A DNA stretch of 64,000 bases, taken from contig NZ_CP029190.1 of the NCBI RefSeq assembly GCF_008642295.1, positions 868,001-932,000 of the forward strand, written 5' to 3'. Shown here in pieces: positions 1 through 64,000 of this stretch. The first letter of the stretch is position 1. Each line of letters starts with the position of its first letter. Under the pieces are notes generated by a model that ran no database searches, had not been told where the DNA came from, and was given only the letters and a program-made list of their open reading frames with translations. This DNA comes from Streptomyces venezuelae. Lineage in GTDB: Bacteria; Actinomycetota; Actinomycetes; Streptomycetales; Streptomycetaceae. The position numbers and the translations under genes are program-made.

Positions 1-414
1 AGCGCGAAAGGCACGCATGGTGGAACCTCCAGCGGGAAGCGCCCCAGAGCGGTGGCCCGGGATGATCGACGAGAACGCCTCCCACGTCGAACCCTCGGGG
101 CACCTCGCAACCAGCGCATTTCCGGCTTTGGTCCGCCCGGTTGACCGACACGCCGAGCGGCGCGCGGCCGGGCCGACGGATCCGCAGGTCACGGGCCGTC
201 AGACATTTATGTGACGATTACCTGGATGGGCGCACCCCTTACGGCCCCGCAGTCCGCCCATCGGCGCCCCGCCACCCGTTCGCCTTCCACCTCTCGCCGT
301 CCCGCCGCGGCACCCTTAGCGTGCGTGAACAAGAGCGCTGTCGGAAATCCAGCACAGCAGCGCCGGGGTGGGGACAGGAACGCGGGCCGGGACCCCCGCG
401 TCGGGAAGGGAACA
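1..414. other. Left-edge stretch without a convincing gene
   Basis: No reading frame here has both a ribosome site and recognisable protein content. Short frames that cross it are rich in Arg, Pro and Ala in the way non-coding frames of high-GC DNA usually are. The last 15 bases hold the ribosome site (GGGAAGGG) of the sortase gene that follows. The promoter of that gene should lie here, but I cannot point to clear -35/-10 boxes. Confidence 0.5.
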
Positions 415-1077
415 ATGATCATCGAGGACGAGCCGCCACCGAGGAGGCGCTCCCCCTGGGGCGTCATCGCCCTGGTCTTGCTCACCGGCCTCGCCATGAT
501 GCGGAACGGGTCGAACGTCGACGAAGGCCCGCCGCAGCCGACCGCAGCCGCCGCCGTGAAGGTGACCGCCGATCAACTGCCCGCGGAACCGCCCCGGGCA
601 CAGCCCGGGCTGGAACTGCTGGAGCACTCCTCCGTCCAGCGGGTCCGTATCCCGTCCATCAGCGTGGACGCACCGGTGATGACGGTGGGACTCGACGCCG
701 AGGGATGGATCGATGCGCCGCCGGCCCAGGACGCGAACCTGGCCGGCTGGTACCTGAACGGGATCTCGCCCGGCCAGCAGGGCTCCGCGGTGATCGTCGG
801 CCATGTCGACAATGCGCAGGGCCCGGCGGTGTTCTACGGCCTGGGCTCGGTGCGCAAGGGCCACCGCATCGAGGTGGAGCGGTACGACGGGCGCACCGCG
901 GTGTTCGAGGTGTACGGCGTGGAGGTGTTCTCCAAGGAGTCCTTCCCCGGAGCCCGGGTGTACGGGGACACCGGGCACGCCGAGCTCCGCGTGATCACCT
1001 GCGGCGGCGGCTACTCCAAGGCCAAGGGCTACGACGGAAACGTGGTGGTGTTCGCGCGGATGGTGGCGGCCCGCTGA
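415..1077 (+). CDS. Class F sortase, membrane anchored
   Basis: Sortases are extracellular cysteine transpeptidases that process or attach surface proteins; class F is the actinobacterial group. The 220-residue product has a short cytoplasmic N-terminus with Arg repeats, one membrane segment at about residues 14-30, a Pro/Ala linker and a sortase domain from about residue 70. The catalytic His is in VIVGHVDN and the catalytic Cys in VITCGGG near the C-terminus. I do not see an obvious Arg at the usual place between the Cys and the final NVVVFA strand, where the text reads SKAKGYDG. The ATG at 415 was chosen because GGGAAGGG lies just upstream; an upstream in-frame start at 211 would add an unsupported N-terminus. 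Its substrate cannot be inferred, as no LPxTG protein is nearby. Confidence 0.88.
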   Translation: MIIEDEPPPRRRSPWGVIALVLLTGLAMMRNGSNVDEGPPQPTAAAAVKVTADQLPAEPPRAQPGLELLEHSSVQRVRIPSISVDAPVMTVGLDAEGWIDAPPAQDANLAGWYLNGISPGQQGSAVIVGHVDNAQGPAVFYGLGSVRKGHRIEVERYDGRTAVFEVYGVEVFSKESFPGARVYGDTGHAELRVITCGGGYSKAKGYDGNVVVFARMVAAR

Positions 1078-1171
1078 GCGACGGCGGGGCGGGCACCCTC
1101 CCGGGCGCCCGCCCCGGCCCCGCGGCCCCCGGCCCGCCCGCGCGGGCCGCCCCCCGGCCCACCGTTGCAGG

Positions 1172-2095
1172 TCAGCGCGGGGGCAGTACCGGCAGGGACA
1201 TCTCGTAGCCCCGGTCGATGAGTTGCGGAAGGTAGGTACGCAGGGCGGCGACGCTCTGCGCACGGTCGCCGCCCGCGTCGTGGGACAGCACGATCACACC
1301 GGGGCCGGCCGCCTTGAGCACCCGCGAGACGATGGTGCCGGTGCCCGGCTCCTTCCAGTCCAGGGTGTCCACGGTCCAGGCCAGCGGCTCCATGCCGAGC
1401 TCGGCGCCGATCTCGAACGCGGCCCGGTTCCACGCTCCGTACGGCGCCCGGAACCACACGGGCGGCCGGCCCACCGTCTGCTGCACCACATCGCTGGTAC
1501 GGCTGATCTCGGCGGCCAGGGCCGGCCGGGAGAGCCGGGGGATCAGCGGGTGGGTCCAGGTGTGGTTGCCGATCACATGCCCTTCGGCGTCCATCCGGCG
1601 CACCAGGTCGCGGTGCACGTCTGCCATCTCCCCGCAGACGAAGAACATGGCGCGGGCGCCGTACCGGGCGAGGGTGTCCAGGATGCCCGGGGTGTAGCGG
1701 GGGTCGGGGCCGTCGTCGAAGGTGAGCACCATGCTGCGGCCGGTGTGGGCGGCGGGCGGCATTTCGAGGAGGGGCCGGGTGCGTACGGGCGGCCGGCTCG
1801 GCCGTTGGCGCGGCGGGGCCTCGCCGAGGCTGGGATGCAGCCGGTACGTCGCCGGGGGCGGCCCCTGCGCCCGCATCCCCGGTGCCCCGCCGGACCCGCC
1901 GGATGCGCCGGATCCGCCGGCCGCGGTGGCAGCCCCTGCCCCCGGTCCGGGCGTTCCGGGGGGCGGTCCGGCGGCCTGCCTCCCGGGAGTTCCCGCCTGC
2001 TCACTGCCGATCAGCCCGGCAGCGGCGGTGACCCCGAGGAAGACCGCGGTCCGCAGTACGAACCGCCGCCCCGCTGACAGCTCATCATTTTTCAT
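1172..2095 (-). CDS. Secreted polysaccharide deacetylase (NodB / carbohydrate esterase 4)
   Basis: This probably removes N-acetyl groups from a surface polysaccharide such as peptidoglycan or chitin oligomers outside the cell. The 307-residue product begins with a basic n-region and hydrophobic stretch (residues 12-30), then a Pro/Gly/Ala-rich linker to about residue 110, then a NodB domain. Family motifs are in order: TFDDGPD (base and metal Asp), HTWTH (metal His pair), RAPYG, a WTVDTLDW motif and LSHDAG. It converges with the sortase gene over about 95 bp of very GC-rich sequence that could form a terminator. The twin-arginine-like start (AGRRFVLR) suggests export, but I cannot separate Tat from Sec with certainty. 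Confidence 0.9.
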   Translation of the reverse strand: MKNDELSAGRRFVLRTAVFLGVTAAAGLIGSEQAGTPGRQAAGPPPGTPGPGAGAATAAGGSGASGGSGGAPGMRAQGPPPATYRLHPSLGEAPPRQRPSRPPVRTRPLLEMPPAAHTGRSMVLTFDDGPDPRYTPGILDTLARYGARAMFFVCGEMADVHRDLVRRMDAEGHVIGNHTWTHPLIPRLSRPALAAEISRTSDVVQQTVGRPPVWFRAPYGAWNRAAFEIGAELGMEPLAWTVDTLDWKEPGTGTIVSRVLKAAGPGVIVLSHDAGGDRAQSVAALRTYLPQLIDRGYEMSLPVLPPR

Positions 2096-2188
2096 TACTA
2101 CTACGTATCAACGAGTCCGCCGCAGATCCCGGGATGCGCGGACGCGCCGCAGCCCCCTCACCCGTTCAGGGCAGCGCCGTCGGCCTGG

Positions 2189-3763
2189 TCAGCCGCGCCG
2201 GACCAGCGGGAACGGCAGGGTCTCGCGGATGGTCAGCCCGGTGAGGAACATGACCAGCCGGTCGACGCCGATGCCCAGGCCGCCGGTCGGCGGCATCGCG
2301 TACTCCAGGGCGTCCAGGAAGTCGTTGTCGAGTTCCATCGCCTCGGGGTCGCCGCCGGCCGCGAGCAGCGACTGGGCGGTGAGGCGGCGGCGCTGTTCCA
2401 CCGGATCGGTCAGTTCCGAGTAGGCGGTGCCCAGCTCGGTGCCGAAGGCCACCAGGTCCCAGCGTTCGGCCAGCCGCGGGTCCCTGCGGTGCTGGCGGGT
2501 GAGCGGGGAGACGTCCGTCGGGAAGTCCTTGTAGAAGGTGGGCAGCTTGGTCTTCTCCTCGACGAGGCGCTCGTACATCTCCAGGACCACGTCACCGCGG
2601 GTGTCCTCGGGGATGTGCGGCACCCCCGCCCGGTCGCACAGCCGGCGCAGCACATGCTCCTCGGTGTCCGCGTCGACCTCTTCGCCCAGTGCCTCGCTGA
2701 CCGCCCCGTAGAGGGTCTTCACCGGCCAGGTCCCGGAGATGTCGTGGACGACGAGCCTGCCGTCCGGGCCCGCCTTGTGGGCGACAGGCGAGCCGAAGGC
2801 GGCCGTGGCGGCGCCCTGGATCAGCTCGCGGGTCAGGTCGAGCATCACGTCGTAGTCGGCGAAGGCCTGGTAGGCCTCCAGCATCGTGAACTCGGGGTTG
2901 TGCTTGTAGGAGACGCCCTCGTTGCGGAAGGTGCGGCCCATCTCGAAGACCTTCTCCATCCCGCCGACGCACAGCCGTTTCAGGTACAGCTCGGGTGCGA
3001 TGCGGAGGTACAGGTCCAGGTCGTAGGCGTTGATGTGGGTGCGGAACGGCCGGGCGTTGGCACCGCCGTGGATCTGCTGGAGCATCGGTGTCTCGACCTC
3101 CAGGTAGCCGCGGTCCAGCAGCCCCTGGCGCAGCGCCTGTACGGCCGCGGACCGGGCCCGGACCACGTTCCGGGCCTCCGGGCTCGCGACCAGGTCGAGG
3201 TAGCGGCGGCGGACCCGGGCCTCCGGGTCGGCCAGGCCCTTGCGCTTGTCGGGGAGCGGGCGCAGGCACTTGCCGGTGAGCTGCCAGGAAGAGACCAGGA
3301 GCGACAGCTCGCCGGTCCGGCTCGCGCCGACCTCGCCGCTCGCCACCACGTGGTCGCCGAAGTCGACCTGGGAGGTGAAGGAGTCGAGCACGCCGGCGCC
3401 GGACCCCTCGCGGGTGAACATCAGCTGGCAGTCCCCCGACCAGTCGCGGAGCACGGCGAAGACCACGCCGCCGAGGTCGCGGACCACCATCACCCGGCCG
3501 GCCAGGGTGGCCCGTTCGCCGGTGAGGGTGCCGGCTTGCGGGGCCGGGTGGGCGGCGCGCAGCCCGGCCACGGTGTGGGTGCGCTGCGGGATGCCGACCG
3601 GATAGGGGTCGGTGCCGGCGGCGATCAGCCGGTCGAGCTTGGCGTGCCGCACCCGGACCTGCTCCGGCAGCCGCTCGCCGGCGGCTCCGCCGCCCTCCCC
3701 CGCCTCCTCGAGGCCGAGCGAGTCGATGGAGGGCAGGCCCGCGGTGGTGACGGGGGCGGTCAC
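2189..3763 (-). CDS. lysX: LysX C-terminal half: class II lysyl-tRNA synthetase moiety (split gene)
   Basis: This half has an OB-fold anticodon-binding domain at about residues 85-185 and a class II aminoacyl-tRNA synthetase core. Motif 2 is visible as [20 protein letters not shown] and motif 3 as [12 protein letters not shown]. In the LysX family this domain charges lysine for transfer to phosphatidylglycerol by the N-terminal membrane domain. It continues, in the same frame, the membrane half that ends at a TAG at 3923-3925; 53 further sense codons link the TAG to the GTG at 3763. The internal GTG is only a nominal start, with no good ribosome site 5-10 bases upstream. The half may therefore be untranslated, or made by readthrough or reinitiation. 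A housekeeping LysS is expected elsewhere in the genome. Confidence 0.85.
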
Positions 3764-3922
3764 GCCCCGGGCGTGCCCCTTGCCCCACAGCTTGCGCAGG
3801 CTCGGTACGGAGACGAAGCCCTCGGCGATGCCGGAGGCGAGGGAGACCCGGGCCAGCGAGCCGGCGTCCTGGTAGCAGAGGAACCGCGGATACCACTCGG
3901 GCCCGTACTTGACGTTCGAGCG

Positions 3923-5506
3923 CTACAGCGCCTCCAGCTGCCACCAGCGGGAGAAGAACAGCAGCAGCCTGCGCCACAGCTTCAGTACCGGGCCGGCCCC
4001 GATCCGGCCGCCCTCCTCGAAGGCGGACCGGAACACCGCGAAGTTGAGGGAGATCCGGCGGACCCCGAGCCGCGGGGCGGTGGCGCACAGTTCGGCGACC
4101 ATGAACTCCATCACCCCGTTGGGGGCGGTGGCGCGGTCGCGGCGCATCAGGTCGAGGGAGATGCCGTCCCGGCCCCAGGGGACGAAGGAGAGCAGGGCGA
4201 TCAGTTCGCCGTCGGCGTCGAGGGCCTCGACGAGCAGGCAGTCGCCGTCGGCCGGGTCGCCGAGCCGGTCCAGGGCCATGGAGAAGCCGCGTTCGGTCTC
4301 GGTGTCGCGCCACCGGTCGGCCCGGTCGATGATCCGCTCCATCTCCTCCTCGCTGAGCGCGGAGTGCCGGCGGATGCGGGTGGTGGCGCCGGTGCGCCGG
4401 ACCCGGTTGACGGCCTGCCGGGTGACCCGCATGTCCCGCCCGTCCAGGTCGAAGTGGGCGACCTGGAGGATCGCCTCGTCACCGAGCTGGAGGGCGCTCA
4501 GGCCGGACCGGGCGTAGGCGGTGGCGCCTTCCTCGGAGGCGCCCATGACGGCCGGCTGCCAGCCGTAGCGGCGGGCCACGCCCAGCCAGGAGTCGATGGC
4601 GGGGGTCCAGGCGCCGGGGTCGCCGACCGGGTCCCCGCTGGCCAGGCAGACTCCGGCCTCCACCCGGTAGGTGACCGCGGCCTTGCCGGTGGGGGCGAAC
4701 ACCACGGCCTTGTCGCGGCGGGTGGCGAAGTAGCCGAGGGAGTCGTTGCGGCCGTAGGCCCCGAGCAGGGCCCGGATGCGGGGTTCCTCGTCGCCGTGCA
4801 GGGCGGCCGTCATCCGCTGCGAGCGGAAGAGGGTGGCAGCCGCGTTCAGCAGCGCCAGGGCTCCGAACAGGCCGAGGAGGAAGTACAGCGGTCGGGGTGG
4901 CCGGCCGTCGAACTGGCGGGCGGAGAACAGTCCGCCGAAGACCTGCTTGGCGGCCCAGTCCAGCCATTGGCTGCGCGGCAGGGTGCCGGGGAAGAGGGCG
5001 ACCAGGCCCCAGCCGAGGAGCACGGCGGCGAGCAGCCCGATGCCGAGGACCAGCAGGGCCCGCCAGAGGGCGCCCGGGCGGGAGGCCGCGTAGAACTCCT
5101 TGCGGGCCAGGACGAGCAGGGTGACGGCGGCGATGCCGAGGAGGCCGGACGGGACGGACACCCATGCCGGGTAGCCGCCGTCCAGGAGGATCAGCAGGTC
5201 CGTGAGGATCAGCAGGGCCAAATAGGCGACGACGATCCACCAGGCGATCTTCTTCCGGGTCCCGAGGGCCGCCGCCAGCAGGAACAGGAAGACGGCGTAC
5301 GCGAGGTTGGCACTGACCGGTACGACGAAGAGGTCGAGGAAGCGGACGACCGGGCGGAGCAGCCGCCGCAGGGTCGGGGACAGCGAAAGCAGGGCGCAGA
5401 GCAGGCCGAGCGCACCGAAGAACGCGCCGAATCCGTCGGGCACCCGGCTCAGGAAGCGGTTCCGGGTCCCGTGGGTCTCCTGGTACGGCGGTGCGGTGAC
5501 GCTCAT
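3923..5506 (-). CDS. lysX: LysX N-terminal half: membrane lysylphosphatidylglycerol synthase domain, ends at in-frame TAG
   Basis: The product of about 527 residues has a set of membrane helices in the first 230 residues, then a soluble MprF-like (DUF2156) GNAT-fold domain ending LFFSRWWQLEAL. In intact LysX proteins of about 1100 residues this domain transfers lysine to phosphatidylglycerol and lowers sensitivity to cationic peptides. Here the frame stops at TAG (3923-3925). Reading on in the same frame gives [17 protein letters not shown], the expected linker, so the TAG sits where a Tyr codon (TAC) would be natural. The ATG at 5506 is preferred over a GTG at 5515, although neither has a strong ribosome site. 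Confidence 0.85.
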   Translation of the reverse strand: MSVTAPPYQETHGTRNRFLSRVPDGFGAFFGALGLLCALLSLSPTLRRLLRPVVRFLDLFVVPVSANLAYAVFLFLLAAALGTRKKIAWWIVVAYLALLILTDLLILLDGGYPAWVSVPSGLLGIAAVTLLVLARKEFYAASRPGALWRALLVLGIGLLAAVLLGWGLVALFPGTLPRSQWLDWAAKQVFGGLFSARQFDGRPPRPLYFLLGLFGALALLNAAATLFRSQRMTAALHGDEEPRIRALLGAYGRNDSLGYFATRRDKAVVFAPTGKAAVTYRVEAGVCLASGDPVGDPGAWTPAIDSWLGVARRYGWQPAVMGASEEGATAYARSGLSALQLGDEAILQVAHFDLDGRDMRVTRQAVNRVRRTGATTRIRRHSALSEEEMERIIDRADRWRDTETERGFSMALDRLGDPADGDCLLVEALDADGELIALLSFVPWGRDGISLDLMRRDRATAPNGVMEFMVAELCATAPRLGVRRISLNFAVFRSAFEEGGRIGAGPVLKLWRRLLLFFSRWWQLEAL

Positions 5507-5641
5507 GGTTCGCACTGTAGGGAGACCCGCCGGAGCGCGCGCGCCGAAGCCGGCCGGCGGCCGGCAGGGGGTCAGCGGTGCGGCCGGGGCGGGCCGGGCC
5601 GGGCCCGCGACGGGGGCACGGGCCAGGCCGGCTCGGGCCCC

Positions 5642-5752
5642 TGGCTACCGGCCGCAGGTCAGGCCGGCCTTGCCCCGGCTCCTGGCCGCGGGTCGGGCCC
5701 GCCCGGCCCGCCCTCGCCCCCGGCTACCGGCCTCGGGTCAGGCCCGCCTTGG
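5642..5752. repeat. Degenerate tandem copies of the capA 3' end
   Basis: Three imperfect copies of a 33-38 bp unit containing CTACCGGCCNCNGGTCAGGC occur at about 5643-5678, 5679-5712 and 5722-5752. The last copy includes the stop and final codons of the capA-like gene. The array lies between the 3' end of that gene and the start of lysX, both on the minus strand, so it is in the capA 3' untranslated region. Confidence 0.5.
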
Positions 5753-6959
5753 CCGCCGAGCGGCTCAGGACCGCCGCCGTGATCTCGTCCTGGGCCGACT
5801 CGTAGTCCTCCCGCCCCGGGTCCGCCGCCAGCGCCGCCGGCAGGTTGACCACGCGGCCCGTTCCGAGGTCCATCAGCTGGGGGATGAACTCCGCCTTGGT
5901 GACCTGCCACCGCTGCCCCGGTGCGGCCGGCGGATCGAACCGGAACCGGCCGATGGAGCCCTGGTTCCCGCGCGGGTCGAAGGCGCCGGAGTGGTTGAAC
6001 ATCTGTCCGGCGACCTGGTCGCCCATCCCGTACACCACCCAGGTCCCGTTGACCTTCTCGTACGCCTGCGGGATGTGCGCGTGGGTGCCCAGGATCATGT
6101 CGATGTCGGGCCGGCCGCCGGTCTGCGCGGCGGTGAGGGCCTTGCCCAGGGCGAGCTGCTGCTCGTCCGGCTCGGTCTGCCACTCGGTGCCCCAGTGGAG
6201 GCTGACCAGCACCACGTCGGCGCCGGCCCGGCGGGCGGCCCGCGCGTCCGCGATGACCTTGTCTTCTTCCATCATGTTCACCGCCCACGGCCGGCCCTCG
6301 GGCAGCGGATAGCCGTTGGTGCCATAGGTGTAGGCGAGGTGTGCGACCTTGGCGGTGCCGGCCGTGTACATCGCCGGGGTGGCCGCCTCCGCCGCCGTAC
6401 GGGCCGATCCGGTGTGCTTGAGCCCCGCCCTGTCGAAGCGGTCCAGGGTCCGCTTCAGCCCCTCGGCGCCGTCGTCCAGGGTGTGGTTGGAGGCGGTGGA
6501 GCAGCCGTCGTACCCGGCGTCCTTGAGGCCTTCGGCCACCTCGGGCGGGGAGATGAACGCCGGGTACCCGCTGAACGGGCCGCCGTCCTCCCCGTAGACG
6601 GTCTCCATGTGGCAGAGGGCGAGGTCGGCGGCCGAGACCACCGGTTTGACGGCGCCGAACAGCGGCCGGAAGTCGTAGCCCCCACCGCCCGCGTCGGCGG
6701 CGGCCCGGTTGATGACCGAGGTGTGCGGGAGTACGTCCCCGGTGGCCACCAGCGTGAATCCGCGGGCGGCGGGCCGGGTCTGCGGTCCGGCCGGGTCGGG
6801 GGCGCCGGCCGTCCGGGAGGGCTGCCCACTGCGCTGATCCGCGAGCCGGGCCGGGGCGGGGTCCCGCTCCGCCGAGCAGCCGGATGCGGTGGCTGCGGCG
6901 GCCGAGAGGACCAGGGCCGCCAGGGTGGCGCGTGCGGTGTGCCGGGGTCGCTTGGTCAT
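5724..6959 (-). CDS. CapA-family lipoprotein (metallophosphatase fold)
   Basis: The 411-residue product has a lipoprotein signal with lipobox TASGC (Cys at about residue 28), so it should be anchored outside the membrane. The rest is a CapA/PgsA-type calcineurin-like domain: ATGDVLPH near residue 75, CHMETVYG, TASNHTLDDG, LVSLHWGTEW, and LGTHAHIPQ, with conserved Asp and His residues that fit a two-metal site. CapA homologues are linked to poly-gamma-glutamate capsule export, but many actinobacterial members stand alone as here, and the true substrate is unknown. The start ATG is directly followed by a basic n-region. A TATTAAT-like -10 element lies just upstream in an AT-richer stretch. Confidence 0.85.
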   Translation of the reverse strand: MTKRPRHTARATLAALVLSAAAATASGCSAERDPAPARLADQRSGQPSRTAGAPDPAGPQTRPAARGFTLVATGDVLPHTSVINRAAADAGGGGYDFRPLFGAVKPVVSAADLALCHMETVYGEDGGPFSGYPAFISPPEVAEGLKDAGYDGCSTASNHTLDDGAEGLKRTLDRFDRAGLKHTGSARTAAEAATPAMYTAGTAKVAHLAYTYGTNGYPLPEGRPWAVNMMEEDKVIADARAARRAGADVVLVSLHWGTEWQTEPDEQQLALGKALTAAQTGGRPDIDMILGTHAHIPQAYEKVNGTWVVYGMGDQVAGQMFNHSGAFDPRGNQGSIGRFRFDPPAAPGQRWQVTKAEFIPQLMDLGTGRVVNLPAALAADPGREDYESAQDEITAAVLSRSAAKAGLTRGR

Positions 6960-7217
6960 CTGTACCGGCTCTCATTAATAGGACTATCCGATGATCTGAA
7001 TCCACAGAAGATGACATGGGAAGTCAAGGAGCGGTGCCGGGCCGGGCCGGACCCTCACCCGTTCGCCGCGCCGTTCGACCGTTTGTCGCGGAACCCTGCC
7101 GCCCACCGGATCACCCGGGTGCTTGGGCGCACGGCCCCGGCGGGGCGGTTCCGGGCGCGCTCCTCGCAGGTCAGGGTGGGCATGTCGAGCCGCCCGGACC
7201 CCGGAAGGAGCCACCCG

Positions 7218-7751
7218 GTGACCCTCTCCCCCAGCCTCCAGCGCACAGCAGCCGACGCGTTGGCCGAACTCCAGCGCGAACACGGCCGGGCCCTGTTCGG
7301 CTTTCTGCTCGGCCTCACCGGCGGTGACGCGCAGCGGGCCGAGGACCTCGTGCAGGAGACCCTGGTACGGGCCTGGCAGCACCCGGAGGCCCTGGAGACC
7401 GACCACGCGTCCATGCGGCCCTGGCTGTTCACCGTGGCCCGCCGCCTCGCCATCGACGCCCGCCGGGCCCGGCTGTCCCGCCCCCGGGAAGTGGATCCCC
7501 AGGGGCTGGAGCACGCCCCGGCGCCGGTGGACGGGGTGGCCGGCGCGGTCACCGCCATCGATGTCCGGCGGGCGCTGGGGGGCCTGGGGCCGGAGCACCG
7601 CGAGGTGCTCATGCAGGTGTACTTCCGCGACCGGTCGGTGGCCGAGGCCGCGCGCGAGCTCGGCATCCCGGCCGGGACGGTGAAGTCCCGTACGCACTAC
7701 GCGCTGCGCGCCCTGCGGAAGGACCTCCAGGGGTACGGACTCGGCGGGTGA
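7218..7751 (+). CDS. ECF-type sigma-70 family RNA polymerase sigma factor
   Basis: A 177-residue sigma factor with only regions 2 and 4. Region 2 contains AEDLVQETLVRAWQHPE and RPWLFTVARRLAIDARR; region 4 contains LGPEHREVLMQVYFRD followed by the helix-turn-helix ELGIPAGTVKSRTHYALRALR. I chose the GTG at 7218 because a perfect GGAAGGAG lies 7 bases upstream; an ATG at 7182 has no such site. No anti-sigma factor with a zinc HxxxCxxC motif is adjacent. The next gene downstream is a soluble hypothetical protein with its own ribosome site, so how this sigma factor is held inactive is not evident here. Confidence 0.9.
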   Translation: MTLSPSLQRTAADALAELQREHGRALFGFLLGLTGGDAQRAEDLVQETLVRAWQHPEALETDHASMRPWLFTVARRLAIDARRARLSRPREVDPQGLEHAPAPVDGVAGAVTAIDVRRALGGLGPEHREVLMQVYFRDRSVAEAARELGIPAGTVKSRTHYALRALRKDLQGYGLGG

Positions 7752-7935
7752 GGGGTCGCCGACCCCGCCGACGGCGACTCGAGGATTGACCGAATAGTGT
7801 CCGGGAGGTGTCGAAAATGCATTGGAAACGGCATCAGACCGTTCAAGTTGAGTAAACATCCCCCGCCTTGCGAGCTCCTGAGGGAAGGCTCATCGAGGAC
7901 GGCGGAACGCTCGACACCCGGGAGAAGGTGGAACG

Positions 7936-8442
7936 GTGCAGCCCGAGGGTACGAACGGCACCAGCGGCGGCGGGCTCGCGGTGCCCATGGCATGGCTCTA
8001 CGCCGAGTACATCGCGGACGAACTGCTGCGCACGGGCCGGCTGATCCCGGTCAGCACCCTGGAGTTCCGGGCCGGCCGGGACACCCTGGCGCTCACCATC
8101 TACCTCTCCGACGCGGCCGGGGAACTCTCCGGCATCCGGGTGGTCTCACAGCTCGACGAGTGGCTCTCGCTCACCGCGTACGGGCACCCCTGGCGGGACT
8201 GGGTGCACACCCGGTTCCTCCAGCTGGGCGAGGAGGCCCGGGAGCGCGGCGCGGGCGAGGACCCCGACCTGGAACTGGCCCGGGCGGCCTGGACCTGGCT
8301 GGACCGGACCGAACTCTTCGCCACCAACCTCGAGGCCGGACTCCCGGCCCAGCCGGGCGGACTGGACGAGAACGCGCGCGTCTGGACCCCGGCCTGGCAA
8401 CTGGGGCTGCCGCTCGGCCACCTGGCCATGCACCTCTTCTAG
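7936..8442 (+). CDS. Conserved hypothetical soluble protein
   Basis: A 168-residue protein that I do not recognise. It starts at GTG behind GGAGAAGG, has no signal peptide or membrane segment, and is rich in Leu, Glu and Trp (several isolated Trp in WLYAEYIADELL, DEWLSL, WRDWVH, AAWTWLDR). The composition and helical periodicity suggest a compact mixed fold. It sits 184 bp downstream of the sigma factor in the same direction; the gap contains AT-richer DNA with a TTGACC box at about 7785, so it may have its own promoter. Confidence 0.7.
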   Translation: MQPEGTNGTSGGGLAVPMAWLYAEYIADELLRTGRLIPVSTLEFRAGRDTLALTIYLSDAAGELSGIRVVSQLDEWLSLTAYGHPWRDWVHTRFLQLGEEARERGAGEDPDLELARAAWTWLDRTELFATNLEAGLPAQPGGLDENARVWTPAWQLGLPLGHLAMHLF

Positions 8443-8469
8443 CCCAGCCGTCGGCCTTGGGGCGTGTCC

Positions 8470-8865
8470 TTAGGGCGTGTCCTTGGGATCGGCGACCAGG
8501 CCGGTGAAATCGGCCTCGTTCCGCTCGGCGCGGTGCACGTACCAGCGGGCGATCAGCCACATCAGCGGGTACACGGCCGCCCCCAGCACCGACCAGACCA
8601 GCGCACCGGAGGTGTCCCGCGGCAGGGCGAAGAGCAGGGGCAGGGCACCGACCAGCAGCGCCAGCGCGATCAGCGCACCGAGGCCGGTACGCAGCTGGCT
8701 GCGCATCAGCGCACGGACGTAGGTGGTCCCGAGGGTGGTCTGCTCGGAGATCTCCGACCGGGCGGGTGCGTGCGCAGGCGGTCGGCGCCGGGCCCCGCGG
8801 GGCACTCCGGTGACCACCTCGCGGCGGGGGGCGGACGACGGCTGCGGTTCCTCGGCCATGGCCAT
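8470..8865 (-). CDS. Small membrane protein with two helices (DUF485-like)
   Basis: A 131-residue protein with an Arg/Pro-rich cytoplasmic N-terminus (about 45 residues), a SEISEQTTLGTTYVRALMRSQ amphipathic stretch, and two hydrophobic helices at about residues 57-77 and 84-104, followed by a charged tail. This layout resembles DUF485 proteins that accompany sodium/solute symporters, but no symporter is present here. It begins 12 bp after the end of the Fpg-type gene and is probably co-transcribed with it. Two ATG codons (8865 and 8859) are possible; neither has a clear ribosome site. An 11-base tandem repeat (GGCGTGTCCTT) lies across its stop codon. Confidence 0.7.
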   Translation of the reverse strand: MAMAEEPQPSSAPRREVVTGVPRGARRRPPAHAPARSEISEQTTLGTTYVRALMRSQLRTGLGALIALALLVGALPLLFALPRDTSGALVWSVLGAAVYPLMWLIARWYVHRAERNEADFTGLVADPKDTP

Positions 8866-8876
8866 GGCCAGGGAGT

Positions 8877-9755
8877 CTATTTGAGGAGGCGCGAGAGCCG
8901 GCGGTCGGCCAGTGGCTTGCCGCCGGTCTGGCAGGTGGGGCAGTACTGGAGGGACGAATCCGCGAACGAGACCTCGCGGATGGTGTCCCCGCACACCGGA
9001 CAGGGCTCGCCGGCCCGGCCGTGCACCCGCAGCCCGCTCTTCTTCTCGGCCTTCAGCCGGCCCGCGGCCAGGCCGCGGGACCGCTCGACGGCTTCGCGCA
9101 GGGTGGTCCGTACGGAGGTGTGGAGCGTGGTGATCTGCTCCTCGTCGAGGGAGGCGGCCAGTTTGAACGGCGACAGGCGGGCGTGGTGGAGCGCTTCGTC
9201 GCTGTAGGCGTTGCCAATGCCGGCGATGACGCTCTGGTCGCGGAGCACTCCCTTGATCTGGCGCCGCTCACCGGCGAGGAGCGCGGCGAAGGCGTCCCGG
9301 TCGAAGGAGTCGGCCAGCGGATCGGGGCCGAGGCGGGCGATCCCGGGTACCTCCTGGGGGTCGTGCACCACGTACACCGCGAGCCGCTTCTGGGTGCCGG
9401 CCTCGGTGAGGTCGAAGCCATCGGCTTCGCCGTCGGCGCCGATGGCTTCGAGTACGACGCGCAGCGCGAGCGGTCCCTTGCCGGGGCGGGGCGGCTGGGC
9501 GGGCATTGACTCGCGCCAGTGGAGCCAGCCGGCCCGGGCCAGGTGGACGACGAGGTACAGCTCGCCGATGTGGAGGGCCAGGAATTTGCCGTGGCGGGTG
9601 GTGGGGCCGGCCTGCTGCCCTTCGAGGGCGGTGAGGGGCGGGTCGTAGGTCTTGAGCACGCTGATGGCGAGCGGCAGGACGCGGGTCACCGTCCGGCCGG
9701 TGAGATGCTCGTCGAGGAACTCTTTGAGTGCCTCGACTTCGGGCAGCTCGGGCAT
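8877..9755 (-). CDS. Fpg/Nei-family DNA glycosylase
   Basis: A base-excision repair enzyme of the formamidopyrimidine glycosylase family that removes oxidised bases and nicks the abasic site. The 292-residue product starts MPELPE, so after Met removal the catalytic Pro is N-terminal and Glu follows. The helix-two-turn-helix region (QSVIAGIGNAYSDEALHHA) is at about residues 165-185. The C-terminus holds a zinc finger with the pattern Cys-x2-Cys-x16-Cys-x2-Cys (CPVC ... CPTC). I cannot tell from sequence alone whether it is MutM-like or Nei-like. The start is fixed by the catalytic N-terminus. It is followed at once by the small membrane-protein gene. Confidence 0.92.
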   Translation of the reverse strand: MPELPEVEALKEFLDEHLTGRTVTRVLPLAISVLKTYDPPLTALEGQQAGPTTRHGKFLALHIGELYLVVHLARAGWLHWRESMPAQPPRPGKGPLALRVVLEAIGADGEADGFDLTEAGTQKRLAVYVVHDPQEVPGIARLGPDPLADSFDRDAFAALLAGERRQIKGVLRDQSVIAGIGNAYSDEALHHARLSPFKLAASLDEEQITTLHTSVRTTLREAVERSRGLAAGRLKAEKKSGLRVHGRAGEPCPVCGDTIREVSFADSSLQYCPTCQTGGKPLADRRLSRLLK

Positions 9756-9872
9756 GCCATCAGCGTACGCAGCCGGCCCCGCCGGCGCCCGGCCTGCCCC
9801 TGCCCGCTCCGCCGGGCCCCCTTCCCCGGGCGCCCCGCGCCCGGGGGCCGGGGGCCGGGGGCCGGGGCCCCG

Positions 9873-10303
9873 GGCGAAGCCCCCGAAACACGGGCCAGCG
9901 CCGCCGCGCACCCCTCGGCCCCGAGGGCCCCGGGCCCAGCCTCGTAGAACCCGGGGCCTGGGCCGGGCGAAGCCCCCGAAACACGCGCGGGGCACCGCCC
10001 GCGCCCCCCCGGGGCTCAGGGGCGAAGCCCCGGAGCACGTGCCGGACGGAGCCCTGGTGACCCTCGGCCCCGCCCGGGGGCCCTGGGCCCAGCCCCGTAG
10101 AACCCGGGGGGGGCCGGGGTGGGCGAAGCCCCGGAGCACGTGCCAGGCAGAGCCCGTGCACCTCTCGGGGCCCGGGGGCGAAGCCCCCGGAACACGCGCC
10201 GAGCGGAGCCCGCGGACCCCTCGGCCCACGGGGAGCCCGGGCGCCCCGGGCCCAGCCCCGCAGAACCCGGGGACCCGGGGGCAGGGCCCCGGAACACGCG
10301 CCG
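9873..10303. repeat. Three-unit tandem array (about 155 bp period) of hairpin-bearing repeats
   Basis: The gap between the SpoIIE-type gene and the glycosylase gene is filled by two repeated words. Word A (GGGCGAAGCCCC then CGNAACACG) occurs at about 9873, 9965, 10020, 10120, 10176 and 10279 (the last degenerate). Word B (GGCCCAGCCCCGTAGAACCC) occurs at about 9931, 10085 and 10248. Their order is A-B-A, A-B-A, A-B-A, so the array is three copies of a higher-order unit of about 147-163 bp. Each word A holds a GGGGC-GAA-GCCCC mini-hairpin. No coding content is convincing in either strand. Confidence 0.8.
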
Positions 10304-10360
10304 GGCTGAGCCCGGGCAACCCTGGGGCCCGGGCTCAGCCCGGGTGGGGGTGGGCGGGGG

Positions 10361-12406
10361 TTAGGGGATGGTGAATTCGCACCAGACGCATTTGCCGCTG
10401 CCCCGCGACTCCACGCCCCAGACGTCCGCCAGCCGGTCGACCAGCATCAGGCCGCGGCCCGACACCCCCGAGTCGCCGGCCTCGCGCCGCCGCGGCAGCG
10501 CGCTGGAGCGGTCCGCGACCTCGACGCGGAGGCGGCGTTGCGGGCCCGGGAGGATGCGGAGGGTCACGATGGCCGGGCCGTCCGTGTGCATCAGGGCGTT
10601 GACGATCAGCTCGTCCGCCACCAGTTCGATCTCGTCGGCCCGGTTCCGCGCACCCCACGCCCGTACCGCCGCCCCGATCATGTGCCGGGCGGAGACCAGC
10701 CCCTCCGGATCACCGGGAGCGACGTGCTGTTGCAGCCGGCCGCCGGCCTGGGGCGCGTCCTCGACATGGCGGCGCAGGAGCAGGAGCGCCATGTCGTCGT
10801 CACCGCCGCGGTCGTCGATCACCTCGCACAGCCGGTCCGCGAGCTGCTGGAGGTCGGCCGGGCCGCTCCGGACCATGGCGGTGAGGAGCTGGATGCCGTC
10901 GTCGAGGTCGGCCCCCGGCTGTTCGACCAGGCCGTCCGTACAGAGCAGGAGCGTCTCCCCGGGGTCCAGCTCCACCGTGGTGACGGGGTATTCGATACGG
11001 CCGAACTCAGCGGACAGGCCGAGCGGCATACCGCCTTCCACCGGCAGCCGCCGGCAGTCGCCGGCCCGGGACCGGACCAGGGGGTCGATATGGCCGGCCC
11101 GGACCAGCTGGAGCACGCCGGTGGCCAGGTCGGCCTCCGCATAGGTGCAGGTGGCGAAGCGGTCGGTGTCGAGCTCGTGGAGGAAGACGGAGGCCCGTGC
11201 CATCACGGTGCCCGGGGAGTGCCCCTCGGCCGCGTAGGCGCGGAGCACGATCCGCAGCTGGCCCATGACCGCGGCGGCGTGCGTGTCGTGCCCCTGGACG
11301 TCGCCGATGACGGCACCGACCCGGCCGCCGGGGAGCGGAATGACGTCATACCAGTCGCCTCCGATGTCCCGGCCCATCCGGGCGGACCGGTAGCGGACGG
11401 CGATCTGCGCGCCCGGCACGGCCGGGATCCGGCGCGGCAGCATGGCCTGCTGGAGGCCTTCCGCGAGGTCGTGCTCCTGCTCCAGCAGCATGGCGCGCTG
11501 CAGGCTCTGCGCGATGCTGCTGCCGAGGGCGACCAGGAGGTTGCGTTCCTCCTGGGTGAAGCCGTCCTTGTCGCGGTAGAGCAGCCCGATCGCGCCGATC
11601 GGCCGGGCCTGGGCGATCAGCGGCAGGTAGGCGGCGGCCGAGATGTCCATGTGGGTGATCTTCGACCAGAGGTAGGGGTAGCCGTCGGCGAACTCCTCCG
11701 GGGAGTGGATGAACCTCGGCTGGAGCGAGCGGACCACCTCGCTCATCGGGTAGTCCTCGTCGATCCGGGTGAAGCGGGTGCCGGGGACGAAGCTGCCCTG
11801 TGGCCCTTCGGCCACCAGGTGGATCCGCCCGGCCTCGACCAGGCCCATCACCATGCCCATGGAGCCGAGCCGCTCCAGGCCGTGTGCATCGCTCAGGGCG
11901 TCGATCACGTCCTGCACGGTGCGGGCATGGGCGAGGGCGGCCGTGGTGGCCTCGACCACCGAGGTCTGGCGGCGCCGTTCCTCGTCCAGGCCGAGGCGTT
12001 CGGCGGAATGGCTGAGTTCCTCGGTGGCGTCGCGGACGATGCCGATGATCCGGTACGGGCGGCCGTCGCCGTTGCGCAGGACCCGTCCCTGCGTGTGGGT
12101 CCAGCGCAGCCGCCCGTCGCGGCAGCGGATCCGGAAGTAGGCGCCGTAGCTGTTGACCCCGCTTTTGAGGGCGCTGGAGACCAGCGCGTCGAGCCGGTGG
12201 GATTCGGCGGGCGGGACCCGTGGGGCGAGGGACTCGGGCCGGCCGTCGTACTCCTCCTCGGTGGTGTCGAACACCTCGAGTCCCGGTGCGTCCAGGTGCA
12301 TGAGGCCCGTCACCAGGTCCCAGTCGAAGCTGCCCATCCGGTTCAGCGCGAGCGATCGGTCCGGGTGTGCGGGCCAGTCGTCCGGCAGGGATACGGTGGT
12401 CGGCAC
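10361..12406 (-). CDS. PAS-GAF-SpoIIE phosphatase with C-terminal HATPase domain
   Basis: A 681-residue cytoplasmic signalling protein. A PAS/PAC sensor covers about residues 18-130 and a GAF domain about 145-315. A PP2C/SpoIIE serine phosphatase covers about 335-550, with GGDWYDVI, IGDVQGHD, CTDGLVEQ and GGDDDMALLL metal-site motifs. A HATPase_c_2 (anti-sigma kinase-like) domain follows at about 570-680, with ELVADELIVNALMHT and SGRGLMLVDRLADVWG. Such fusions probably control sigma factors by phosphorylating and dephosphorylating anti-anti-sigma partners. It starts at GTG 25 bp after the lipoprotein gene on the same strand, so the two are likely co-transcribed. No membrane segment is seen. 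Confidence 0.92.
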   Translation of the reverse strand: MPTTVSLPDDWPAHPDRSLALNRMGSFDWDLVTGLMHLDAPGLEVFDTTEEEYDGRPESLAPRVPPAESHRLDALVSSALKSGVNSYGAYFRIRCRDGRLRWTHTQGRVLRNGDGRPYRIIGIVRDATEELSHSAERLGLDEERRRQTSVVEATTAALAHARTVQDVIDALSDAHGLERLGSMGMVMGLVEAGRIHLVAEGPQGSFVPGTRFTRIDEDYPMSEVVRSLQPRFIHSPEEFADGYPYLWSKITHMDISAAAYLPLIAQARPIGAIGLLYRDKDGFTQEERNLLVALGSSIAQSLQRAMLLEQEHDLAEGLQQAMLPRRIPAVPGAQIAVRYRSARMGRDIGGDWYDVIPLPGGRVGAVIGDVQGHDTHAAAVMGQLRIVLRAYAAEGHSPGTVMARASVFLHELDTDRFATCTYAEADLATGVLQLVRAGHIDPLVRSRAGDCRRLPVEGGMPLGLSAEFGRIEYPVTTVELDPGETLLLCTDGLVEQPGADLDDGIQLLTAMVRSGPADLQQLADRLCEVIDDRGGDDDMALLLLRRHVEDAPQAGGRLQQHVAPGDPEGLVSARHMIGAAVRAWGARNRADEIELVADELIVNALMHTDGPAIVTLRILPGPQRRLRVEVADRSSALPRRREAGDSGVSGRGLMLVDRLADVWGVESRGSGKCVWCEFTIP

Positions 12407-12431
12407 CGGTCCACCATGTCACACCCGGGGG

Positions 12432-13736
12432 TCAGGCGCTCTCCAGCTGGACCGCCTCCCCGGAGGTCAGGCCCTCGTCGGGTACGGCGTACGGATCGGC
12501 GGGCTCGTACGGGTCGGCCGGTGCTGCCGGATCGGTCGGGGCGTACGGGTCCGTGGTGGTTCCGTCGCCGGCCGCGGCGTCCGGGTTCAGGGGGTCGGTC
12601 TGGGCGTACGGGTCGGCGGGCGCGGCGGGGTCCGTGGACGGCCACTCCCCGGATGCATCGGAGGGCAGCTCGCCGAGCTGGTCGGTCTGCGGCCTCGACG
12701 GGCGCGGGTTCGGGGGCGGCAGCGGGGCCGGCTCGATGGGCCGGGTCTGCCGTGGTGCGCTGCCGGGCGGGCAGCCGGTGGCGGCGGGGCCGGGGACGCC
12801 GGAGCTCTTCGGGGGTACGGTACGGGCCCCGGCGCCGGCGCTGGTGTCACGGGCGGCGCACGGGTCGGCGGGCCCGTTGGCGAGCTGGCCGGAGGCGTGC
12901 GCGGGCAGCCCGTCCTCGGGGTTGTAGGGGGGCATGACCTGGGGGGCCCGGTCCTGGGCGCCGTCGTCGCCGGTCCGCCGTTCGATCCAGGTGTTGTCCG
13001 CCAGGTTGGCGATCACCAGTTTGTCGATCACCTGGCTGGTCGGCTCGATCACGATGACCTGGTTGGGGTGGTAGCCGGTCCAGGGCTTGCCCTGGGTGAC
13101 GGGCTCGCCCTTGGGGGCGCGCGGCGGCTGCAGCGGGTTGCCGCAGGCGCACCGCACCCGGGGCATGCCGTACCGGTCGACGAGGACGGCGGTGCCGGCC
13201 TGCAGGACGGACTGGAAGCCGTTGGCCCGGCCGTCGCGGAAGCCGTGGTTGGTGACCCGGACATCGGCGCGCAGCACCACGGGGGTGAGGCCGCGCAGGT
13301 ATTCCGGGATTCCGTTCGGTTCGATGCCGCTGGCCTGGGCGAATGCCAGGGCCTTGCCCTTGGACTTCTCGGCGGTGAGCGAGCGGATCTGCTGTTCGAC
13401 GTCGCAGCTCCCGAACCGGTGGGCGCCCCCATACAGGCCGGGGGTGGATCCGACGACGGTGCGGATGCCGCGGCCGGTGGTATTGGGGACCGGGGCCTGG
13501 AGCGGGGCGGATTCCCCGGTGGACGTCGACTGGGTGAACGGGTCGGGTTCGGCCGCGCCCACCGGCTGGAGGAAGAGCTCCTGGCTCTCGGCCGCGGCGG
13601 CGGGCTGCTGCTTCTCCTCGCTTCCGCAGCCCGCGGCGAGCAGGCCGAGCAGCGCGAAGAGGGCTGCGCCGGCCGGTGCGTGACGGCGCGTCGCCTGACG
13701 TGGTGTCGGTCTTCCCTGCACGTGGTTCGCCCTCAC
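12432..13736 (-). CDS. DUF6777-type lipoprotein with Pro-rich DPY-repeat tail
   Basis: A 434-residue lipoprotein: the signal ends in LLAAGCGSEE with the lipid Cys near residue 36. The folded part (about residues 55-300) opens with ELFLQPVGAAEPDPFT, which I recognise as the DUF6777 pattern, and has four Cys in this part (in SCDVE, RCACG and PCAARD). The C-terminal 100 residues are Pro-rich with repeated DPY words (ADPYAQTDP, TTDPYAPTDP, ADPYEPADPY), likely an extended wall-spanning segment. The GTG at 13736 was chosen because AAAGGGAG precedes it. The function is unknown; coupling to the SpoIIE phosphatase downstream suggests a cell-surface signalling role, which is inference. Confidence 0.8.
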   Translation of the reverse strand: MRANHVQGRPTPRQATRRHAPAGAALFALLGLLAAGCGSEEKQQPAAAAESQELFLQPVGAAEPDPFTQSTSTGESAPLQAPVPNTTGRGIRTVVGSTPGLYGGAHRFGSCDVEQQIRSLTAEKSKGKALAFAQASGIEPNGIPEYLRGLTPVVLRADVRVTNHGFRDGRANGFQSVLQAGTAVLVDRYGMPRVRCACGNPLQPPRAPKGEPVTQGKPWTGYHPNQVIVIEPTSQVIDKLVIANLADNTWIERRTGDDGAQDRAPQVMPPYNPEDGLPAHASGQLANGPADPCAARDTSAGAGARTVPPKSSGVPGPAATGCPPGSAPRQTRPIEPAPLPPPNPRPSRPQTDQLGELPSDASGEWPSTDPAAPADPYAQTDPLNPDAAAGDGTTTDPYAPTDPAAPADPYEPADPYAVPDEGLTSGEAVQLESA

Positions 13737-13915
13737 GTGGTTCTCCCTTTCGCCCCGGATGCTCCCTACTTGTCTGACGCATGCCCGGGGGTGTCGCAAG
13801 CGGAGGTCCGTTTTCTTGCTCCAGGAGGCCCTCCCGGATACCCCCGAGCCGGATTCCCGGCCGGTTCGCCGCCCGCGGGCGGCCGGGCGCGCGGACAGCG
13901 CGGATACTGGGGGTG

Positions 13916-15358
13916 ATGGACTGGTTCACGGCGCCCGAGTACTGGCTGGGCCGGCTGGTCTTCCAGCGGACCCTGGCCGTCGTCTACCTCTTCGCCTTCC
14001 TCGGGGCGGCCCTGCAGTTCCGTGCCCTGATCGGGGCGCGCGGGATGCTGCCGGTGCCGGACTATCTGCGGTACGTGCCCTTCCGGCGGGCCCCGAGCCT
14101 CTTCCAATGGCGCTATTCCGACCGGCTCTTCGCCGGGTGTGCCTGGGCCGGGGCGGTGCTGGCGGCGGCGCTGGCGGCCGGGGCGGGGGATGCGGTGCCG
14201 CTCGGCTGTGCGATGGCGATGTGGGCGGGGCTGTGGCTGCTGTACCTGTCGGTGGTGAACGTGGGCCAGACCTGGTACGCCTTCGGCTGGGAGTCCCTGC
14301 TGCTGGAGACCGGGTTCCTGGCGGTCTTCCTGGGGAACGCGACGGTCGGCCCGCCGGTGCTGGTGCTCCTGCTGCTGCGCTGGCTGCTGTTCCGGGTGGA
14401 ATTCGGCGCCGGGCTGATCAAGATGCGCGGGGACGCCTGCTGGCGGAAGCTGACCTGTCTCTACTACCACCATGAGACGCAGCCGATGCCGGGGCCGCTG
14501 AGCTGGTTCTTCCACCATCTGCCGAGGCCGCTGCACCGGGTGGAGTGCGCCGCCAACCATGTGACCCAACTCGCGGTGCCGGTTCTGCTGTTCACCCCGC
14601 AGCCGGTGGCCTCGGTGGCCGCCGTGATCATCGTGGCCACCCAGCTGTGGCTGGTGCTGTCGGGCAATTTCGCCTGGCTGAACTGGCTGACGATCACCCT
14701 CGGCCTGTCCGCGATCGACTTCACCCGGATCGCGGGACCGCCGCCGGCCGCCGCCTCCCGCGGGGCCCCGGTCTGGTACGTGGTACTGGTCTGCGCGGCG
14801 GCCGTGCTGATCCTCGTACTCAGCCGGCACCCGGTGCGGAACATGATCTCGCGGCGGCAGGTGATGAACCGGTCCTTCGACGCCCTGCACCTGGTCAACA
14901 CGTACGGGGCCTTCGGCACGGTGGGCCGGATCCGGGACGAGGTGGTGGTGGAGGGGACGGCGGACGCGGTGCCCCGGGAGGACGGGGACTGGCGGGAGTA
15001 CGGCTTCAAGGGGAAGCCCGGTGACCTGCGGCGGCTGCCCCGCCAGTTCGCCCCGTACCACCTGCGGCTGGACTGGCTGATGTGGTTCGCCGCGCTCTCC
15101 CCCGGCTATGCGCGGGACTGGTTCGGGCCGTTCGTGGAGCGGCTGCTGTCCGGTGACCGGGACACGCTGCGGCTGCTCCGCCACAATCCGTTCCCGGACG
15201 GCCCGCCCCTGTTCGTACGGGCCCGGCTGTACCGGTACCGGTTCACCACCTGGCGGGAGCTGCGGGAGACGGGTGCGTGGTGGCACCGCACGCTGGTGCG
15301 CGAGTACCTGCCGCCCACCCGTCTCGCCGCCCGGGTCTCACGATCGGGCGAGCAGTGA
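13916..15358 (+). CDS. Lipase maturation factor family membrane protein
   Basis: A 480-residue protein of the LMF family, which in animals helps lipases fold; bacterial members are uncharacterised. I see several membrane helices, first near residues 20-36, then clusters at about 75-100, 105-120, 125-155, 215-260 and 280-300. A soluble C-terminal domain of about 170 residues follows, with the family text LVNTYGAFGTVG, YGFKGKPGD and APYHLRLDWLMWF. Loop motifs FRVEFGAGLIKMRGD and YHHETQPMP are also family hallmarks. The start ATG has the GGGGGTG just upstream. Its 3' end overlaps the convergent epimerase gene by 21 bp. Confidence 0.88.
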   Translation: MDWFTAPEYWLGRLVFQRTLAVVYLFAFLGAALQFRALIGARGMLPVPDYLRYVPFRRAPSLFQWRYSDRLFAGCAWAGAVLAAALAAGAGDAVPLGCAMAMWAGLWLLYLSVVNVGQTWYAFGWESLLLETGFLAVFLGNATVGPPVLVLLLLRWLLFRVEFGAGLIKMRGDACWRKLTCLYYHHETQPMPGPLSWFFHHLPRPLHRVECAANHVTQLAVPVLLFTPQPVASVAAVIIVATQLWLVLSGNFAWLNWLTITLGLSAIDFTRIAGPPPAAASRGAPVWYVVLVCAAAVLILVLSRHPVRNMISRRQVMNRSFDALHLVNTYGAFGTVGRIRDEVVVEGTADAVPREDGDWREYGFKGKPGDLRRLPRQFAPYHLRLDWLMWFAALSPGYARDWFGPFVERLLSGDRDTLRLLRHNPFPDGPPLFVRARLYRYRFTTWRELRETGAWWHRTLVREYLPPTRLAARVSRSGEQ

Positions 15359-16324
15359 CTCCTCCCGCTCCCGGTCCAGGCCCTTGCTGGACCGGTCGGA
15401 CCGCAGCGGCGCCTTGCCGCCGATGGACCCGAGCCAGGCCCAGGTGTCGGCGACGGTGTCCTCGACGGGCCGGCAGTCCAGACCGGCCGCGACCGCCTTG
15501 GTCACGTCTCCGCCGTGCATGAAGGCGTAGTCCTCACCCGGCGGGAGCCAGACCGGCAGCTCGGTCCACGGCTGCACCCCGGCGTCCAGGATGAGCTGGG
15601 GGTCGGTCCAGCGGAGTTCGGCGGTCCCTCCGGTGACTGCGGCGCAGGCCTCGAGGAAGCTGCCCATGGTGGCGTGGCCGAGGGGGGAGACCAGGTTGTA
15701 GGCGCCGTCGAGCCCGGACTGCGCCGCGTCCAGGGTCCACTGCGCGAGGTCGCGTACGTCGATGTACTGGATCGGGAGCTCGCGCGGTCCCGGGGCGAGG
15801 ACCGGGCCGCCCTCGGCCATCCGGCCCAGCCACCAGGGCAGCCGGCCGACGTTCTCGTACGGGCCGAGGATCAGGCCGGCCCGGACCAGCAGGGAGCGGT
15901 CGCCGAATGCCTCGAGAGCGGCGAGCTCGCCGCCGCGCTTGTCCTCGGCGTAGGCGGTGGTACCGGCGTCGGGCGAGCCCTCGACGACCGGGCCGTCCTC
16001 GTTCAGGCCGGCGGGGGCCGGATAGGCGTACACGGACCGGCTGGAGATGTACGCGTACCGCCCGGCCCGGTCGCGCAGCAGGCGCGCTGCGTCACGGACG
16101 GCGGTGGGGGCGCCGCTCCAGGTGTCCACGACCAGGTCCCACTCCCCCTCGGCGAGGGCGGCCAGGCCGTCGGGGGCGGTCCGGTCCCCGTGCCGGGAGA
16201 GCGTTCCGGGAGGGGCTGCGTGGCGGCCCCGGTGGAAGACCGTGACCTCCCAGCCACGGGCGAGGGCGTCTTCGGTGACGGCCCGGCCGACGAATTCGGT
16301 ACCACCCAGCATCAGTAGTTTCAT
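15338..16324 (-). CDS. NAD(P)-dependent epimerase/dehydratase-like protein (extended SDR)
   Basis: A 328-residue extended short-chain dehydrogenase fold. The N-terminus MKLLMLGGTEFVGRAV carries the GGTxFVG dinucleotide-binding motif typical of the reductase group whose members often lack true epimerase activity. SSRSVYA and TAYAEDKRGGE hold the expected Ser and Tyr-x3-Lys catalytic residues. The substrate cannot be told. The start ATG at 16324 directly fits the beta-strand 1 motif. The gene ends inside the 3' end of the convergent lipase-maturation-factor gene. Confidence 0.85.
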   Translation of the reverse strand: MKLLMLGGTEFVGRAVTEDALARGWEVTVFHRGRHAAPPGTLSRHGDRTAPDGLAALAEGEWDLVVDTWSGAPTAVRDAARLLRDRAGRYAYISSRSVYAYPAPAGLNEDGPVVEGSPDAGTTAYAEDKRGGELAALEAFGDRSLLVRAGLILGPYENVGRLPWWLGRMAEGGPVLAPGPRELPIQYIDVRDLAQWTLDAAQSGLDGAYNLVSPLGHATMGSFLEACAAVTGGTAELRWTDPQLILDAGVQPWTELPVWLPPGEDYAFMHGGDVTKAVAAGLDCRPVEDTVADTWAWLGSIGGKAPLRSDRSSKGLDREREESLLARS

Positions 16325-16395
16325 GACGCCAGCCTGCCGCCGACCGGCGGGCGGCGGAACGGGTGATCGCCCAGAGCGATGACGCTCAGGGCGTA

Positions 16396-16430
16396 CGCCG
16401 CCCCCGCGCCGGATCGGCACGGGGGCGGCG
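16396..16430 (-). terminator. Hairpin terminator after the 56-residue protein gene
   Basis: An 11-bp perfect stem, CGCCGCCCCCG at 16396-16406 and CGGGGGCGGCG at 16420-16430, with a 13-base loop. It lies 19 bp beyond the stop codon of the small minus-strand gene. No U-tract follows, as is usual in high-GC actinobacteria. Confidence 0.6.
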
Positions 16431-16449
16431 GCGAGCCGGAACCCGTCGG

Positions 16450-16620
16450 TCAGTCGATGCCCGGCAGGATGTGCGGCTCTGCCAGGTCTTCCTCGTATCC
16501 CGCGAGCCGGATCGGGGCGGACCGGGCCCACACCTCGAGGCTGCCGAGCTCGTCGGAACGGGTGCGGCGTTCCGTGTGCTCCGTCAGGGCCTGCTCGTGC
16601 TTCGTCAGTTCTGGTGTCAC
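16450..16620 (-). CDS. Small acidic protein, 56 residues, unknown function
   Basis: This short gene has strong signals: GTG start, an AAGAGGAG ribosome site 6-7 bases upstream, a TGA stop and a hairpin terminator just beyond. The product is polar and charged in the first half (TKHEQALTEHTERRTRSDEL) and ends with a distinctive tail (APIRLAGYEEDLAEPHILPG then ID). There is no Cys, signal peptide or membrane segment. A hydrophilic front with a compact Pro/Gly-containing tail would fit a peptide precursor or a small regulatory partner, but no modifying enzyme is adjacent and I do not recognise it. It is divergent from the HD-domain gene. Confidence 0.7.
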   Translation of the reverse strand: MTPELTKHEQALTEHTERRTRSDELGSLEVWARSAPIRLAGYEEDLAEPHILPGID

Positions 16621-16762
16621 CGCGCACTCCTCTTGTGTCGCGTAACCCGGGGTGGCTCACCACACCGGGCAGGGAGAAAGGGCATCCGGTCGCGGTGGCG
16701 CCGTTGTTCTCGATACGGAGAGTGGCCCGGGTGGGGCCGTCCGTGTGCCTCAGAGTACACAT

Positions 16763-16782
16763 TTGAGCGGGGTTCCGCTCAA
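16763..16782. promoter_or_regulatory. Operator-like inverted repeat between divergent genes
   Basis: TTGAGCGG-GGTT-CCGCTCAA is a perfect 8-bp inverted repeat in the gap between the 56-residue gene (minus) and the HD-domain gene (plus). A GTAAAATT word 20 bases further on could be part of the plus-strand promoter. The bound factor is unknown. Confidence 0.4.
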
Positions 16783-16907
16783 CAGGAGAGTAAAATTCAC
16801 TCCCGACTACTTGCCTTCTCCAGGAGTTCAGCACCTTGTACGTCGGCGTGTCGACCGAAACTGATCTGCTCGGGACGGAATTGCGTGGGCCGACGGAGGG
16901 GACGGGC

Positions 16908-17483
16908 GTGGCGGAGATCGACGGAATCCGCGGGGTCGAGGAGCTGATGGAGCTGCTGCACGCCTGCCGGGGAGCGTGGGATACACCTGATCGCAGCGGG
17001 GATCCGGTCGATCTGCACGACCACGGACTGCAGACGGCGGCACTGCTCCGGCGCTCGCATCCGTACGACAAGGAGCTTCAGGTGGCGGGGCTGGTGCACG
17101 ATCTGGGGCACCTGCTCCGTCCGGGTGACGACGCCGGGCATGCCGGCCACGCGGCGGACGCGGTCCGCCCGCTGCTCGGCGAGCGGGTGGCCCGCCTGGT
17201 GCAGCTGCACGTCCCGGCCAAGCGGTACCTGGCGACGGTGGAGCCGGAGCGGACGCTGTCCCCGCAGAGCGCGCTGACACTGCGGGCGCAGGGCGGGGTG
17301 ATGGACGAGGCGGAGGCGCGGGCCTTCGCGGCGGACCCGGAGGCGGCAGCCGCGGTGATCCTCCGGCAGGCCGACGACGCGGGGAAGGTGGTCGGCCTGG
17401 ACGCGGGCGTCCTGGAGGACTGGCGTCCGGTGATCGAGCTCGTCGCCGCCAGGGCGGCCGGCCACGGGCAAACCCCCGCCTGA
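16908..17483 (+). CDS. HD-domain protein (PhnZ / HD phosphohydrolase-like)
   Basis: A 191-residue HD-fold metalloprotein. DLHDHGLQTAALLRRSHPYD and LQVAGLVHDLGHLL give the conserved metal ligands in order (His, His-Asp), and LVQLHVPAKRYL supplies a later His. This spacing is like the mixed-valent diiron oxygenases (PhnZ, inositol-oxygenase-like) often labelled phosphonate degradation HD proteins, but no phosphonate genes are nearby, so hydrolase and oxygenase roles both remain open. I chose GTG at 16908 behind GGAGGGG (6-base spacer). A TTG at 16836 behind CAGGAG would add 24 residues and is the main alternative. Confidence 0.75.
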   Translation: MAEIDGIRGVEELMELLHACRGAWDTPDRSGDPVDLHDHGLQTAALLRRSHPYDKELQVAGLVHDLGHLLRPGDDAGHAGHAADAVRPLLGERVARLVQLHVPAKRYLATVEPERTLSPQSALTLRAQGGVMDEAEARAFAADPEAAAAVILRQADDAGKVVGLDAGVLEDWRPVIELVAARAAGHGQTPA

Positions 17484-17599
17484 ACGCGATCGCGGGCGCG
17501 ATCACGGGCGGGGGTTCGGGCCCTGGCCCTGGCCCTGGGCCCGGGGTCCCCTGGATCCGGGGTCCGGGGTCCGGGCGGCGGGCTTCGCTTCGGCGGGGC

Positions 17600-19090
17600 C
17601 TACCAGTTCGCCGGGGCGTAGTCCTTGAGGAAGACGCTGTGGAGGTCCTCGCCGGCTTCGCCGCGGACGATCGGGTCGTAGACCCGGGCCGCGCCGTCGA
17701 CCAGGTCCAGGGGGGCGTGGAAGCCCTCCTCGGCCAAGCGCAGCTTGTCGAAGTGCGGGCGCTCGTCGGTGATCCAGCCGGTGTCGACCGAGGTCATGAG
17801 GATGCCGTCGGTCTGGAACATCTCCTGGCCGCTGGTCCGGGTCACCATGTTCATCGCGGCCTTGGCGGCGTTGGTGTTGGGGTGGCCCGCGCCCTTGTAG
17901 CCGCGGCTGAACACACCCTCCATCGCCGAGACGTTGACGACGTACGCCCGCCCGCTGGACGCCTTCCGGGCGGCCTCGGCCATCGCCGGCCGCAGCGCGC
18001 TGATCAGGATGAACGGCGAGGTGTAGTTGCACAGCTGGGTTTCGAGCAGCTCCACCGGGGAGATCTGGTCGATGGTCTGCACCCAGGTGTTGGTGTCGAC
18101 GAAGTCCGGGAGCAGGCCGCCCGCGTCGATGGCGGTGCCGTCGAGGTGCCGTTCGATGCTGGCGTTGCCCGCGACCAGGGCGAGGTCGGCGACCTTCTGG
18201 GCCTCCAGCCCGCTCGTGCCCAGCGGAAGCGCCGCCAGACCGTCGACCGCACCGGAGTTGAAGGCGCCGATGACGTGGTGGGCGGGGAGCTCGCCGGCCG
18301 GCAGCGGGGCGCTCTCCCCGTCGACCAGCGCGGCGTACGCGGTGGGCAGGCGGCGCACGGTCTGCGTCGCGTTGTTGATGAGGATGTCCAGCGGGCCGGC
18401 CTCGGCCACCTGGTCGGCGAGCGCCACGGCCTGCGCCGGGTCGCGCAGGTCGATGCCGACGACCTCCAGGCGGTGCATCCAGTCCGCCGAGTCCTCCATC
18501 GCCTTGAAGCGGCGGATGGCGTCCTTGGGGAAGCGGGTGGTGATCGTGGTGTGGGCGCCGTCGCGCAGCAGCCGCAGCGCGATGTACATGCCGATCTTGG
18601 CCCGGCCGCCGGTGAGCAGCGCGCGCTTGCCGGAGAGGTCGGCGCGGGCCTCGCGCTTGGTGCGGTTCTCGGCGGCGCACGGCTGGCAGAGCTGGTGGTA
18701 GAAGTAGTCGACCTCGACGTACCGCGTCTTGCAGACGTAGCAGGAGCGCGGGCGCTGGAGTATTCCGGCGATCCGGCCGGCCTCCGTGACGGAGGAGGGC
18801 AGGATGCCCTCGGTCTCGTCGTCGATGCGCTGCGCGGAGCCGGTGGCGGTGGCCTCGGTGACGGCCCTGTCGTTGGCGGTCTTGGCGGCGCGGCGCTCCT
18901 GGCGGCGGCGCTGCTTGACCGTGCGGTAGACGCCGGCGGTGGCCCGGCGGACGGTGATCGCGTCGGGGTGGTCGACGTCGATGGTGTCGAGCTCCGCGAG
19001 CACGCTGAGGCAGAGCGCCAGCCGCTCGGGGTCGATGCCCGGCCCGTACGCCTGGATGTCTTCGGTCTCGGTCGCCTCGGTCGCCGTCAT
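17600..19090 (-). CDS. SDR-family protein with N-terminal extension and zinc-like Cys cluster
   Basis: A 496-residue protein. Residues 1-130 are helical and charged (KQRRRQERRAAKTANDRAV). A CYVCKTRYVEVDYFYHQLCQPC cluster at about 140-165 has two Cys-x2-Cys pairs that could bind zinc; then comes an SDR fold from about residue 178 with TGGRAKIGMYIA and NNATQT. The normal catalytic Tyr-x3-Lys position reads T-N-A-A-K (in NTNAAKAAMNM), so the Tyr is missing and classical oxidoreductase activity is doubtful. The ATG at 19090 was preferred to upstream frame because the extra residues look non-coding. It is divergent from the DMT transporter gene, with near-repeated GAGTACTC/GAATACTC words between them. 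Confidence 0.82.
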   Translation of the reverse strand: MTATEATETEDIQAYGPGIDPERLALCLSVLAELDTIDVDHPDAITVRRATAGVYRTVKQRRRQERRAAKTANDRAVTEATATGSAQRIDDETEGILPSSVTEAGRIAGILQRPRSCYVCKTRYVEVDYFYHQLCQPCAAENRTKREARADLSGKRALLTGGRAKIGMYIALRLLRDGAHTTITTRFPKDAIRRFKAMEDSADWMHRLEVVGIDLRDPAQAVALADQVAEAGPLDILINNATQTVRRLPTAYAALVDGESAPLPAGELPAHHVIGAFNSGAVDGLAALPLGTSGLEAQKVADLALVAGNASIERHLDGTAIDAGGLLPDFVDTNTWVQTIDQISPVELLETQLCNYTSPFILISALRPAMAEAARKASSGRAYVVNVSAMEGVFSRGYKGAGHPNTNAAKAAMNMVTRTSGQEMFQTDGILMTSVDTGWITDERPHFDKLRLAEEGFHAPLDLVDGAARVYDPIVRGEAGEDLHSVFLKDYAPANW

Positions 19091-19313
19091 GCCCGCTGCC
19101 GTTCCTCGATCACTCGTGTCCTGCGGAAGTCCCCAAAAGGGGAACTGTACGGATCCGGCCGGTCCGGGTCCAAACCCTTTGCCCGACCGCCACGTTCGGT
19201 GCACGCACGACCACGGCGAGTGAGAGGAGTACTCGCCTACTACGACCGGAGTATGAGCGATCTTCTACCAGAGATTGAGGAATACTCGATCAGTACCCCG
19301 CATTCTGAAACAC

Positions 19314-21808
<2,495 letters not shown>

Positions 21809-22000
21809 TCAGCTCCAGGGCCCGGGCTGCGGGACGGGCGCGGGCCCCGGAGGTGGGGGGATCGGATCAGGCTCCGGGAACGGCCCGGGGGTGGGCGGCA
21901 CCGGCCGCGGCACCGGGTCCGGGACGGGCGGCGGCGCCGGATCGGGCGGGGGCTCGGTCAGGGCCGGGGCGATCCGCCGCTGATCCAGATTTCTGGTCAT
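21809..22000 (-). CDS. Small proline-rich protein, 63 residues
   Basis: ATG behind GGGAAGGTGGGG, so translation signals are good. The product opens MTRNLDQRRIAPALTEPPPD and the remaining 43 residues are mostly Pro with Asp/Glu, Val and Gly (PDPVPRP, FPEPDPIPPP), giving an extended acidic polyproline tail. No signal peptide. It is 62 bp downstream of panD on the same strand. I do not recognise it; the low-complexity tail makes chance coding possible, but the start signals and the ordered N-terminus argue for a real gene. Confidence 0.5.
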   Translation of the reverse strand: MTRNLDQRRIAPALTEPPPDPAPPPVPDPVPRPVPPTPGPFPEPDPIPPPPGPAPVPQPGPWS

Positions 22001-22062
22001 ACACCCCACCTTCCCTTGGTTCCGGATGGTATGCCCGTCCGGTTCACCCAAGGGGGCGGGGG

Positions 22063-22482
22063 TCAGCGTGCGACCGCCTGCGGGCTGCGGAGCTGGTCCG
22101 TGCCCGGCACCGGGGCCGAGGGGTCCGCGCCCAGCTCGATGATCCGGTTGCCCCCGTCCACGTGCACCACCCGCGGCTTCAGCACCCGCGCCTCGGCGTC
22201 CTCGACCTGCGCGTAGCTGATGAGGATGACGAGGTCCCCGGGGTGCACCAGGTGGGCGGCGGCCCCGTTGATCCCGATCACCCCGGAGCCTCGCTCGCCC
22301 TCGATGACGTAGGTCTCCAGCCGGGCCCCGTTGTCGATGTCGACGATGTGCACGAGCTCCCCGGGCAGCAGATCGGCCGCCTCCATGAGATCGGCATCGA
22401 CGGTCACGGAACCGACGTAGTGCAGGTCGGCCTGAGTGACGGTGGCCCGATGGATCTTGGACTTGAACATGGTGCGCAGCAA
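22063..22482 (-). CDS. panD: Aspartate 1-decarboxylase proenzyme
   Basis: This makes beta-alanine from L-aspartate for pantothenate and coenzyme A. The 139-residue product has the family start [20 protein letters not shown] and the self-cleavage site YVGSVTVD, where Gly24-Ser25 is cut to form the pyruvoyl cofactor. [16 protein letters not shown] is also typical. Translation starts at TTG (22482), placed 7 bases after TAGGAG; an internal ATG at 22470 would remove four residues. The first 24 bases of the gene and its leader are copied at 31151-31240. Confidence 0.95.
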
Positions 22483-22548
22483 TGTGAGCTCCTAGAAGAC
22501 GGCTCCCTGCCAGCTTTATGCAGGTCAAGGGCGTCCTGCACTCTACAC
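22459..22548. repeat. Direct repeat, copy 1 (panD start and leader)
   Basis: 90 bp matching 31151-31240 at 88 of 90 positions in the same orientation; the only difference is TC versus CT inside GCG-NN-CTGC. It covers the first eight codons of panD, its ribosome site and leader, including the small inverted repeat CCTGC...GCAGG. A further homologous block of lower identity follows (about 22547-22613 versus 31332-31410). Confidence 0.9.
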
Positions 22549-22734
22549 ACTGCCGGCCAGGCGTCGCATCGGACAGTCACTTCGGAATGCGGGGGGACCG
22601 ATGTCGACTTTCCGCCCAGGTGAGCCAGGCGGCGACCCTCTGACAGGGGTGGTTCCACAGTGCAGCGGGACGCTTCAGGCTCAGTACGACCGGGCCGAGC
22701 GGGGCACTCCCCCTCACTGACACGGGATGTCCGG

Positions 22735-22878
22735 CCGTGCGCGCGGGCGCCGAAGGCCGTCGCTGCGCCGTAGCTGGCGCGCCAGGACATGTTGTGGTCG
22801 GCGAGGATCGCGGTCAGGGGTGCGAAGACGGTCGAGGCGAGTCTGCCGGCGAGGGTGACGATGCCGATGGTGAGGGCG
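22735..22878 (-). pseudogene. Fragment of a major-facilitator transporter
   Basis: About 48 codons on the minus strand read ALTIGIVTLAGRLASTVFAP, then LTAILADHNMSWRASYGAAT. This resembles one helix-loop-helix of an MFS transporter, where a loop D/E and GWR/SWRxxY words are common. There is no start, the frame dissolves into noise at both ends, and the next gene starts 22 bp away, so it is a relic left by a rearrangement. Confidence 0.5.
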
Positions 22879-22900
22879 CGGCGAAGGCGGCGAGCCGTCG

Positions 22901-25543
22901 TCAGCGCACTCTGCTGGTCGGCGACGCCGGCTCCACGCCGTTGCGCCGGGCGTACCGCCCCGCTTCCGACCGGTTGTTCACGCCGAGCTTTCGCAACACG
23001 GCGGCGACGTGGTGCTCGACCGTGCGGCGTGACAGGAACAACACGTCGGCGATCTCGGCGTTGCGGAGTCCGTCGGCCAGGAGGGCGAGCACCTCCTGTT
23101 CCCGGGCGCTGAGCCCGTCGGGGCCGGCGGTGCGGGACGGGCGTCTGGGGATGTCGCGTGCGCCGAGCCGACGCAGGCGGCGGGCGGTGATGTCGCGCAT
23201 CGGCCGTGCGCCCAAGCGGTCGAAGATAGCGAGTGCCTCCCGCAGCATCCCCTCGTCCGTGGTGTCGGCGAGGGCGAGCGCGGCTTCGTAGGGGCATCCG
23301 GTCTCCTCCCAGCGTCCGGCCGCTTCCCGGGAGCGGCCGGACAACTGGAGCCGGTAGGGCTCGGCGGCCCGGCCCGGGACGGCGGCGGGTCCGTCGGCCC
23401 GCGCGAGCCAGTAGGCCAGCTCGCCGAGGAGCCACGGTTCGCCCTGGGTTGTGGCAGCGGCCAGGGCCGGGGTCACGAGTGTGCGTGCCTGGTCCAGGTC
23501 ACCGGCGTACGTCCCGGCCTCGGCCAGCGCCGGTGTGGAGCCGATGATCCAGTCGACGACCGGCTCTGCCGTGACCATGACCGAGTGGACCCTGGCCAGC
23601 AGCGGGCGGGCGTCGGGGTCGCCACGGCGCGCCCGCAGCCGGCCCAGCACCACCATGGCGATCATCCGGCGCCCGTCGTCGACCCCCGCCGTGCGCAGCA
23701 CCTCCGAGGCGAGCGCTTCGGCGTCGTCCCACCGTCCCTGGTCGAGCAGTGCCCTCGACCGGAACGCGCGCAGCCACTGGCGCCAGACCTCCTGCCCGTG
23801 ATCGTCGGTGAAGGAGAGGGCCTCCTCGTACCAGCGGTCGGCCTGCCGGTACCAGCGGCGCGTCACGCAGATCAGCTGGAGCCAGAAGTAGGCGAGACCG
23901 GCCTGGTCTTCCACCGATGCGCCCCGCGCCAGCCGTACGCTCTCCGCGATCAGGTCGAGTCCGGCCGGGTCGCCGTCCTGAGCGCGGCCGATGCCGATCG
24001 ACAGGAGTGCGAGTGCCCGTTCCTGCGGTTCCGAGCCCTCGCCGGCAGCAGCCAGGAGCCGCTCGCCCCAGGCCACCGCGTCGGCGTTGCGGAACGCCAT
24101 GGCGGACAGCTTCGCGCGGATGGCGCAGGCGAGTGCGTATTCGGGCCCTGGCGGTTGCGTCGCCAGCAGCGCGAGGGCCTCGTCGCAGGCCTTCTCCCCG
24201 AGCGGGATCTCCCGGGCCAGGTGGGCCGCCGTGATCGCCAGTCCGACCAGGGCCCCGCCCCGCCGTCGGTCGTCGCCGACCGCCCGCCATGCGTCGACGG
24301 CTTCCTGCCGGGCCCGCAGGGCGTCGTCGAGGTCATCGGCGAGATGGCATTGCCGGCCGAGTTCCTCCAGGAGCCCCGCCCGGGCGGCGTCCGGCTCGTC
24401 GCCGAGCGCGGCGAGTGCGTGGCGGAGGTGGTCCGCCGCCTCCGTGTGGGCCCCCAGTCTGGAGGCCCTCTCCGCCGCCAGGGGGGCGTAGGCGAGGACG
24501 GCGGCCCGGTCGTCGGCCCGCTGCGCGTGATCGGCGAGCCGCGCGGGCTCCACTTCACCCGGCGGTCTCGCACCGAGCACGGCCAGTGCCTGCCGGTGCA
24601 GGGCTGCCGCGCGTCCCGGCGGGATCGCCTCCAGGACGGCGACCCGGACCAGCTCGTGCCGGAACGCGACCGTGCCGTCGACGGCGGTGACCAGCCCGCG
24701 GTCCATGCACGCGTCGAGGTCGTCGGCTGCCCGGCCCGAGACGGCCTCCACCAGCCATGGCGCCGCCCGCGTCCCGAGACAGGCGAGTGCGTCGAGAGCC
24801 TCGCGCGCACCCAGTTCCAGACGGGCGGCGCGGGCGAGGACCGCGTCCCGGACCGTCGGGGGAACGGTGGCCCGGCCGTCAGCGAGGACCTCGGTCACGA
24901 AGAACGCGTTGCCTCCCGTGCGGCGGTGCAGCTCGCCCGGGTCGATGCCGGTTCCCGCGGCGAGACGGGTCACGGCCGCCTCGGAGAGCATCGGTACGGT
25001 CAGCCGGCGCACCACGGGAAGCGCCGCCAGGTCCCCGGCCAGGACGCGCAACGGGTGGCGTGCCCCCACCTCGTCCTGCCGGTAGACCACGACGATCATG
25101 GCGGGACGCGCCTCGATGCGGCGGCCCAGGAAACGCAGCAGGTCGAACGTGGCCTCGTCGGCCCAGTGCGCGTCGTCCAGCAGCACCAGGGCCGGTTCAC
25201 CACCGCTGCGCAATTCGTCGAGCATCAGGCGGCGCACCGCCGCCGGCTCCGCCTCGCCGGTGAGCTGACGGCGCAGCGGTGCCGACACGCCGAGTGCCAT
25301 ATCGCGGAGGGGACCGAGCGGAAGCGGCGTGGTGAGCGGTTCGCAGCCGCCACGGAGGAGGCGCACGCTGCCCAGCGTCCGGGCGAACTCCTCGATCAGC
25401 GCGGTCTTGCCCGAACCCGCCTCACCACCGACGAGAACGAGCCGTCCGGTGCCGTCGCGCGCCTCCCGCCACCAGCGGGTCAGCGACGCGAGCTCGCCGT
25501 CCCGCTCCAAGAGCGTGCAGGGGCCGACCGTCACCTTGCCCAT
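22901..25543 (-). CDS. LuxR-family regulator with AAA ATPase domain (LAL/MalT type)
   Basis: An 880-residue transcription regulator. An AAA/NACHT-like ATPase (residues 1-250) carries Walker A GGEAGSGKTA and Walker B LVLLDDAHWADE; a long TPR-like helical region fills the middle; a LuxR helix-turn-helix ends it (LSAREQEVLALLADGLRNAE ... FLSRRTVEHHVAAVLRKLGV). Such LALs activate catabolic or secondary-metabolite genes in response to small ligands. It is divergent from the FAD monooxygenase, with 112 bp between them, so the monooxygenase block is the likely target. The ATG at 25543 fits the P-loop spacing; longer starts would add a non-coding-looking N-terminus. Confidence 0.9.
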   Translation of the reverse strand: MGKVTVGPCTLLERDGELASLTRWWREARDGTGRLVLVGGEAGSGKTALIEEFARTLGSVRLLRGGCEPLTTPLPLGPLRDMALGVSAPLRRQLTGEAEPAAVRRLMLDELRSGGEPALVLLDDAHWADEATFDLLRFLGRRIEARPAMIVVVYRQDEVGARHPLRVLAGDLAALPVVRRLTVPMLSEAAVTRLAAGTGIDPGELHRRTGGNAFFVTEVLADGRATVPPTVRDAVLARAARLELGAREALDALACLGTRAAPWLVEAVSGRAADDLDACMDRGLVTAVDGTVAFRHELVRVAVLEAIPPGRAAALHRQALAVLGARPPGEVEPARLADHAQRADDRAAVLAYAPLAAERASRLGAHTEAADHLRHALAALGDEPDAARAGLLEELGRQCHLADDLDDALRARQEAVDAWRAVGDDRRRGGALVGLAITAAHLAREIPLGEKACDEALALLATQPPGPEYALACAIRAKLSAMAFRNADAVAWGERLLAAAGEGSEPQERALALLSIGIGRAQDGDPAGLDLIAESVRLARGASVEDQAGLAYFWLQLICVTRRWYRQADRWYEEALSFTDDHGQEVWRQWLRAFRSRALLDQGRWDDAEALASEVLRTAGVDDGRRMIAMVVLGRLRARRGDPDARPLLARVHSVMVTAEPVVDWIIGSTPALAEAGTYAGDLDQARTLVTPALAAATTQGEPWLLGELAYWLARADGPAAVPGRAAEPYRLQLSGRSREAAGRWEETGCPYEAALALADTTDEGMLREALAIFDRLGARPMRDITARRLRRLGARDIPRRPSRTAGPDGLSAREQEVLALLADGLRNAEIADVLFLSRRTVEHHVAAVLRKLGVNNRSEAGRYARRNGVEPASPTSRVR

Positions 25544-25655
25544 GGTAGGCAGGCCACGTCCACAAGGTTGGGTATCCACCACCGATGTCCGCGGCAGGAG
25601 GGCCTGCGCATGCTGCCCATGAGCAGAGGAACGGGGCACGCCGAAGGGAACGGCC

Positions 25656-26948
25656 ATGGACTACGACGTGATCATTGTCGGCGCGAGCATCGCCGGCTGC
25701 ACGGCTGCCACGGCATACGGCCGGGCCGGCCTGCGGGTGGCACTCGTCGAACGGCAGCGCAACCCGCAGGCGCACAAGACGCTGTGCGGGCACTTCGTGC
25801 TCGGCGGCACGCACGACGTCCTGCAGAGGCTGGGCTTCTGGCAGCCGATGGTCGCCCGGGGCGCGGCCGTGACGACCGGGCTCGGCATGTGGACGGAGCA
25901 CGGCTGGATCGTGCCCCGGCATGACGGAGCGGTTCCGCCGGCGATCAGCCTGCGCCGGAGCAAGCTGGACCCGCTACTGCGGGAGATCGCCGGTGCCACC
26001 CCCGGCGTGGAGCTCATGCTGGGACACCGTGTCGTCGACCTCGTACGGGACGACGCCGACAACATCCGGGGAGTGGTCACGCGGAACGGCGGGACAGGCT
26101 CCACCGAGCTGCGCGCCCGACTGGTGGTCGGTGCCGACGGCCACCACTCGACGGTCGCCCGGCTCGCGGAGGTCCCGGAGAACCGCGCCCCGAACGAGCG
26201 CTTCCTGTTCTGGACCTACTACGAGGGCGCGACGATGAACGGCCCTGGCGACGGCCAGGTCTGGCCCCTGGGCCGGGACGTGGCCGTGTGCATCCGCGTG
26301 GACAGCGGGCTCACCCAGGTCGGGGTCTTCCCGGCGAAGGACCGGCTGCCCGAGTTCACTGCGGAACGGGATGCCGCGTACGACCGGTTCGTCGCACGTC
26401 TGCCGGACGGACCTTCGCTCGCAGGGGCACGACGGGTGTCCCACCTCATCGGAACCACCGACTACCCGTGCATACGCCGGAACCCCGTACCGCGGCCGGG
26501 CCTGGCCCTGATCGGTGATGCCGCCACCGCCTCGGATCCGGTTCCGGCAGTGGGGTGCGGCTGGGCGTTCCGTAGCGCCGTGTGGCTGGCCGACGCGACC
26601 GCCGCGCCCTTGGCCCAGGGCCGGGACCTGCGGCAGTCGCTGCGCGGCTACCGCAGGTCCCACCGGTTCATCGACGCGTACGACGCGCTGGGGCGGCGGG
26701 AGGCGCTCGCCGGGCCGCCGAATCCGCTCCAGCGGGCCATCCGCACGGCAGCCGTGTCCGACCGCGACATCTCCCGCCGGCTCGCGCTGTTCGCGATGCG
26801 GGCAGAGTCCCCGTCCGTCCTTCTGAATCCCAAGGTCGTGATCCGCGCCTTCGCCGGATCACGGGGCCGGAGGTCGCGCAGCGGACTCACGGCCGCGTCC
26901 ACCCGGTACCCGGAGGGGCCCGGTGAGGGCGGCGGGCTCCCTTCGTGA
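25656..26948 (+). CDS. FAD-dependent monooxygenase / oxidoreductase
   Basis: A 430-residue flavoprotein of the aromatic-hydroxylase or geranylgeranyl-reductase-like group. The FAD-binding start is DVIIVGASIAGCTAA (GxSxxG variant). ARLVVGADGHHSTVARLA is the DG motif and PGLALIGDAATASDPVPAVG the GD motif that contacts FAD ribityl and phosphate. The substrate is unknown. No ribosome site better than GAAGGGAACGGCC precedes the ATG. It heads a short plus-strand series with the nitronate monooxygenase and cupin genes, so the three could act on one substrate, which is inference. Confidence 0.88.
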   Translation: MDYDVIIVGASIAGCTAATAYGRAGLRVALVERQRNPQAHKTLCGHFVLGGTHDVLQRLGFWQPMVARGAAVTTGLGMWTEHGWIVPRHDGAVPPAISLRRSKLDPLLREIAGATPGVELMLGHRVVDLVRDDADNIRGVVTRNGGTGSTELRARLVVGADGHHSTVARLAEVPENRAPNERFLFWTYYEGATMNGPGDGQVWPLGRDVAVCIRVDSGLTQVGVFPAKDRLPEFTAERDAAYDRFVARLPDGPSLAGARRVSHLIGTTDYPCIRRNPVPRPGLALIGDAATASDPVPAVGCGWAFRSAVWLADATAAPLAQGRDLRQSLRGYRRSHRFIDAYDALGRREALAGPPNPLQRAIRTAAVSDRDISRRLALFAMRAESPSVLLNPKVVIRAFAGSRGRRSRSGLTAASTRYPEGPGEGGGLPS

Positions 26949-27042
26949 GGTCCCGGACGGCGGCGTGCGGAATGATGGAACCGGGGAGCGCGTGTCATGG
27001 CCGCGCGACCGCAGGACTGCCACGGGACTGCCGGAGGTTCTG

Positions 27043-28014
27043 ATGCTGACCACTCCCGTATGCCGGCTTCTCGGCATCGACGCCCCTATCGTGTGCGCGG
27101 CCTTCGGCCCCTGGGACGAGGTCGATCTCGCAGCTGCGGTGTGCCGGGCGGGCGGTCTGGGCAGTCTGGGCACCGCGGTGCGGCCCTTGCCGGAGCTGAA
27201 GGACCAATGGGCTCGGCTGCGCCGGCTGACCGACCGGCCGTTCGCGATCAATCACACGAGCCGCCCGCTCGACGAGGAGGCGTTCCAGGCCACGATCGAG
27301 GAGGGGCCCGCAGCGATCTCGTTCCACCTGGCGGTGCCGCCCGATCTGATCGCCCGGGCCCACGACGCCGGCATTCTCTGGATCCAGCAGGTATCCAGCC
27401 GCCGTCAGGCCGAAGAGGCGCTGCGGGCGGGCGCCGATGTGGTCGTCGCCCAGGGCGGCGAAGCCGGCGGTCACGGAGGGGACGTCTCCACCATGGTGAT
27501 GGTCCCCGACGTCGTCGACATGGCGGGCGACGTACCCGTCCTCGCGGCCGGCGGGATCGGCGACGGGCGCGGCCTGGCCGCGGCGCTGGCACTGGGAGCG
27601 CAGGGTGTGCTGATGGGGACGCGCTTCCTCGCATCGGACGAGATGAAGGTGTCGCAGGCGTGGAAGAGCCGGCTCGTCGAGTCGGCGGCCTCTGACGCCG
27701 TGCGGGCCGTGGGCAGCGAGCGTATCCTGCCGCCGTTCAACCGCCCCGGCAGTGCCGGAGTGCCCCGTTGCCTGCGCACTCCCCTGGTGGACCTCCTGCG
27801 CGAGCACCCCGAGCAGGTGGACCCCGCGCAGACCGTGCCCCGCGTGATGGCCGCGATCCTCGCCGGCGGCGGGGACGAGTACCTGCCCTTCACCGGTCAG
27901 TCGACCGCCCTCGTGCACGAGATCCTGCCCGCCGCAGAGATCGTCCGGCGGACCGTACGGGAGGCCGAGGCAGCGCTGGCGGCGACAGCCCGCGCCATCG
28001 GCCCCGGGACATGA
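27043..28014 (+). CDS. Nitronate monooxygenase family flavoprotein
   Basis: A 323-residue FMN TIM barrel. Visible motifs are PIVCAAFGPWDEVDLAAAV at the N-terminus (the usual PMGG-like position), AQGGEAGGHGG (phosphate-loop and catalytic His region), VPVLAAGGIGDGRGLAAALA and GAQGVLMGTRFLAS. Members oxidise alkyl nitronates, but the family also includes enoyl-ACP reductases of the FabK type. CCGGAGG lies 5 bases before the ATG. It is 94 bp downstream of the FAD monooxygenase and in the same direction. Confidence 0.9.
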   Translation: MLTTPVCRLLGIDAPIVCAAFGPWDEVDLAAAVCRAGGLGSLGTAVRPLPELKDQWARLRRLTDRPFAINHTSRPLDEEAFQATIEEGPAAISFHLAVPPDLIARAHDAGILWIQQVSSRRQAEEALRAGADVVVAQGGEAGGHGGDVSTMVMVPDVVDMAGDVPVLAAGGIGDGRGLAAALALGAQGVLMGTRFLASDEMKVSQAWKSRLVESAASDAVRAVGSERILPPFNRPGSAGVPRCLRTPLVDLLREHPEQVDPAQTVPRVMAAILAGGGDEYLPFTGQSTALVHEILPAAEIVRRTVREAEAALAATARAIGPGT

Positions 28015-28114
28015 CCGCGCTGCCCCTGCGGGGTGCCCCCACCAGGCGCCTCCCCGGTCCCCGGGGCAATCTGGAAGTGGGCATGCTGCTCCACCCGAGA
28101 GAAGCGAGGCAGCC

Positions 28115-28477
28115 ATGACGGCGACGACACGGCAGGAGACACCGGTAGCGATCCAAGGCGGCGGAGTCGAACTCCGTACGCAGGAGGTCGGCGGGGACCT
28201 GTCCGTCGCTTTCGTGCGGCTTCCCCAGGGCGCCGACCTCCGGCCGGCGGTGAAGGGCCTGCCCGACGATCTCTGCCCGTGCCCTCACTGGGGGTACATG
28301 CTCAAGGGCCGTCTGAAGATGGTGACCAAGGACGGTGAAGAGGTCTACGAGGCCGGACAGGCGTTCTACTGGCCGGCCGGGCACGCGCCGGTAGCGCTCG
28401 AGGACTGCGAGTACGTGGACTTCTCCCCCACGGACGCCTTCACGTCCGTCATCGATCACATCACGTCGCAGGGTTGA
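28115..28477 (+). CDS. Small cupin-domain protein
   Basis: A 120-residue single-cupin protein. The region CPHWGYMLKGRLKMVTKDGE then AGQAFYWPAGHAPVAL matches cupin motifs 1 and 2, with His and Glu in positions that could hold a metal. Its role may be a small enzyme or ligand sensor within the same cluster as the monooxygenases. Its last 17 bp overlap the convergent methyltransferase gene. A GAAGCGAGG sequence precedes the ATG. Confidence 0.8.
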   Translation: MTATTRQETPVAIQGGGVELRTQEVGGDLSVAFVRLPQGADLRPAVKGLPDDLCPCPHWGYMLKGRLKMVTKDGEEVYEAGQAFYWPAGHAPVALEDCEYVDFSPTDAFTSVIDHITSQG

Positions 28478-29273
28478 CCGGGTTCCCTTCGCGGCCTCGT
28501 CGCCCCCGTGCTGCCCAGGCCCGGGCGTGGAGGAGGATCGAGCCGTCCACCGCCCGCGGCAGCGCCGCACGGAGCTGCTCGCGGAGTTCCGCACGGTGGC
28601 CCTCGGGAAGGCCTGCCAGGTAGGCGGGGGCCGGCCCCTGACCTCCCAGGAACGGTGTCCAGTAGTCGTCGAAGTCCGCGAACCGGGTCGGTACCCGGAT
28701 CTCGTCGACCTCCACGTCCTGGAGTCCCGCTCCGGCCAGGAGTTCGCCCAGCGGGCTGCGGGCGCACAGGGGGAACCTGACGGCCTCGTCCAGTGGCTTT
28801 GCCTGCCGGTCCAGGGTGACCGCGGCATCCCAGAAGGCGCGGATGGCCTCCATCCCGCCCTCTCCGTAGTCCCATACGTACACTCCGACCTGTCCCCCGG
28901 GGACGACGACCCTCGTCATCTCGGCGACCGCCCGTGCCGGGTGCGGGACGAAGTTGAGTACGAGGCCGCTCACCGCGACCGATGCCGTGGAGTCCGCGAA
29001 CGGCAGCTGCATCGCATCCGCCAGAACGAATTGCGCCCGCCGGTCGGCGATGTGCCCGCGGGCGTAGTCCACGTAGCCCTGCGAGGGGTCGGCGCCGATC
29101 ACGCCCACCGGGTCGGCGACCTCCAGGACCGCCCCGGTCACCGCCCCCGTGCCGCAACCGATGTCCCGCCAGGTCCCTCCCGCCGTGGCGCCCATCCACC
29201 GAACGAACCGGATGGCGACCAAGCGGCTCCATCGGCCGACATACGGCTCATACGCCTCACCAGTCGCCCACAT
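28461..29273 (-). CDS. SAM-dependent class I methyltransferase
   Basis: A 270-residue methyltransferase of the UbiE/Methyltransf_11 type. WRDIGCGTGAVTGAVLE is SAM motif I, VIGADPSQGYVDYARG motif II, and ADAMQLPFADSTASVAVSGL the acidic motif with LVLNFVPHPARAVAEMTRVV as the post-motif. Substrate not evident. The ATG at 29273 gives a short N-terminal cap as in relatives that begin YEPYVGRWSRLVA. It is convergent with the cupin gene. Confidence 0.85.
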   Translation of the reverse strand: MWATGEAYEPYVGRWSRLVAIRFVRWMGATAGGTWRDIGCGTGAVTGAVLEVADPVGVIGADPSQGYVDYARGHIADRRAQFVLADAMQLPFADSTASVAVSGLVLNFVPHPARAVAEMTRVVVPGGQVGVYVWDYGEGGMEAIRAFWDAAVTLDRQAKPLDEAVRFPLCARSPLGELLAGAGLQDVEVDEIRVPTRFADFDDYWTPFLGGQGPAPAYLAGLPEGHRAELREQLRAALPRAVDGSILLHARAWAARGRRGREGNPVNPAT

Positions 29274-29390
29274 CGGCCCACACCTCTCTCGGTACGCCTG
29301 CCCCCTGGAGATGATGCTGCGTCAAGGGCACTGGGGACGGGACCACCACACCGCCGGGGTGAAGTGCCCCGCGCCACCGGAGTGGGATGA

Positions 29391-29750
29391 CGTGTCAGGG
29401 AAGGTCGGGGGCCTCCGCCGCCCAAAGGACCCGCCGGAGGTGGGCCTCCGCCGGCCCGCACACGTTACGAGTGCGGCCGAGCGACCGCGACGAGTCCAAC
29501 AGGGAACACGGGAACGCCCTTCATCGAAAGGCGCCAGCTTCTCTATGGCCGGTTCCACGTCCAGTCCGAGCACTATCCCTGGTTTCGGCGCGTCCTCGCC
29601 CGAACGAGAACGGTCAGCTGGAGCGGTACCGAACCGAGGTCCACGCCCACTCGCAAGGCATGGCCGCTGCCCGGATGGGACTCGAAGTGGGACGGCCCGG
29701 TCTCCGTCCATCAAGACGGCTCCGTACTCGCCATGCGCGTAATGACCTGA
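29391..29750 (+). pseudogene. 5'-truncated gene remnant with natural-looking C-terminus
   Basis: A 119-codon open stretch with no ATG, GTG or TTG near its beginning. From about 29466 the protein text looks real: a YECG word, then TPFIERRQLLYGRFHVQSEH, WFRRVLART and PLPGWDSKWDGPVSVHQDGS before the TGA at 29748. A strong terminator follows 18 bp later. The upstream part is Gly/Pro-rich noise. I read it as the 3' end of a lost gene; the family is not recognised. Confidence 0.45.
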
Positions 29751-29768
29751 ACCTGCCGGGGAGAGGGT

Positions 29769-29808
29769 GATGGTGTCGCGCCCGGGTGCACTCGGGCGCG
29801 ACACCATC
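29769..29808 (+). terminator. Strong hairpin terminator
   Basis: A perfect 16-bp stem (GATGGTGTCGCGCCCG at 29769-29784, its complement at 29793-29808) with an 8-base loop. It lies just past the gene remnant on the plus strand and 75 bp before the 3' end of the minus-strand hypothetical gene, so it may serve both directions. Confidence 0.8.
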
Positions 29809-29882
29809 CAACGTCGCCCGTGTGAGTGAGAGCGCAAGGGCTCCGATCCGGAAGAGTGCCGGCAGCTTACGAGGCCCGGCTA

Positions 29883-30404
29883 TCAGGCGTCCCGTCGCTC
29901 CTCGTGCCCGGCCAGCTGCACTCGCAGCCGTTCCGCCTCGGCCTCGGCCCGGCGCAGTCGTCGCTCCAAGACAGCGCGAGCCGGCGGCAGAAGTTCGGGC
30001 TCCGGCGCCTCATTCCGTGGAATGAGCCAGCCCACGCGCTGATACGCGACAATCGCGCGAGAGTGGGGACACGTATGGCAAGATCGTTCCGGCCTCGGAC
30101 GCGGCCAGCCTGCCTCCAGCATCCGGCGGGTGTGCTCACGTTGGTGTTCGGATTGAAGCATCGGGTCTGAATCCCAGACCTGCTCGAATTCCTCGATCAT
30201 CTGTTTCACCCTTGTGGCCTCGGCCAAGCGAGGCCCATCATCGGGTTTCCAGTCGAGGGTTGGCGCTACGACCTCTTCGACGTGTCCGCAGGCCAGCGTC
30301 ACCTTCCAGAAGGCCGACGTGTGTGCTTCATCGTGGCGGATCACGGCCCAGACGTCGTCATCAGCCCATTCGGGTGGCTCCACAGGGTCCGCAGGAAAGC
30401 TCAC
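29883..30404 (-). CDS. Hypothetical protein with CGH and CHTCPH words, 173 residues
   Basis: Not assigned to a family. The N-terminal part has FWKVTLACGHVEEVVAPTLD and the middle part ERSCHTCPHSRAIVAYQRVG, which could form a small metal site. The C-terminus is a charged helix (RAVLERRLRRAEAEAERLRV) with coiled-coil character. GTG start 3 bp after the stop of the upstream gene, so the two form an operon. Similar paired proteins occur in Streptomyces accessory DNA; that is recollection and not shown here. Confidence 0.65.
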   Translation of the reverse strand: MSFPADPVEPPEWADDDVWAVIRHDEAHTSAFWKVTLACGHVEEVVAPTLDWKPDDGPRLAEATRVKQMIEEFEQVWDSDPMLQSEHQREHTRRMLEAGWPRPRPERSCHTCPHSRAIVAYQRVGWLIPRNEAPEPELLPPARAVLERRLRRAEAEAERLRVQLAGHEERRDA

Positions 30405-30407
30405 CTC

Positions 30408-30800
30408 TTACCGGTCTCCCCACTCAATGATGTCGCAGTAGGAGGCATCAGCTGAATCATCGTGCTGGCAGTACACCTGTCCCGGCGGCAATGCTTCACC
30501 ATCCCCGAGGCCACGCCACTGCCTCTCGCTCGGCGGGGTGGAGTCGTCCGGTGTCAGCAGCTCCTTGATGCAAGCGCAATCCAGCTGAACCCGCCATCGG
30601 TAGTACCGGTCCGGGTCCGGTGCGAAGAACGGCCACAGCACTGGAGGAACCCCCCTGCGGCGATCGGAATTGAATTTCTCGTACTCGCGCAGGACCTCCG
30701 TGCGCCGCTTCGCTCGGCCGGGAAGTCGGCGCGCTACAGCGGGTGGGCGCGCAGCTACGTCAGGCTCGGCCACGTTCCAGATCCTCTCGACCAGCGACAC
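30408..30800 (-). CDS. Hypothetical protein, 130 residues, first gene of a pair
   Basis: A soluble protein without a recognised domain. It has an Arg-rich N-terminal third, then YYRWRVQLDCACIKELLTPD, QVYCQHDDSADASYCDIIEW near the end, and four Cys in total, which might bind a metal. The RWRVQLDCAC word parallels FWKVTLACGH in the following protein, so the two may share a small repeated fold. The start is GTG with only a weak ribosome site (GGCGGCA). It is followed at once by the 173-residue gene. Confidence 0.6.
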   Translation of the reverse strand: MSLVERIWNVAEPDVAARPPAVARRLPGRAKRRTEVLREYEKFNSDRRRGVPPVLWPFFAPDPDRYYRWRVQLDCACIKELLTPDDSTPPSERQWRGLGDGEALPPGQVYCQHDDSADASYCDIIEWGDR

Positions 30801-31150
30801 TGCCGCCGATGCTAGGAACCTTGAGATCGGACTGCTGCGGAAATAGCGCTCCCTTCCCCCTGAAGGGAGGGGAGGAAGTTGCCGCCGCCTGGCTCCAGAC
30901 CCTCGTCATCGAGTGGACGACTACACCCGTGTCGCCGGCGGGTAGGGCCAGACGCCGCCTCAGGGACGTCGGGCTACACGTGGCAGAGAGACCGCCACGG
31001 GGCGCCGACCAGGCCCCTGCGCCAGCAGCATGCGCGACCGCCGACGGGTGCGCCTGCGTGAGCAGCCCAAGGGGCCGATGCTGACCGTTTGCTGACCAAA
31101 GCCCCGTCGCCGCGCCGCTGACCTGCGGAAACGTTCAGATGTCAGATGTA
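30801..31150. other. Gene-free stretch next to direct repeat copy 2
   Basis: About 350 bp without supported coding sequence. Near its right end two adjacent copies of TGCTGACC (31079-31086 and 31090-31097, 11-bp period) lie about 55 bp from the panD-like repeat; a third, ATGCTGAC, is at about 31398. Short direct repeats of this kind can be recombinase arm sites, but no recombinase gene is present. Confidence 0.4.
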
Positions 31151-31240
31151 GGACTTGAACATGGTGCGCAGCAATGTGAGCTCCTAGAAGACGGCTCCCT
31201 GCCAGCTTTATGCAGGTCAAGGGCGCTCTGCACTCTACAC
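31151..31240. repeat. Direct repeat, copy 2 (truncated panD start and leader)
   Basis: 88 of 90 bases equal 22459-22548. On the minus strand it would encode MLRTMFKS as in panD, but then reads YI and stops, so it is only a stub of the gene. To its right, after an extra 91 bp, homology to the panD upstream region resumes at about 31332-31410 with roughly 80 percent identity by eye. Confidence 0.9.
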
Positions 31241-31458
31241 CGGCAGGCCTTGGGCCGAAGATGACGAGGAAAATCGATTGCCGCTGAAGTGGGGCGCCTG
31301 GCCTGCGCTTCCGCGGGAGCCGGGCTGTCGTCACGCTGCCGGGCAGGCGCCGCACCGGACGGTCGCTCCGCAATGAGGGAGGATCGATGCCGACCAGATG
31401 CTGACTTTCCTGACGCCATATCACGCAGATCGCGGTCGGCCCGCTGGCTCCTCGAGGT

Positions 31459-31788
31459 TCAGTCCGACGACGCTTCGGCCGCGCGGCGGTACTCGGCGTT
31501 GATGCGCTGGGCCTCTTCGAGCTGGTCCTCGAGGATGATGATGCGGCAGGCGGCCTCGATGGGGGTGCCCTGGTCGACGAGCTCCCGCGCCCGGGCGGCG
31601 ATGCGCAGCTGGTAGCGGGAGTAGCGGCGGTGCCCGCCCTCGGAGCGGAGCGGGGTGATCAGGCGCGCCTCGCCGATCGCGCGGAGGAAGGCCTGGGTGG
31701 TACCGAGCATGGCGGCTGCTCGGCCCATGGTGTAGGCGGGGTAGTCGTCGTCGTCGAGACGATCGTCGAACGATTCGTGTGCTGTCAT
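31459..31788 (-). CDS. MerR/BldC-like small DNA-binding protein
   Basis: A 109-residue regulator. Residues 18-70 form a winged helix-turn-helix of the MerR type (YTMGRAAAMLGTTQAFLRAI ... LITPLRSEGGHRRYSRYQL). Residues 80-105 form a helix (EDQLEEAQRINAEYRRAAE) suited to dimer contact. No effector domain is present. The ATG at 31788 has AGAGAGG upstream. In Streptomyces such genes are seen near cold-shock genes and SCO5918-type genes, as here; the target is unknown. Confidence 0.88.
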   Translation of the reverse strand: MTAHESFDDRLDDDDYPAYTMGRAAAMLGTTQAFLRAIGEARLITPLRSEGGHRRYSRYQLRIAARARELVDQGTPIEAACRIIILEDQLEEAQRINAEYRRAAEASSD

Positions 31789-31815
31789 CTGCACCTCTCT
31801 CACGGAACGCGTTGA

Positions 31816-31847
31816 GGGGCCCTGGCGCCGTACGGCACCAGGGCCCC
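31816..31847 (-). terminator. Hairpin upstream of the MerR-like gene
   Basis: Perfect 10-bp stem GGGGCCCTGG / CCAGGGCCCC (31816-31825, 31838-31847) with a 12-base loop. It lies 28 bp upstream of the MerR-like start, so it either ends a transcript arriving from the right or works as a leader hairpin. Confidence 0.55.
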
Positions 31848-32489
31848 GAAGGAACTACTACACCATCTGTCGGCCCTGATAATGCGCCGACCCTGTGTTT
31901 CCGCCGTCCCGGCCCAGAGGCTGCCGGGAGTGCGGGGACCGCGGTTGCTTGACCGGAGACCACCTCACTATCGATGTCCTGCGGTTCCCGGACTCGGTCG
32001 CTCGGCCCGGGCGATCCTGATGGCGCTCGGTTCCTCCGTTTCTTCCCTCGGTGATCAACTACGGGTACTCCCGGGGCGTGCGCCCGCAGCCGACGCCTTC
32101 ACCCGGGTACTGCTCTCTGAACCTCACTGCTGTGTACTGCCGAGCCGCACCTGCGGCTGTCGGCGGCTCCTGATCACTGCCAGCCGCCCGGTGCGGTGGT
32201 CAGCCCCGTCGCCGTCCTACGCTCAACCTGGCTTCGGAACTCCACCACCGCACCGTCCTACGGAGTGCAACTTCTGGTACAGCCTCCTGGCAGTTCGTCT
32301 CTGCCAGGCCCTACGGACTGTCTGGGCTACGAGAGAAACCATAACCCCCACGCCACGGAAAATCTAGCTCAGCCGCGATAGGTTTTCGTCTCTGTCAGAA
32401 GGAGGCTGGGGCTTCGCGGCCGACGATGGTGTCCGCATAGCCAAGGCGCGGTCCGGGCGGGACGGGCCCCGACCGGCAGGCCACGTGGC
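31848..32489. other. Long gene-free stretch rich in small hairpins
   Basis: About 640 bp without a credible gene on either strand; frames that stay open are low-quality and lack start signals. GC is lower than in flanking genes. Visible hairpins include CCTGGCAG...CTGCCAGG at about 32289-32310 and GCCGCACCTGCGGC at about 32144-32157. It may be a long leader of the MerR-like gene, a structured RNA, or the scar of a lost gene. Confidence 0.45.
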
Positions 32490-32527
32490 GAGAGGGCCCG
32501 ACCGGCAGACGCCGTTCGGGCCCTCTC
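32490..32527 (-). terminator. Hairpin terminator after the SCO5918-type gene
   Basis: Perfect 12-bp stem GAGAGGGCCCGA / TCGGGCCCTCTC (32490-32501, 32516-32527) with a 14-base loop, 34 bp beyond the stop codon of the minus-strand gene. Confidence 0.75.
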
Positions 32528-32561
32528 GATTCGCATGCCGGCCCCCGCCGGACGGTGTCCG

Positions 32562-32870
32562 TCAGGCGTTCGCCCGGACATCGAACAGCTCGGAAGCCTG
32601 CGGAATCGGACTCGGCCCCGTGGGCTCGGCGGCCACAGGGGCGGTACGGCACGTGAACCCGAGCCGGGTCATGGCCCGCAGCACGTCACCGGCGCTGAAG
32701 TCGCGGGGGTCCTGGCCGGTGACGATCCGACCGACCTGCTTGGCGGGGTAGGTGCGGCGGCCGATGGTCACCGACTCGCCGGTGACCTGCTCGGGCTTGA
32801 CGTCCTTCATCGACTCAAGGACACCGATCTTGGTCAGGTCGAACGGGAAACGTGCGATGACACAGCGCAT
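32562..32870 (-). CDS. SCO5918-family protein
   Basis: A 102-residue protein whose start MRCVIARFPFDLTKIGVLES and central TGESVTIGRRTYPAKQVGRI I recognise as the SCO5918 family of actinobacteria. The function is not known. A small basic beta-rich fold with RAMTRLGFTCR suggests possible nucleic-acid contact. GAGGCCCTC-type sequence precedes the ATG. It is the last gene of a minus-strand group with the CBS protein, and sits near a cold-shock gene as in other Streptomyces. Confidence 0.85.
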   Translation of the reverse strand: MRCVIARFPFDLTKIGVLESMKDVKPEQVTGESVTIGRRTYPAKQVGRIVTGQDPRDFSAGDVLRAMTRLGFTCRTAPVAAEPTGPSPIPQASELFDVRANA

Positions 32871-32920
32871 GAGGGCCTCCACGGGAGGGGGAAGGGATGC
32901 TGGTGGCGTGGTGCGGTGGT

Positions 32921-33328
32921 TCAGCGCGCGAGGGCGAGGAGGCCCACAGCGGTGCCCTCCTCGTCGACAACGGGAACTGCGTCGAGCCTGCGGTGAAGCA
33001 TGGCCCGCTCTGCGTCGGCCATCGTGGTCATGGGCGAGGGAAACGGCCCGAGGTCGCCCAGGACGTCGCGCAGTCGGGCCCCATCGGTGTAGGCCGGGCC
33101 AACGCGGACGGCGGTGAGCCGGGCGTGGCTGACCAGCCCGGTGCACAGGCCGTGCTCGTCACTGACGAGCAGGCGGTCGGCGCGGGCGCCAGCCATGACG
33201 GCCAGGGCCACTTCGACCGTCATGTCGTCACAGACCTGTGGACCGGTCACTTCCATCGCGTCGTCCACCGTCCGGCGCGCAGGGCTGGGGTCGTTGGACC
33301 CGCGGGGCTGCATCCGGGCCAGCGCCAC
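32921..33328 (-). CDS. CBS-domain pair protein
   Basis: A 135-residue protein with two CBS motifs making one Bateman module: TVDDAMEVTGPQVCDDMTVE to SDEHGLCTGLVSHARLTAVR, then RDVLGDLGPFPSPMTTMADA to VPVVDEEGTAVGLLALAR. Such modules bind adenosyl nucleotides and sense energy state. The GTG at 33328 was chosen because a perfect AGGAGG lies 6 bases upstream; a longer start at 33367 has no such site. It is 50 bp upstream of the SCO5918-type gene and probably co-transcribed. Confidence 0.85.
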   Translation of the reverse strand: MALARMQPRGSNDPSPARRTVDDAMEVTGPQVCDDMTVEVALAVMAGARADRLLVSDEHGLCTGLVSHARLTAVRVGPAYTDGARLRDVLGDLGPFPSPMTTMADAERAMLHRRLDAVPVVDEEGTAVGLLALAR

Positions 33329-33674
33329 AAGGTTCCTCCTGCAGAGATGGGCCAGTTGTCTGATCATGTGACTCTCGGGCTGCCGGGTCGAATCCGGGGC
33401 GCGGCGGGAACGGTAGTTCGTACGCGTGCGGTTCATTCAGAACCTTGCCTGGTGCAGCACGTGTCATGGAATTACCGCGATCAAGAGCAGGGCAGGGAAT
33501 AACGAGAACGGGCCGAGCGAAATAATGAGGCTGCACTAACTCGCAAAATGCTGCTGCGCGGGAGCCGAGACGGCGGCATGAGGGGAGCTTGAAGCTAGAA
33601 TTCCTGGCGGTCTCGGGGAGGCGCCGACTGTGCACCGTATGCCCCTGCGGGCCGGATCGGCATGTGAAATGCGT
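33329..33674. other. Gene-free gap between CBS and cold-shock genes
   Basis: About 350 bp with no supported gene. It should contain the promoter of the CBS/SCO5918 pair. In S. coelicolor-like arrangements I recall a DEAD-box helicase near these genes; none is present here. Confidence 0.4.
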
Positions 33675-33716
33675 GCAGCTGGGGCCGGCACCTCGAAGGA
33701 TGCGGGCCCCAGCTGC
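33675..33716 (-). terminator. Hairpin terminator of the cold-shock gene
   Basis: Perfect 12-bp stem GCAGCTGGGGCC / GGCCCCAGCTGC (33675-33686, 33705-33716), loop 18 bases, 17 bp after the cold-shock stop codon on the minus strand. Confidence 0.8.
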
Positions 33717-33732
33717 GAAACGCGGGTAAGCG

Positions 33733-33936
33733 TCAGGCGGGAACGATGTTCTCCGCCGTCGGGCCCTTCTGGCCCTGCGCGATGTCAAAGGTGACCTTCT
33801 GGCCTTCCTGAAGCTCGCGGAAGCCCTGCGCGGCGATGTTCGAGTAGTGGGCGAACACGTCAGCGCCACCACCGTCCTGTTCGATGAAGCCGAAGCCCTT
33901 TTCGGCGTTGAACCACTTCACGGTACCAGCAGCCAT
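33733..33936 (-). CDS. Cold-shock protein (CspA family RNA chaperone)
   Basis: A 67-residue single cold-shock domain. RNA-binding motifs are KGFGFIEQ (RNP1) and DVFAHYS (RNP2), and the start [18 protein letters not shown] is typical. It binds single-stranded RNA and melts structure. CAAAGGAGAAGAAT gives a strong ribosome site. A leader of over 150 bases with AT-rich stretches separates it from the likely promoter, as is common in cold-regulated csp genes. Confidence 0.95.
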
Positions 33937-34306
33937 ATTCTTCTCCTTTGGGGCAGTACGCCGACGTCCGCACTGTACGGATGCCGTGTCGCCGCGATGA
34001 TGCCCTGCCGGAAAAATCGGAAACGTGAAGCGCTTTTCGGGTACCAAAACTGCAACTGGATCGACAGTAGCATGCTGGACAGGTTTTTGTGCGGAGAATT
34101 TCCCCAGCGCGTTCCGGGGTAGGAATTCTTCCCGGGACAACCAGAAAAATCTGCGGCGGCGGGCATAGATATTGAACCCTTCCCGGTGGAGTGTGCTGCG
34201 GCGAGCTCGCCTGCTCGCTCCCAGGCGGAAACTCCCGGCCGCGACGGGATTCCGGCCCCGTACCGTCCGTCGTCGACGCCGCGCCGGCGCAGGACGTCAT
34301 CCACAC
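33937..34306 (-). promoter_or_regulatory. Leader and promoter region of the cold-shock gene
   Basis: No gene seen. On the minus strand it contains AT-rich words (TTTTTCTGGTTG, CACAAAAACCTGTCC, TGCTACTGT as a possible -10 at about 34066-34074), and an inverted AAGCGCTTTTCG element. The distance from that -10 to the csp start is about 130 bases, compatible with a long 5' leader. Exact promoter unproven. Confidence 0.4.
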
Positions 34307-34722
34307 TCACGTGCCACCGACGCGACCTGTTCGGTAATTGTCGGCCCAGCGGACGAATTCTCCGGGGGTGGCGTGGACGGACCCGTCTCCGTACTGCTTC
34401 CAGGGGGAGGAATTGGGAGTGAAGGAGCCGTCCTTCTCGTCGTACGACACGGCCTTGCCGGCAACGTCCACCGCCGGGGATGCCGCTGGTGTGACGCATC
34501 AGGTCGCCCAGCGTGACGTCCCGCGTCCAGGAGGGCGGGTTGTCGAGGAACCCGGACAGGGGGTCACTCAGCGCAAGCTGGTGCCGCCCGGCCAGCAAGA
34601 GGACGGCGTCTGTCGCGGTCGTCGCCGGTGGCGTGTGCCGACGGGATGGCGACACCGGCCAGTACCACCGCGACCATGGCACCCCCCGCGGTGCACCACG
34701 ACAGCATCCGGTTCACGCTCAC
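34307..34722 (-). pseudogene. Frameshifted, internally deleted beta-lactamase-family serine hydrolase
   Basis: Three pieces of one protein lie in different frames. First is a signal peptide (VNRMLSWCTAGGAMVAVVLA ...) from GTG 34722. Next, in a second frame, comes an AGRHQLALSDPLSG ... VTLGDLMRHTSGIPG segment typical of class C beta-lactamase-like proteins. Last, in a third frame, is the C-terminal text VSYDEKDGSFTPNSSPWKQY ... TPGEFVRWADNYRTGRVGGT with a stop at 34307. The SxxK nucleophile region and much of the core between HTSG and the C-terminal piece are missing. It follows the S33 hydrolase by 8 bp. Confidence 0.8.
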
Positions 34723-34730
34723 CACCCTCT

Positions 34731-36305
34731 TCAAGGAGCGATCTCGAACTTCGGGGGCTTGAGGTCCTTGAGGCAGGCGGTGTCCGGGGCGGTCGGGGTG
34801 TCGAAGAAGGAGGCGGTGATGGCCTGGGCGCACTTCGAGGTGGCGAAGACCACATGGGGCTCGTAGGGAATCGTGACGACGGTGGCCCGGGGCAGGGTGC
34901 GGGCCACGTACGGCCCGTTGTCCGCCGCTGTCTGGGCGTCCCACCCGCCCGAGATGGCGAGGGTGGGGATGTCGCTCTTCGTGACGTCGCGGATGGAGGG
35001 GGGCGCCGCCGGGATGTCCCAGACCTCGCAGTCCTCGCGGAGGAAGCCGAGCAGCGGTGCCTGGGCATGTATCGAACCGGGGAACGACGGGTAGGTCTGC
35101 CGGCCGGCCCGGAGGGCTTCGGCCTGTGTCTCGTACGGGGTCCACTCGCTGCAGAAGACGCCGTAGACGAGCCCGTGGGACAGCCGGCCGATGGCCTGGG
35201 GGTTGTACTTGCCGCCCGCCCACTGTTCGGCGATCCGCTGGGGTTTGCCGTTGGCCAGTTCGTCGAGGGCCCTGGGAATCTGGGGTGCCACATGGGTGGC
35301 GGCGGTCATCCAGTTCAGCAAGGCTGCACCGTCCAGGACCACCTTCGCCTGCTTTCCGCTGTCGGGGAGCGTGACGGTGGTGGTGACGGGCTTGGCTTCG
35401 AGGTCGCGGACGAGGCGTTCGAAGGTGGCCGGCAGGTTCGGGTAGCGGCGGTTGCAGTCGGGCTGCTCCGCGCAGGCCTTGAACACGCCGTCGAACCCCT
35501 GCTTGGCGGCCTTCCATGTCACGGCCGACCCTCCGGTGGACGGCGGCAGGATGCCGTCGATGCCGACCGACCGGATTCCTTCGGGGTGCAGGCGCATGTA
35601 GACGAGTGCGAGCTGGGTGCCGTAGGAGATGCCGTATACGTTCCACTCCTTCAAACCCAGTGTGGTGCGCAGGTCCGCGAGATCGGCGGCGCTCTCGATG
35701 TCGTTGTAGGCGCTGAGGTCGGCTCCGGTCGCCGCCAGTTTGTCGCGGCAGGCCTTTGTGGCCGCGATGTGCTCGCGTTCGGTGGCCGGTGCGCCGGAGA
35801 CCAGGCCGGTCGCGCGGGCGTTGAATTCGTCGATGTTGCGGCAGGTGAGGGCCGGGTCGGCCGAGTACGTGCCGCGCTGGGACATGAAGATCACGTCGCG
35901 GTCGCGGTTCAGGCCGCCGTCGATCGCCATCTTGGCCTCCCCGACCGCGTCGTCGCCGGGCCCGCCGGCCAGCCACACGATGGGGTCGGGTTTCGGTTCG
36001 GCGGCCTTGGCCGCCACGATCGCAACGCCGAGCTCGATCTTCCGGCCGTCCGGCTTCGTGCGGTTCTCCGGCACGGTGAGCGTTCCGCAGCGGGCCCCTT
36101 CGAGTTCGGCGATCGGGTCTGCCGTCTTCGGGCACGGGCCCGGCTCGTAACTGGCGTTGCCCACGGTGCGGGCGACCGTGCCGGTGTCTCCTGGGGGCGT
36201 GTCCTCCTGCGCGCTCACCGGCACCGCGATCAGACCGGTGAGGAGCAAACCGGTCGCCGCCGCGGCCGGCCCGGTGCGCAGGCCTCGTATGTGTGACCGT
36301 GCCAT
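34731..36305 (-). CDS. Secreted alpha/beta hydrolase, S33 / tripeptidyl-aminopeptidase-like (copy 2)
   Basis: A 524-residue exported hydrolase. The signal peptide ends near AVPVSAQ (about residue 32). The catalytic domain carries WLAGGPGDDAV (oxyanion region), NVYGISYGTQLAL with the nucleophile Ser, ISGGWDAQTAADN with the acid, and IPYEPHVVFATSKC with the His. The C-terminal TAP-like cap region contains FCSEWTPYETQ and several paired Cys. Relatives release N-terminal peptides outside the cell. ATG 36305 has GGGGAGGA just upstream; an adjacent ATG at 36308 is too close to it. It is 12 bp downstream of its paralogue. Confidence 0.88.
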   Translation of the reverse strand: MARSHIRGLRTGPAAAATGLLLTGLIAVPVSAQEDTPPGDTGTVARTVGNASYEPGPCPKTADPIAELEGARCGTLTVPENRTKPDGRKIELGVAIVAAKAAEPKPDPIVWLAGGPGDDAVGEAKMAIDGGLNRDRDVIFMSQRGTYSADPALTCRNIDEFNARATGLVSGAPATEREHIAATKACRDKLAATGADLSAYNDIESAADLADLRTTLGLKEWNVYGISYGTQLALVYMRLHPEGIRSVGIDGILPPSTGGSAVTWKAAKQGFDGVFKACAEQPDCNRRYPNLPATFERLVRDLEAKPVTTTVTLPDSGKQAKVVLDGAALLNWMTAATHVAPQIPRALDELANGKPQRIAEQWAGGKYNPQAIGRLSHGLVYGVFCSEWTPYETQAEALRAGRQTYPSFPGSIHAQAPLLGFLREDCEVWDIPAAPPSIRDVTKSDIPTLAISGGWDAQTAADNGPYVARTLPRATVVTIPYEPHVVFATSKCAQAITASFFDTPTAPDTACLKDLKPPKFEIAP

Positions 36306-36317
36306 CATTCCTCCCCG

Positions 36318-37853
36318 TCACTTCGGGGTGACCATGGGGGTGACCGTGAACGGTTGCCAGCTCAGACCCGCCACGCAGCCGGTGTCGGGTGCGTTCGGGC
36401 GGGTGAGGAAGGACGCCAGCACCTTCTGGGCGCAGGGCGACTGCGGGACCACCCAGTGCCCGATCCCGGGCACCCGGACGGTGGTCGAGCGGGACAGCGT
36501 ACGGGCCGTCTTCGGCGCCCAACTGGCCCCGGTCTTCATGTCGAACGTCCCGTTGACGAAGAGGACCGGCACCGGGCTGACGGTGGGCACCCGCATCGCG
36601 GCGGTGCGGTCCGGGACGTTCCAGATACGGCATACCGTGTCCTGGAAGGGCAGTTGAGGTGCCTGGGCCTGGACCGATTGCGGCCATTGGGGGAACGCTT
36701 CGCGGCCCGCTTTCAGCACATCGGACGGCGGGTGGTCCGGTGTCCATTCGCTGCACACCACCGACTGCGTCAGACCGTGGGCGGTCTGGCCGATCGACTC
36801 GATCGAACCGGCGGCGCGGGCCTTGGCGAAGCGCTCGGGGTTTCCGCGGCCGAGTTCGTCGATGGCCGCCGGGACCTCGGCGAACGGGATCGCCTTGGCG
36901 ACCAGCAGGTTCAGCAGGGCGCCGCCGTCGAGGACGACCTTCACCGGGTCTCCGCCCTGCGGCGGCCGGGCGTTCAGCGTGAGCGGCCGGGCCTCCAGTG
37001 TGCGCATCTGCTCGTTCAGGGTGCGTTCGAGGTCCGGGTAGCGGCTCTTGCAGGCGGGCTCGGCGGCGCAGGCCTTGAAGAGGTGGTCGAGCCCCTCCCG
37101 GGCGTTGGCCCAGGCGAACGGCAGGGAGACGTACGGTGCGGGGGCGGCCGAGTCGAGCGCCACCGCGCGGATCCCCTCGGGGTGCAGGCGCAGGTAGGTC
37201 AGGGCCAGGTTGCTGCCGTAGGAGTGGCCGTAGACGTTCCACTGCCTGATGCCCAGTGCCGTGCGCAGGTCGGCGAAGTCGGCTGCGTTCTCGGTGCTGT
37301 TGTAGGCGCTCAGGTCGGTCCCGTCGGCGGTCAGGCGGTCCCGGCACTGCTTGACCGCGTCGAGCATGAGCCGTTCCGTCTGCGGTGCGTACGAGGGGAG
37401 CCCCACGGACCGGGCGTAGAAGCGGTCCAGCTCCGGGCAGGCGAGGTTGGGTTTGTCGTGGAGATTGCCGCGCTGGGCCATGACGATCAGTTCGCGGTCC
37501 CGGTTCAGGCCGGAGGAGACCAGGAACGGGATGTCGTCGAAGACCTCGCCACCGGGGCCGCCCGCCATGAACACCACGGGGTCCTGGGCGGGCTTCGCCG
37601 AGGCGGGCGGGATGACCGCCACCGCCAGGCTGATGGTCCGGCCGCCGGGACGGGCACGGTTCTCGGGAACCTCCAGGACACCGCACCGGGCGGTGGCCAG
37701 TGCTGCGATCGGTTCGGGTGTCCTGGGGCAGGGGCCCGGCACGAAGCGACCGGTGCTTTCAGTGTGCGGTGGTGCGGCGCCGGCCGGCGCCGGGCCGAGG
37801 GCTGCCAGCAGGGCCACAGCGGCCGATGCCGCGGCGGTGTGGGCGGAACGCAC
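36318..37853 (-). CDS. Secreted alpha/beta hydrolase, S33 / tripeptidyl-aminopeptidase-like (copy 1)
   Basis: About 511 residues with a signal peptide ending near PAGAAPP. Motifs are FMAGGPGGEVF, NVYGHSYGSNLAL (nucleophile Ser), FVNGTFDMKTGASW (Asp) and VPGIGHWVVPQSPC (His). It aligns along its length with the next gene, for example PGPCPRTPEPIAALATARCG against PGPCPKTADPIAELEGARCG, so the pair arose by tandem duplication. The GTG at 37853 puts a short basic n-region in front of the hydrophobic core; a GTG at 37901 would add 16 residues. It is first in the operon with the second copy and the hydrolase relic. Confidence 0.87.
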   Translation of the reverse strand: MRSAHTAAASAAVALLAALGPAPAGAAPPHTESTGRFVPGPCPRTPEPIAALATARCGVLEVPENRARPGGRTISLAVAVIPPASAKPAQDPVVFMAGGPGGEVFDDIPFLVSSGLNRDRELIVMAQRGNLHDKPNLACPELDRFYARSVGLPSYAPQTERLMLDAVKQCRDRLTADGTDLSAYNSTENAADFADLRTALGIRQWNVYGHSYGSNLALTYLRLHPEGIRAVALDSAAPAPYVSLPFAWANAREGLDHLFKACAAEPACKSRYPDLERTLNEQMRTLEARPLTLNARPPQGGDPVKVVLDGGALLNLLVAKAIPFAEVPAAIDELGRGNPERFAKARAAGSIESIGQTAHGLTQSVVCSEWTPDHPPSDVLKAGREAFPQWPQSVQAQAPQLPFQDTVCRIWNVPDRTAAMRVPTVSPVPVLFVNGTFDMKTGASWAPKTARTLSRSTTVRVPGIGHWVVPQSPCAQKVLASFLTRPNAPDTGCVAGLSWQPFTVTPMVTPK

Positions 37854-37956
37854 ACCATCAACGCTACCGAGTGGTCCGCAGACCCGCCTCGCCGGCGACA
37901 CCGGCCGGCCGGCGTCCTGCCGCTGCCGACCGCCCCCGGAGGTTGGAAGATGAAGT

Positions 37957-40746
37957 ATGAGCGATTTCCCCGCTCAGGACACCGCCCGGGGCATCAGGAG
38001 CACGTCCGCCCGGCCCTCCGGGGGGAGGGCGCGGCGGCGTCCGCAGCGGCTGTCGGCCCTGCTGAGCGTGCGCAGTGTGGCCGGTGAGGTGTTCCTTCTG
38101 CAGCTGGCCGTCGTGGTGCTGCTGGTCGTCGCCGCGGTGGTGGCGCTGGTGGTGCAGGCCCGGAGTGCGAGCATGCTGGACGCCCGGCACCGTACGCTCG
38201 CCGCCGCCGGTACGTTCGCGGAATCGCCGGGGATCATTCCGGCCCTGCACAGCCGCGATCCGAGCGCGGTGCTCCAGCCGAGCGCGGAGGCGGCCCGGAA
38301 GATCGCCGGGGTGGACGGCATCAACGTGTACACGCTCAACGGGGTCACCCTCACCCACAGCGACCCGGAGCGGATCGGGAAGCACGTCGTCGGCCCGTTC
38401 GCCCGGGCGGCGGCCGGCAAGTCCTTCACCGAGACCTTCGAGGGGTCCCTGGGGCGGTCCGTGGTCTCGGTGGTCCCCGTCAAGGACCGCGACGGCTCCG
38501 TCCTCGCCGTGGTCGCCTCCCCGGTCACGGTCCAGAACGTCCAGAGCGTGGTGAACCGGCAGCTGCCGGTCGTCCTCGGCAGTGCCGCCGCGGTGCTCGC
38601 CCTGTCCGCCGGCGGAACGGCCCTGGTCAGCCGCCGGCTGCTGCGCCGGACCCACGGTCTGGGGCCGGCCGAGATGACGCGGATGTACGAGCACCACGAC
38701 GCGGTGCTGCACGCCGTACGGGAGGGCGTGCTGATCGTCGGCGACGGCGGCCGGCTGCTGCTGGCCAATGACGAGGCGCGGCGGCTGCTGGATCTGCCCG
38801 GGGACGCGGAAGGACTCCCCGTCACGGACCTGGGCCTGGAGGAGGGCATCGCCGAGCCGATCGCCTCGGGCCGTTCCGCGAGCGACGAGCTGCACATGGC
38901 AGGCGATCGGCTGCTGGCGGTGAACATCCGGCCCACCGCCCCCTACGGGCGGGCCGGGACCGTCGTCACGCTGCGCGACACCACCGAGCTGCGGGCGCTG
39001 TCCGGCCGGGCCGAGGTGGCCCGCGAGCGGCTGAAGCTGCTCTACGACGCGGGGGTGCGCGTCGGAACGACCCTGGACGTGGAGCGCACGGCCGGGGAGC
39101 TGGCGGAGGTGGTGGTCCCCCGGTTCGCCGACATCGCCACGGTCGATCTGCTGGACCCCGTACTGCGCGGCGAGGAGCCTCCCGAGCCGGGCACCGAGAT
39201 GCGCCGCACCGCCGCCGTCGGCCTTCGGGGCGACCCCGGTCTCTACACCGTCGGCGAGCTGATCCGGTTCGTCCCCAACAGCCCCATGGCGCTCGGGGTG
39301 GCCGGCGGCCGTGCGGTCCTGGAGACGGACCTCACCGCCACCCACGACTGGCGGGCCCAGGACCCGGTCCGTGCCCGGCTCATGCTGGACCACGGCCTCC
39401 ACTCGTTCATCGCCGTCCCCCTGCGGGCCCGCGGCGTGCTGCTGGGGATGGCCGGCTACTGGCGGGTACAGCCCTCGCCGCCGTTCGACGAGGAGGACGT
39501 GTCCTTCGCCGAGGAGCTGACCGCCCGGGCCGCGCTGTCCATCGACAACGCCCGCCGCTTCACCCGCGAGCACACGATGGCCGTCACCCTGCAGCGGAGC
39601 CTGCTGCCCCGCGGCGTACCGGACCAGTCCGCCGTCGAGGTCGCCCACCGCTATCTGCCCGCGCGGGCCGGGGTGGGCGGCGACTGGTTCGATGTCATCC
39701 CGCTGCCCGGCGCCCGGGTGGCCCTGGTGGTCGGCGATGTCGTCGGACACGGTCTGCACGCCGCCGCCACCATGGGCCGGCTGCGCACCGCCGTGCACAA
39801 TTTCTCCACGCTCGACCTGCCGCCGGACGAGCTGCTGAGCCATCTGGACGAGCTGGTCGCCCATATCGACGCGGACGAGGGCACCGGCGGCCAGGAGTGG
39901 CAGGGGATCTCCGGGGCCACCTGCCTGTGCGCCGTCTACGATTCCGTCTCCGGTCAGGTGACCGCCGCCACCGCAGGCCACCCGGGCCCGGTGGTCGTCG
40001 GCCCCGACGGCACCGTGTCCTTCCCCGAGCTGCCGGTTTCGCCACCGCTCGGCCTGGGCGCGGGGATGCCCATGGAGACGGCGGTGCTGACCCTGGCCGA
40101 GGGCACCCGGCTGGCGCTCTTCACCGACGGGCTGATCGAGAGCCGCGAGCGGGATCTCGATGCGGGCCTGGCGGCGCTGGGCGCCGCACTGGGCGGGCCC
40201 GCCCGTACGCCGGAGGAGACCTGCGCGGCGGTGATCGACACGATGCTGCCCACCGGGCACAACGACGACATCGCCCTGCTGGTGGCCCGTACGCGCCTGC
40301 TGGACCCGGCGCGGATCGCCGAGTGGGACGTGCCCTCCGACCCGGCGGCGGTGTCCCCGGTGCGCAACGCCTGCGCCCGCCGGCTGGCGGACTGGGGCCT
40401 GGAGGACATCGCCTTCACCACGGAGCTCATCCTGAGCGAACTGCTGACCAACGCGGTCCGCTACGGGTCCGAGCCCATCCGGGTGAGGCTGCTGTACGAC
40501 CGCAGCCTGATCTGCGAGGTCTCCGACGGGTCCAGCACCTCCCCGCACCCGCGCCGGGCCGAGGCCACCGACGAGGGAGGACGCGGCCTGTTCCTGGTCG
40601 CGCAGTTCGCCGAGCGCTGGGGCACCCGCTACACCGCACGCGGCAAGATCATCTGGAGCGAGCAGGCCCTCCAGCCCCCGGTCGCCCCGGCCGGGGAGGA
40701 CCTGGGGGCGGCGCTCCTCGCCGCATGGGACGACGAGGGGTTCTGA
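37957..40746 (+). CDS. Membrane SpoIIE-type phosphatase with extracellular sensor, PAS, GAF and HATPase domains
   Basis: A 929-residue sensor. Two membrane helices (about residues 43-63 and 204-224) flank an extracellular single-Cache-like domain (SPGIIPALHSRD ... DGINVYTLNGVTLTHSDPER). Then come PAS (about 245-350), GAF (about 360-545), a PP2C/SpoIIE domain (VGGDWFDVIPLP near 573, VGDVVGHGLHAA, ALFTDGLIESR near 722, HNDDIALLVAR) and a HATPase_c_2 domain (ELILSELLTNAVRYGS near 822, GGRGLFLVAQFAERWG). It should link an outside signal to a partner-switch controlling a sigma factor. No anti-anti-sigma gene is adjacent. The sensor half resembles DcuS/CitA kinases, a plausible hint of an organic-acid ligand. 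Confidence 0.92.
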   Translation: MSDFPAQDTARGIRSTSARPSGGRARRRPQRLSALLSVRSVAGEVFLLQLAVVVLLVVAAVVALVVQARSASMLDARHRTLAAAGTFAESPGIIPALHSRDPSAVLQPSAEAARKIAGVDGINVYTLNGVTLTHSDPERIGKHVVGPFARAAAGKSFTETFEGSLGRSVVSVVPVKDRDGSVLAVVASPVTVQNVQSVVNRQLPVVLGSAAAVLALSAGGTALVSRRLLRRTHGLGPAEMTRMYEHHDAVLHAVREGVLIVGDGGRLLLANDEARRLLDLPGDAEGLPVTDLGLEEGIAEPIASGRSASDELHMAGDRLLAVNIRPTAPYGRAGTVVTLRDTTELRALSGRAEVARERLKLLYDAGVRVGTTLDVERTAGELAEVVVPRFADIATVDLLDPVLRGEEPPEPGTEMRRTAAVGLRGDPGLYTVGELIRFVPNSPMALGVAGGRAVLETDLTATHDWRAQDPVRARLMLDHGLHSFIAVPLRARGVLLGMAGYWRVQPSPPFDEEDVSFAEELTARAALSIDNARRFTREHTMAVTLQRSLLPRGVPDQSAVEVAHRYLPARAGVGGDWFDVIPLPGARVALVVGDVVGHGLHAAATMGRLRTAVHNFSTLDLPPDELLSHLDELVAHIDADEGTGGQEWQGISGATCLCAVYDSVSGQVTAATAGHPGPVVVGPDGTVSFPELPVSPPLGLGAGMPMETAVLTLAEGTRLALFTDGLIESRERDLDAGLAALGAALGGPARTPEETCAAVIDTMLPTGHNDDIALLVARTRLLDPARIAEWDVPSDPAAVSPVRNACARRLADWGLEDIAFTTELILSELLTNAVRYGSEPIRVRLLYDRSLICEVSDGSSTSPHPRRAEATDEGGRGLFLVAQFAERWGTRYTARGKIIWSEQALQPPVAPAGEDLGAALLAAWDDEGF

Positions 40747-40847
40747 GACGGCGCCGGGGCCTGCTGGGACTGCGCGGTCGAGGCTGCCGCACGTACGCTG
40801 GGCTCGATCGGTATATCTCCGACATGTTCGCCCGTGATGGAGACCTT

Positions 40848-41993
40848 GTGCCCGCACCCCGTCTCCGGACAGCCGCCGTCGCCGCCTGCCTGGCCCTCGC
40901 GGCGGCGCCCCTCGGTGCCTGCGGAGACAAGCCCGCCGCCGCACCCAGGGCGCCCGCGGTGGCCACCTCCGCCGCGGACGCGGGCGGCATGGCGGCACTG
41001 ACGGCGGCGGCGCAGAAGGAAGGGGCGCTGAACACGATCGCGCTCCCGCGGGACTGGGCCAATTACGGCGCGCTGATCGACGGCTTCGAGAAGAAGTACG
41101 GCATCAAGGTCTCGGTGGAGAACCCGGAGGGCACCAGCCAGGACGAGATCGACGCCCTGAAGGAGCACCGGCGCGACGGCCGCGCGCCCGACGTGATCGA
41201 CGTGGGCGGCTCGTTCGCGCAGCCCGCGGCGCGCCAGGGCCTGCTCGCCCCGTACGAGGTCGCCGCCTTCGACCGGATCCCCGAGCAGCAGAAGGACAAG
41301 CGGGCCCACTGGTACAACAACTACGGCGGGTACATCTCGATCGGCTGTGACGCCAAACGCGTCAAGAACTGCCCCGCGACCTTCGCCGATCTGCGCAAGC
41401 CCGAGTACAAGGGCCAGGTCTCGCTCAATGGGAACCCCACCGACTCCGGCTCGGCGTTCGCCGGCGTGTATGCGGCGGCCCTGGCGAACGGGGGCTCCTT
41501 CGACAACATCCAGCCGGGCATCGACTTCTTCGCCGAGCTCCGCAGGAACGGCAACTTCATCCCGGTCGAATCCACCCCGGCCACGATCGAGAAGGGGCAG
41601 ACCCCGATCAGCATCGACTGGGACTTCCTCAACCTCGGTTACGCCGAGGAGTTCCGGAAGAAGGGTGCGGACGTCGACTGGCGGACCGCCATCCCCTTCG
41701 ACGGCAGCTTCGCCCAGTACTACGCGCACGCGGTGAACAAGGACGCCCCGCATCCGGCGGCGGCCCGCCTGTGGCAGGAGTACGTCTTCAGTCCGGAGGG
41801 CCAGAACATCCGGCTCGGCGCCTATGCGCGCCCCGTCCTCATGGAGGCCATGAAGGAGGACGGCACGCTCGACGAGGCCGCCGCCGCGAAACTGCCGACG
41901 GTCGAGGGCACACCCGCGTTTCCGACGGAAGCACAGCAGAGGAAGGCGAAGGAGACCGTCAACCGCGGCTGGGCCGAGGCCGTCCCGGGCTGA
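40848..41993 (+). CDS. Extracellular solute-binding lipoprotein of an ABC transporter
   Basis: A 381-residue binding protein. The lipobox is APLGACGDK (Cys near residue 26). The mature part has the two-lobe type 2 fold seen in iron and polyamine/thiamine binders (GALIDGFEKKYGIKVSVENP, VIDVGGSFAQPAARQGLLAP, GQTPISIDWDFLN). No permease or ATPase gene follows, so this is an orphan component or a sensor. GTG 40848 is preferred over ATG 40824 because GGAG lies 5 bases upstream. Following the sensor-phosphatase in the same direction by about 100 bp, it might present a ligand to it; that is speculation. Confidence 0.85.
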   Translation: MPAPRLRTAAVAACLALAAAPLGACGDKPAAAPRAPAVATSAADAGGMAALTAAAQKEGALNTIALPRDWANYGALIDGFEKKYGIKVSVENPEGTSQDEIDALKEHRRDGRAPDVIDVGGSFAQPAARQGLLAPYEVAAFDRIPEQQKDKRAHWYNNYGGYISIGCDAKRVKNCPATFADLRKPEYKGQVSLNGNPTDSGSAFAGVYAAALANGGSFDNIQPGIDFFAELRRNGNFIPVESTPATIEKGQTPISIDWDFLNLGYAEEFRKKGADVDWRTAIPFDGSFAQYYAHAVNKDAPHPAAARLWQEYVFSPEGQNIRLGAYARPVLMEAMKEDGTLDEAAAAKLPTVEGTPAFPTEAQQRKAKETVNRGWAEAVPG

Positions 41994-42406
41994 GCCGGGC
42001 CATGCCGACCCGTGCCGAGCCATGCCGGGCCGGGCCGCGCCGGGGCTCGGAGGTCATCCCGTCCTGTCGACCTGCCGGAAACCTCCACAACGTGCAGGTC
42101 ATCGCGCCGCGTCCCCTTCACGGCTCCCCGATTCCCCGACCGGACCCCCGGCTCCGCTGGGGGATTTGTCCCGCTATTGACCCCTGACGCCGCGAGCCGC
42201 CCGGATCTGTTACCCGATCTCGCGGAGACCCTGTCGGCATTCGGTGAAATTAGCTGCACGCCCGCCGTCCCGCGTGCACAACCGCCGGTAAAACGGCGTC
42301 AACACAATTGGCCGGGCCACCCGTTCGCATGCTTTCATCGTGCCCGCTGCGGCAGCTTCCCCCCACATTCCCCCCAACTCCCCCCATGAAATGAAGGGTG
42401 CGCAAC
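41994..42406 (+). promoter_or_regulatory. Leader and promoter region of the precursor peptide gene
   Basis: About 410 bp without a gene. The first 65 bp have short GCCGGGCC/GAGCC repeats. Further on, GACCTGC...GCAGGTC at 42069-42111 is a 7-bp inverted repeat. TTGACC at about 42176 could be a -35 box. A lower-GC stretch (42240-42350) precedes three C6 tracts and the ribosome site AAGGG at 42394-42398. Two tiny upstream reading frames (starts at 42386 and 42391) overlap the ribosome site. Confidence 0.45.
42359..42385 (+). promoter_or_regulatory. Three evenly spaced C6 tracts before the precursor gene
   Basis: CCCCCC occurs at 42359-42364, 42370-42375 and 42380-42385, separated by ACATT and AACT. 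The minus strand therefore carries three G6 tracts with 4-5 base spacers, a pattern that can support G-quadruplex or i-motif structure; a fourth G3 is not adjacent. It is in the 5' leader, 21 bases before the start codon. Confidence 0.5.
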
Positions 42407-42658
42407 ATGCGTGACAACCTCGAGACCCGCGAGATCGCCGACACCGAGCTGGACGCCGTGTCCGGTGGCGTCGTCAGCATCTCCGGCGGCCTCGCCGGTG
42501 CCGTGACCAGCGACGTCACCGGCATCCTGGGCACCGTCGGCTCCCTGCAGACGGTCCAGGGCGTCCAGGGCCTCGCCGCCAACGTCCCCGGCCTGGCCTC
42601 GGGCATCACCGGTGTTTCGGTCAACACCGCCGCCCTGACCGGCTTCGCCGGTATCTGA
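42407..42658 (+). CDS. Double-glycine leader precursor peptide (bacteriocin/RiPP-like) of an NHLM export cassette
   Basis: An 83-residue peptide. Residues 1-21 (MRDNLETREIADTELDAVSG then G) form a leader with the ELDxVSGG signature cut by C39 peptidases after Gly-Gly. The predicted 62-residue core starts VVSISGGLAGAV and is made almost only of Gly, Ala, Val, Leu, Ile, Ser and Thr, with no Cys, aromatic or positively charged residue and just one acidic residue. Several GxxxG-like spacings suggest membrane insertion or helix packing. ATG 42407 has AAGGG 8 bases upstream. The next genes encode the matching exporter. A lanthipeptide is unlikely without Cys. Confidence 0.82.
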   Translation: MRDNLETREIADTELDAVSGGVVSISGGLAGAVTSDVTGILGTVGSLQTVQGVQGLAANVPGLASGITGVSVNTAALTGFAGI

Positions 42659-42669
42659 GTGGAACAACC

Positions 42670-42710
42670 GTGAACCCCGGGACGCGGGCTTTTCCCGTCC
42701 CGGGGTTCAC
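42670..42710 (+). terminator. Hairpin between precursor and exporter genes (attenuator)
   Basis: A perfect 15-bp stem, GTGAACCCCGGGACG at 42670-42684 and CGTCCCGGGGTTCAC at 42696-42710, with an 11-base loop containing TTTT. It is 11 bp past the precursor stop and 27 bp before the start of the HlyD-like gene. Partial termination here would give much more precursor mRNA than exporter mRNA, a common layout in bacteriocin operons. Confidence 0.8.
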
Positions 42711-42737
42711 GGCCGCCCCTGCACCAAGGAATGATCC

Positions 42738-43544
42738 GTGCAGTTCCGCCAAAAGGCTCTGGTCAAGCTGGAGTCTCCCGAAGAACTCGATGTGCCGGTG
42801 CGCTTCGCGCGCGCCCAGGGCCGTCTCGTCCTGGCCGTCACGGCCGTCGTGATGGCAGCCGCGACCGTCTGGGCCCTCACCGGCACGGTGTCCGCCACCC
42901 TGGGCGTGCCCGGCATCCTCACCCGCGCCGAGGGCAGCTACCTGCTGCAGAGCCCGGTCGCCGGACAGGTGACCGCCCTCCTCGTCGAGGAGGGCCGCCC
43001 GGTGTCCCCCGGTACCCCCCTCCTCACCGTCCGTACCGCCCAGGGCGAACAGCCCGTGCGCGCGGTGGCCGGCGGCCGGGTGGCCACTCTGGTCGCCCGG
43101 GTGGGCTCGGTCGTCACGGCCGGCGCGGACGTGGCGGTCGTGGAGCGCGTCACGGATCCCGACGAGCCGCTGGTGGCCGTGCTGTACGCGACGGGCGGCA
43201 GCGCCGCGGAGGTCCGGGTGGGCGCCTCCGTCGACCTGAGCCTCGCGACCGTGCCCCGGGAGCGGTTCGGGGTGCTGCACGGCCGGATCAAGGCGGTGGG
43301 CCGGGCACCCCAGACGCAGGCGCAGATCGCCGGCTTCCTCGGCGACAACGGGCTCGCCGCGCAGTTCTCGCGGCAGGGAAACCCGGTTGCGGTGCTCGTG
43401 CAGCTGGAGTCCGCCACCGGCACCGAGTCCGGGTACGCATGGTCCTCCGCGGGCGGGCCTCCGTACGCCATCGAGTCCGGGACTCCGGTCACCGGCGCCG
43501 TACGCCTCTCCGCCCAGCGCCCCGTCGACTGGCTGCTCCCGTGA
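42738..43544 (+). CDS. NHLM-type bacteriocin secretion protein, HlyD-like
   Basis: A 268-residue membrane-fusion-like protein. One membrane helix at about residues 29-50 (LVLAVTAVVMAAATVWALTG), then a biotinyl-lipoyl-like beta domain (GSYLLQSPVAGQVTALLVEE ... PVRAVAGGRVATLVARVGSV) and a C-terminal beta domain (GASVDLSLATVPRERFGVLH). In a Gram-positive cell it would scaffold the ABC exporters at the outer face of the membrane. GTG start with AAGGA upstream. It ends in a GTGA overlap with the next gene. Confidence 0.85.
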   Translation: MQFRQKALVKLESPEELDVPVRFARAQGRLVLAVTAVVMAAATVWALTGTVSATLGVPGILTRAEGSYLLQSPVAGQVTALLVEEGRPVSPGTPLLTVRTAQGEQPVRAVAGGRVATLVARVGSVVTAGADVAVVERVTDPDEPLVAVLYATGGSAAEVRVGASVDLSLATVPRERFGVLHGRIKAVGRAPQTQAQIAGFLGDNGLAAQFSRQGNPVAVLVQLESATGTESGYAWSSAGGPPYAIESGTPVTGAVRLSAQRPVDWLLP

Positions 43545-45763
43545 CCGCGCCCCACGCCGCCGGGGGCCGGCGCCGCGCCGCCCGCCGGCCCGCCGCTCCC
43601 CGGGGCCCGAGACCGCGTACCGTCCGCACCCCCACCGTGCTCCAGATGGAGGCGGTGGAATGCGGGGCCGCGGCCCTGGCCATGGTGCTCGGCCACTACG
43701 CCCGCTTCGTCCCGCTGGAGGAGCTGCGGATCGCCTGCGGCGTCTCCAGGGACGGCTCGCGGGCGAGCAACCTCCTCAAGGCGGCGCGCGGTTACGGCCT
43801 CCAGGCCAAGGGCATGCAGATGGACCTGGCCGCGCTGGCCGAGGTCCCCGCCCCGGCCATCCTGTTCTGGGAGTTCAACCACTACGTCGTCTACGAGGGC
43901 ATGGGCCGGCGCTTCGGCCGCCGGGGCGTGTACGTCAACGACCCCGGCAAGGGCCGCCGGTTCGTGCCCATGGACGAGTTCGACACCGCCTTCACCGGCA
44001 TCGTGCTCACCTTCGAACCCGGCGCCGGGTTCCGCCGCAGCGGCCGGAAGCCGGGCGTGCTGGGCGCCGTACCGGGCCGGCTGCGCGGCACCTCGGGCAC
44101 CATGGCCGTCGCCGTGGTCTCCAGCCTGCTGCTGGTGGCCGTCGGTGCGACGGTGCCCGCGCTGAGCCGGACGTACATCGACATGTTCCTGATCGGGGAA
44201 CAGACCTCCCTGCTGGGCGTGCTCTTCGCGTCGATGGCCACCGCCCTGGTGCTCACCGCCACCCTCACCTGGCTGCAGCAGGCCAATCTGCTGCGCGGGC
44301 GGATCGTCTCCTCCACCCTCGGCAGCGCCCGCTTCCTGCGGCACCTGCTCCGGCTGCCGGTCAGTTTCTACGCCCAGCGCAATCCGGCCGATCTGGTGCA
44401 GCGGCTGCGGTCGAACGACGCGGTCGCCGAGACCCTCGCCCGCGATCTGACCGCCGCGGGCGTGGATGCCGTGGTGGTGCTGCTCTACGCGGTGCTGCTG
44501 TGGACCTACGATCCGCAGCTCACCCTCGTCGGCGTGGCCGTGGCCCTGCTCAACGTGGTGGCCATGCGGATCGCGATCAGGGTGCGGGCCACCGGCACCC
44601 GCAAGCTGCGCGCCGAGAGCGCCCGGCTGACCAACACCTCCTACAGCGGGCTGACGCTCATCGAGACCATGAAGGCCACCGGCGGGGAGAACGGGTTCTT
44701 CCGCCGGTGGGCCGGACAGCACGCGGTCACCCTGGACGTGCAGCAGCGGCTCGGCGTGCCCAGTGCCTGGCTGGCGGTGGTCGCGCCCACGCTCGCCGCC
44801 TTCAACAGTGCGCTGATCCTGATGATCGGCGGCCTGCGGGCGGTGGAGGGGCACCTTTCCGTCGGTCTCCTGGTCGCCTTCCAGGCCCTGGTCACCAGCT
44901 TCACCGCGCCGATCAGCCGGCTCAACGGAGTCGCCGGCCGGATCCAGGACTTCGCGGCCGACATCGCCCGGCTCAAGGACGTCGAGAACTTCCCCGTCGA
45001 CCCCGTCCATGCGCGCCGCGAGCCCGCCGCCGGCACCCGCCGGCTCACCGGCCATCTGGAGCTGGACGGCATCACCTTCGGCTACAGCCCCCTGGACGCC
45101 CCGCTGCTCCGGGACTTCTCGCTCACCGTCGGCCCCGGACAGCAGGTCGCGCTGGTCGGCGGCTCCGGCAGCGGCAAGTCCACCGTCTCCCGGCTGATCG
45201 CCGGGCTCTACACCCCCTGGGAGGGCGCCATCCGCATCGACGGGATGCGGCTGGCGGACATTCCGCGCGGTGCGCTGGCCGCCTCCGTCTCCTTCGTGGA
45301 CCAGGACGTGTTCCTGTTCGAGGGCACGGTCCGCGACAACGTGGCGCTGTGGGACCCCTCGGTCCCGGACGAGGCCGTCCTCGCGGCGCTCGAGGACGCC
45401 GCCGTCCTCGATGTGGTGGCCGGCCGGCCCGGGGGCATCCACAGCCGGGTCGAGCAGGACGGCCGGAACTTCTCCGGCGGTCAGCGCCAGCGCCTGGAGA
45501 TCGCCCGGGCGCTGGTGCGCAATCCCGGGGTCCTCGTGCTCGACGAGGTCACCAGCGCCCTGGACGCGGTGACCGAGCGGCTGGTCATCGACAACCTGCG
45601 CCGCCGCGGCTGCGCCTGCGTGGTCATCGCGCACCGGCTCAGCACGGTGCGCGACAGCGACGAGATCCTCGTGCTGGACCGGGGCACGGTCGTGGAGCGC
45701 GGTCCGCACGAGTACCTGGTGGCCGCCGGCGGCCGGTACGCCCAACTGGTCAGGGAGCACTGA
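43541..45763 (+). CDS. NHLM-type ABC exporter with N-terminal C39 peptidase
   Basis: A 740-residue processing exporter. The C39 cysteine peptidase (about residues 30-160) has LQMEAVECGAAALAMVLGHY with catalytic Cys41, FNHYVVYEG with His114 and NDPGKG with Asp134, so it should cut the leader after Gly-Gly. Membrane helices span about 180-460. The nucleotide-binding domain has Walker A GGSGSGKST near residue 540, the signature FSGGQRQRLEIARAL near 645, Walker B VLVLDEVTSALD and a switch His in VIAHRLS. GTG 43541 overlaps the previous stop. It is the obvious partner for the upstream Gly-Gly peptide. Confidence 0.93.
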   Translation: MTAPHAAGGRRRAARRPAAPRGPRPRTVRTPTVLQMEAVECGAAALAMVLGHYARFVPLEELRIACGVSRDGSRASNLLKAARGYGLQAKGMQMDLAALAEVPAPAILFWEFNHYVVYEGMGRRFGRRGVYVNDPGKGRRFVPMDEFDTAFTGIVLTFEPGAGFRRSGRKPGVLGAVPGRLRGTSGTMAVAVVSSLLLVAVGATVPALSRTYIDMFLIGEQTSLLGVLFASMATALVLTATLTWLQQANLLRGRIVSSTLGSARFLRHLLRLPVSFYAQRNPADLVQRLRSNDAVAETLARDLTAAGVDAVVVLLYAVLLWTYDPQLTLVGVAVALLNVVAMRIAIRVRATGTRKLRAESARLTNTSYSGLTLIETMKATGGENGFFRRWAGQHAVTLDVQQRLGVPSAWLAVVAPTLAAFNSALILMIGGLRAVEGHLSVGLLVAFQALVTSFTAPISRLNGVAGRIQDFAADIARLKDVENFPVDPVHARREPAAGTRRLTGHLELDGITFGYSPLDAPLLRDFSLTVGPGQQVALVGGSGSGKSTVSRLIAGLYTPWEGAIRIDGMRLADIPRGALAASVSFVDQDVFLFEGTVRDNVALWDPSVPDEAVLAALEDAAVLDVVAGRPGGIHSRVEQDGRNFSGGQRQRLEIARALVRNPGVLVLDEVTSALDAVTERLVIDNLRRRGCACVVIAHRLSTVRDSDEILVLDRGTVVERGPHEYLVAAGGRYAQLVREH

Positions 45764-45764
45764 C

Positions 45765-48668
45765 GTGAACACGGTCGGCACCACGGGCACCGGGGTGGTG
45801 TCCCCGGACCCGGTCGTCGCGGCCCTGGGCGGGTTGGGCGCACCGGTGGACTGCACCGGTCTGCGCAGCATCTCCCTGGAGGGCCCGTCCGTCCTGTGGC
45901 TCCTGGTCCGGGGCGAGCTGGACCTGTTCGCCGTGGCCACGGCGCAGCTGGGGAACTGGCACTTCCTGGGCCGGCTGGAGGCGGGGACGCTGCTCCTGGG
46001 CCCGGCCGAGGGCCCCGGGCACACCCTGGTGGGCCGGCCGTCGCGGGAGTGCCTGCTGCGCCGTATCGAGCTGCGGGAGTCTGCGGGTCCGTGGCACCCG
46101 GGGCAGTGGTACGCCGACCAGGGCGGGTACGGCGTCGGCGACGGGTACCTGAGCCCGCTGGACGCGGCCTTCGCGCGCGGCGTGGGCCGCGGCCTGCGGG
46201 TGCTGTACGAGGCGCCGCTCGGCGGCGACCCCGGACAGGGCGGGCACGGCGGGGGCGGCGGGGCCGATGAGGACATCATGTGGATGCAGATCGCCCCCGG
46301 CAGCGTGCAGTACGGGGCCGCGTACGAGGCGGCGATGGCCGACGCCCTGCTGGTCGACCCGGCGATGTGGCAGGGCATGGTCGAGCAGCAGTACCGGCTG
46401 CGGCTGGCCCTGGACCGCTGGATCGAGCAGCGCGAACGCGCCCACGAGGACCGTACGGCCGCCGGTGTCGAGGCCGGCCGGGCCGCCCGTACCGAGGCGA
46501 ACCGGGTGCTGGCGGCCTCCCTCGGCCGCTCGGCCGCACCTGCCGCGCGCGGCGGCGCGAGCGCCGACGCGACCCTCGCCGTGTGCCGCCTGGTCGCCGC
46601 CGAAACGGGCATCGCCTTGGACGCGGCGGCCGGGGCGGGAGCCGGCTCCGAGCGGACGGACCCCGTCGAGCGCATCGCGCTCGCCGCACGCTTCCGCACC
46701 CGCCCGGTCGGTCTCGTCGGGCGCTGGTGGCGGGAGAACAGCGGGCCCCTGGTGGGCCGGCGCGCTGCGGACGGGGCGCCGGTCGCCCTGCTCTGGCGGC
46801 GCGGCGGCTATGTGGCGGTCGACCCGGCCAGCGGCCAACGCGAGCGGATTGGCGAGCGCGGCAACGGCGGCAAGGGTGGCAAGGGCGACCCGGCCGGTTT
46901 CGAACCGCGGGCCGTGATGTTCTACCGCCCGCTGCCCGACGGCCCGCTGGGCCTGCTCGCACTGCTGCGGTTCAGTGTCCGGGGCACCCGCGCGGAACTG
47001 CGGAGCCTCCTGCCGGCCGCGCTGGTCGCGATGGTCCTGGGCGCGCTGGTGCCGGTGGCCACCGGCAAGGTGCTCGGCCGGTACGTGCCGCAGGCGGAGT
47101 CCGGCCTGATCGTGCAGACCACGGTCGCGCTGCTGGCGGCCGGTGTGCTCTCGGCGGTCTTCATGCTCTGGCAGAACGTCTCGCTGCTGCGTATGGAGGG
47201 CCGGATCGAGGCCACCCTGCAGCCCGCGGTGTGGGACCGGCTGCTGAGGCTGCCGACGACCTTCTTCACCGGCGACTCGGGCCGCGCCGGCCAGTCGACG
47301 GGGGAGCTGGCCAATGCCGCCATGGGCATCAGCACCATCCGCCGCACCCTGTCCGGCATCGGAGCGGTCTGCATCCAGGCGAGCACCGTGGGGACCATGA
47401 ACCTGGTGCTGCTGTTCGTCTACAACGCGCAGCTGGCGCTGGCGGCGGTGGGCATGCTGTTCCTCGTCGCGGTGGTCTTCCTGGGGCTGGGGCTGTGGCA
47501 GCTGCGCTACCAGCGCCGGCTGGTCAGGCTGGACAACCGGCTCGACAACCAGGCCTTCCAGACCCTGCGCGGGCTGCCGAAGCTGCGGGTGGCGGCGGCT
47601 GAGAGCTTCGCCTACGCCGCCTGGGCGCGGGAGTTCGCCCGGACCCGGACCCTGCACCAGCGCGCCGGCCGGATCCAGAACCTCGTCACGGTGCTCAACG
47701 CGGTCTGCCTTCCGCTGTGCACGCTGGTGATGTTCATGCTGCTGGCCGGGCCGGCCCGCGGCACCATGTCCGCCGCGGCGTTCCTGACGTTCAGCACCGC
47801 CGTGACGCTCCTGCTGTCCTCGGTCACCCAGGTGACGGGCGCGCTGCTGTCGGCGGCGGCCGTGCTGCCCGTGTTCGAGGAGGTCGCGCCGATCCTGCGG
47901 GCGACGCCCGAGGTGCGCGGCGCCGCTGCCGCCCCCGGCGTGCTGGGCGGAGCCGTCGAGGCCCGGCAGCTGTCGTACCGCTATGCCGAGGACGGCCCGC
48001 TGGTTCTCGACGAGGTGGATCTCCGGGTCCGGCCGGGTGAGTTCGTGGCGATCGTCGGGGCCAGCGGCTGCGGGAAGTCGACCCTGCTGCGGCTGCTGAT
48101 CGGCTTCGACAGGCCGACCACCGGCAGTGTGCGGTACGACGGCCAGGACCTGGCGGGGCTGGACCAGGCGGCCGTGCGCCGGCAGTGCGGGGTGGTCCTC
48201 CAGCACGCCCGGCCGTTCACCGGCTCGATCCTGGACTGCATCCGGGGCGCCGATTCGTTCTCCCTGGAGGAGGTGTGGGAGGCCGTGGCGATGGCGGGCC
48301 TGGCCGAGGACATCAAGGCCATGCCCATGGGCCTGCACACCATGCTGTCCGATGGCGGGGGCACCGTCTCGGGCGGCCAGCGCCAGCGCCTCATGATCGC
48401 CCAGGCCCTGGTCCGCCGGCCCCGGGTGCTCTTCTTCGACGAGGCCACCAGTGCACTGGACAACGAGGCCCAGCGGGTGGTGATCGAGTCGACCCGGGCC
48501 CTGCGCGCCACCCGCATCGTGATCGCGCACCGGCTGTCCACGATCATGGACGCCGACCGGGTGATCGCCATGGCGGACGGGCGCATCGTCCAGCAGGGTC
48601 CGCCCGCCGAGCTGCTCGCCGACACCTCGGGGCTGTTCCACGGCCTGGTCCGCCGCCAGCTGAGCTGA
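45765..48668 (+). CDS. NHLM-type ABC exporter with N-terminal sensory-like domain
   Basis: A 967-residue second exporter. The N-terminal 390 residues hold a cyclic-nucleotide-binding-like/cupin-type beta domain (VRGELDLFAV ... LGNWHFLGRLEAGTLLLGPA) and a helical middle part instead of a peptidase. Membrane helices lie at about 405-580. The ATPase has GASGCGKST near residue 765, SGGQRQRLMIAQALV near 870, VLFFDEATSALD and IVIAHRLS. In NHLM systems the two exporters are thought to act as a heterodimer, which is family knowledge. GTG start one base after the previous stop. Confidence 0.92.
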   Translation: MNTVGTTGTGVVSPDPVVAALGGLGAPVDCTGLRSISLEGPSVLWLLVRGELDLFAVATAQLGNWHFLGRLEAGTLLLGPAEGPGHTLVGRPSRECLLRRIELRESAGPWHPGQWYADQGGYGVGDGYLSPLDAAFARGVGRGLRVLYEAPLGGDPGQGGHGGGGGADEDIMWMQIAPGSVQYGAAYEAAMADALLVDPAMWQGMVEQQYRLRLALDRWIEQRERAHEDRTAAGVEAGRAARTEANRVLAASLGRSAAPAARGGASADATLAVCRLVAAETGIALDAAAGAGAGSERTDPVERIALAARFRTRPVGLVGRWWRENSGPLVGRRAADGAPVALLWRRGGYVAVDPASGQRERIGERGNGGKGGKGDPAGFEPRAVMFYRPLPDGPLGLLALLRFSVRGTRAELRSLLPAALVAMVLGALVPVATGKVLGRYVPQAESGLIVQTTVALLAAGVLSAVFMLWQNVSLLRMEGRIEATLQPAVWDRLLRLPTTFFTGDSGRAGQSTGELANAAMGISTIRRTLSGIGAVCIQASTVGTMNLVLLFVYNAQLALAAVGMLFLVAVVFLGLGLWQLRYQRRLVRLDNRLDNQAFQTLRGLPKLRVAAAESFAYAAWAREFARTRTLHQRAGRIQNLVTVLNAVCLPLCTLVMFMLLAGPARGTMSAAAFLTFSTAVTLLLSSVTQVTGALLSAAAVLPVFEEVAPILRATPEVRGAAAAPGVLGGAVEARQLSYRYAEDGPLVLDEVDLRVRPGEFVAIVGASGCGKSTLLRLLIGFDRPTTGSVRYDGQDLAGLDQAAVRRQCGVVLQHARPFTGSILDCIRGADSFSLEEVWEAVAMAGLAEDIKAMPMGLHTMLSDGGGTVSGGQRQRLMIAQALVRRPRVLFFDEATSALDNEAQRVVIESTRALRATRIVIAHRLSTIMDADRVIAMADGRIVQQGPPAELLADTSGLFHGLVRRQLS

Positions 48669-48710
48669 GCCGAAGCGCTGGGCTGCGTGGCGCTGAGCCG
48701 AGCCGCCGGG

Positions 48711-49421
48711 TCAGCCGACCCGGTCGTCCGGCGCCACCCGGTGGGCCTCCAGGCCGGGGGTGGCCAGCAGCTCGGCGACCAGCTCCGCGGAGCCGCCGAC
48801 GTACGTACTCACCAGGTCGACATCGCCGCCCACGCACCAGGTGCGGTCCTGCGGCCACCAGAGGTCGGGGAGCTCGGTGAACTCGTCCACGAGCTGCGGG
48901 GAGAGGGCATCGGCCAGCGGTCCGGACAGCAGCAGTTCCTCGCGGCCGGGGGTGGGGAAGGTGGGCAGCCCGGACCAGTCCCGGCGGCCGTACCCCTCCC
49001 ACAGGCCGTACCGGCACTGCTCCGGGGTGTCCGTGTGGCGGGCCAGAACGGGGATCAGGACCCGGGCGACCCCGGCGGGGGTAGGGCCTTCGGCCGGGTG
49101 CTCGTCCCAGACGCCGGGCAGACCGTACTCCTGCTCGTTCTGGTAGTACCGGTCCGCGCCGATCACCTCGTACCAGTCGGTGAGCGGGCCGACCCGGCGG
49201 CCGTAGGCGGCGGCGACGGTGTCCCAGCGGACCGGCCGCTCGTCGAGGGAGGCGGGGTGCAGCAGCCGTGCGTACGCCGCGAAGCCGGGCGCGGCGATGC
49301 CGGCCACGGTGCCGAAGTCGCCGTGGCCGGGACGGCGCTCGGTCAGCCAGTGCGCCGGCCCGAGATCCGCCGTCTCGACCCGGAGCCGTCCGTACCGGTC
49401 GGGGAAGGAGTCCACGCGCAC
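48711..49421 (-). CDS. Conserved hypothetical protein, 236 residues
   Basis: A soluble acidic protein rich in Trp, Tyr, Pro and Gly (RPVRWDTVAAAYGRRVGPLT, YRYGLWEGYGRRDWSGLPTF, DLWWPQDRTWCVGGDVDLVS). I recognise the general look of an actinobacterial conserved protein, without a known function. A GTG at 49421 is used; one at 49415 would fit as well, and no ribosome site separates them. It converges with the end of the exporter operon, 42 bp away. Confidence 0.75.
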   Translation of the reverse strand: MRVDSFPDRYGRLRVETADLGPAHWLTERRPGHGDFGTVAGIAAPGFAAYARLLHPASLDERPVRWDTVAAAYGRRVGPLTDWYEVIGADRYYQNEQEYGLPGVWDEHPAEGPTPAGVARVLIPVLARHTDTPEQCRYGLWEGYGRRDWSGLPTFPTPGREELLLSGPLADALSPQLVDEFTELPDLWWPQDRTWCVGGDVDLVSTYVGGSAELVAELLATPGLEAHRVAPDDRVG

Positions 49422-49449
49422 AGTGTGCCGGACGGTGTCCGGAACGCCG

Positions 49450-49487
49450 AAGGGCGGCGGTGGGACCTGCGTCCCACCGCCGCCCTT
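49450..49487 (-). terminator. Strong hairpin terminator after the GAPDH gene
   Basis: Perfect 17-bp stem (AAGGGCGGCGGTGGGAC at 49450-49466, complement at 49471-49487) with a CTGC loop, 19 bp beyond the GAPDH stop codon on the minus strand. Confidence 0.85.
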
Positions 49488-49506
49488 CCGGAACGGATCG
49501 GAGCGA

Positions 49507-50952
49507 TCAGACCGCCGGGATCGGGTAGGTCGGGTACTCCACCCCGGAGACGTGCTGGACGACCCGGATGACCTGGCACGAGTAGCCGAACTCGTTGTCG
49601 TACCAGAGGTAGAGGATCGCGTTGTCGCCGTCGACCTTGGTGGCACCGGCGTCCACGATCGAGGCGTGGCGCGAGCCGACGAAGTCCATGGAGACGGCGT
49701 CGGGGGCGGTGGTGAAGTCGATCTGGCGCTTCAGCGGCGAGTGCAGCGAGACGTCGCGGAGGTAGTCGAGGACCTCTTCGCGGGTGGTCTCGCGGCCCAG
49801 GCGCAGGCTCAGGATCGCGATCGAGACGTCCGGGACCGGGACGCGGATGGAGCTGCCGGTGATCGGCGCCTTGAGCTCGGGCAGGGCCTTGGCGACGGCG
49901 GAGGCGGCACCGGTCTCGGTGATGACCATGTTCAGCGGCGCGGAGCGGCCACGGCGGTCGGCCTTGTGGTAGTTGTCCAGCAGGTTCTGGTCGTTGGTGA
50001 ACGAGTGGACGGTCTCCACGTGGCCGCGCAGCACGCCGTACTCGTCGTCCATCGCCTTCAGCGGCGGGACGATCGCGTTCGTGGTGCAGGAGGCGCAGGA
50101 CAGGATGCGCTCGTCCGGCTTCACGGTGTCGTGGTTGACGCCGTGCACGATGTTCGGGACGTCGCCCTTGCCGGGGGCGGTGAGGACGACCTTGTCGATG
50201 CCGGGGCGCAGGTGCTTGGAGAGCCCCTCGCGGTCGCGCCACTTGCCCGTGTTGTCGATGAGGATGGCGTCCTTGATGCCGTACGCCGTGTAGTCGACCT
50301 CGGAGGGGTCGTTGGCGTAGATCACCTTGATCGCGTTGCCGTTGGCGATGATCGTGCTGTTCGCCTCGTCCACGGTGATGGTGCCCTGGAACTGGCCGTG
50401 GATGGAGTCGCGGCGCAGCAGCGAGGCGCGCTTGACGAGATCCTGGTCACCGCCGCCGCGGACGACGATGGCACGCAGCCGCAGACCGTTGCCGGAGCCG
50501 GCCTTCTCGATCAGCAGGCGGGCGACGAGGCGGCCGATGCGGCCGAAGCCGTAGAGGACGACGTCGCGGCCCTGGCGGCACTCGATCTTGTTGGCACCGG
50601 TGGCGCCGGCGACGGCCTCGGCGGTGAACTGCTCGACCGTAAGACCGCGGTCATCGGTCTTGTAGTTCGCGGCGAGCATGCCGATGTCGATCTGGGAGGG
50701 ACCGAGGTCCAGCGCGGTGAGGGCCTGCAGGAACGGCAGGGTCTCGGTGACCGAGAGCTCCTCGCCGTCGATCTGGCGGGCGAACCGGTGGGTTTTGAGA
50801 ATGCTCACCACGGATTTGTTCACCAGGGAGCGGCTGTGCAGCAGGACCGTGACGTCCCGCTCCCGGTGAAGCTTCCCGATGATCGGGATCATCGACTCCG
50901 CGATCTCCTCGCGGTTCTTCCAGTTGGTGAACGAGTCGTCATTGACAGTCAC
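49507..50952 (-). CDS. Glyceraldehyde-3-phosphate dehydrogenase with long N-terminal extension
   Basis: A 481-residue GAPDH, against about 335 for the usual enzyme. Residues 1-125 are an extra helical domain (KNREEIAESMIPIIGKLHRE, TVEQFTAEAVAG). The NAD fold begins at about 130 with VVLYGFGRIGRLVARLLIEK, the active Cys is in SCASCTTNAIVPPLKAMDD near residue 289, and the C-terminal catalytic part has NEFGYSCQVIR. Streptomyces and related bacteria carry this long form besides the glycolytic one; whether it works in gluconeogenesis is not settled by sequence. The start is GTG with a weak ribosome site. A strong terminator follows. Confidence 0.92.
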   Translation of the reverse strand: MTVNDDSFTNWKNREEIAESMIPIIGKLHRERDVTVLLHSRSLVNKSVVSILKTHRFARQIDGEELSVTETLPFLQALTALDLGPSQIDIGMLAANYKTDDRGLTVEQFTAEAVAGATGANKIECRQGRDVVLYGFGRIGRLVARLLIEKAGSGNGLRLRAIVVRGGGDQDLVKRASLLRRDSIHGQFQGTITVDEANSTIIANGNAIKVIYANDPSEVDYTAYGIKDAILIDNTGKWRDREGLSKHLRPGIDKVVLTAPGKGDVPNIVHGVNHDTVKPDERILSCASCTTNAIVPPLKAMDDEYGVLRGHVETVHSFTNDQNLLDNYHKADRRGRSAPLNMVITETGAASAVAKALPELKAPITGSSIRVPVPDVSIAILSLRLGRETTREEVLDYLRDVSLHSPLKRQIDFTTAPDAVSMDFVGSRHASIVDAGATKVDGDNAILYLWYDNEFGYSCQVIRVVQHVSGVEYPTYPIPAV

Positions 50953-51097
50953 AGGTTTATCTTTCGAGCTAGGCGGCGCTCATATGCTAACCCCTCGGTC
51001 CTTTGATCTTTCAAGCGGTACCCGTCTCCCGAACCCGCCGAGAAGCGTCCGGCGGCCTAGGCTGGTGGGAGAGCCCGGATTCGAGAAGGGCAGTGTC

Positions 51098-51496
51098 ATG
51101 ACCACCACAGCGAACCGTGCGGAGATCGAAGCCGACATCAAGGAGACCCTGGGTCTGGTGCCCCACTTCTTCTCCTCCATCCCGACGGAGCTGCTCGGGC
51201 CCGAGTGGGAGATCTTCAAGCGGATCGAGCTCGGGGAAACCCTGATCCCGAACAAGTACAAGGAGCTCATCGGGGTGGGGCTGCACGCCGAGACCAAGTG
51301 CCGGTACTGCAGCCTGTTCCACACCGAGGCCGCAAAGCTCTTCGGGGCCACCGACGAAGAAGTCCAGGAAGCCGTCCACTACGCCAAGGCCAGCCTCGGC
51401 TGGAGTGCCTACATCAACGGCATGCAGGAGGACTACGACCAGTTCGCCAAGGAGCTGGACCAGGTCACCGCATACGTCCGCGCCAAGGCCGCGTGA
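51098..51496 (+). CDS. Carboxymuconolactone-decarboxylase/AhpD-family protein
   Basis: A 132-residue all-helical protein with the family motif KCRYCSLFHTEAAKLFGATD, containing the Cys-x2-Cys-x3-His redox site of AhpD-like peroxidase partners. LIPNKYKELIGVGLHAET is also typical. Its role is likely thiol-based detoxification, but other family members are lyases. GAGAAGGG lies upstream of the ATG. The stop overlaps the start of the next small gene (TGATG). Confidence 0.88.
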   Translation: MTTTANRAEIEADIKETLGLVPHFFSSIPTELLGPEWEIFKRIELGETLIPNKYKELIGVGLHAETKCRYCSLFHTEAAKLFGATDEEVQEAVHYAKASLGWSAYINGMQEDYDQFAKELDQVTAYVRAKAA

Positions 51497-51693
51497 TGGA
51501 GCTGGAGCGGATCCGGCCCACGGTGCTGCGGGGGACCTTCCACGCGTACGAACTGGCCGCGCTGACGGCGGCGGCCCGGTACGTGGTCGAGTCCGCACCC
51601 GCCGACGTTCCGGCGGAATCGCTGGACCAGCTCGAGCAGCTGCTCACGGAGTACGACCGGCAGGTGCGGAAGCTGGCCGGCCGGCAGCCGTGA
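51496..51693 (+). CDS. Small hypothetical protein, 65 residues, coupled to AhpD-like gene
   Basis: Translation starts at the ATG inside the TGATG junction with the AhpD-like gene, so it is translationally coupled. The product is a predicted helical protein (LRGTFHAYELAALTAAARYV, LDQLEQLLTEYDRQVRKLAG) without Cys or signal peptide. It looks like a small partner or chaperone of the upstream protein. No family recognised. Confidence 0.7.
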   Translation: MELERIRPTVLRGTFHAYELAALTAAARYVVESAPADVPAESLDQLEQLLTEYDRQVRKLAGRQP

Positions 51694-51711
51694 CCTCTTC
51701 CCCGGCCATCC

Positions 51712-51840
51712 GTCAGGTCATACGATTCATGCCACAACCGAATGGCTGCACGACTGGGGGAAGCCGGTGGGAATCCGGCGCTGACCTGCAACCGTGAGCG
51801 GCGCGCTGCGCCGTGAGTCGGAGAACCCAGCGCGCGGCTC
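51712..51840 (+). promoter_or_regulatory. Cobalamin riboswitch upstream of DUF4430 gene
   Basis: Conserved cobalamin-aptamer words are present in order: GCCACAACCG, GGGGGAAGCCGGTGGGAATC then CGGC, CTGACCTGCAACCGTGAG (variant of the CCCGCCACTGTGA box) and GTCGGAGAACCC. This box departs from the strict consensus, as in other actinobacterial B12 switches. About 170 bases separate it from the ATG at 52012, leaving space for an expression platform. Binding of adenosylcobalamin should reduce expression of the secreted protein downstream. Confidence 0.85.
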
Positions 51841-52011
51841 GTACCGCTTCCCCTGTCATGGTCTGCAGCACGAAGCCTTGAACCTCCGGCGCGCCGGCCG
51901 GTCCTGCCCGCCTCCCCCCACGGGGCGGCGGGGCGGGCCGTGGTGCGCCCGGTGGCGGTCGGGGCGCCGGCGCACGACCCCGACACGGCACTCCTGCCAG
52001 AAAGGCACTTC

Positions 52012-52503
52012 ATGCGCCAGACCGTCGCCCGCCGAGCCGTCGTCACCGCCGCCGCTCTCGGGCTCGTCCTCGCCACCGCGCCGGCCGCCGCCCAGGCCAC
52101 GACCGCGAAGCCGAACACCAACCGGCCGGTCCGGGTCACCCTCACCGTGCAGGGCCCGGAGGGCCAGCTGTTCAAGGGGAAGATCACGACCAAGGGCCAC
52201 GAGGTCACCACCGCCACCGGCGGCACCCACACGTGCGACGGCACCAACGGCGGCGCGAACCCGACCGCCGTTCCCACCCCGACCGCCGCCCTCGACGACG
52301 CGGCGCGCAGAAACTACTTCGACTGGGACGGCACCTGGTACGCGTCCTTCGACGACTTCTCCGTCGACACCATCAAGCAGGTCAACGGCGGCGGTTCGGC
52401 CTACTGGAGCATCTCCGTCAACGGCACCCCGACCCCGGTCGGCGGCTGCCAGTTCAAGCTCAACGCCGGCGACCAGGTGGCGTTCACCTGGACCGCCTTC
52501 TAA
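52012..52503 (+). CDS. Secreted DUF4430 protein, probable cobalamin-related binder
   Basis: A 163-residue exported protein. The signal peptide (about 1-30) ends APAAAQATT. The C-terminal half, with NYFDWDGTWYASFDDFSVDT, AYWSISVNGTPTPVGGCQFK and LNAGDQVAFTW, matches the DUF4430 fold related to the beta domain of transcobalamin. Together with the riboswitch upstream this makes a role in cobalamin capture or sensing at the cell surface likely. Usual partners (ECF or BtuCD-type transporter genes) are not adjacent here. Confidence 0.8.
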   Translation: MRQTVARRAVVTAAALGLVLATAPAAAQATTAKPNTNRPVRVTLTVQGPEGQLFKGKITTKGHEVTTATGGTHTCDGTNGGANPTAVPTPTAALDDAARRNYFDWDGTWYASFDDFSVDTIKQVNGGGSAYWSISVNGTPTPVGGCQFKLNAGDQVAFTWTAF

Positions 52504-52545
52504 GCGAGACGGCTTCGGGGCCGTATCGCTCGTGGCGGGTACGGC

Positions 52546-52582
52546 AGAGCGCGGAACGGCTCACCAGGCCGTTCCGCGCTCT
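52546..52582. terminator. Bidirectional hairpin terminator between convergent genes
   Basis: Perfect 15-bp stem AGAGCGCGGAACGGC / GCCGTTCCGCGCTCT (52546-52560, 52568-52582), loop 7 bases. It lies between the DUF4430 gene and the 3-hydroxyacyl-CoA dehydrogenase gene, 42 and 55 bp from their stops. Confidence 0.85.
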
Positions 52583-52637
52583 TCCGCTCCGCCGGCACCG
52601 GGACCCTCATGCCCGGGCCGACGGCCGCCCGGGCCCC

Positions 52638-53537
52638 TCAGCCCCGGCCGGCGATGTGGCCGTACTCGTGGAACCCCCGCCCCGACTTCCGGCCCAGGAG
52701 GCCGGCCTGCACCATGCGGCGGAGCAGCGGCGGCGGAGCGTACAGGGGCTCCTTGAACTCCTCGTAGAGGGCCGCGGCGATGGCGTCGACGGTGTCGAGG
52801 CCGATCAGGTCGGCCAGTTTGAGCGGGCCCATGGGGTGGGCGCAGCCCTGTTCCATGCCGGCGTCGATGTCGGCGGCGGTGGCGAAACCGGATTCCGCCA
52901 TCCGGACGGCCGACAGCAGATAGGGGATCAGCAGGGAGTTGACGATGAACCCGGCGCGGTCCTGGGAGCGGATCGCGGTCTTGCCCAGGGTGTCGCGGGC
53001 GAAGGCCTCCACGGCCCCGGCGGTCTCCGCCGAGGTGTGCAGGGAGGTCACCACCTCCACCAGCGGCAGCACCGGAACGGGGTTGAAGAAGTGCAGGCCG
53101 ACCACCCGGTCGGCGCGGCGGGTGGCCATCCCCAGCTGCATGACGGGGAGGGCGGAGGTGTTGGTGGCCAGGACCGCCGCCGGGTCCTCCACGATCTTGT
53201 CGAGGGCGGCGAACACCTCCGTCTTGGCCCCGGGGTTCTCGGTCACGGCCTCGATCACGAGCTGCCGGTCGGCGAGGTCTTCCAGGTCTCCGGTGAACAC
53301 CAGCCGGGCCAGGGCGTCCTCGGCCGAGAGCCGGTCGAGTTTGCCGCGCTGGACGGCGCGTTCCAGGGATACGGCGACGCGTTCGCGGGCGGTGCGGGCG
53401 GCGGTGGCGTCGGCTTCGGCCACCACCGTGTCCAGGCCGGCCCGGGCGCAGACCTCGGCGATGCCGGCGCCCATCTGGCCGCCGCCGATGATCCCGATGC
53501 GCTGGAAGCGGGCGGCGGGCCGGGTGCGGGCGCTCAT
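52638..53537 (-). CDS. 3-Hydroxyacyl-CoA (3-hydroxybutyryl-CoA) dehydrogenase
   Basis: A 299-residue NAD(P)-dependent enzyme. GIIGGGQMGAGIAEVCARAG is the dinucleotide motif, VLATNTSALPVMQLG and VVGLHFFNPVPVLPLVEVV include the catalytic His, and DRAGFIVNSLLIPYLLSAVR is the substrate helix. It interconverts acetoacetyl-CoA and 3-hydroxybutyryl-CoA. The start ATG overlaps the malate-synthase stop (ATGA), so the two are translationally coupled, tying this step to acetate and fatty acid use via the glyoxylate shunt. Confidence 0.93.
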   Translation of the reverse strand: MSARTRPAARFQRIGIIGGGQMGAGIAEVCARAGLDTVVAEADATAARTARERVAVSLERAVQRGKLDRLSAEDALARLVFTGDLEDLADRQLVIEAVTENPGAKTEVFAALDKIVEDPAAVLATNTSALPVMQLGMATRRADRVVGLHFFNPVPVLPLVEVVTSLHTSAETAGAVEAFARDTLGKTAIRSQDRAGFIVNSLLIPYLLSAVRMAESGFATAADIDAGMEQGCAHPMGPLKLADLIGLDTVDAIAAALYEEFKEPLYAPPPLLRRMVQAGLLGRKSGRGFHEYGHIAGRG

Positions 53538-55132
53538 GACGGCACCGGCGCGGCGGCGTGGCGGACCAGGTGGCGGGTGTAGGCCTCGGGGGTGAAGAAG
53601 GCGGGCAGTTCCGCGGCGAGGGCGGTACGGACGAACACTTCGCGGGCCTCCGCGGACAGGGCGGCGGGGTCCTCGGCGGCCAGGGCCGCGACTTCCGCGT
53701 CCAGCAGGCCGGTGACGGTGGCGTGGTCCACGCTGCCGTGGCGGAGCCACTGCCAGATCTGGACCCGGGCGATCTCCGCGGTGGCGGCGTCCTCCATCAG
53801 CCCGTAGAGGGCGACGGCTCCGCTGCCGCGCAGCCAGGCGTCGAAGTAGCGCAGGGCGACGGCGACGTTGGCGCGGATGCCCTCGTCGGTCGGCGGGGCG
53901 ACGATCCGGCGGACCGAGAGCAGGTCGGCGGCCGTGACCTCGACATCGCCACGGGTGCGTTCGAGCTGGTGGGGCCGCTCCCCCAGGACGCCGTCGAAGA
54001 CCTCGCGGCAGACCGGGACGAGTCCGGGGTGGGCCACCCAGGAGCCGTCGAAGCCGTCCTCGGCCTCGCGTTCCTTGTCGAGGCGGACCTTGGCGAGGGC
54101 CGCGGTGTTGGCCTCGGTGTCCCGGCTGGGCACATGGGCGGCCATACCGCCGATGGCGTGGGCGCCGCGCCGGTGGCAGGTGCGGACCAGGAGTTCGGTG
54201 TAGGCCCGCATGAAGGGGGCGGTCATGGTGACCTTGGCCCGGTCGGGCAGCCGGAAGTCGGTGCGGTGGCCGAAGGTCTTGATGAGGCTGAAGAGGTAGT
54301 CCCAGCGGCCGGCGTTGAGGCCGGCACTGTGCTCGCGCAGCTCGTGGAGGATCTCCTCCATCTCGAAGGCGGCGGTGATCGTCTCGATGAGGACGGTGGC
54401 CCGGATGGTGCCGCGGGGGATGCCGAGCAGGTCCTGGGCGAGGAGGAACACATCGTTCCAGAGCCGGGCTTCGTACCGGTTCTCCAGCTTGGGGAGGTAG
54501 AAGTAGGGGCCGGAGCCGGCGTCGATCTGGCGCTGGGCGCAGTGGAAGAAGTACAGGCCGAAGTCGACGAGGGAGGCGGGCACGGGGCGCCCGTCGATCT
54601 CCAGGTGTTCCTCGGTGAGGTGCCAGCCGCGGGGGCGGACCATGATGGTCGCGAGCTGCTCGCCGAGGCGGTATTCCCTGCCCTCGGGGGTGGTGAAGTC
54701 GATGCGCCGGTCGATGGCGTCGCTGAGGTTCAGCTGGCCGTCGATGACATTGGCCCAGGTCGGGGCGGTGGCGTCTTCGAAGTCGGCCATCCACACCTGG
54801 GCACCGGAGTTGAGGGCGTTGACGGTCATCCGGCGCTCGGGGGGTCCGGTGATCTCCACGCGGCGGTCGGTGAGACCGGGGGCGGGCGGGGCGACGCGCC
54901 AGTCGGGGTCCTCGCGGATGGCGCGGGTGGCGAGCGGGAAGCCGAGCGGGGTGCCGTGGGCGAGGTGGCCCGAACGGCGGCGGCGCTCCTTGAGGACTTC
55001 CAGGCGCCGGTCCGCGAACGCGGCGTCGAGCCGGCCGATGAACTCCAGGGCCGCGGGCGTCAGGATCTCCTCGTGACGCTCACCCGGGGCACCGAGAACC
55101 CGGACGCTGCTGGTCAGGGGCGGGAGGGACAT
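53534..55132 (-). CDS. aceB: Malate synthase A
   Basis: This condenses glyoxylate with acetyl-CoA to malate. The 532-residue size fits isoform A. Motifs are WMADFEDATAPTWANVIDGQ, TIMVRPRGWHLTEEHLEIDG, YFYLPKLENRYEARLWNDVF, ATVLIETITAAFEMEEILHE and DGSWVAHPGLVPVC, covering the magnesium-binding Glu/Asp and catalytic residues. GGAG-type sequence lies about 10 bases before ATG 55132. It is 92 bp downstream of the isocitrate lyase gene and coupled to the dehydrogenase gene. Confidence 0.95.
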   Translation of the reverse strand: MSLPPLTSSVRVLGAPGERHEEILTPAALEFIGRLDAAFADRRLEVLKERRRRSGHLAHGTPLGFPLATRAIREDPDWRVAPPAPGLTDRRVEITGPPERRMTVNALNSGAQVWMADFEDATAPTWANVIDGQLNLSDAIDRRIDFTTPEGREYRLGEQLATIMVRPRGWHLTEEHLEIDGRPVPASLVDFGLYFFHCAQRQIDAGSGPYFYLPKLENRYEARLWNDVFLLAQDLLGIPRGTIRATVLIETITAAFEMEEILHELREHSAGLNAGRWDYLFSLIKTFGHRTDFRLPDRAKVTMTAPFMRAYTELLVRTCHRRGAHAIGGMAAHVPSRDTEANTAALAKVRLDKEREAEDGFDGSWVAHPGLVPVCREVFDGVLGERPHQLERTRGDVEVTAADLLSVRRIVAPPTDEGIRANVAVALRYFDAWLRGSGAVALYGLMEDAATAEIARVQIWQWLRHGSVDHATVTGLLDAEVAALAAEDPAALSAEAREVFVRTALAAELPAFFTPEAYTRHLVRHAAAPVPS

Positions 55133-55224
55133 GCGGTTCTCCTCAGCGGGGGCGGGTGCCCGACGGGGACGTCCGCCGGGCACCGGGTGCCGTGGTTCCG
55201 TGATTCCGTGGTTCCGGGCGGGAT

Positions 55225-56514
<1,290 letters not shown>

Positions 56515-56551
56515 GTCCGTCTCCCTGCGTGTTGTCAACCATGCGAATTTC

Positions 56552-56568
56552 ATGTCACTCAGTGACAT
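56552..56568. promoter_or_regulatory. Operator-like palindrome, site 1
   Basis: ATGTCACT-C-AGTGACAT is a perfect palindrome with 8-bp arms, 38 bp upstream of the isocitrate lyase start and so in its leader or core promoter. The central 15-mer TGTCACTCAGTGACA shares 12 of 15 positions with site 2. Confidence 0.65.
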
Positions 56569-56736
56569 CAGTACCGGGCGGCCCGCCGGACACCCGGCGA
56601 GGTGGAGCGGAGCAATGTGCCCGGAAGGGCCGGATGGCAGGAATGACGGGAATCGCCAGGGCGACGTCAGGGCGGATGTCGTCCTCGGGTCCTGCGCTCC
56701 GGCCGTGTCCGGCGGGCCGCAGTACGACTCTGGCAG

Positions 56737-56751
56737 TGGCACCCAGTGCCA
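56737..56751. promoter_or_regulatory. Operator-like palindrome, site 2
   Basis: TGGCACCCAGTGCCA, a relative of site 1 with the shared consensus TGNCACYCAGTGNCA. It lies near the middle of the 371-bp gap between isocitrate lyase and the divergent regulator. Two related sites 185 bp apart could allow looping by one repressor. Confidence 0.6.
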
Positions 56752-56805
56752 TCAAGCATGGCCGCCTGCCAAGTTCTGCGCATCTTGGGCGGCGGAATTG
56801 CCAAT

Positions 56806-56814
56806 CTTGCAAAG
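56806..56814. promoter_or_regulatory. RamB-like TTGCAAAG site near the regulator gene
   Basis: CTTGCAAAG lies about 70 bp before the start of the ScfR/RamB-type gene. RamB of Corynebacterium is reported to bind sites centred on TTTGCAAA; eight bases match here (TTGCAAAG). A second TTGCCAA word lies 8 bases upstream of it. This could be an autoregulatory site. Confidence 0.4.
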
Positions 56815-56885
56815 GGTGCGCTTCGGCCGTCGGCGGCCTAGACTCACCCCCTACTCGCCCCCCTACTCGTCGGTAGGAGATCACC

Positions 56886-58313
56886 ATGAGCAAGACGTAT
56901 GCGGGGGCCCGCCTGCGCCGGCTGCGCGAGGAGCGCGGGATCAGCCAGGCCCAGCTGGCCCGGATGCTGGAGATCTCCCCCAGCTATCTGAACCAGATGG
57001 AGCACGACTCCCGGCCGCTGACCGTGCCGGTGCTGCTGCGGCTCACCGAGACCTTCGGCGTGGACCCCGGGTTCTTCGCGGAGCGCGACAACGCCCGGGC
57101 GGTGGCCGATCTGCGCGAGGCGCTGGCGGACGACCTCACCGCCGGCCGCGTCTCCCCCGCCGACCTGTCCGAACTCGTCCAGCGGCTGCCCGCCGTCGCC
57201 GCCGTCCTGCTCGACCTCGGGCGGCGCAACGCCGCCCTGGCGGAGCGGTTCGCGGAGGCCGCGGAGGGGCGCGGCGGCCCGGCCGGACCGGGTGCGGGGC
57301 CGCGCCCGCCGCACGAGGAGATCCGCGAGTTCTTCTACCGCCGGCAGAACTACCTGCACGAGACCGACCTGGCCGCCGGCCGGCTGGCGGCCGAGATCGG
57401 CGTCCGGCCCGGCGCGGTGCTCGCCGCCCTCTCCGGCCGGCTCACCGAACGCCACCGCGTCCAGCTGTCGGCCGGCGCCGACAGCCTGCACCGCTACGAC
57501 CCCGCCCGCCGCACCCTGCACCTGTCCGCCCGGCTCCGCCCCGGCCAGCAGGCCTTCCGGATGGCCACCCAGCTCGCCCTGCTCGAACACGGGGCCGCCC
57601 TGTCCGCCCTGGCCTCCGAGGACTTCGAGGAGGGCTCGGCCGCCTGGTCGCTGGCCCGGATCGGCATCGCCAACTACTTCGCCGCCGCGCTGATCCTGCC
57701 GTACGAGCCCTTCCATGCCGCCGCCGAGGCGGCGCGGTACGACATCGAGCTGCTCACCGACCATTTCGGCCTCGGCTACGAGACCATCTGCCACCGGCTC
57801 AGCACCCTCCAGCGCCCCCGGCACCGCGGGGTGCCGTTCTCCTTCGTACGGGTGGACCGGGCGGGGAACATGTCCAAGCGGCAGTCCGCCACGGGCTTCC
57901 ACTTCTCCCGCGCCGGCGGCACCTGCCCGCTCTGGAACGTCTACGAGGCCTTCGCCTCCCCCGGCCGCATCCATGTCCAGATCGCCGCCATGCCCGACGG
58001 CCAGCGCTTCCTGTGGACCGCCCGGACCGTCACCCGGCACCGCGGCGGCTGGAGCGAGCCCGGCAAGACCTTCGCCATCGGCCTCGGCTGCGAGATCCGG
58101 CACGCCGCCCGGCTGGTCTACTCCGACGGCCTCGACCTGGACAACTCCGCGGCGGCCACCCCGATCGGGATGGGCTGCCGGATCTGCGAACGGCTGGAAT
58201 GCCCGCAGCGGGCCGCTCCCCCGCTCGGCCGTCCGCTGGCCATCGACGAACACCGCAGCACCTTCGTGCCGTACCCGGTGGCCGTACCGCCGGCCGTGCC
58301 CCCGCAGCGGTAG
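56886..58313 (+). CDS. ScfR/RamB-type XRE-family regulator
   Basis: A 475-residue transcription factor. Residues 5-60 are an XRE helix-turn-helix (RLRRLREERGISQAQLARML, SYLNQMEHDSRPLT). The middle part resembles an ImmA/IrrE-like fold without the HExxH motif (RIGIANYFAAALILPYEPFH). The C-terminus is the short-chain fatty acyl regulator domain (DUF2083) with Cys-rich words GLGCEIRHAARLVYSDGLDL and MGCRICERLECPQRAAP that could bind a metal or cluster. RamB homologues control acetate and glyoxylate genes, and this one sits divergently from them. TAGGAG precedes the ATG. Confidence 0.9.
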   Translation: MSKTYAGARLRRLREERGISQAQLARMLEISPSYLNQMEHDSRPLTVPVLLRLTETFGVDPGFFAERDNARAVADLREALADDLTAGRVSPADLSELVQRLPAVAAVLLDLGRRNAALAERFAEAAEGRGGPAGPGAGPRPPHEEIREFFYRRQNYLHETDLAAGRLAAEIGVRPGAVLAALSGRLTERHRVQLSAGADSLHRYDPARRTLHLSARLRPGQQAFRMATQLALLEHGAALSALASEDFEEGSAAWSLARIGIANYFAAALILPYEPFHAAAEAARYDIELLTDHFGLGYETICHRLSTLQRPRHRGVPFSFVRVDRAGNMSKRQSATGFHFSRAGGTCPLWNVYEAFASPGRIHVQIAAMPDGQRFLWTARTVTRHRGGWSEPGKTFAIGLGCEIRHAARLVYSDGLDLDNSAAATPIGMGCRICERLECPQRAAPPLGRPLAIDEHRSTFVPYPVAVPPAVPPQR

Positions 58314-58364
58314 GCCGGCGTGGGAAGCCGGGGGTGGACTTACTAGGACGTCCAACTATATGTT

Positions 58365-58475
58365 CGTGGCACAAGGTCCGCGGTGCAGGGAAGCCGGTGT
58401 GAATCCGGCACGGTCCCGCCACTGTGACCGGGGTGTTCCCCGGGAGTCAGATACCGGCCGCGGCATGTTCTGTGT
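58365..58475 (+). promoter_or_regulatory. Cobalamin riboswitch upstream of valine-degradation operon
   Basis: A near-consensus cobalamin aptamer: GTGCAGGGAAGCCGGTGTGA, ATCCGGCACGGTCCCGCCAC then TGTGACC, and CGGGAGTCAGATACCGGCC. A TATATG word at 58357-58362 may be the -10 box. The next full gene on this strand is the methylmalonate-semialdehyde dehydrogenase gene 200 bp further on, with a possible 22-residue peptide between them. Adenosylcobalamin would be expected to repress. Confidence 0.9.
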
Positions 58476-58504
58476 TGTTGTCCACGAGGATGGAGCAGAC
58501 ACGC

Positions 58505-58573
58505 ATGGCACCGGTCCGTACCCACGACCTCGGTGATCCGGCGGAGCGCGCGCACCCGTTCGCACGCTCGTAA
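58505..58573 (+). CDS. Possible short leader peptide (22 residues) after the riboswitch
   Basis: ATG at 58505 lies 9 bases after GGAG, and the frame runs MAPVRTHDLGDPAERAHPFA then RS before TAA. An upstream ATG at 58490 would add five residues. It is Arg/His/Pro-containing and without Cys. It could be a translated leader, the remnant of a gene once controlled by the riboswitch, or chance. Nothing in the sequence shows a function. Confidence 0.3.
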   Translation: MAPVRTHDLGDPAERAHPFARS

Positions 58574-58672
58574 TCCCACGTCTCACGGCCTTACCCCGCG
58601 GCGCGCCCCACCGGGCACGACCGCCGGTCTGCCGTGCCATCCCCGGATCCAACCTGACGAGAGCAGGCACCC

Positions 58673-60168
<1,496 letters not shown>

Positions 60169-60172
<4 letters not shown>

Positions 60173-61323
60173 GCCCGGTGACCCTGACCCTCACCCCCGA
60201 CCAGCTCGCCCTGGCCGAGGTCACCCTGGACTTCGCGCAGGAGCAGCTCGCCCCGTACGCCCTCGACTGGGACCGGGACAAGCACTTCCCGCTGGACGTC
60301 ATCCGCCGGGCCGCGGACCTCGGCCTCGGCGGGGTCTACGTCGGCGAGGAGCACGGCGGATCCGGCCTGAGCCGCGCCGACGGCGTCCTCGTCTTCGAGG
60401 CCCTCGCCACCGGCTGCCCCTCCATCGCCGGATACCTCTCCATTCACAACATGGTCGGCTGGATGATCGACCGGTACGGGGACCCGGCCCAGCGGGCCCG
60501 CTGGCTGCCGGACCTGTGCACGGCACGGTCCCTCGCCAGCTACTGCCTGACCGAGCCGGGCGCCGGCTCCGATGCCGCCGGCCTGCAGACCCGGGCCGAG
60601 CGCACCGCCGACGGCTACCTCCTGACCGGGGTGAAGCAGTTCATCTCCGGAGCGGGCGCCTCCGATGTGTATGTGGTGATGGCGCGCACCGGGGCGGCGG
60701 GCCCCGGCGGGATCTCCGCGTTCGTCGTCGAACGCGGCGACCCGGGGGTCTCCTTCGGCCCCAACGAGCGGAAGATGGGCTGGAACGCCCAGCCCACCCG
60801 GCAGGTGATCCTCGACGGGGTCCCGCTCCCCGCCGACCGGCGGCTCGGCGCCGAGGGCGACGGCTTCCGGATCGCCATGACCGGCCTCAACGGCGGCCGG
60901 CTCGGCATCGCCGCCTGCTCCCTGGGCGGTGCGCAGAGCGCGCTGGACCGCAGTCTGGCGTACCTGGCCGACCGGCAGGCCTTCGGCGGGCGGCTGCTCG
61001 ACGCGCAGGCGCTCCAGTTCCGGCTGGCGGACATGGCCACCGAGCTGGCCGCGGCCCGGGCCCTGGTCCGGCAGGCCGCGGACGCGCTGGACCGGGGCGA
61101 TGCGATGGCACCGCATCTGTGCGCCATGGCCAAGCGGTTCGCCACCGACACCGGGTACACGGTCGCCGACCGCGCCCTGCAACTACACGGCGGCTACGGC
61201 TATCTCAGCGAGTACGGCATCGAGAAGATCGTCCGCGACCTGCGGGTGCACCAGATCCTGGAAGGAACCAACGAGATCATGCGCGTCATCGTCGCCCGCG
61301 GACTCACGGAGCCCCTGCGATGA
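60169..61323 (+). CDS. Acyl-CoA dehydrogenase, probable isobutyryl-CoA dehydrogenase
   Basis: A 384-residue flavoenzyme. Visible motifs are YCLTEPGAGSDAAGLQTRAE (FAD site), GVKQFISGAGASDVYVVMAR, GGRLGIAACSLGGAQSALDR and near the C-terminus LHGGYGYLSEYGIEKIVRDL followed by QILEGTNEIMRVIVAR with the catalytic Glu region. In valine degradation it converts isobutyryl-CoA to methacrylyl-CoA, which its place in the operon supports. The ATG overlaps the mmsA stop (ATGA); a GTG 9 bases later is an alternative. Confidence 0.92.
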
Positions 61324-62387
61324 GCCCCGACCACGTCCTCGTCCGCACCGAGGGACACGCCGGCTATCTGACCCTCAACCGGCCCGAGGCCCTCAACGCC
61401 CTGTCCCACGCCATGGTGCTCCGCATCGACGAGGCGCTCACCGCCTGGGAGCAGGACCCGGCCGTCGAGACCGTCGTCATCGCCGGGGCCGGCGAGCGCG
61501 GCCTGTGCGCGGGCGGCGACATCCGGTCCATCCACGAGGACGCCCGCACCGGAGGCACCGCCTCAGCGGACTTCTGGCGTGACGAGTACCGGCTCAACGC
61601 CCGGATCGCCCGCTACCCGAAGCCGTACGTGGCGCTGATGGACGGCATCGTGATGGGCGGCGGGGTGGGGATCTCCGCCCACGGCACCGTACGGATCGTC
61701 ACCGACCGGTCCCGGGTCGCCATGCCCGAGACCGGCATCGGCTTCGTCCCCGACGTGGGCGGCACCTATCTGCTGTCGCTGGCCCCCGGGGAGCTGGGCA
61801 CCCATCTGGCGCTGACCGGCACCGCCGTCGGGGCGGCGGACGCCCTGCTGTGCGGGCTGGCCGACCACCACGTGCCCGCGGCGCAGCTGCCCGAACTGGC
61901 CGCCGCCCTGGCCCACACCTCCGTACACGAGGCCCTGGCCCGGTACGTCCGGGAGCCCGCGCCGGGCGGGCTGGCCGCCGCCCGGGAGTGGATCGACCCC
62001 TGCTACGCGGCGGACGACGTCGAGGAGATCCTGCGCCGGCTGAAGGGCACCGGCATCCCGGCCGCCGAGGAGGCCGCGGCCACCCTGGAGACCAAGTCGC
62101 CGACCGCGCTCAAGGTCACCCTGGCCGCCCTGCGCCGGGCCCGGCGGCTCGGCCCGCTGGAGCGGGTCCTGGAGCAGGAGTACCGCGTCTCCTGTGCGGC
62201 GCTGTCCTCCCCCGACCTGGTCGAGGGCATCCGGGCCCAGGTCATCGACAAGGACCGCAGCCCGAAGTGGTCCCCGTCCTCGCTCGCCGAGGTCGGCGAG
62301 GCCGAGGTGGAGCGCTTCTTCGCCCCGCTCGGCGCGCGCGAACTCCGTCTCGCCGCAGCCGGCTTCCCCCAGGAGGTGCCCTGGTGA
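61320..62387 (+). CDS. 3-Hydroxyisobutyryl-CoA hydrolase (crotonase family)
   Basis: A 355-residue crotonase-fold protein longer than ordinary enoyl-CoA hydratases. [18 protein letters not shown] is the oxyanion motif, [20 protein letters not shown] and [20 protein letters not shown] are the hydrolase-type active-site region, and a C-terminal extension ([18 protein letters not shown] ... [10 protein letters not shown]) is diagnostic for the hydrolase. It releases 3-hydroxyisobutyrate from its CoA ester. ATGA overlap with the previous gene. Confidence 0.92.
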
Positions 62388-63286
62388 CCACCACCGTCGC
62401 GTTCATCGGGCTCGGCCGCATGGGCGGCCCGATGGCCGCCAACCTCGTGAAGGCCGGGCACCGCGTCCTCGGCTTCGATCTCGTCCCGGCCCTGTCGGCC
62501 GCCGCAGCCGCCACCGGGGTGGAGCCCGCCGGATCGGCCGCCGAGGCGGCCGGCGCGGCGGACGTGGTCATCACCATGCTGCCCGCCGGTGCGCAGGTGC
62601 TCTCCCTCTACCGGGAGCAGGGACTGCTCGCCGCCGCCCGCCCCGGCACCCTGTTCATCGACTGCTCCACCATCGACGTGGCCGATGCCCGGACCGCGCA
62701 CGAGGCGGCCGGGGCGGCCGGGCACCGGGCGCTGGACGCCCCGGTGTCGGGCGGGGTGATAGGGGCGGAGGCCGCCACGCTCACCTTTATGGCGGGCGGC
62801 GGCGCCGACGAGTTCGCCGCGGCCGAGCCGCTGCTCTCCGTCATGGGGAAGAAGGCCGTGCACTGCGGGGCGGCGGGCGCCGGACAGGCCGCGAAGATCT
62901 GCAACAACATGATCCTCGGGATCTCCATGATCGGGGTCAGCGAGGCCTTCGTCCTGGCCGAGAGCCTGGGCCTGGACCACCAGGCCCTGTACGACGTGGC
63001 GTCCACCGCCTCCGGGCAGTGCTGGGCGCTGACCGTCAACTGCCCGGTGCCCGGCCCGGTTCCGGGCAGCCCGGCCAACCGGGACTACCGGCCCGGGTTC
63101 GCGGCGCCCCTGATGGCCAAGGACCTGGGTCTGGCGGCCAACGCCCTGCGGGCGGGCGGGGTGCATGCGCCGCTGGGCCTGAAGGCCGCCGAGATGTACG
63201 CCGCCTTCGCCGAGGAGGGCGGCGGCGAGCTGGACTTCTCGGCGATCGTCCACACCCTCCGACCGCAGAACGGAACGCAACCATGA
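62384..63286 (+). CDS. mmsB: 3-Hydroxyisobutyrate dehydrogenase
   Basis: A 300-residue beta-hydroxyacid dehydrogenase that oxidises 3-hydroxyisobutyrate to methylmalonate semialdehyde for Mms[21 protein letters not shown] is the dinucleotide motif, [20 protein letters not shown] the substrate motif, and [20 protein letters not shown] contains the catalytic Lys. GTG start with AGGAGGTGCC upstream and a 4-base overlap with the previous stop. Confidence 0.95.
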
Positions 63287-64000
63287 CCGCAGGCACCCCG
63301 TACGAGACGATCCTGGTGGAACGCAAGGGCCGGGTGGCGCTGCTCACCCTCAACCGGCCCGAGGCGCTCAATGCGCTGAACCTCGCCGTGATGACCGAGG
63401 TGGTGGCGGCGGCCGAGGAGCTGGACCGGGACCCGGAGGTCGGCTGCATCGTGCTGACCGGCTCGGCCAAGGCCTTTGCGGCCGGCGCGGACATCAAGGA
63501 GATGCGCCCGCAGAGCTATATGGACATGTACCTCACCGACTGGTTCACGGCATGGGACCGGCTCGGCGAGATCCGCACGCCCACCCTCGCCGCGGTCTCC
63601 GGGTACGCGCTGGGCGGCGGCTGTGAACTGGCCATGCTCTGCGACATCCTGCTCGCCGCCGACACCGCGAAGTTCGGCCAGCCCGAGATCAAGCTGGGGG
63701 TCATCCCCGGCATCGGCGGCTCCCAGCGGCTCACCCGGGCGGTCGGCAAGGCCAAGGCCATGGAACTCTGCCTGACCGGGCGCACCATGGACGCCGAGGA
63801 AGCCGAGCGCGCCGGGCTCGTCTCCCGGATCGTCCCGGCGGAGGAGCTGCTCGCCGAGGCGCTGTCGGTGGCCGAGACCGTGGCGGGGATGTCGAAGCCG
63901 GTCGCGATGATGGCCAAGGAGTCCGTGAACCGGGCCTTCGAGACCACCCTCGCCGAGGGGGTCCGCTTCGAACGCCGGCTGTTCCACGCGGTGTTCGCGA
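63283..64000 (+). CDS. Enoyl-CoA hydratase, partial at right edge
   Basis: The first 239 residues of a crotonase-family enoyl-CoA hydratase; the stop lies beyond the window. [17 protein letters not shown] and [20 protein letters not shown] carry the oxyanion residues, [20 protein letters not shown] holds the catalytic Glu. The gene would hydrate methacrylyl-CoA to 3-hydroxyisobutyryl-CoA, completing the valine set. ATG overlaps the mmsB stop. Confidence 0.93.

Follow-up and report, generated by a model that had tools for sequence, protein, structure and literature searches.

A four-gene Gly-Gly peptide-export cassette in Streptomyces and its probable repertoire of dispersed precursors

We describe a standalone four-gene cassette for a Gly-Gly peptide in a 64,000-nucleotide stretch of Streptomyces venezuelae DNA (the window). 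The cassette probably anchors a peptide-export system of Streptomyces in which a single exporter handles a dispersed set of likely unmodified hydrophobic peptides, since in many species precursors at distant loci share its leader and several core types share a promoter-like element. At the level of sequence, the gene content, the co-occurrence of exporter and precursor, the common leader, the common element and the stem-loop are established; cleavage, export in trans and co-regulation we infer.

Gene content and spread of the cassette

The preliminary description of window positions 42407-48668 had reported a Gly-Gly precursor with an HlyD-like adaptor and two ABC exporters, which we confirm. 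It had placed the C39-ABC gene first among the export genes, however, and this was wrong: the actual order is HlyD, C39-ABC, second ABC. The features are as follows.

42309..42339, + strand: promoter-like element TGGCCGGGCCACCCGTTCGCATGCTTTCATC, 67 bases upstream of the precursor start
42407..42658, + strand: Gly-Gly precursor, 83 aa; leader residues 1-21 (42407-42469), predicted core residues 22-83 (42470-42655)
42668..42712, + strand: strong stem-loop, from folding of the 79-base gap that separates precursor and exporter genes
42738..43544, + strand: short HlyD-like adaptor, 268 aa, from a profile match and a structure model
43541..45763, + strand: C39 peptidase/ABC exporter (NHLM_micro_ABC1), 740 aa, peptidase and ATPase motifs intact
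45765..48668, + strand: second ABC exporter without peptidase (NHLM_micro_ABC2), 967 aa, ATPase motifs intact

Both ABC proteins scored above the cut-offs of their NCBIfam models, the C39-ABC protein with TIGR03796 (999.9 bits, cut-off 853.3) and the second with TIGR03797 (830.9 bits, cut-off 709.4). The C39 domain retains QMEAVEC (C41), NHYVV (H114) and NDPGKG, which we take to be its catalytic motifs. The HlyD-like protein fell just under the cut-off of TIGR03794 (153 bits against 156.2, E 1.2e-44). It is 268 aa long against a model of 421 positions, and its structure model (pLDDT 85) comprises a long N-terminal helix and lipoyl/barrel strands, without a long helical hairpin.

A search with the precursor yielded 92 family proteins at E<=0.01, the query counted. 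When the check proposed in the preliminary description was run, the relatives were found to precede the same three genes, with all four genes in order at 73 of 80 loci; six of the exceptions run into a contig end and one lacks ABC1 and ABC2. The 92 relatives and their shared gene order show that the cassette is more than a chance arrangement.

We then surveyed co-occurrence across 392 genomes of the genus Streptomyces. Exporter and precursor were both present in 281 genomes and both absent from 100, leaving 11 discordant genomes, five with the exporter only and six with the precursor only (Fisher p 7e-79, hand cross-tabulation). The exporter is thus carried by 286/392 genomes, about three quarters, and it stands without the precursor in only 5 of these 286, not in most genomes, the pattern that the preliminary description had named as counting against it. 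Most of the discordant genomes have a contig end, or an exporter that is broken or divergent: among those with the exporter only, a contig end accounts for L139, L141 and L143 (in L143 the exporter is divergent as well, ABC1 59%), and L149 and L150 have a distant exporter (ABC1 about 50%). G311 and G345 retain a solitary precursor without the exporter.

The precursor peptides and their gene neighbourhoods

The 83-aa precursor contains, as first noted, a leader ending in ELDAVSGG and a 62-residue core. The core was also said to hold neither Cys nor aromatic residues; the first part stands, but one Phe is present, with no Trp or Tyr. The cassette core is roughly 60 residues long, almost uncharged, hydrophobic and rich in Gly, Val and Ala, and in the window it has a pI of about 4.05, a GRAVY of 1.0 and a calculated mass of 5653 Da. 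An AlphaFold2 model of the precursor was helical, with a pLDDT of 51.6 that makes it unusable.

Several precursor relatives bear the name 'Type A2 lantipeptide' in UniRef. We rejected a lanthipeptide assignment: Cys is absent from 92/92 precursor-family proteins, and a Pfam scan of 11 neighbouring window genes (the 66-aa gene at 51493-51693 left out) detected no lanthionine synthetase. Because all 92 proteins are Cys-free, the earlier view of the family as distinct from lanthipeptides still holds.

To compare gene neighbourhoods, we clustered the called genes of at least 50 aa from 80 cassette loci plus the window (81 neighbourhoods) and from 40 regions around solitary, or orphan, precursors. 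Beyond the four cassette genes, no neighbour family occurred in more than 18/81 neighbourhoods, and the commoner families lay at scattered positions. No modification-type gene family was common to the 81 cassette neighbourhoods, in line with the earlier remark that no modifying enzyme lies nearby, or to the 40 orphan regions. A tailoring enzyme might be encoded elsewhere and act in trans, making the peptide a modified natural product (RiPP): NHLM exporters elsewhere are described as serving modified peptides (PMC2887384) and prochlorosin precursors as lying far from their enzyme (PMC7268733), the cores here contain Ser and Thr, one Cys occurs in 12/40 orphan cores, and among 28 family members there were weak matches to RiPP precursor models (ATP-grasp target 5/28, best E 2.5e-05; TigB 3/28; lacticin 481 family 3/28). 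We nevertheless regard this as highly doubtful, given neighbourhoods that share no modification genes, the absence of Cys from 81/81 cassette cores, and a window precursor without a match at E 0.1 or below in either NCBIfam or Pfam. NHLP and Nif11 models were absent from the 17 families matched by the 28 members. Most likely, the cores are left unmodified.

Across relatives, cores change faster than leaders. In a codon-based comparison, dN/dS was 0.75 for the core, 0.31 for the leader, 0.33 for HlyD and 0.21 for ABC1; the contrast was smaller in MNSTPQ-type cassettes (core 0.61, leader 0.42), and in one small set of six pairs of length 71 both regions exceeded 1 (leader 1.22, core 1.62). Given a strong GC bias and a simple codon method, all these figures count only as comparisons between genes.

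This fast core evolution, together with several unrelated core types, the pairing of a GG leader with a C39 exporter, and a hydrophobic core with GxxxG spacing, would also fit a classical unmodified bacteriocin of the class II type, whose core permeabilises competitors and whose paralogues are further bacteriocins using the same exporter; weak family matches to bacteriocin models, such as TIGR01847 (6/28 members, best E 0.0014), point the same way. We judge this unlikely, however, because no conserved immunity gene of at least 50 aa was found beside cassettes or orphan loci, the core is acidic rather than cationic, and presence in 286/392 genomes would be an unusual spread for a strain-specific weapon. 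A distinctly unlikely alternative is that the cassette exports a peptide signal, or pheromone, which is sensed by a receptor and governs colony development. Its spread through about three quarters of the genus would suit such a role, and 12/28 members weakly matched the VP1 pheromone model (best E 0.00028), but these matches may come from the GG leader alone, the core is long and fast-evolving, and no regulator, sensor or receptor gene was conserved in the cassette neighbourhoods.

The reading we favour, tentatively and by analogy, is that the peptide is secreted to act within the colony that makes it, as a surface-active or matrix component like EbfG in Synechococcus biofilms, since conserved immunity genes are lacking and about three in four genomes of the genus carry the cassette.

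Promoter-like element, stem-loop and solitary precursors

Upstream of the precursor gene lies an element with the consensus TGG-N17-R-TGCTTTSATC, and TGGCCGGGCCACCCGTTCGCATGCTTTCATC (42309..42339, +) is its sole exact site in both the window and this genome. Exact copies occurred in 200/286 exporter-positive genomes, being missing from the other 86, and in 4/106 exporter-negative genomes. When exact sites were examined, 68/76 preceded a precursor ORF and 8/76 preceded none. A one-mismatch search of 15 genomes gave 12 exact and 12 one-mismatch sites, with 8 sites in the backward control; seven of the 12 one-mismatch sites preceded a precursor and five did not, two of these five lying in an exporter-negative genome. 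Within one mismatch the element was found at 0/8 casC and 0/3 casX cassettes, and at 1/9 and 1/8 loci of orphan core types III and VI.

The 79-base gap after the window precursor gene folds at -47.3 kcal/mol (z -5.56), and a stem-loop with z below -2 is present in this gap at 74/78 cassette loci. Hairpins downstream of orphan genes were not uniform, reaching z below -2 in 22/40. Rfam returned only microRNA-family matches at the stem-loop, far below the gathering score, which we took as chance matches to a hairpin.

The orphan regions were fetched from genomes picked for extra or solitary precursor matches. All 40 hold a solitary precursor with the cassette-type leader, and none adjoins this exporter. 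The orphan cores fall into several types, unrelated to one another and distant from the cassette, some carrying the promoter-like element and others not; an aromatic residue occurs in 29/40. Core type III was found in 10/392 genomes, all exporter-positive, too few for a strong co-occurrence test. This genome showed the cassette precursor alone at the thresholds used (14/55 first-look candidates scored), and the evidence for a dispersed repertoire therefore comes from relatives.

In the mechanism we propose, the promoter signal would drive the Gly-Gly precursor gene, and the stem-loop 3' of it probably makes expression of the exporter genes weaker or uncouples it. Cleavage after GG would then fall to the C39 domain of ABC1, and transport of the core across the single membrane to ABC1 and ABC2 together with the short HlyD-like adaptor. 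The same exporter is predicted to move, in trans, precursors from distant loci that bear the same leader.

Relation to known systems and significance

Class II bacteriocins combine a short GG leader (leader model TIGR01847), a C39-ABC exporter and a hydrophobic core. This cassette has all three, but differs in its two ABC proteins plus adaptor, its acidic core and the lack of a conserved immunity gene. Prochlorosins are modified by a LanM enzyme, whereas the common part here is the exporter and no enzyme was found; shared with prochlorosins are a conserved leader and variable cores. Precursor genes distant from the processing gene (PMC7268733) are a further common feature.

A counterpart in components is the NHLM/NHLP export system (TIGR03794, TIGR03796, TIGR03797), described by Haft, Basu and Mitchell in 2010 as having the same three exporter components, a leader apparently conserved for the exporter and several precursors per genome (PMC2887384). 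The present system differs in that NCBIfam found no nitrile-hydratase or Nif11 leader, no tailoring enzyme is conserved alongside, the adaptor is shorter, and a promoter element is common to the cassette and some remote precursor genes. In Synechococcus elongatus, the GG-motif proteins EbfG1-4 are reported to need the C39 peptidase exporter PteB for efficient secretion, and mutants showed their biofilm role (PMC4997328). The likeness, several small GG peptides with a C39 exporter, is one of description, drawn on our side from sequence; several GG peptides per exporter are supported in other Streptomyces genomes by the common leader and element, with export in trans as a prediction.

The name 'Type A2 lantipeptide' is also given in PMC13047742 to a gene that shares a Streptomyces antiSMASH region with a Peptidase_C39; it is a possible relative, named there without further study. 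A short acidic GG leader and a C39 exporter are shared, whereas here Cys is absent from all 92 proteins found and no lanthionine synthetase is conserved nearby. Our literature search found no analysis of this exporter. The exporter components are of a known type; new here are the dispersed precursors, the shared promoter-like element, the intercistronic stem-loop and the evolution of core versus leader.

The chances appear about even that these elements make up a genus-wide regulon. In it, a two-ABC peptidase exporter carried by about three quarters of genomes would be joined to secreted, unmodified, hydrophobic GG peptides that vary between lineages, are scattered over the chromosome and act at the level of the colony; a common leader would link them, as would, for several core types, a dedicated promoter signal with hardly any other occurrence in the genome. 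If true, this would add a genus-wide class of secreted peptides tending to escape cluster-based genome mining, because many of their genes are solitary and beside no modification enzyme. It would also make it possible to test cleanly whether the leader by itself is enough to direct scattered peptides to a single exporter, and would supply a very highly specific promoter element for which the regulator could be sought.

Organization and conservation of the cassette

The cassette begins with a precursor of 83 residues containing no Cys and one Phe (MRDNLETREIADTELDAVSGG/VVSISGG...GFAGI, the slash marking the leader/core boundary), followed after a 79-base gap by an HlyD-like gene, a C39-ABC gene that overlaps the latter by 4 bases, and a second ABC gene. 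Both ABC proteins scored above their NCBIfam cut-offs (NHLM_micro_ABC1 and ABC2), the HlyD-like adaptor fell three bits below its own, and the C39 domain is the sole Peptidase_C39 match (E ≤ 0.001) in the 7.5-Mb single-contig genome. Among the scanned neighbors, a solute-binding protein, a SpoIIE-type phosphatase and two hydrolases lie 5' of the cassette, and an unnamed protein, a GAPDH-like protein and others lie 3'. Features of the window include:

38089-40746, 5' of the cassette: SpoIIE-type phosphatase with sCache, GAF and kinase-like ATPase domains
42207-42250, 5' of the promoter-like element: second conserved stretch (TGTTACTCG ... TCGGTGAA), seen in the upstream alignment of window-type cassettes
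42309-42339: promoter-like element, the only exact site in the window genome
42407-48668, plus strand: precursor, HlyD-like adaptor, ABC1 (C39 peptidase-ABC exporter) and ABC2
52638-56514, minus strand: 3-hydroxyacyl-CoA dehydrogenase, malate synthase and isocitrate lyase-like genes in series

A protein search gave 92 precursor relatives, query counted, none of which contains Cys; those named are almost exclusively from Streptomyces, and several carry the database label "Type A2 lantipeptide" despite having no Cys at all. A scan of genome contigs gave 106 encoded relatives, of which 80 were taken as loci. All four genes were found in the same order and strand in 73 of the 80; a contig end interrupts the cassette in L017, L022, L056, L058, L064 and L076, while L052 has the precursor and a shortened HlyD, with ABC1 and ABC2 absent within 10 kb. 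When called genes of at least 50 aa from the 80 loci and the window were clustered, no further family occurred in more than 18 loci, and the commoner neighbor families lay on both sides of the cassette at scattered distances. Since this clustering gave no widely common family, the cassette has no modification enzyme, immunity gene or regulator as a conserved neighbor. A SpoIIE-type phosphatase-like family was present in nine neighborhoods of the same set.

Co-occurrence of exporter and precursor

To quantify the association across the genus, we analyzed 392 genomes, scoring the exporter as ABC1 above cut-off and the precursor as a match to A2, our broad precursor alignment, at E ≤ 0.01. ABC1 was present in 286 genomes and a precursor in 287; cross-tabulated by hand, 281 had both, 5 the exporter only, 6 the precursor only and 100 neither (Fisher p = 7e-79). 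Among the exporter-only genomes, the locus stops at a contig edge in G314, G117 and G027 (the last with a divergent ABC1, 59%), and G185 and G037 carry a distant NHLM-type exporter (ABC1 ~50%, HlyD ~35% identical), with no precursor of the present family found in the 14 kb around it (L149 and L150). This distant exporter likewise has a short adaptor. As for the precursor-only genomes, ABC1 reads across two frames in G332 and G273 (L152 and L153), reflecting either decay or sequencing errors; in G116 an ABC1 fragment lies on a different contig from the precursor and HlyD; G177 shows precursor, HlyD and the start of ABC1 within the stretch examined; and in G311 and G345 the precursor is solitary and an exporter of the present type is absent. 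At the order level, ABC1 was above cut-off in 173 of 245 genomes, nearly all of the same genus among the matches listed, and matches fell in three of eight genera (match threshold E 1e-180).

Solitary precursors and a shared promoter-like element

Many genomes held at least two to five A2 matches each (14 candidates per genome scored). We studied 30 genomes picked for extra or solitary matches, in which we counted 89 listed matches; 28 belonged to cassettes, and the other 61 lay at different positions. The 40 orphan regions analyzed covered 42 of these 61; five of the 19 outside this set are unlikely precursors lying within open frames longer than 1,100 aa. Each of the 40 regions has a small gene that encodes the leader and a GG site, and the cores are of several unrelated types, e.g., GPTAVSDADVLAQVDAVKN..., SVSGSVEGLTATFAPGPNGVPVLTGG... 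and IGLTAGAALVAGDGAFAAGLHAES.... None of the 40 genes adjoins the present exporter, the only related matches being general ABC ATPase ones in three regions. Beyond these, no family was common to more than five of the 40. Orphan cores have no Cys in 28 cases and one in 12, lack Trp throughout and contain an aromatic residue in 29, while all 81 cassette cores are Cys-free and 67 aromatic-free. This dispersed layer rests on relatives, because the cassette precursor was the only one found in the window genome at the thresholds used.

Upstream alignments and a scan showed that an element, TGG-N17-R-TGCTTTSATC (TGG, 18 bases, TGCTTTSATC), precedes cassette genes and many of the orphans. The exact form, TGCTTTGATC, precedes 15/15 MNSTPQ-type cassettes and orphans of types II (5/7), IV (3/3) and V (8/13). 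For window-type cassettes, 6/66 were exact, 28/66 within one mismatch and 66/66 within two, where first-order Markov shuffles gave ~1% within one and ~12% within two. Counting against the element, matches within one mismatch were seen in 0/8 casC and 0/3 casX cassettes and in 1/9 type III and 1/8 type VI orphans.

Because the motif was built from precursor upstream regions, its position before precursors is expected in part; the independent result is its near absence elsewhere. With a fixed pattern, 36 genomes yielded 30 exact sites; each has a precursor ORF behind it, and the seven exporter-negative genomes gave no site. Over all 392 genomes, 204 had an exact site, i.e., 200/286 exporter-positive vs. 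4/106 exporter-negative genomes (p = 1e-35, read from the listing by hand), while a backward control pattern gave 2 sites. Of the four exporter-negative genomes, G116 and G311 have a precursor, and the sites in G209 and G366 precede none. A precursor ORF followed 68 of the 76 exact sites whose DNA was inspected, a subset of all; the last 20, chosen partly as apparently out of place, supply seven of the eight failures. Three sites with no precursor ORF behind them, L271 (G122), L272 (G255) and L273 (G209), share a like spacer (TGGACGCAYCC...TGTGCTTTSATC), possibly another conserved use or chance. L252 (G093) and L276 (G364) have an identical match, also with no precursor downstream.

Leader constraint, precedents and proposed role

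Cassette leaders form at least three subfamilies (MRN..IETREI, that of the window; MRHxIETAEL; and MNSTPQVETVEI), and eight of the ten alignment columns invariant over 28 members fall in the leader. By one method on an identical 498 pairs, the core had a dN/dS of 0.75, compared with 0.31 in the leader, 0.33 in HlyD and 0.21 in ABC1. Exceptions were a small set of six pairs (length 71), with values above 1 in both leader (1.22) and core (1.62), and the MNSTPQ-type cassettes, in which the contrast was smaller (core 0.61, leader 0.42). Of cassette core residues, 87% are G, A, V, L, I, S, T or N. The leader is constrained, probably by the exporter, and the core drifts or diversifies inside a narrow composition.

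The precursor-HlyD gap folded with z < -2 in 74 of 78 loci (median z -4.2), and in an informal comparison of 13 loci the stem sequences vary with pairing kept. A stem-loop holding precursor transcript above exporter transcript is a common operon design, which the intercistronic stem-loop fits. In the adaptor structure model (pLDDT 85), helix 14-48, which should include a membrane span, is followed by lipoyl and barrel strands, and no long helical hairpin was seen. Since the hairpin of such adaptors docks outer-membrane channels, the modeled adaptor is consistent with a single-membrane host.

In the accessible text of Haft and colleagues, NHLP leader conservation was argued to reflect handling by this exporter type, with mix-and-match expected (PMC2887384). 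The present system agrees with this view; unlike the NHLP system, however, the cassette is without NHLP or Nif11 leaders and neighboring tailoring enzymes. From the portion available, EbfG/PteB is the closest functional precedent (PMC4997328). One partly accessible report places a "type A2 lantipeptide" gene and Peptidase_C39 within one Streptomyces antiSMASH region (PMC13047742), and this gene may be a relative of the present cassette; apart from it, no description of the locus was found in the literature searched.

In the probable scheme, the element would launch precursor transcription, the stem-loop would restrict the exporter message, the C39 domain would cleave after GG and the ABC pair would carry the core out. 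Solitary precursors elsewhere in the genome would enter the same export route via their leader. For the peptide itself, we tentatively favor a surface-active or matrix role over that of a bacteriocin, signal or modified product.
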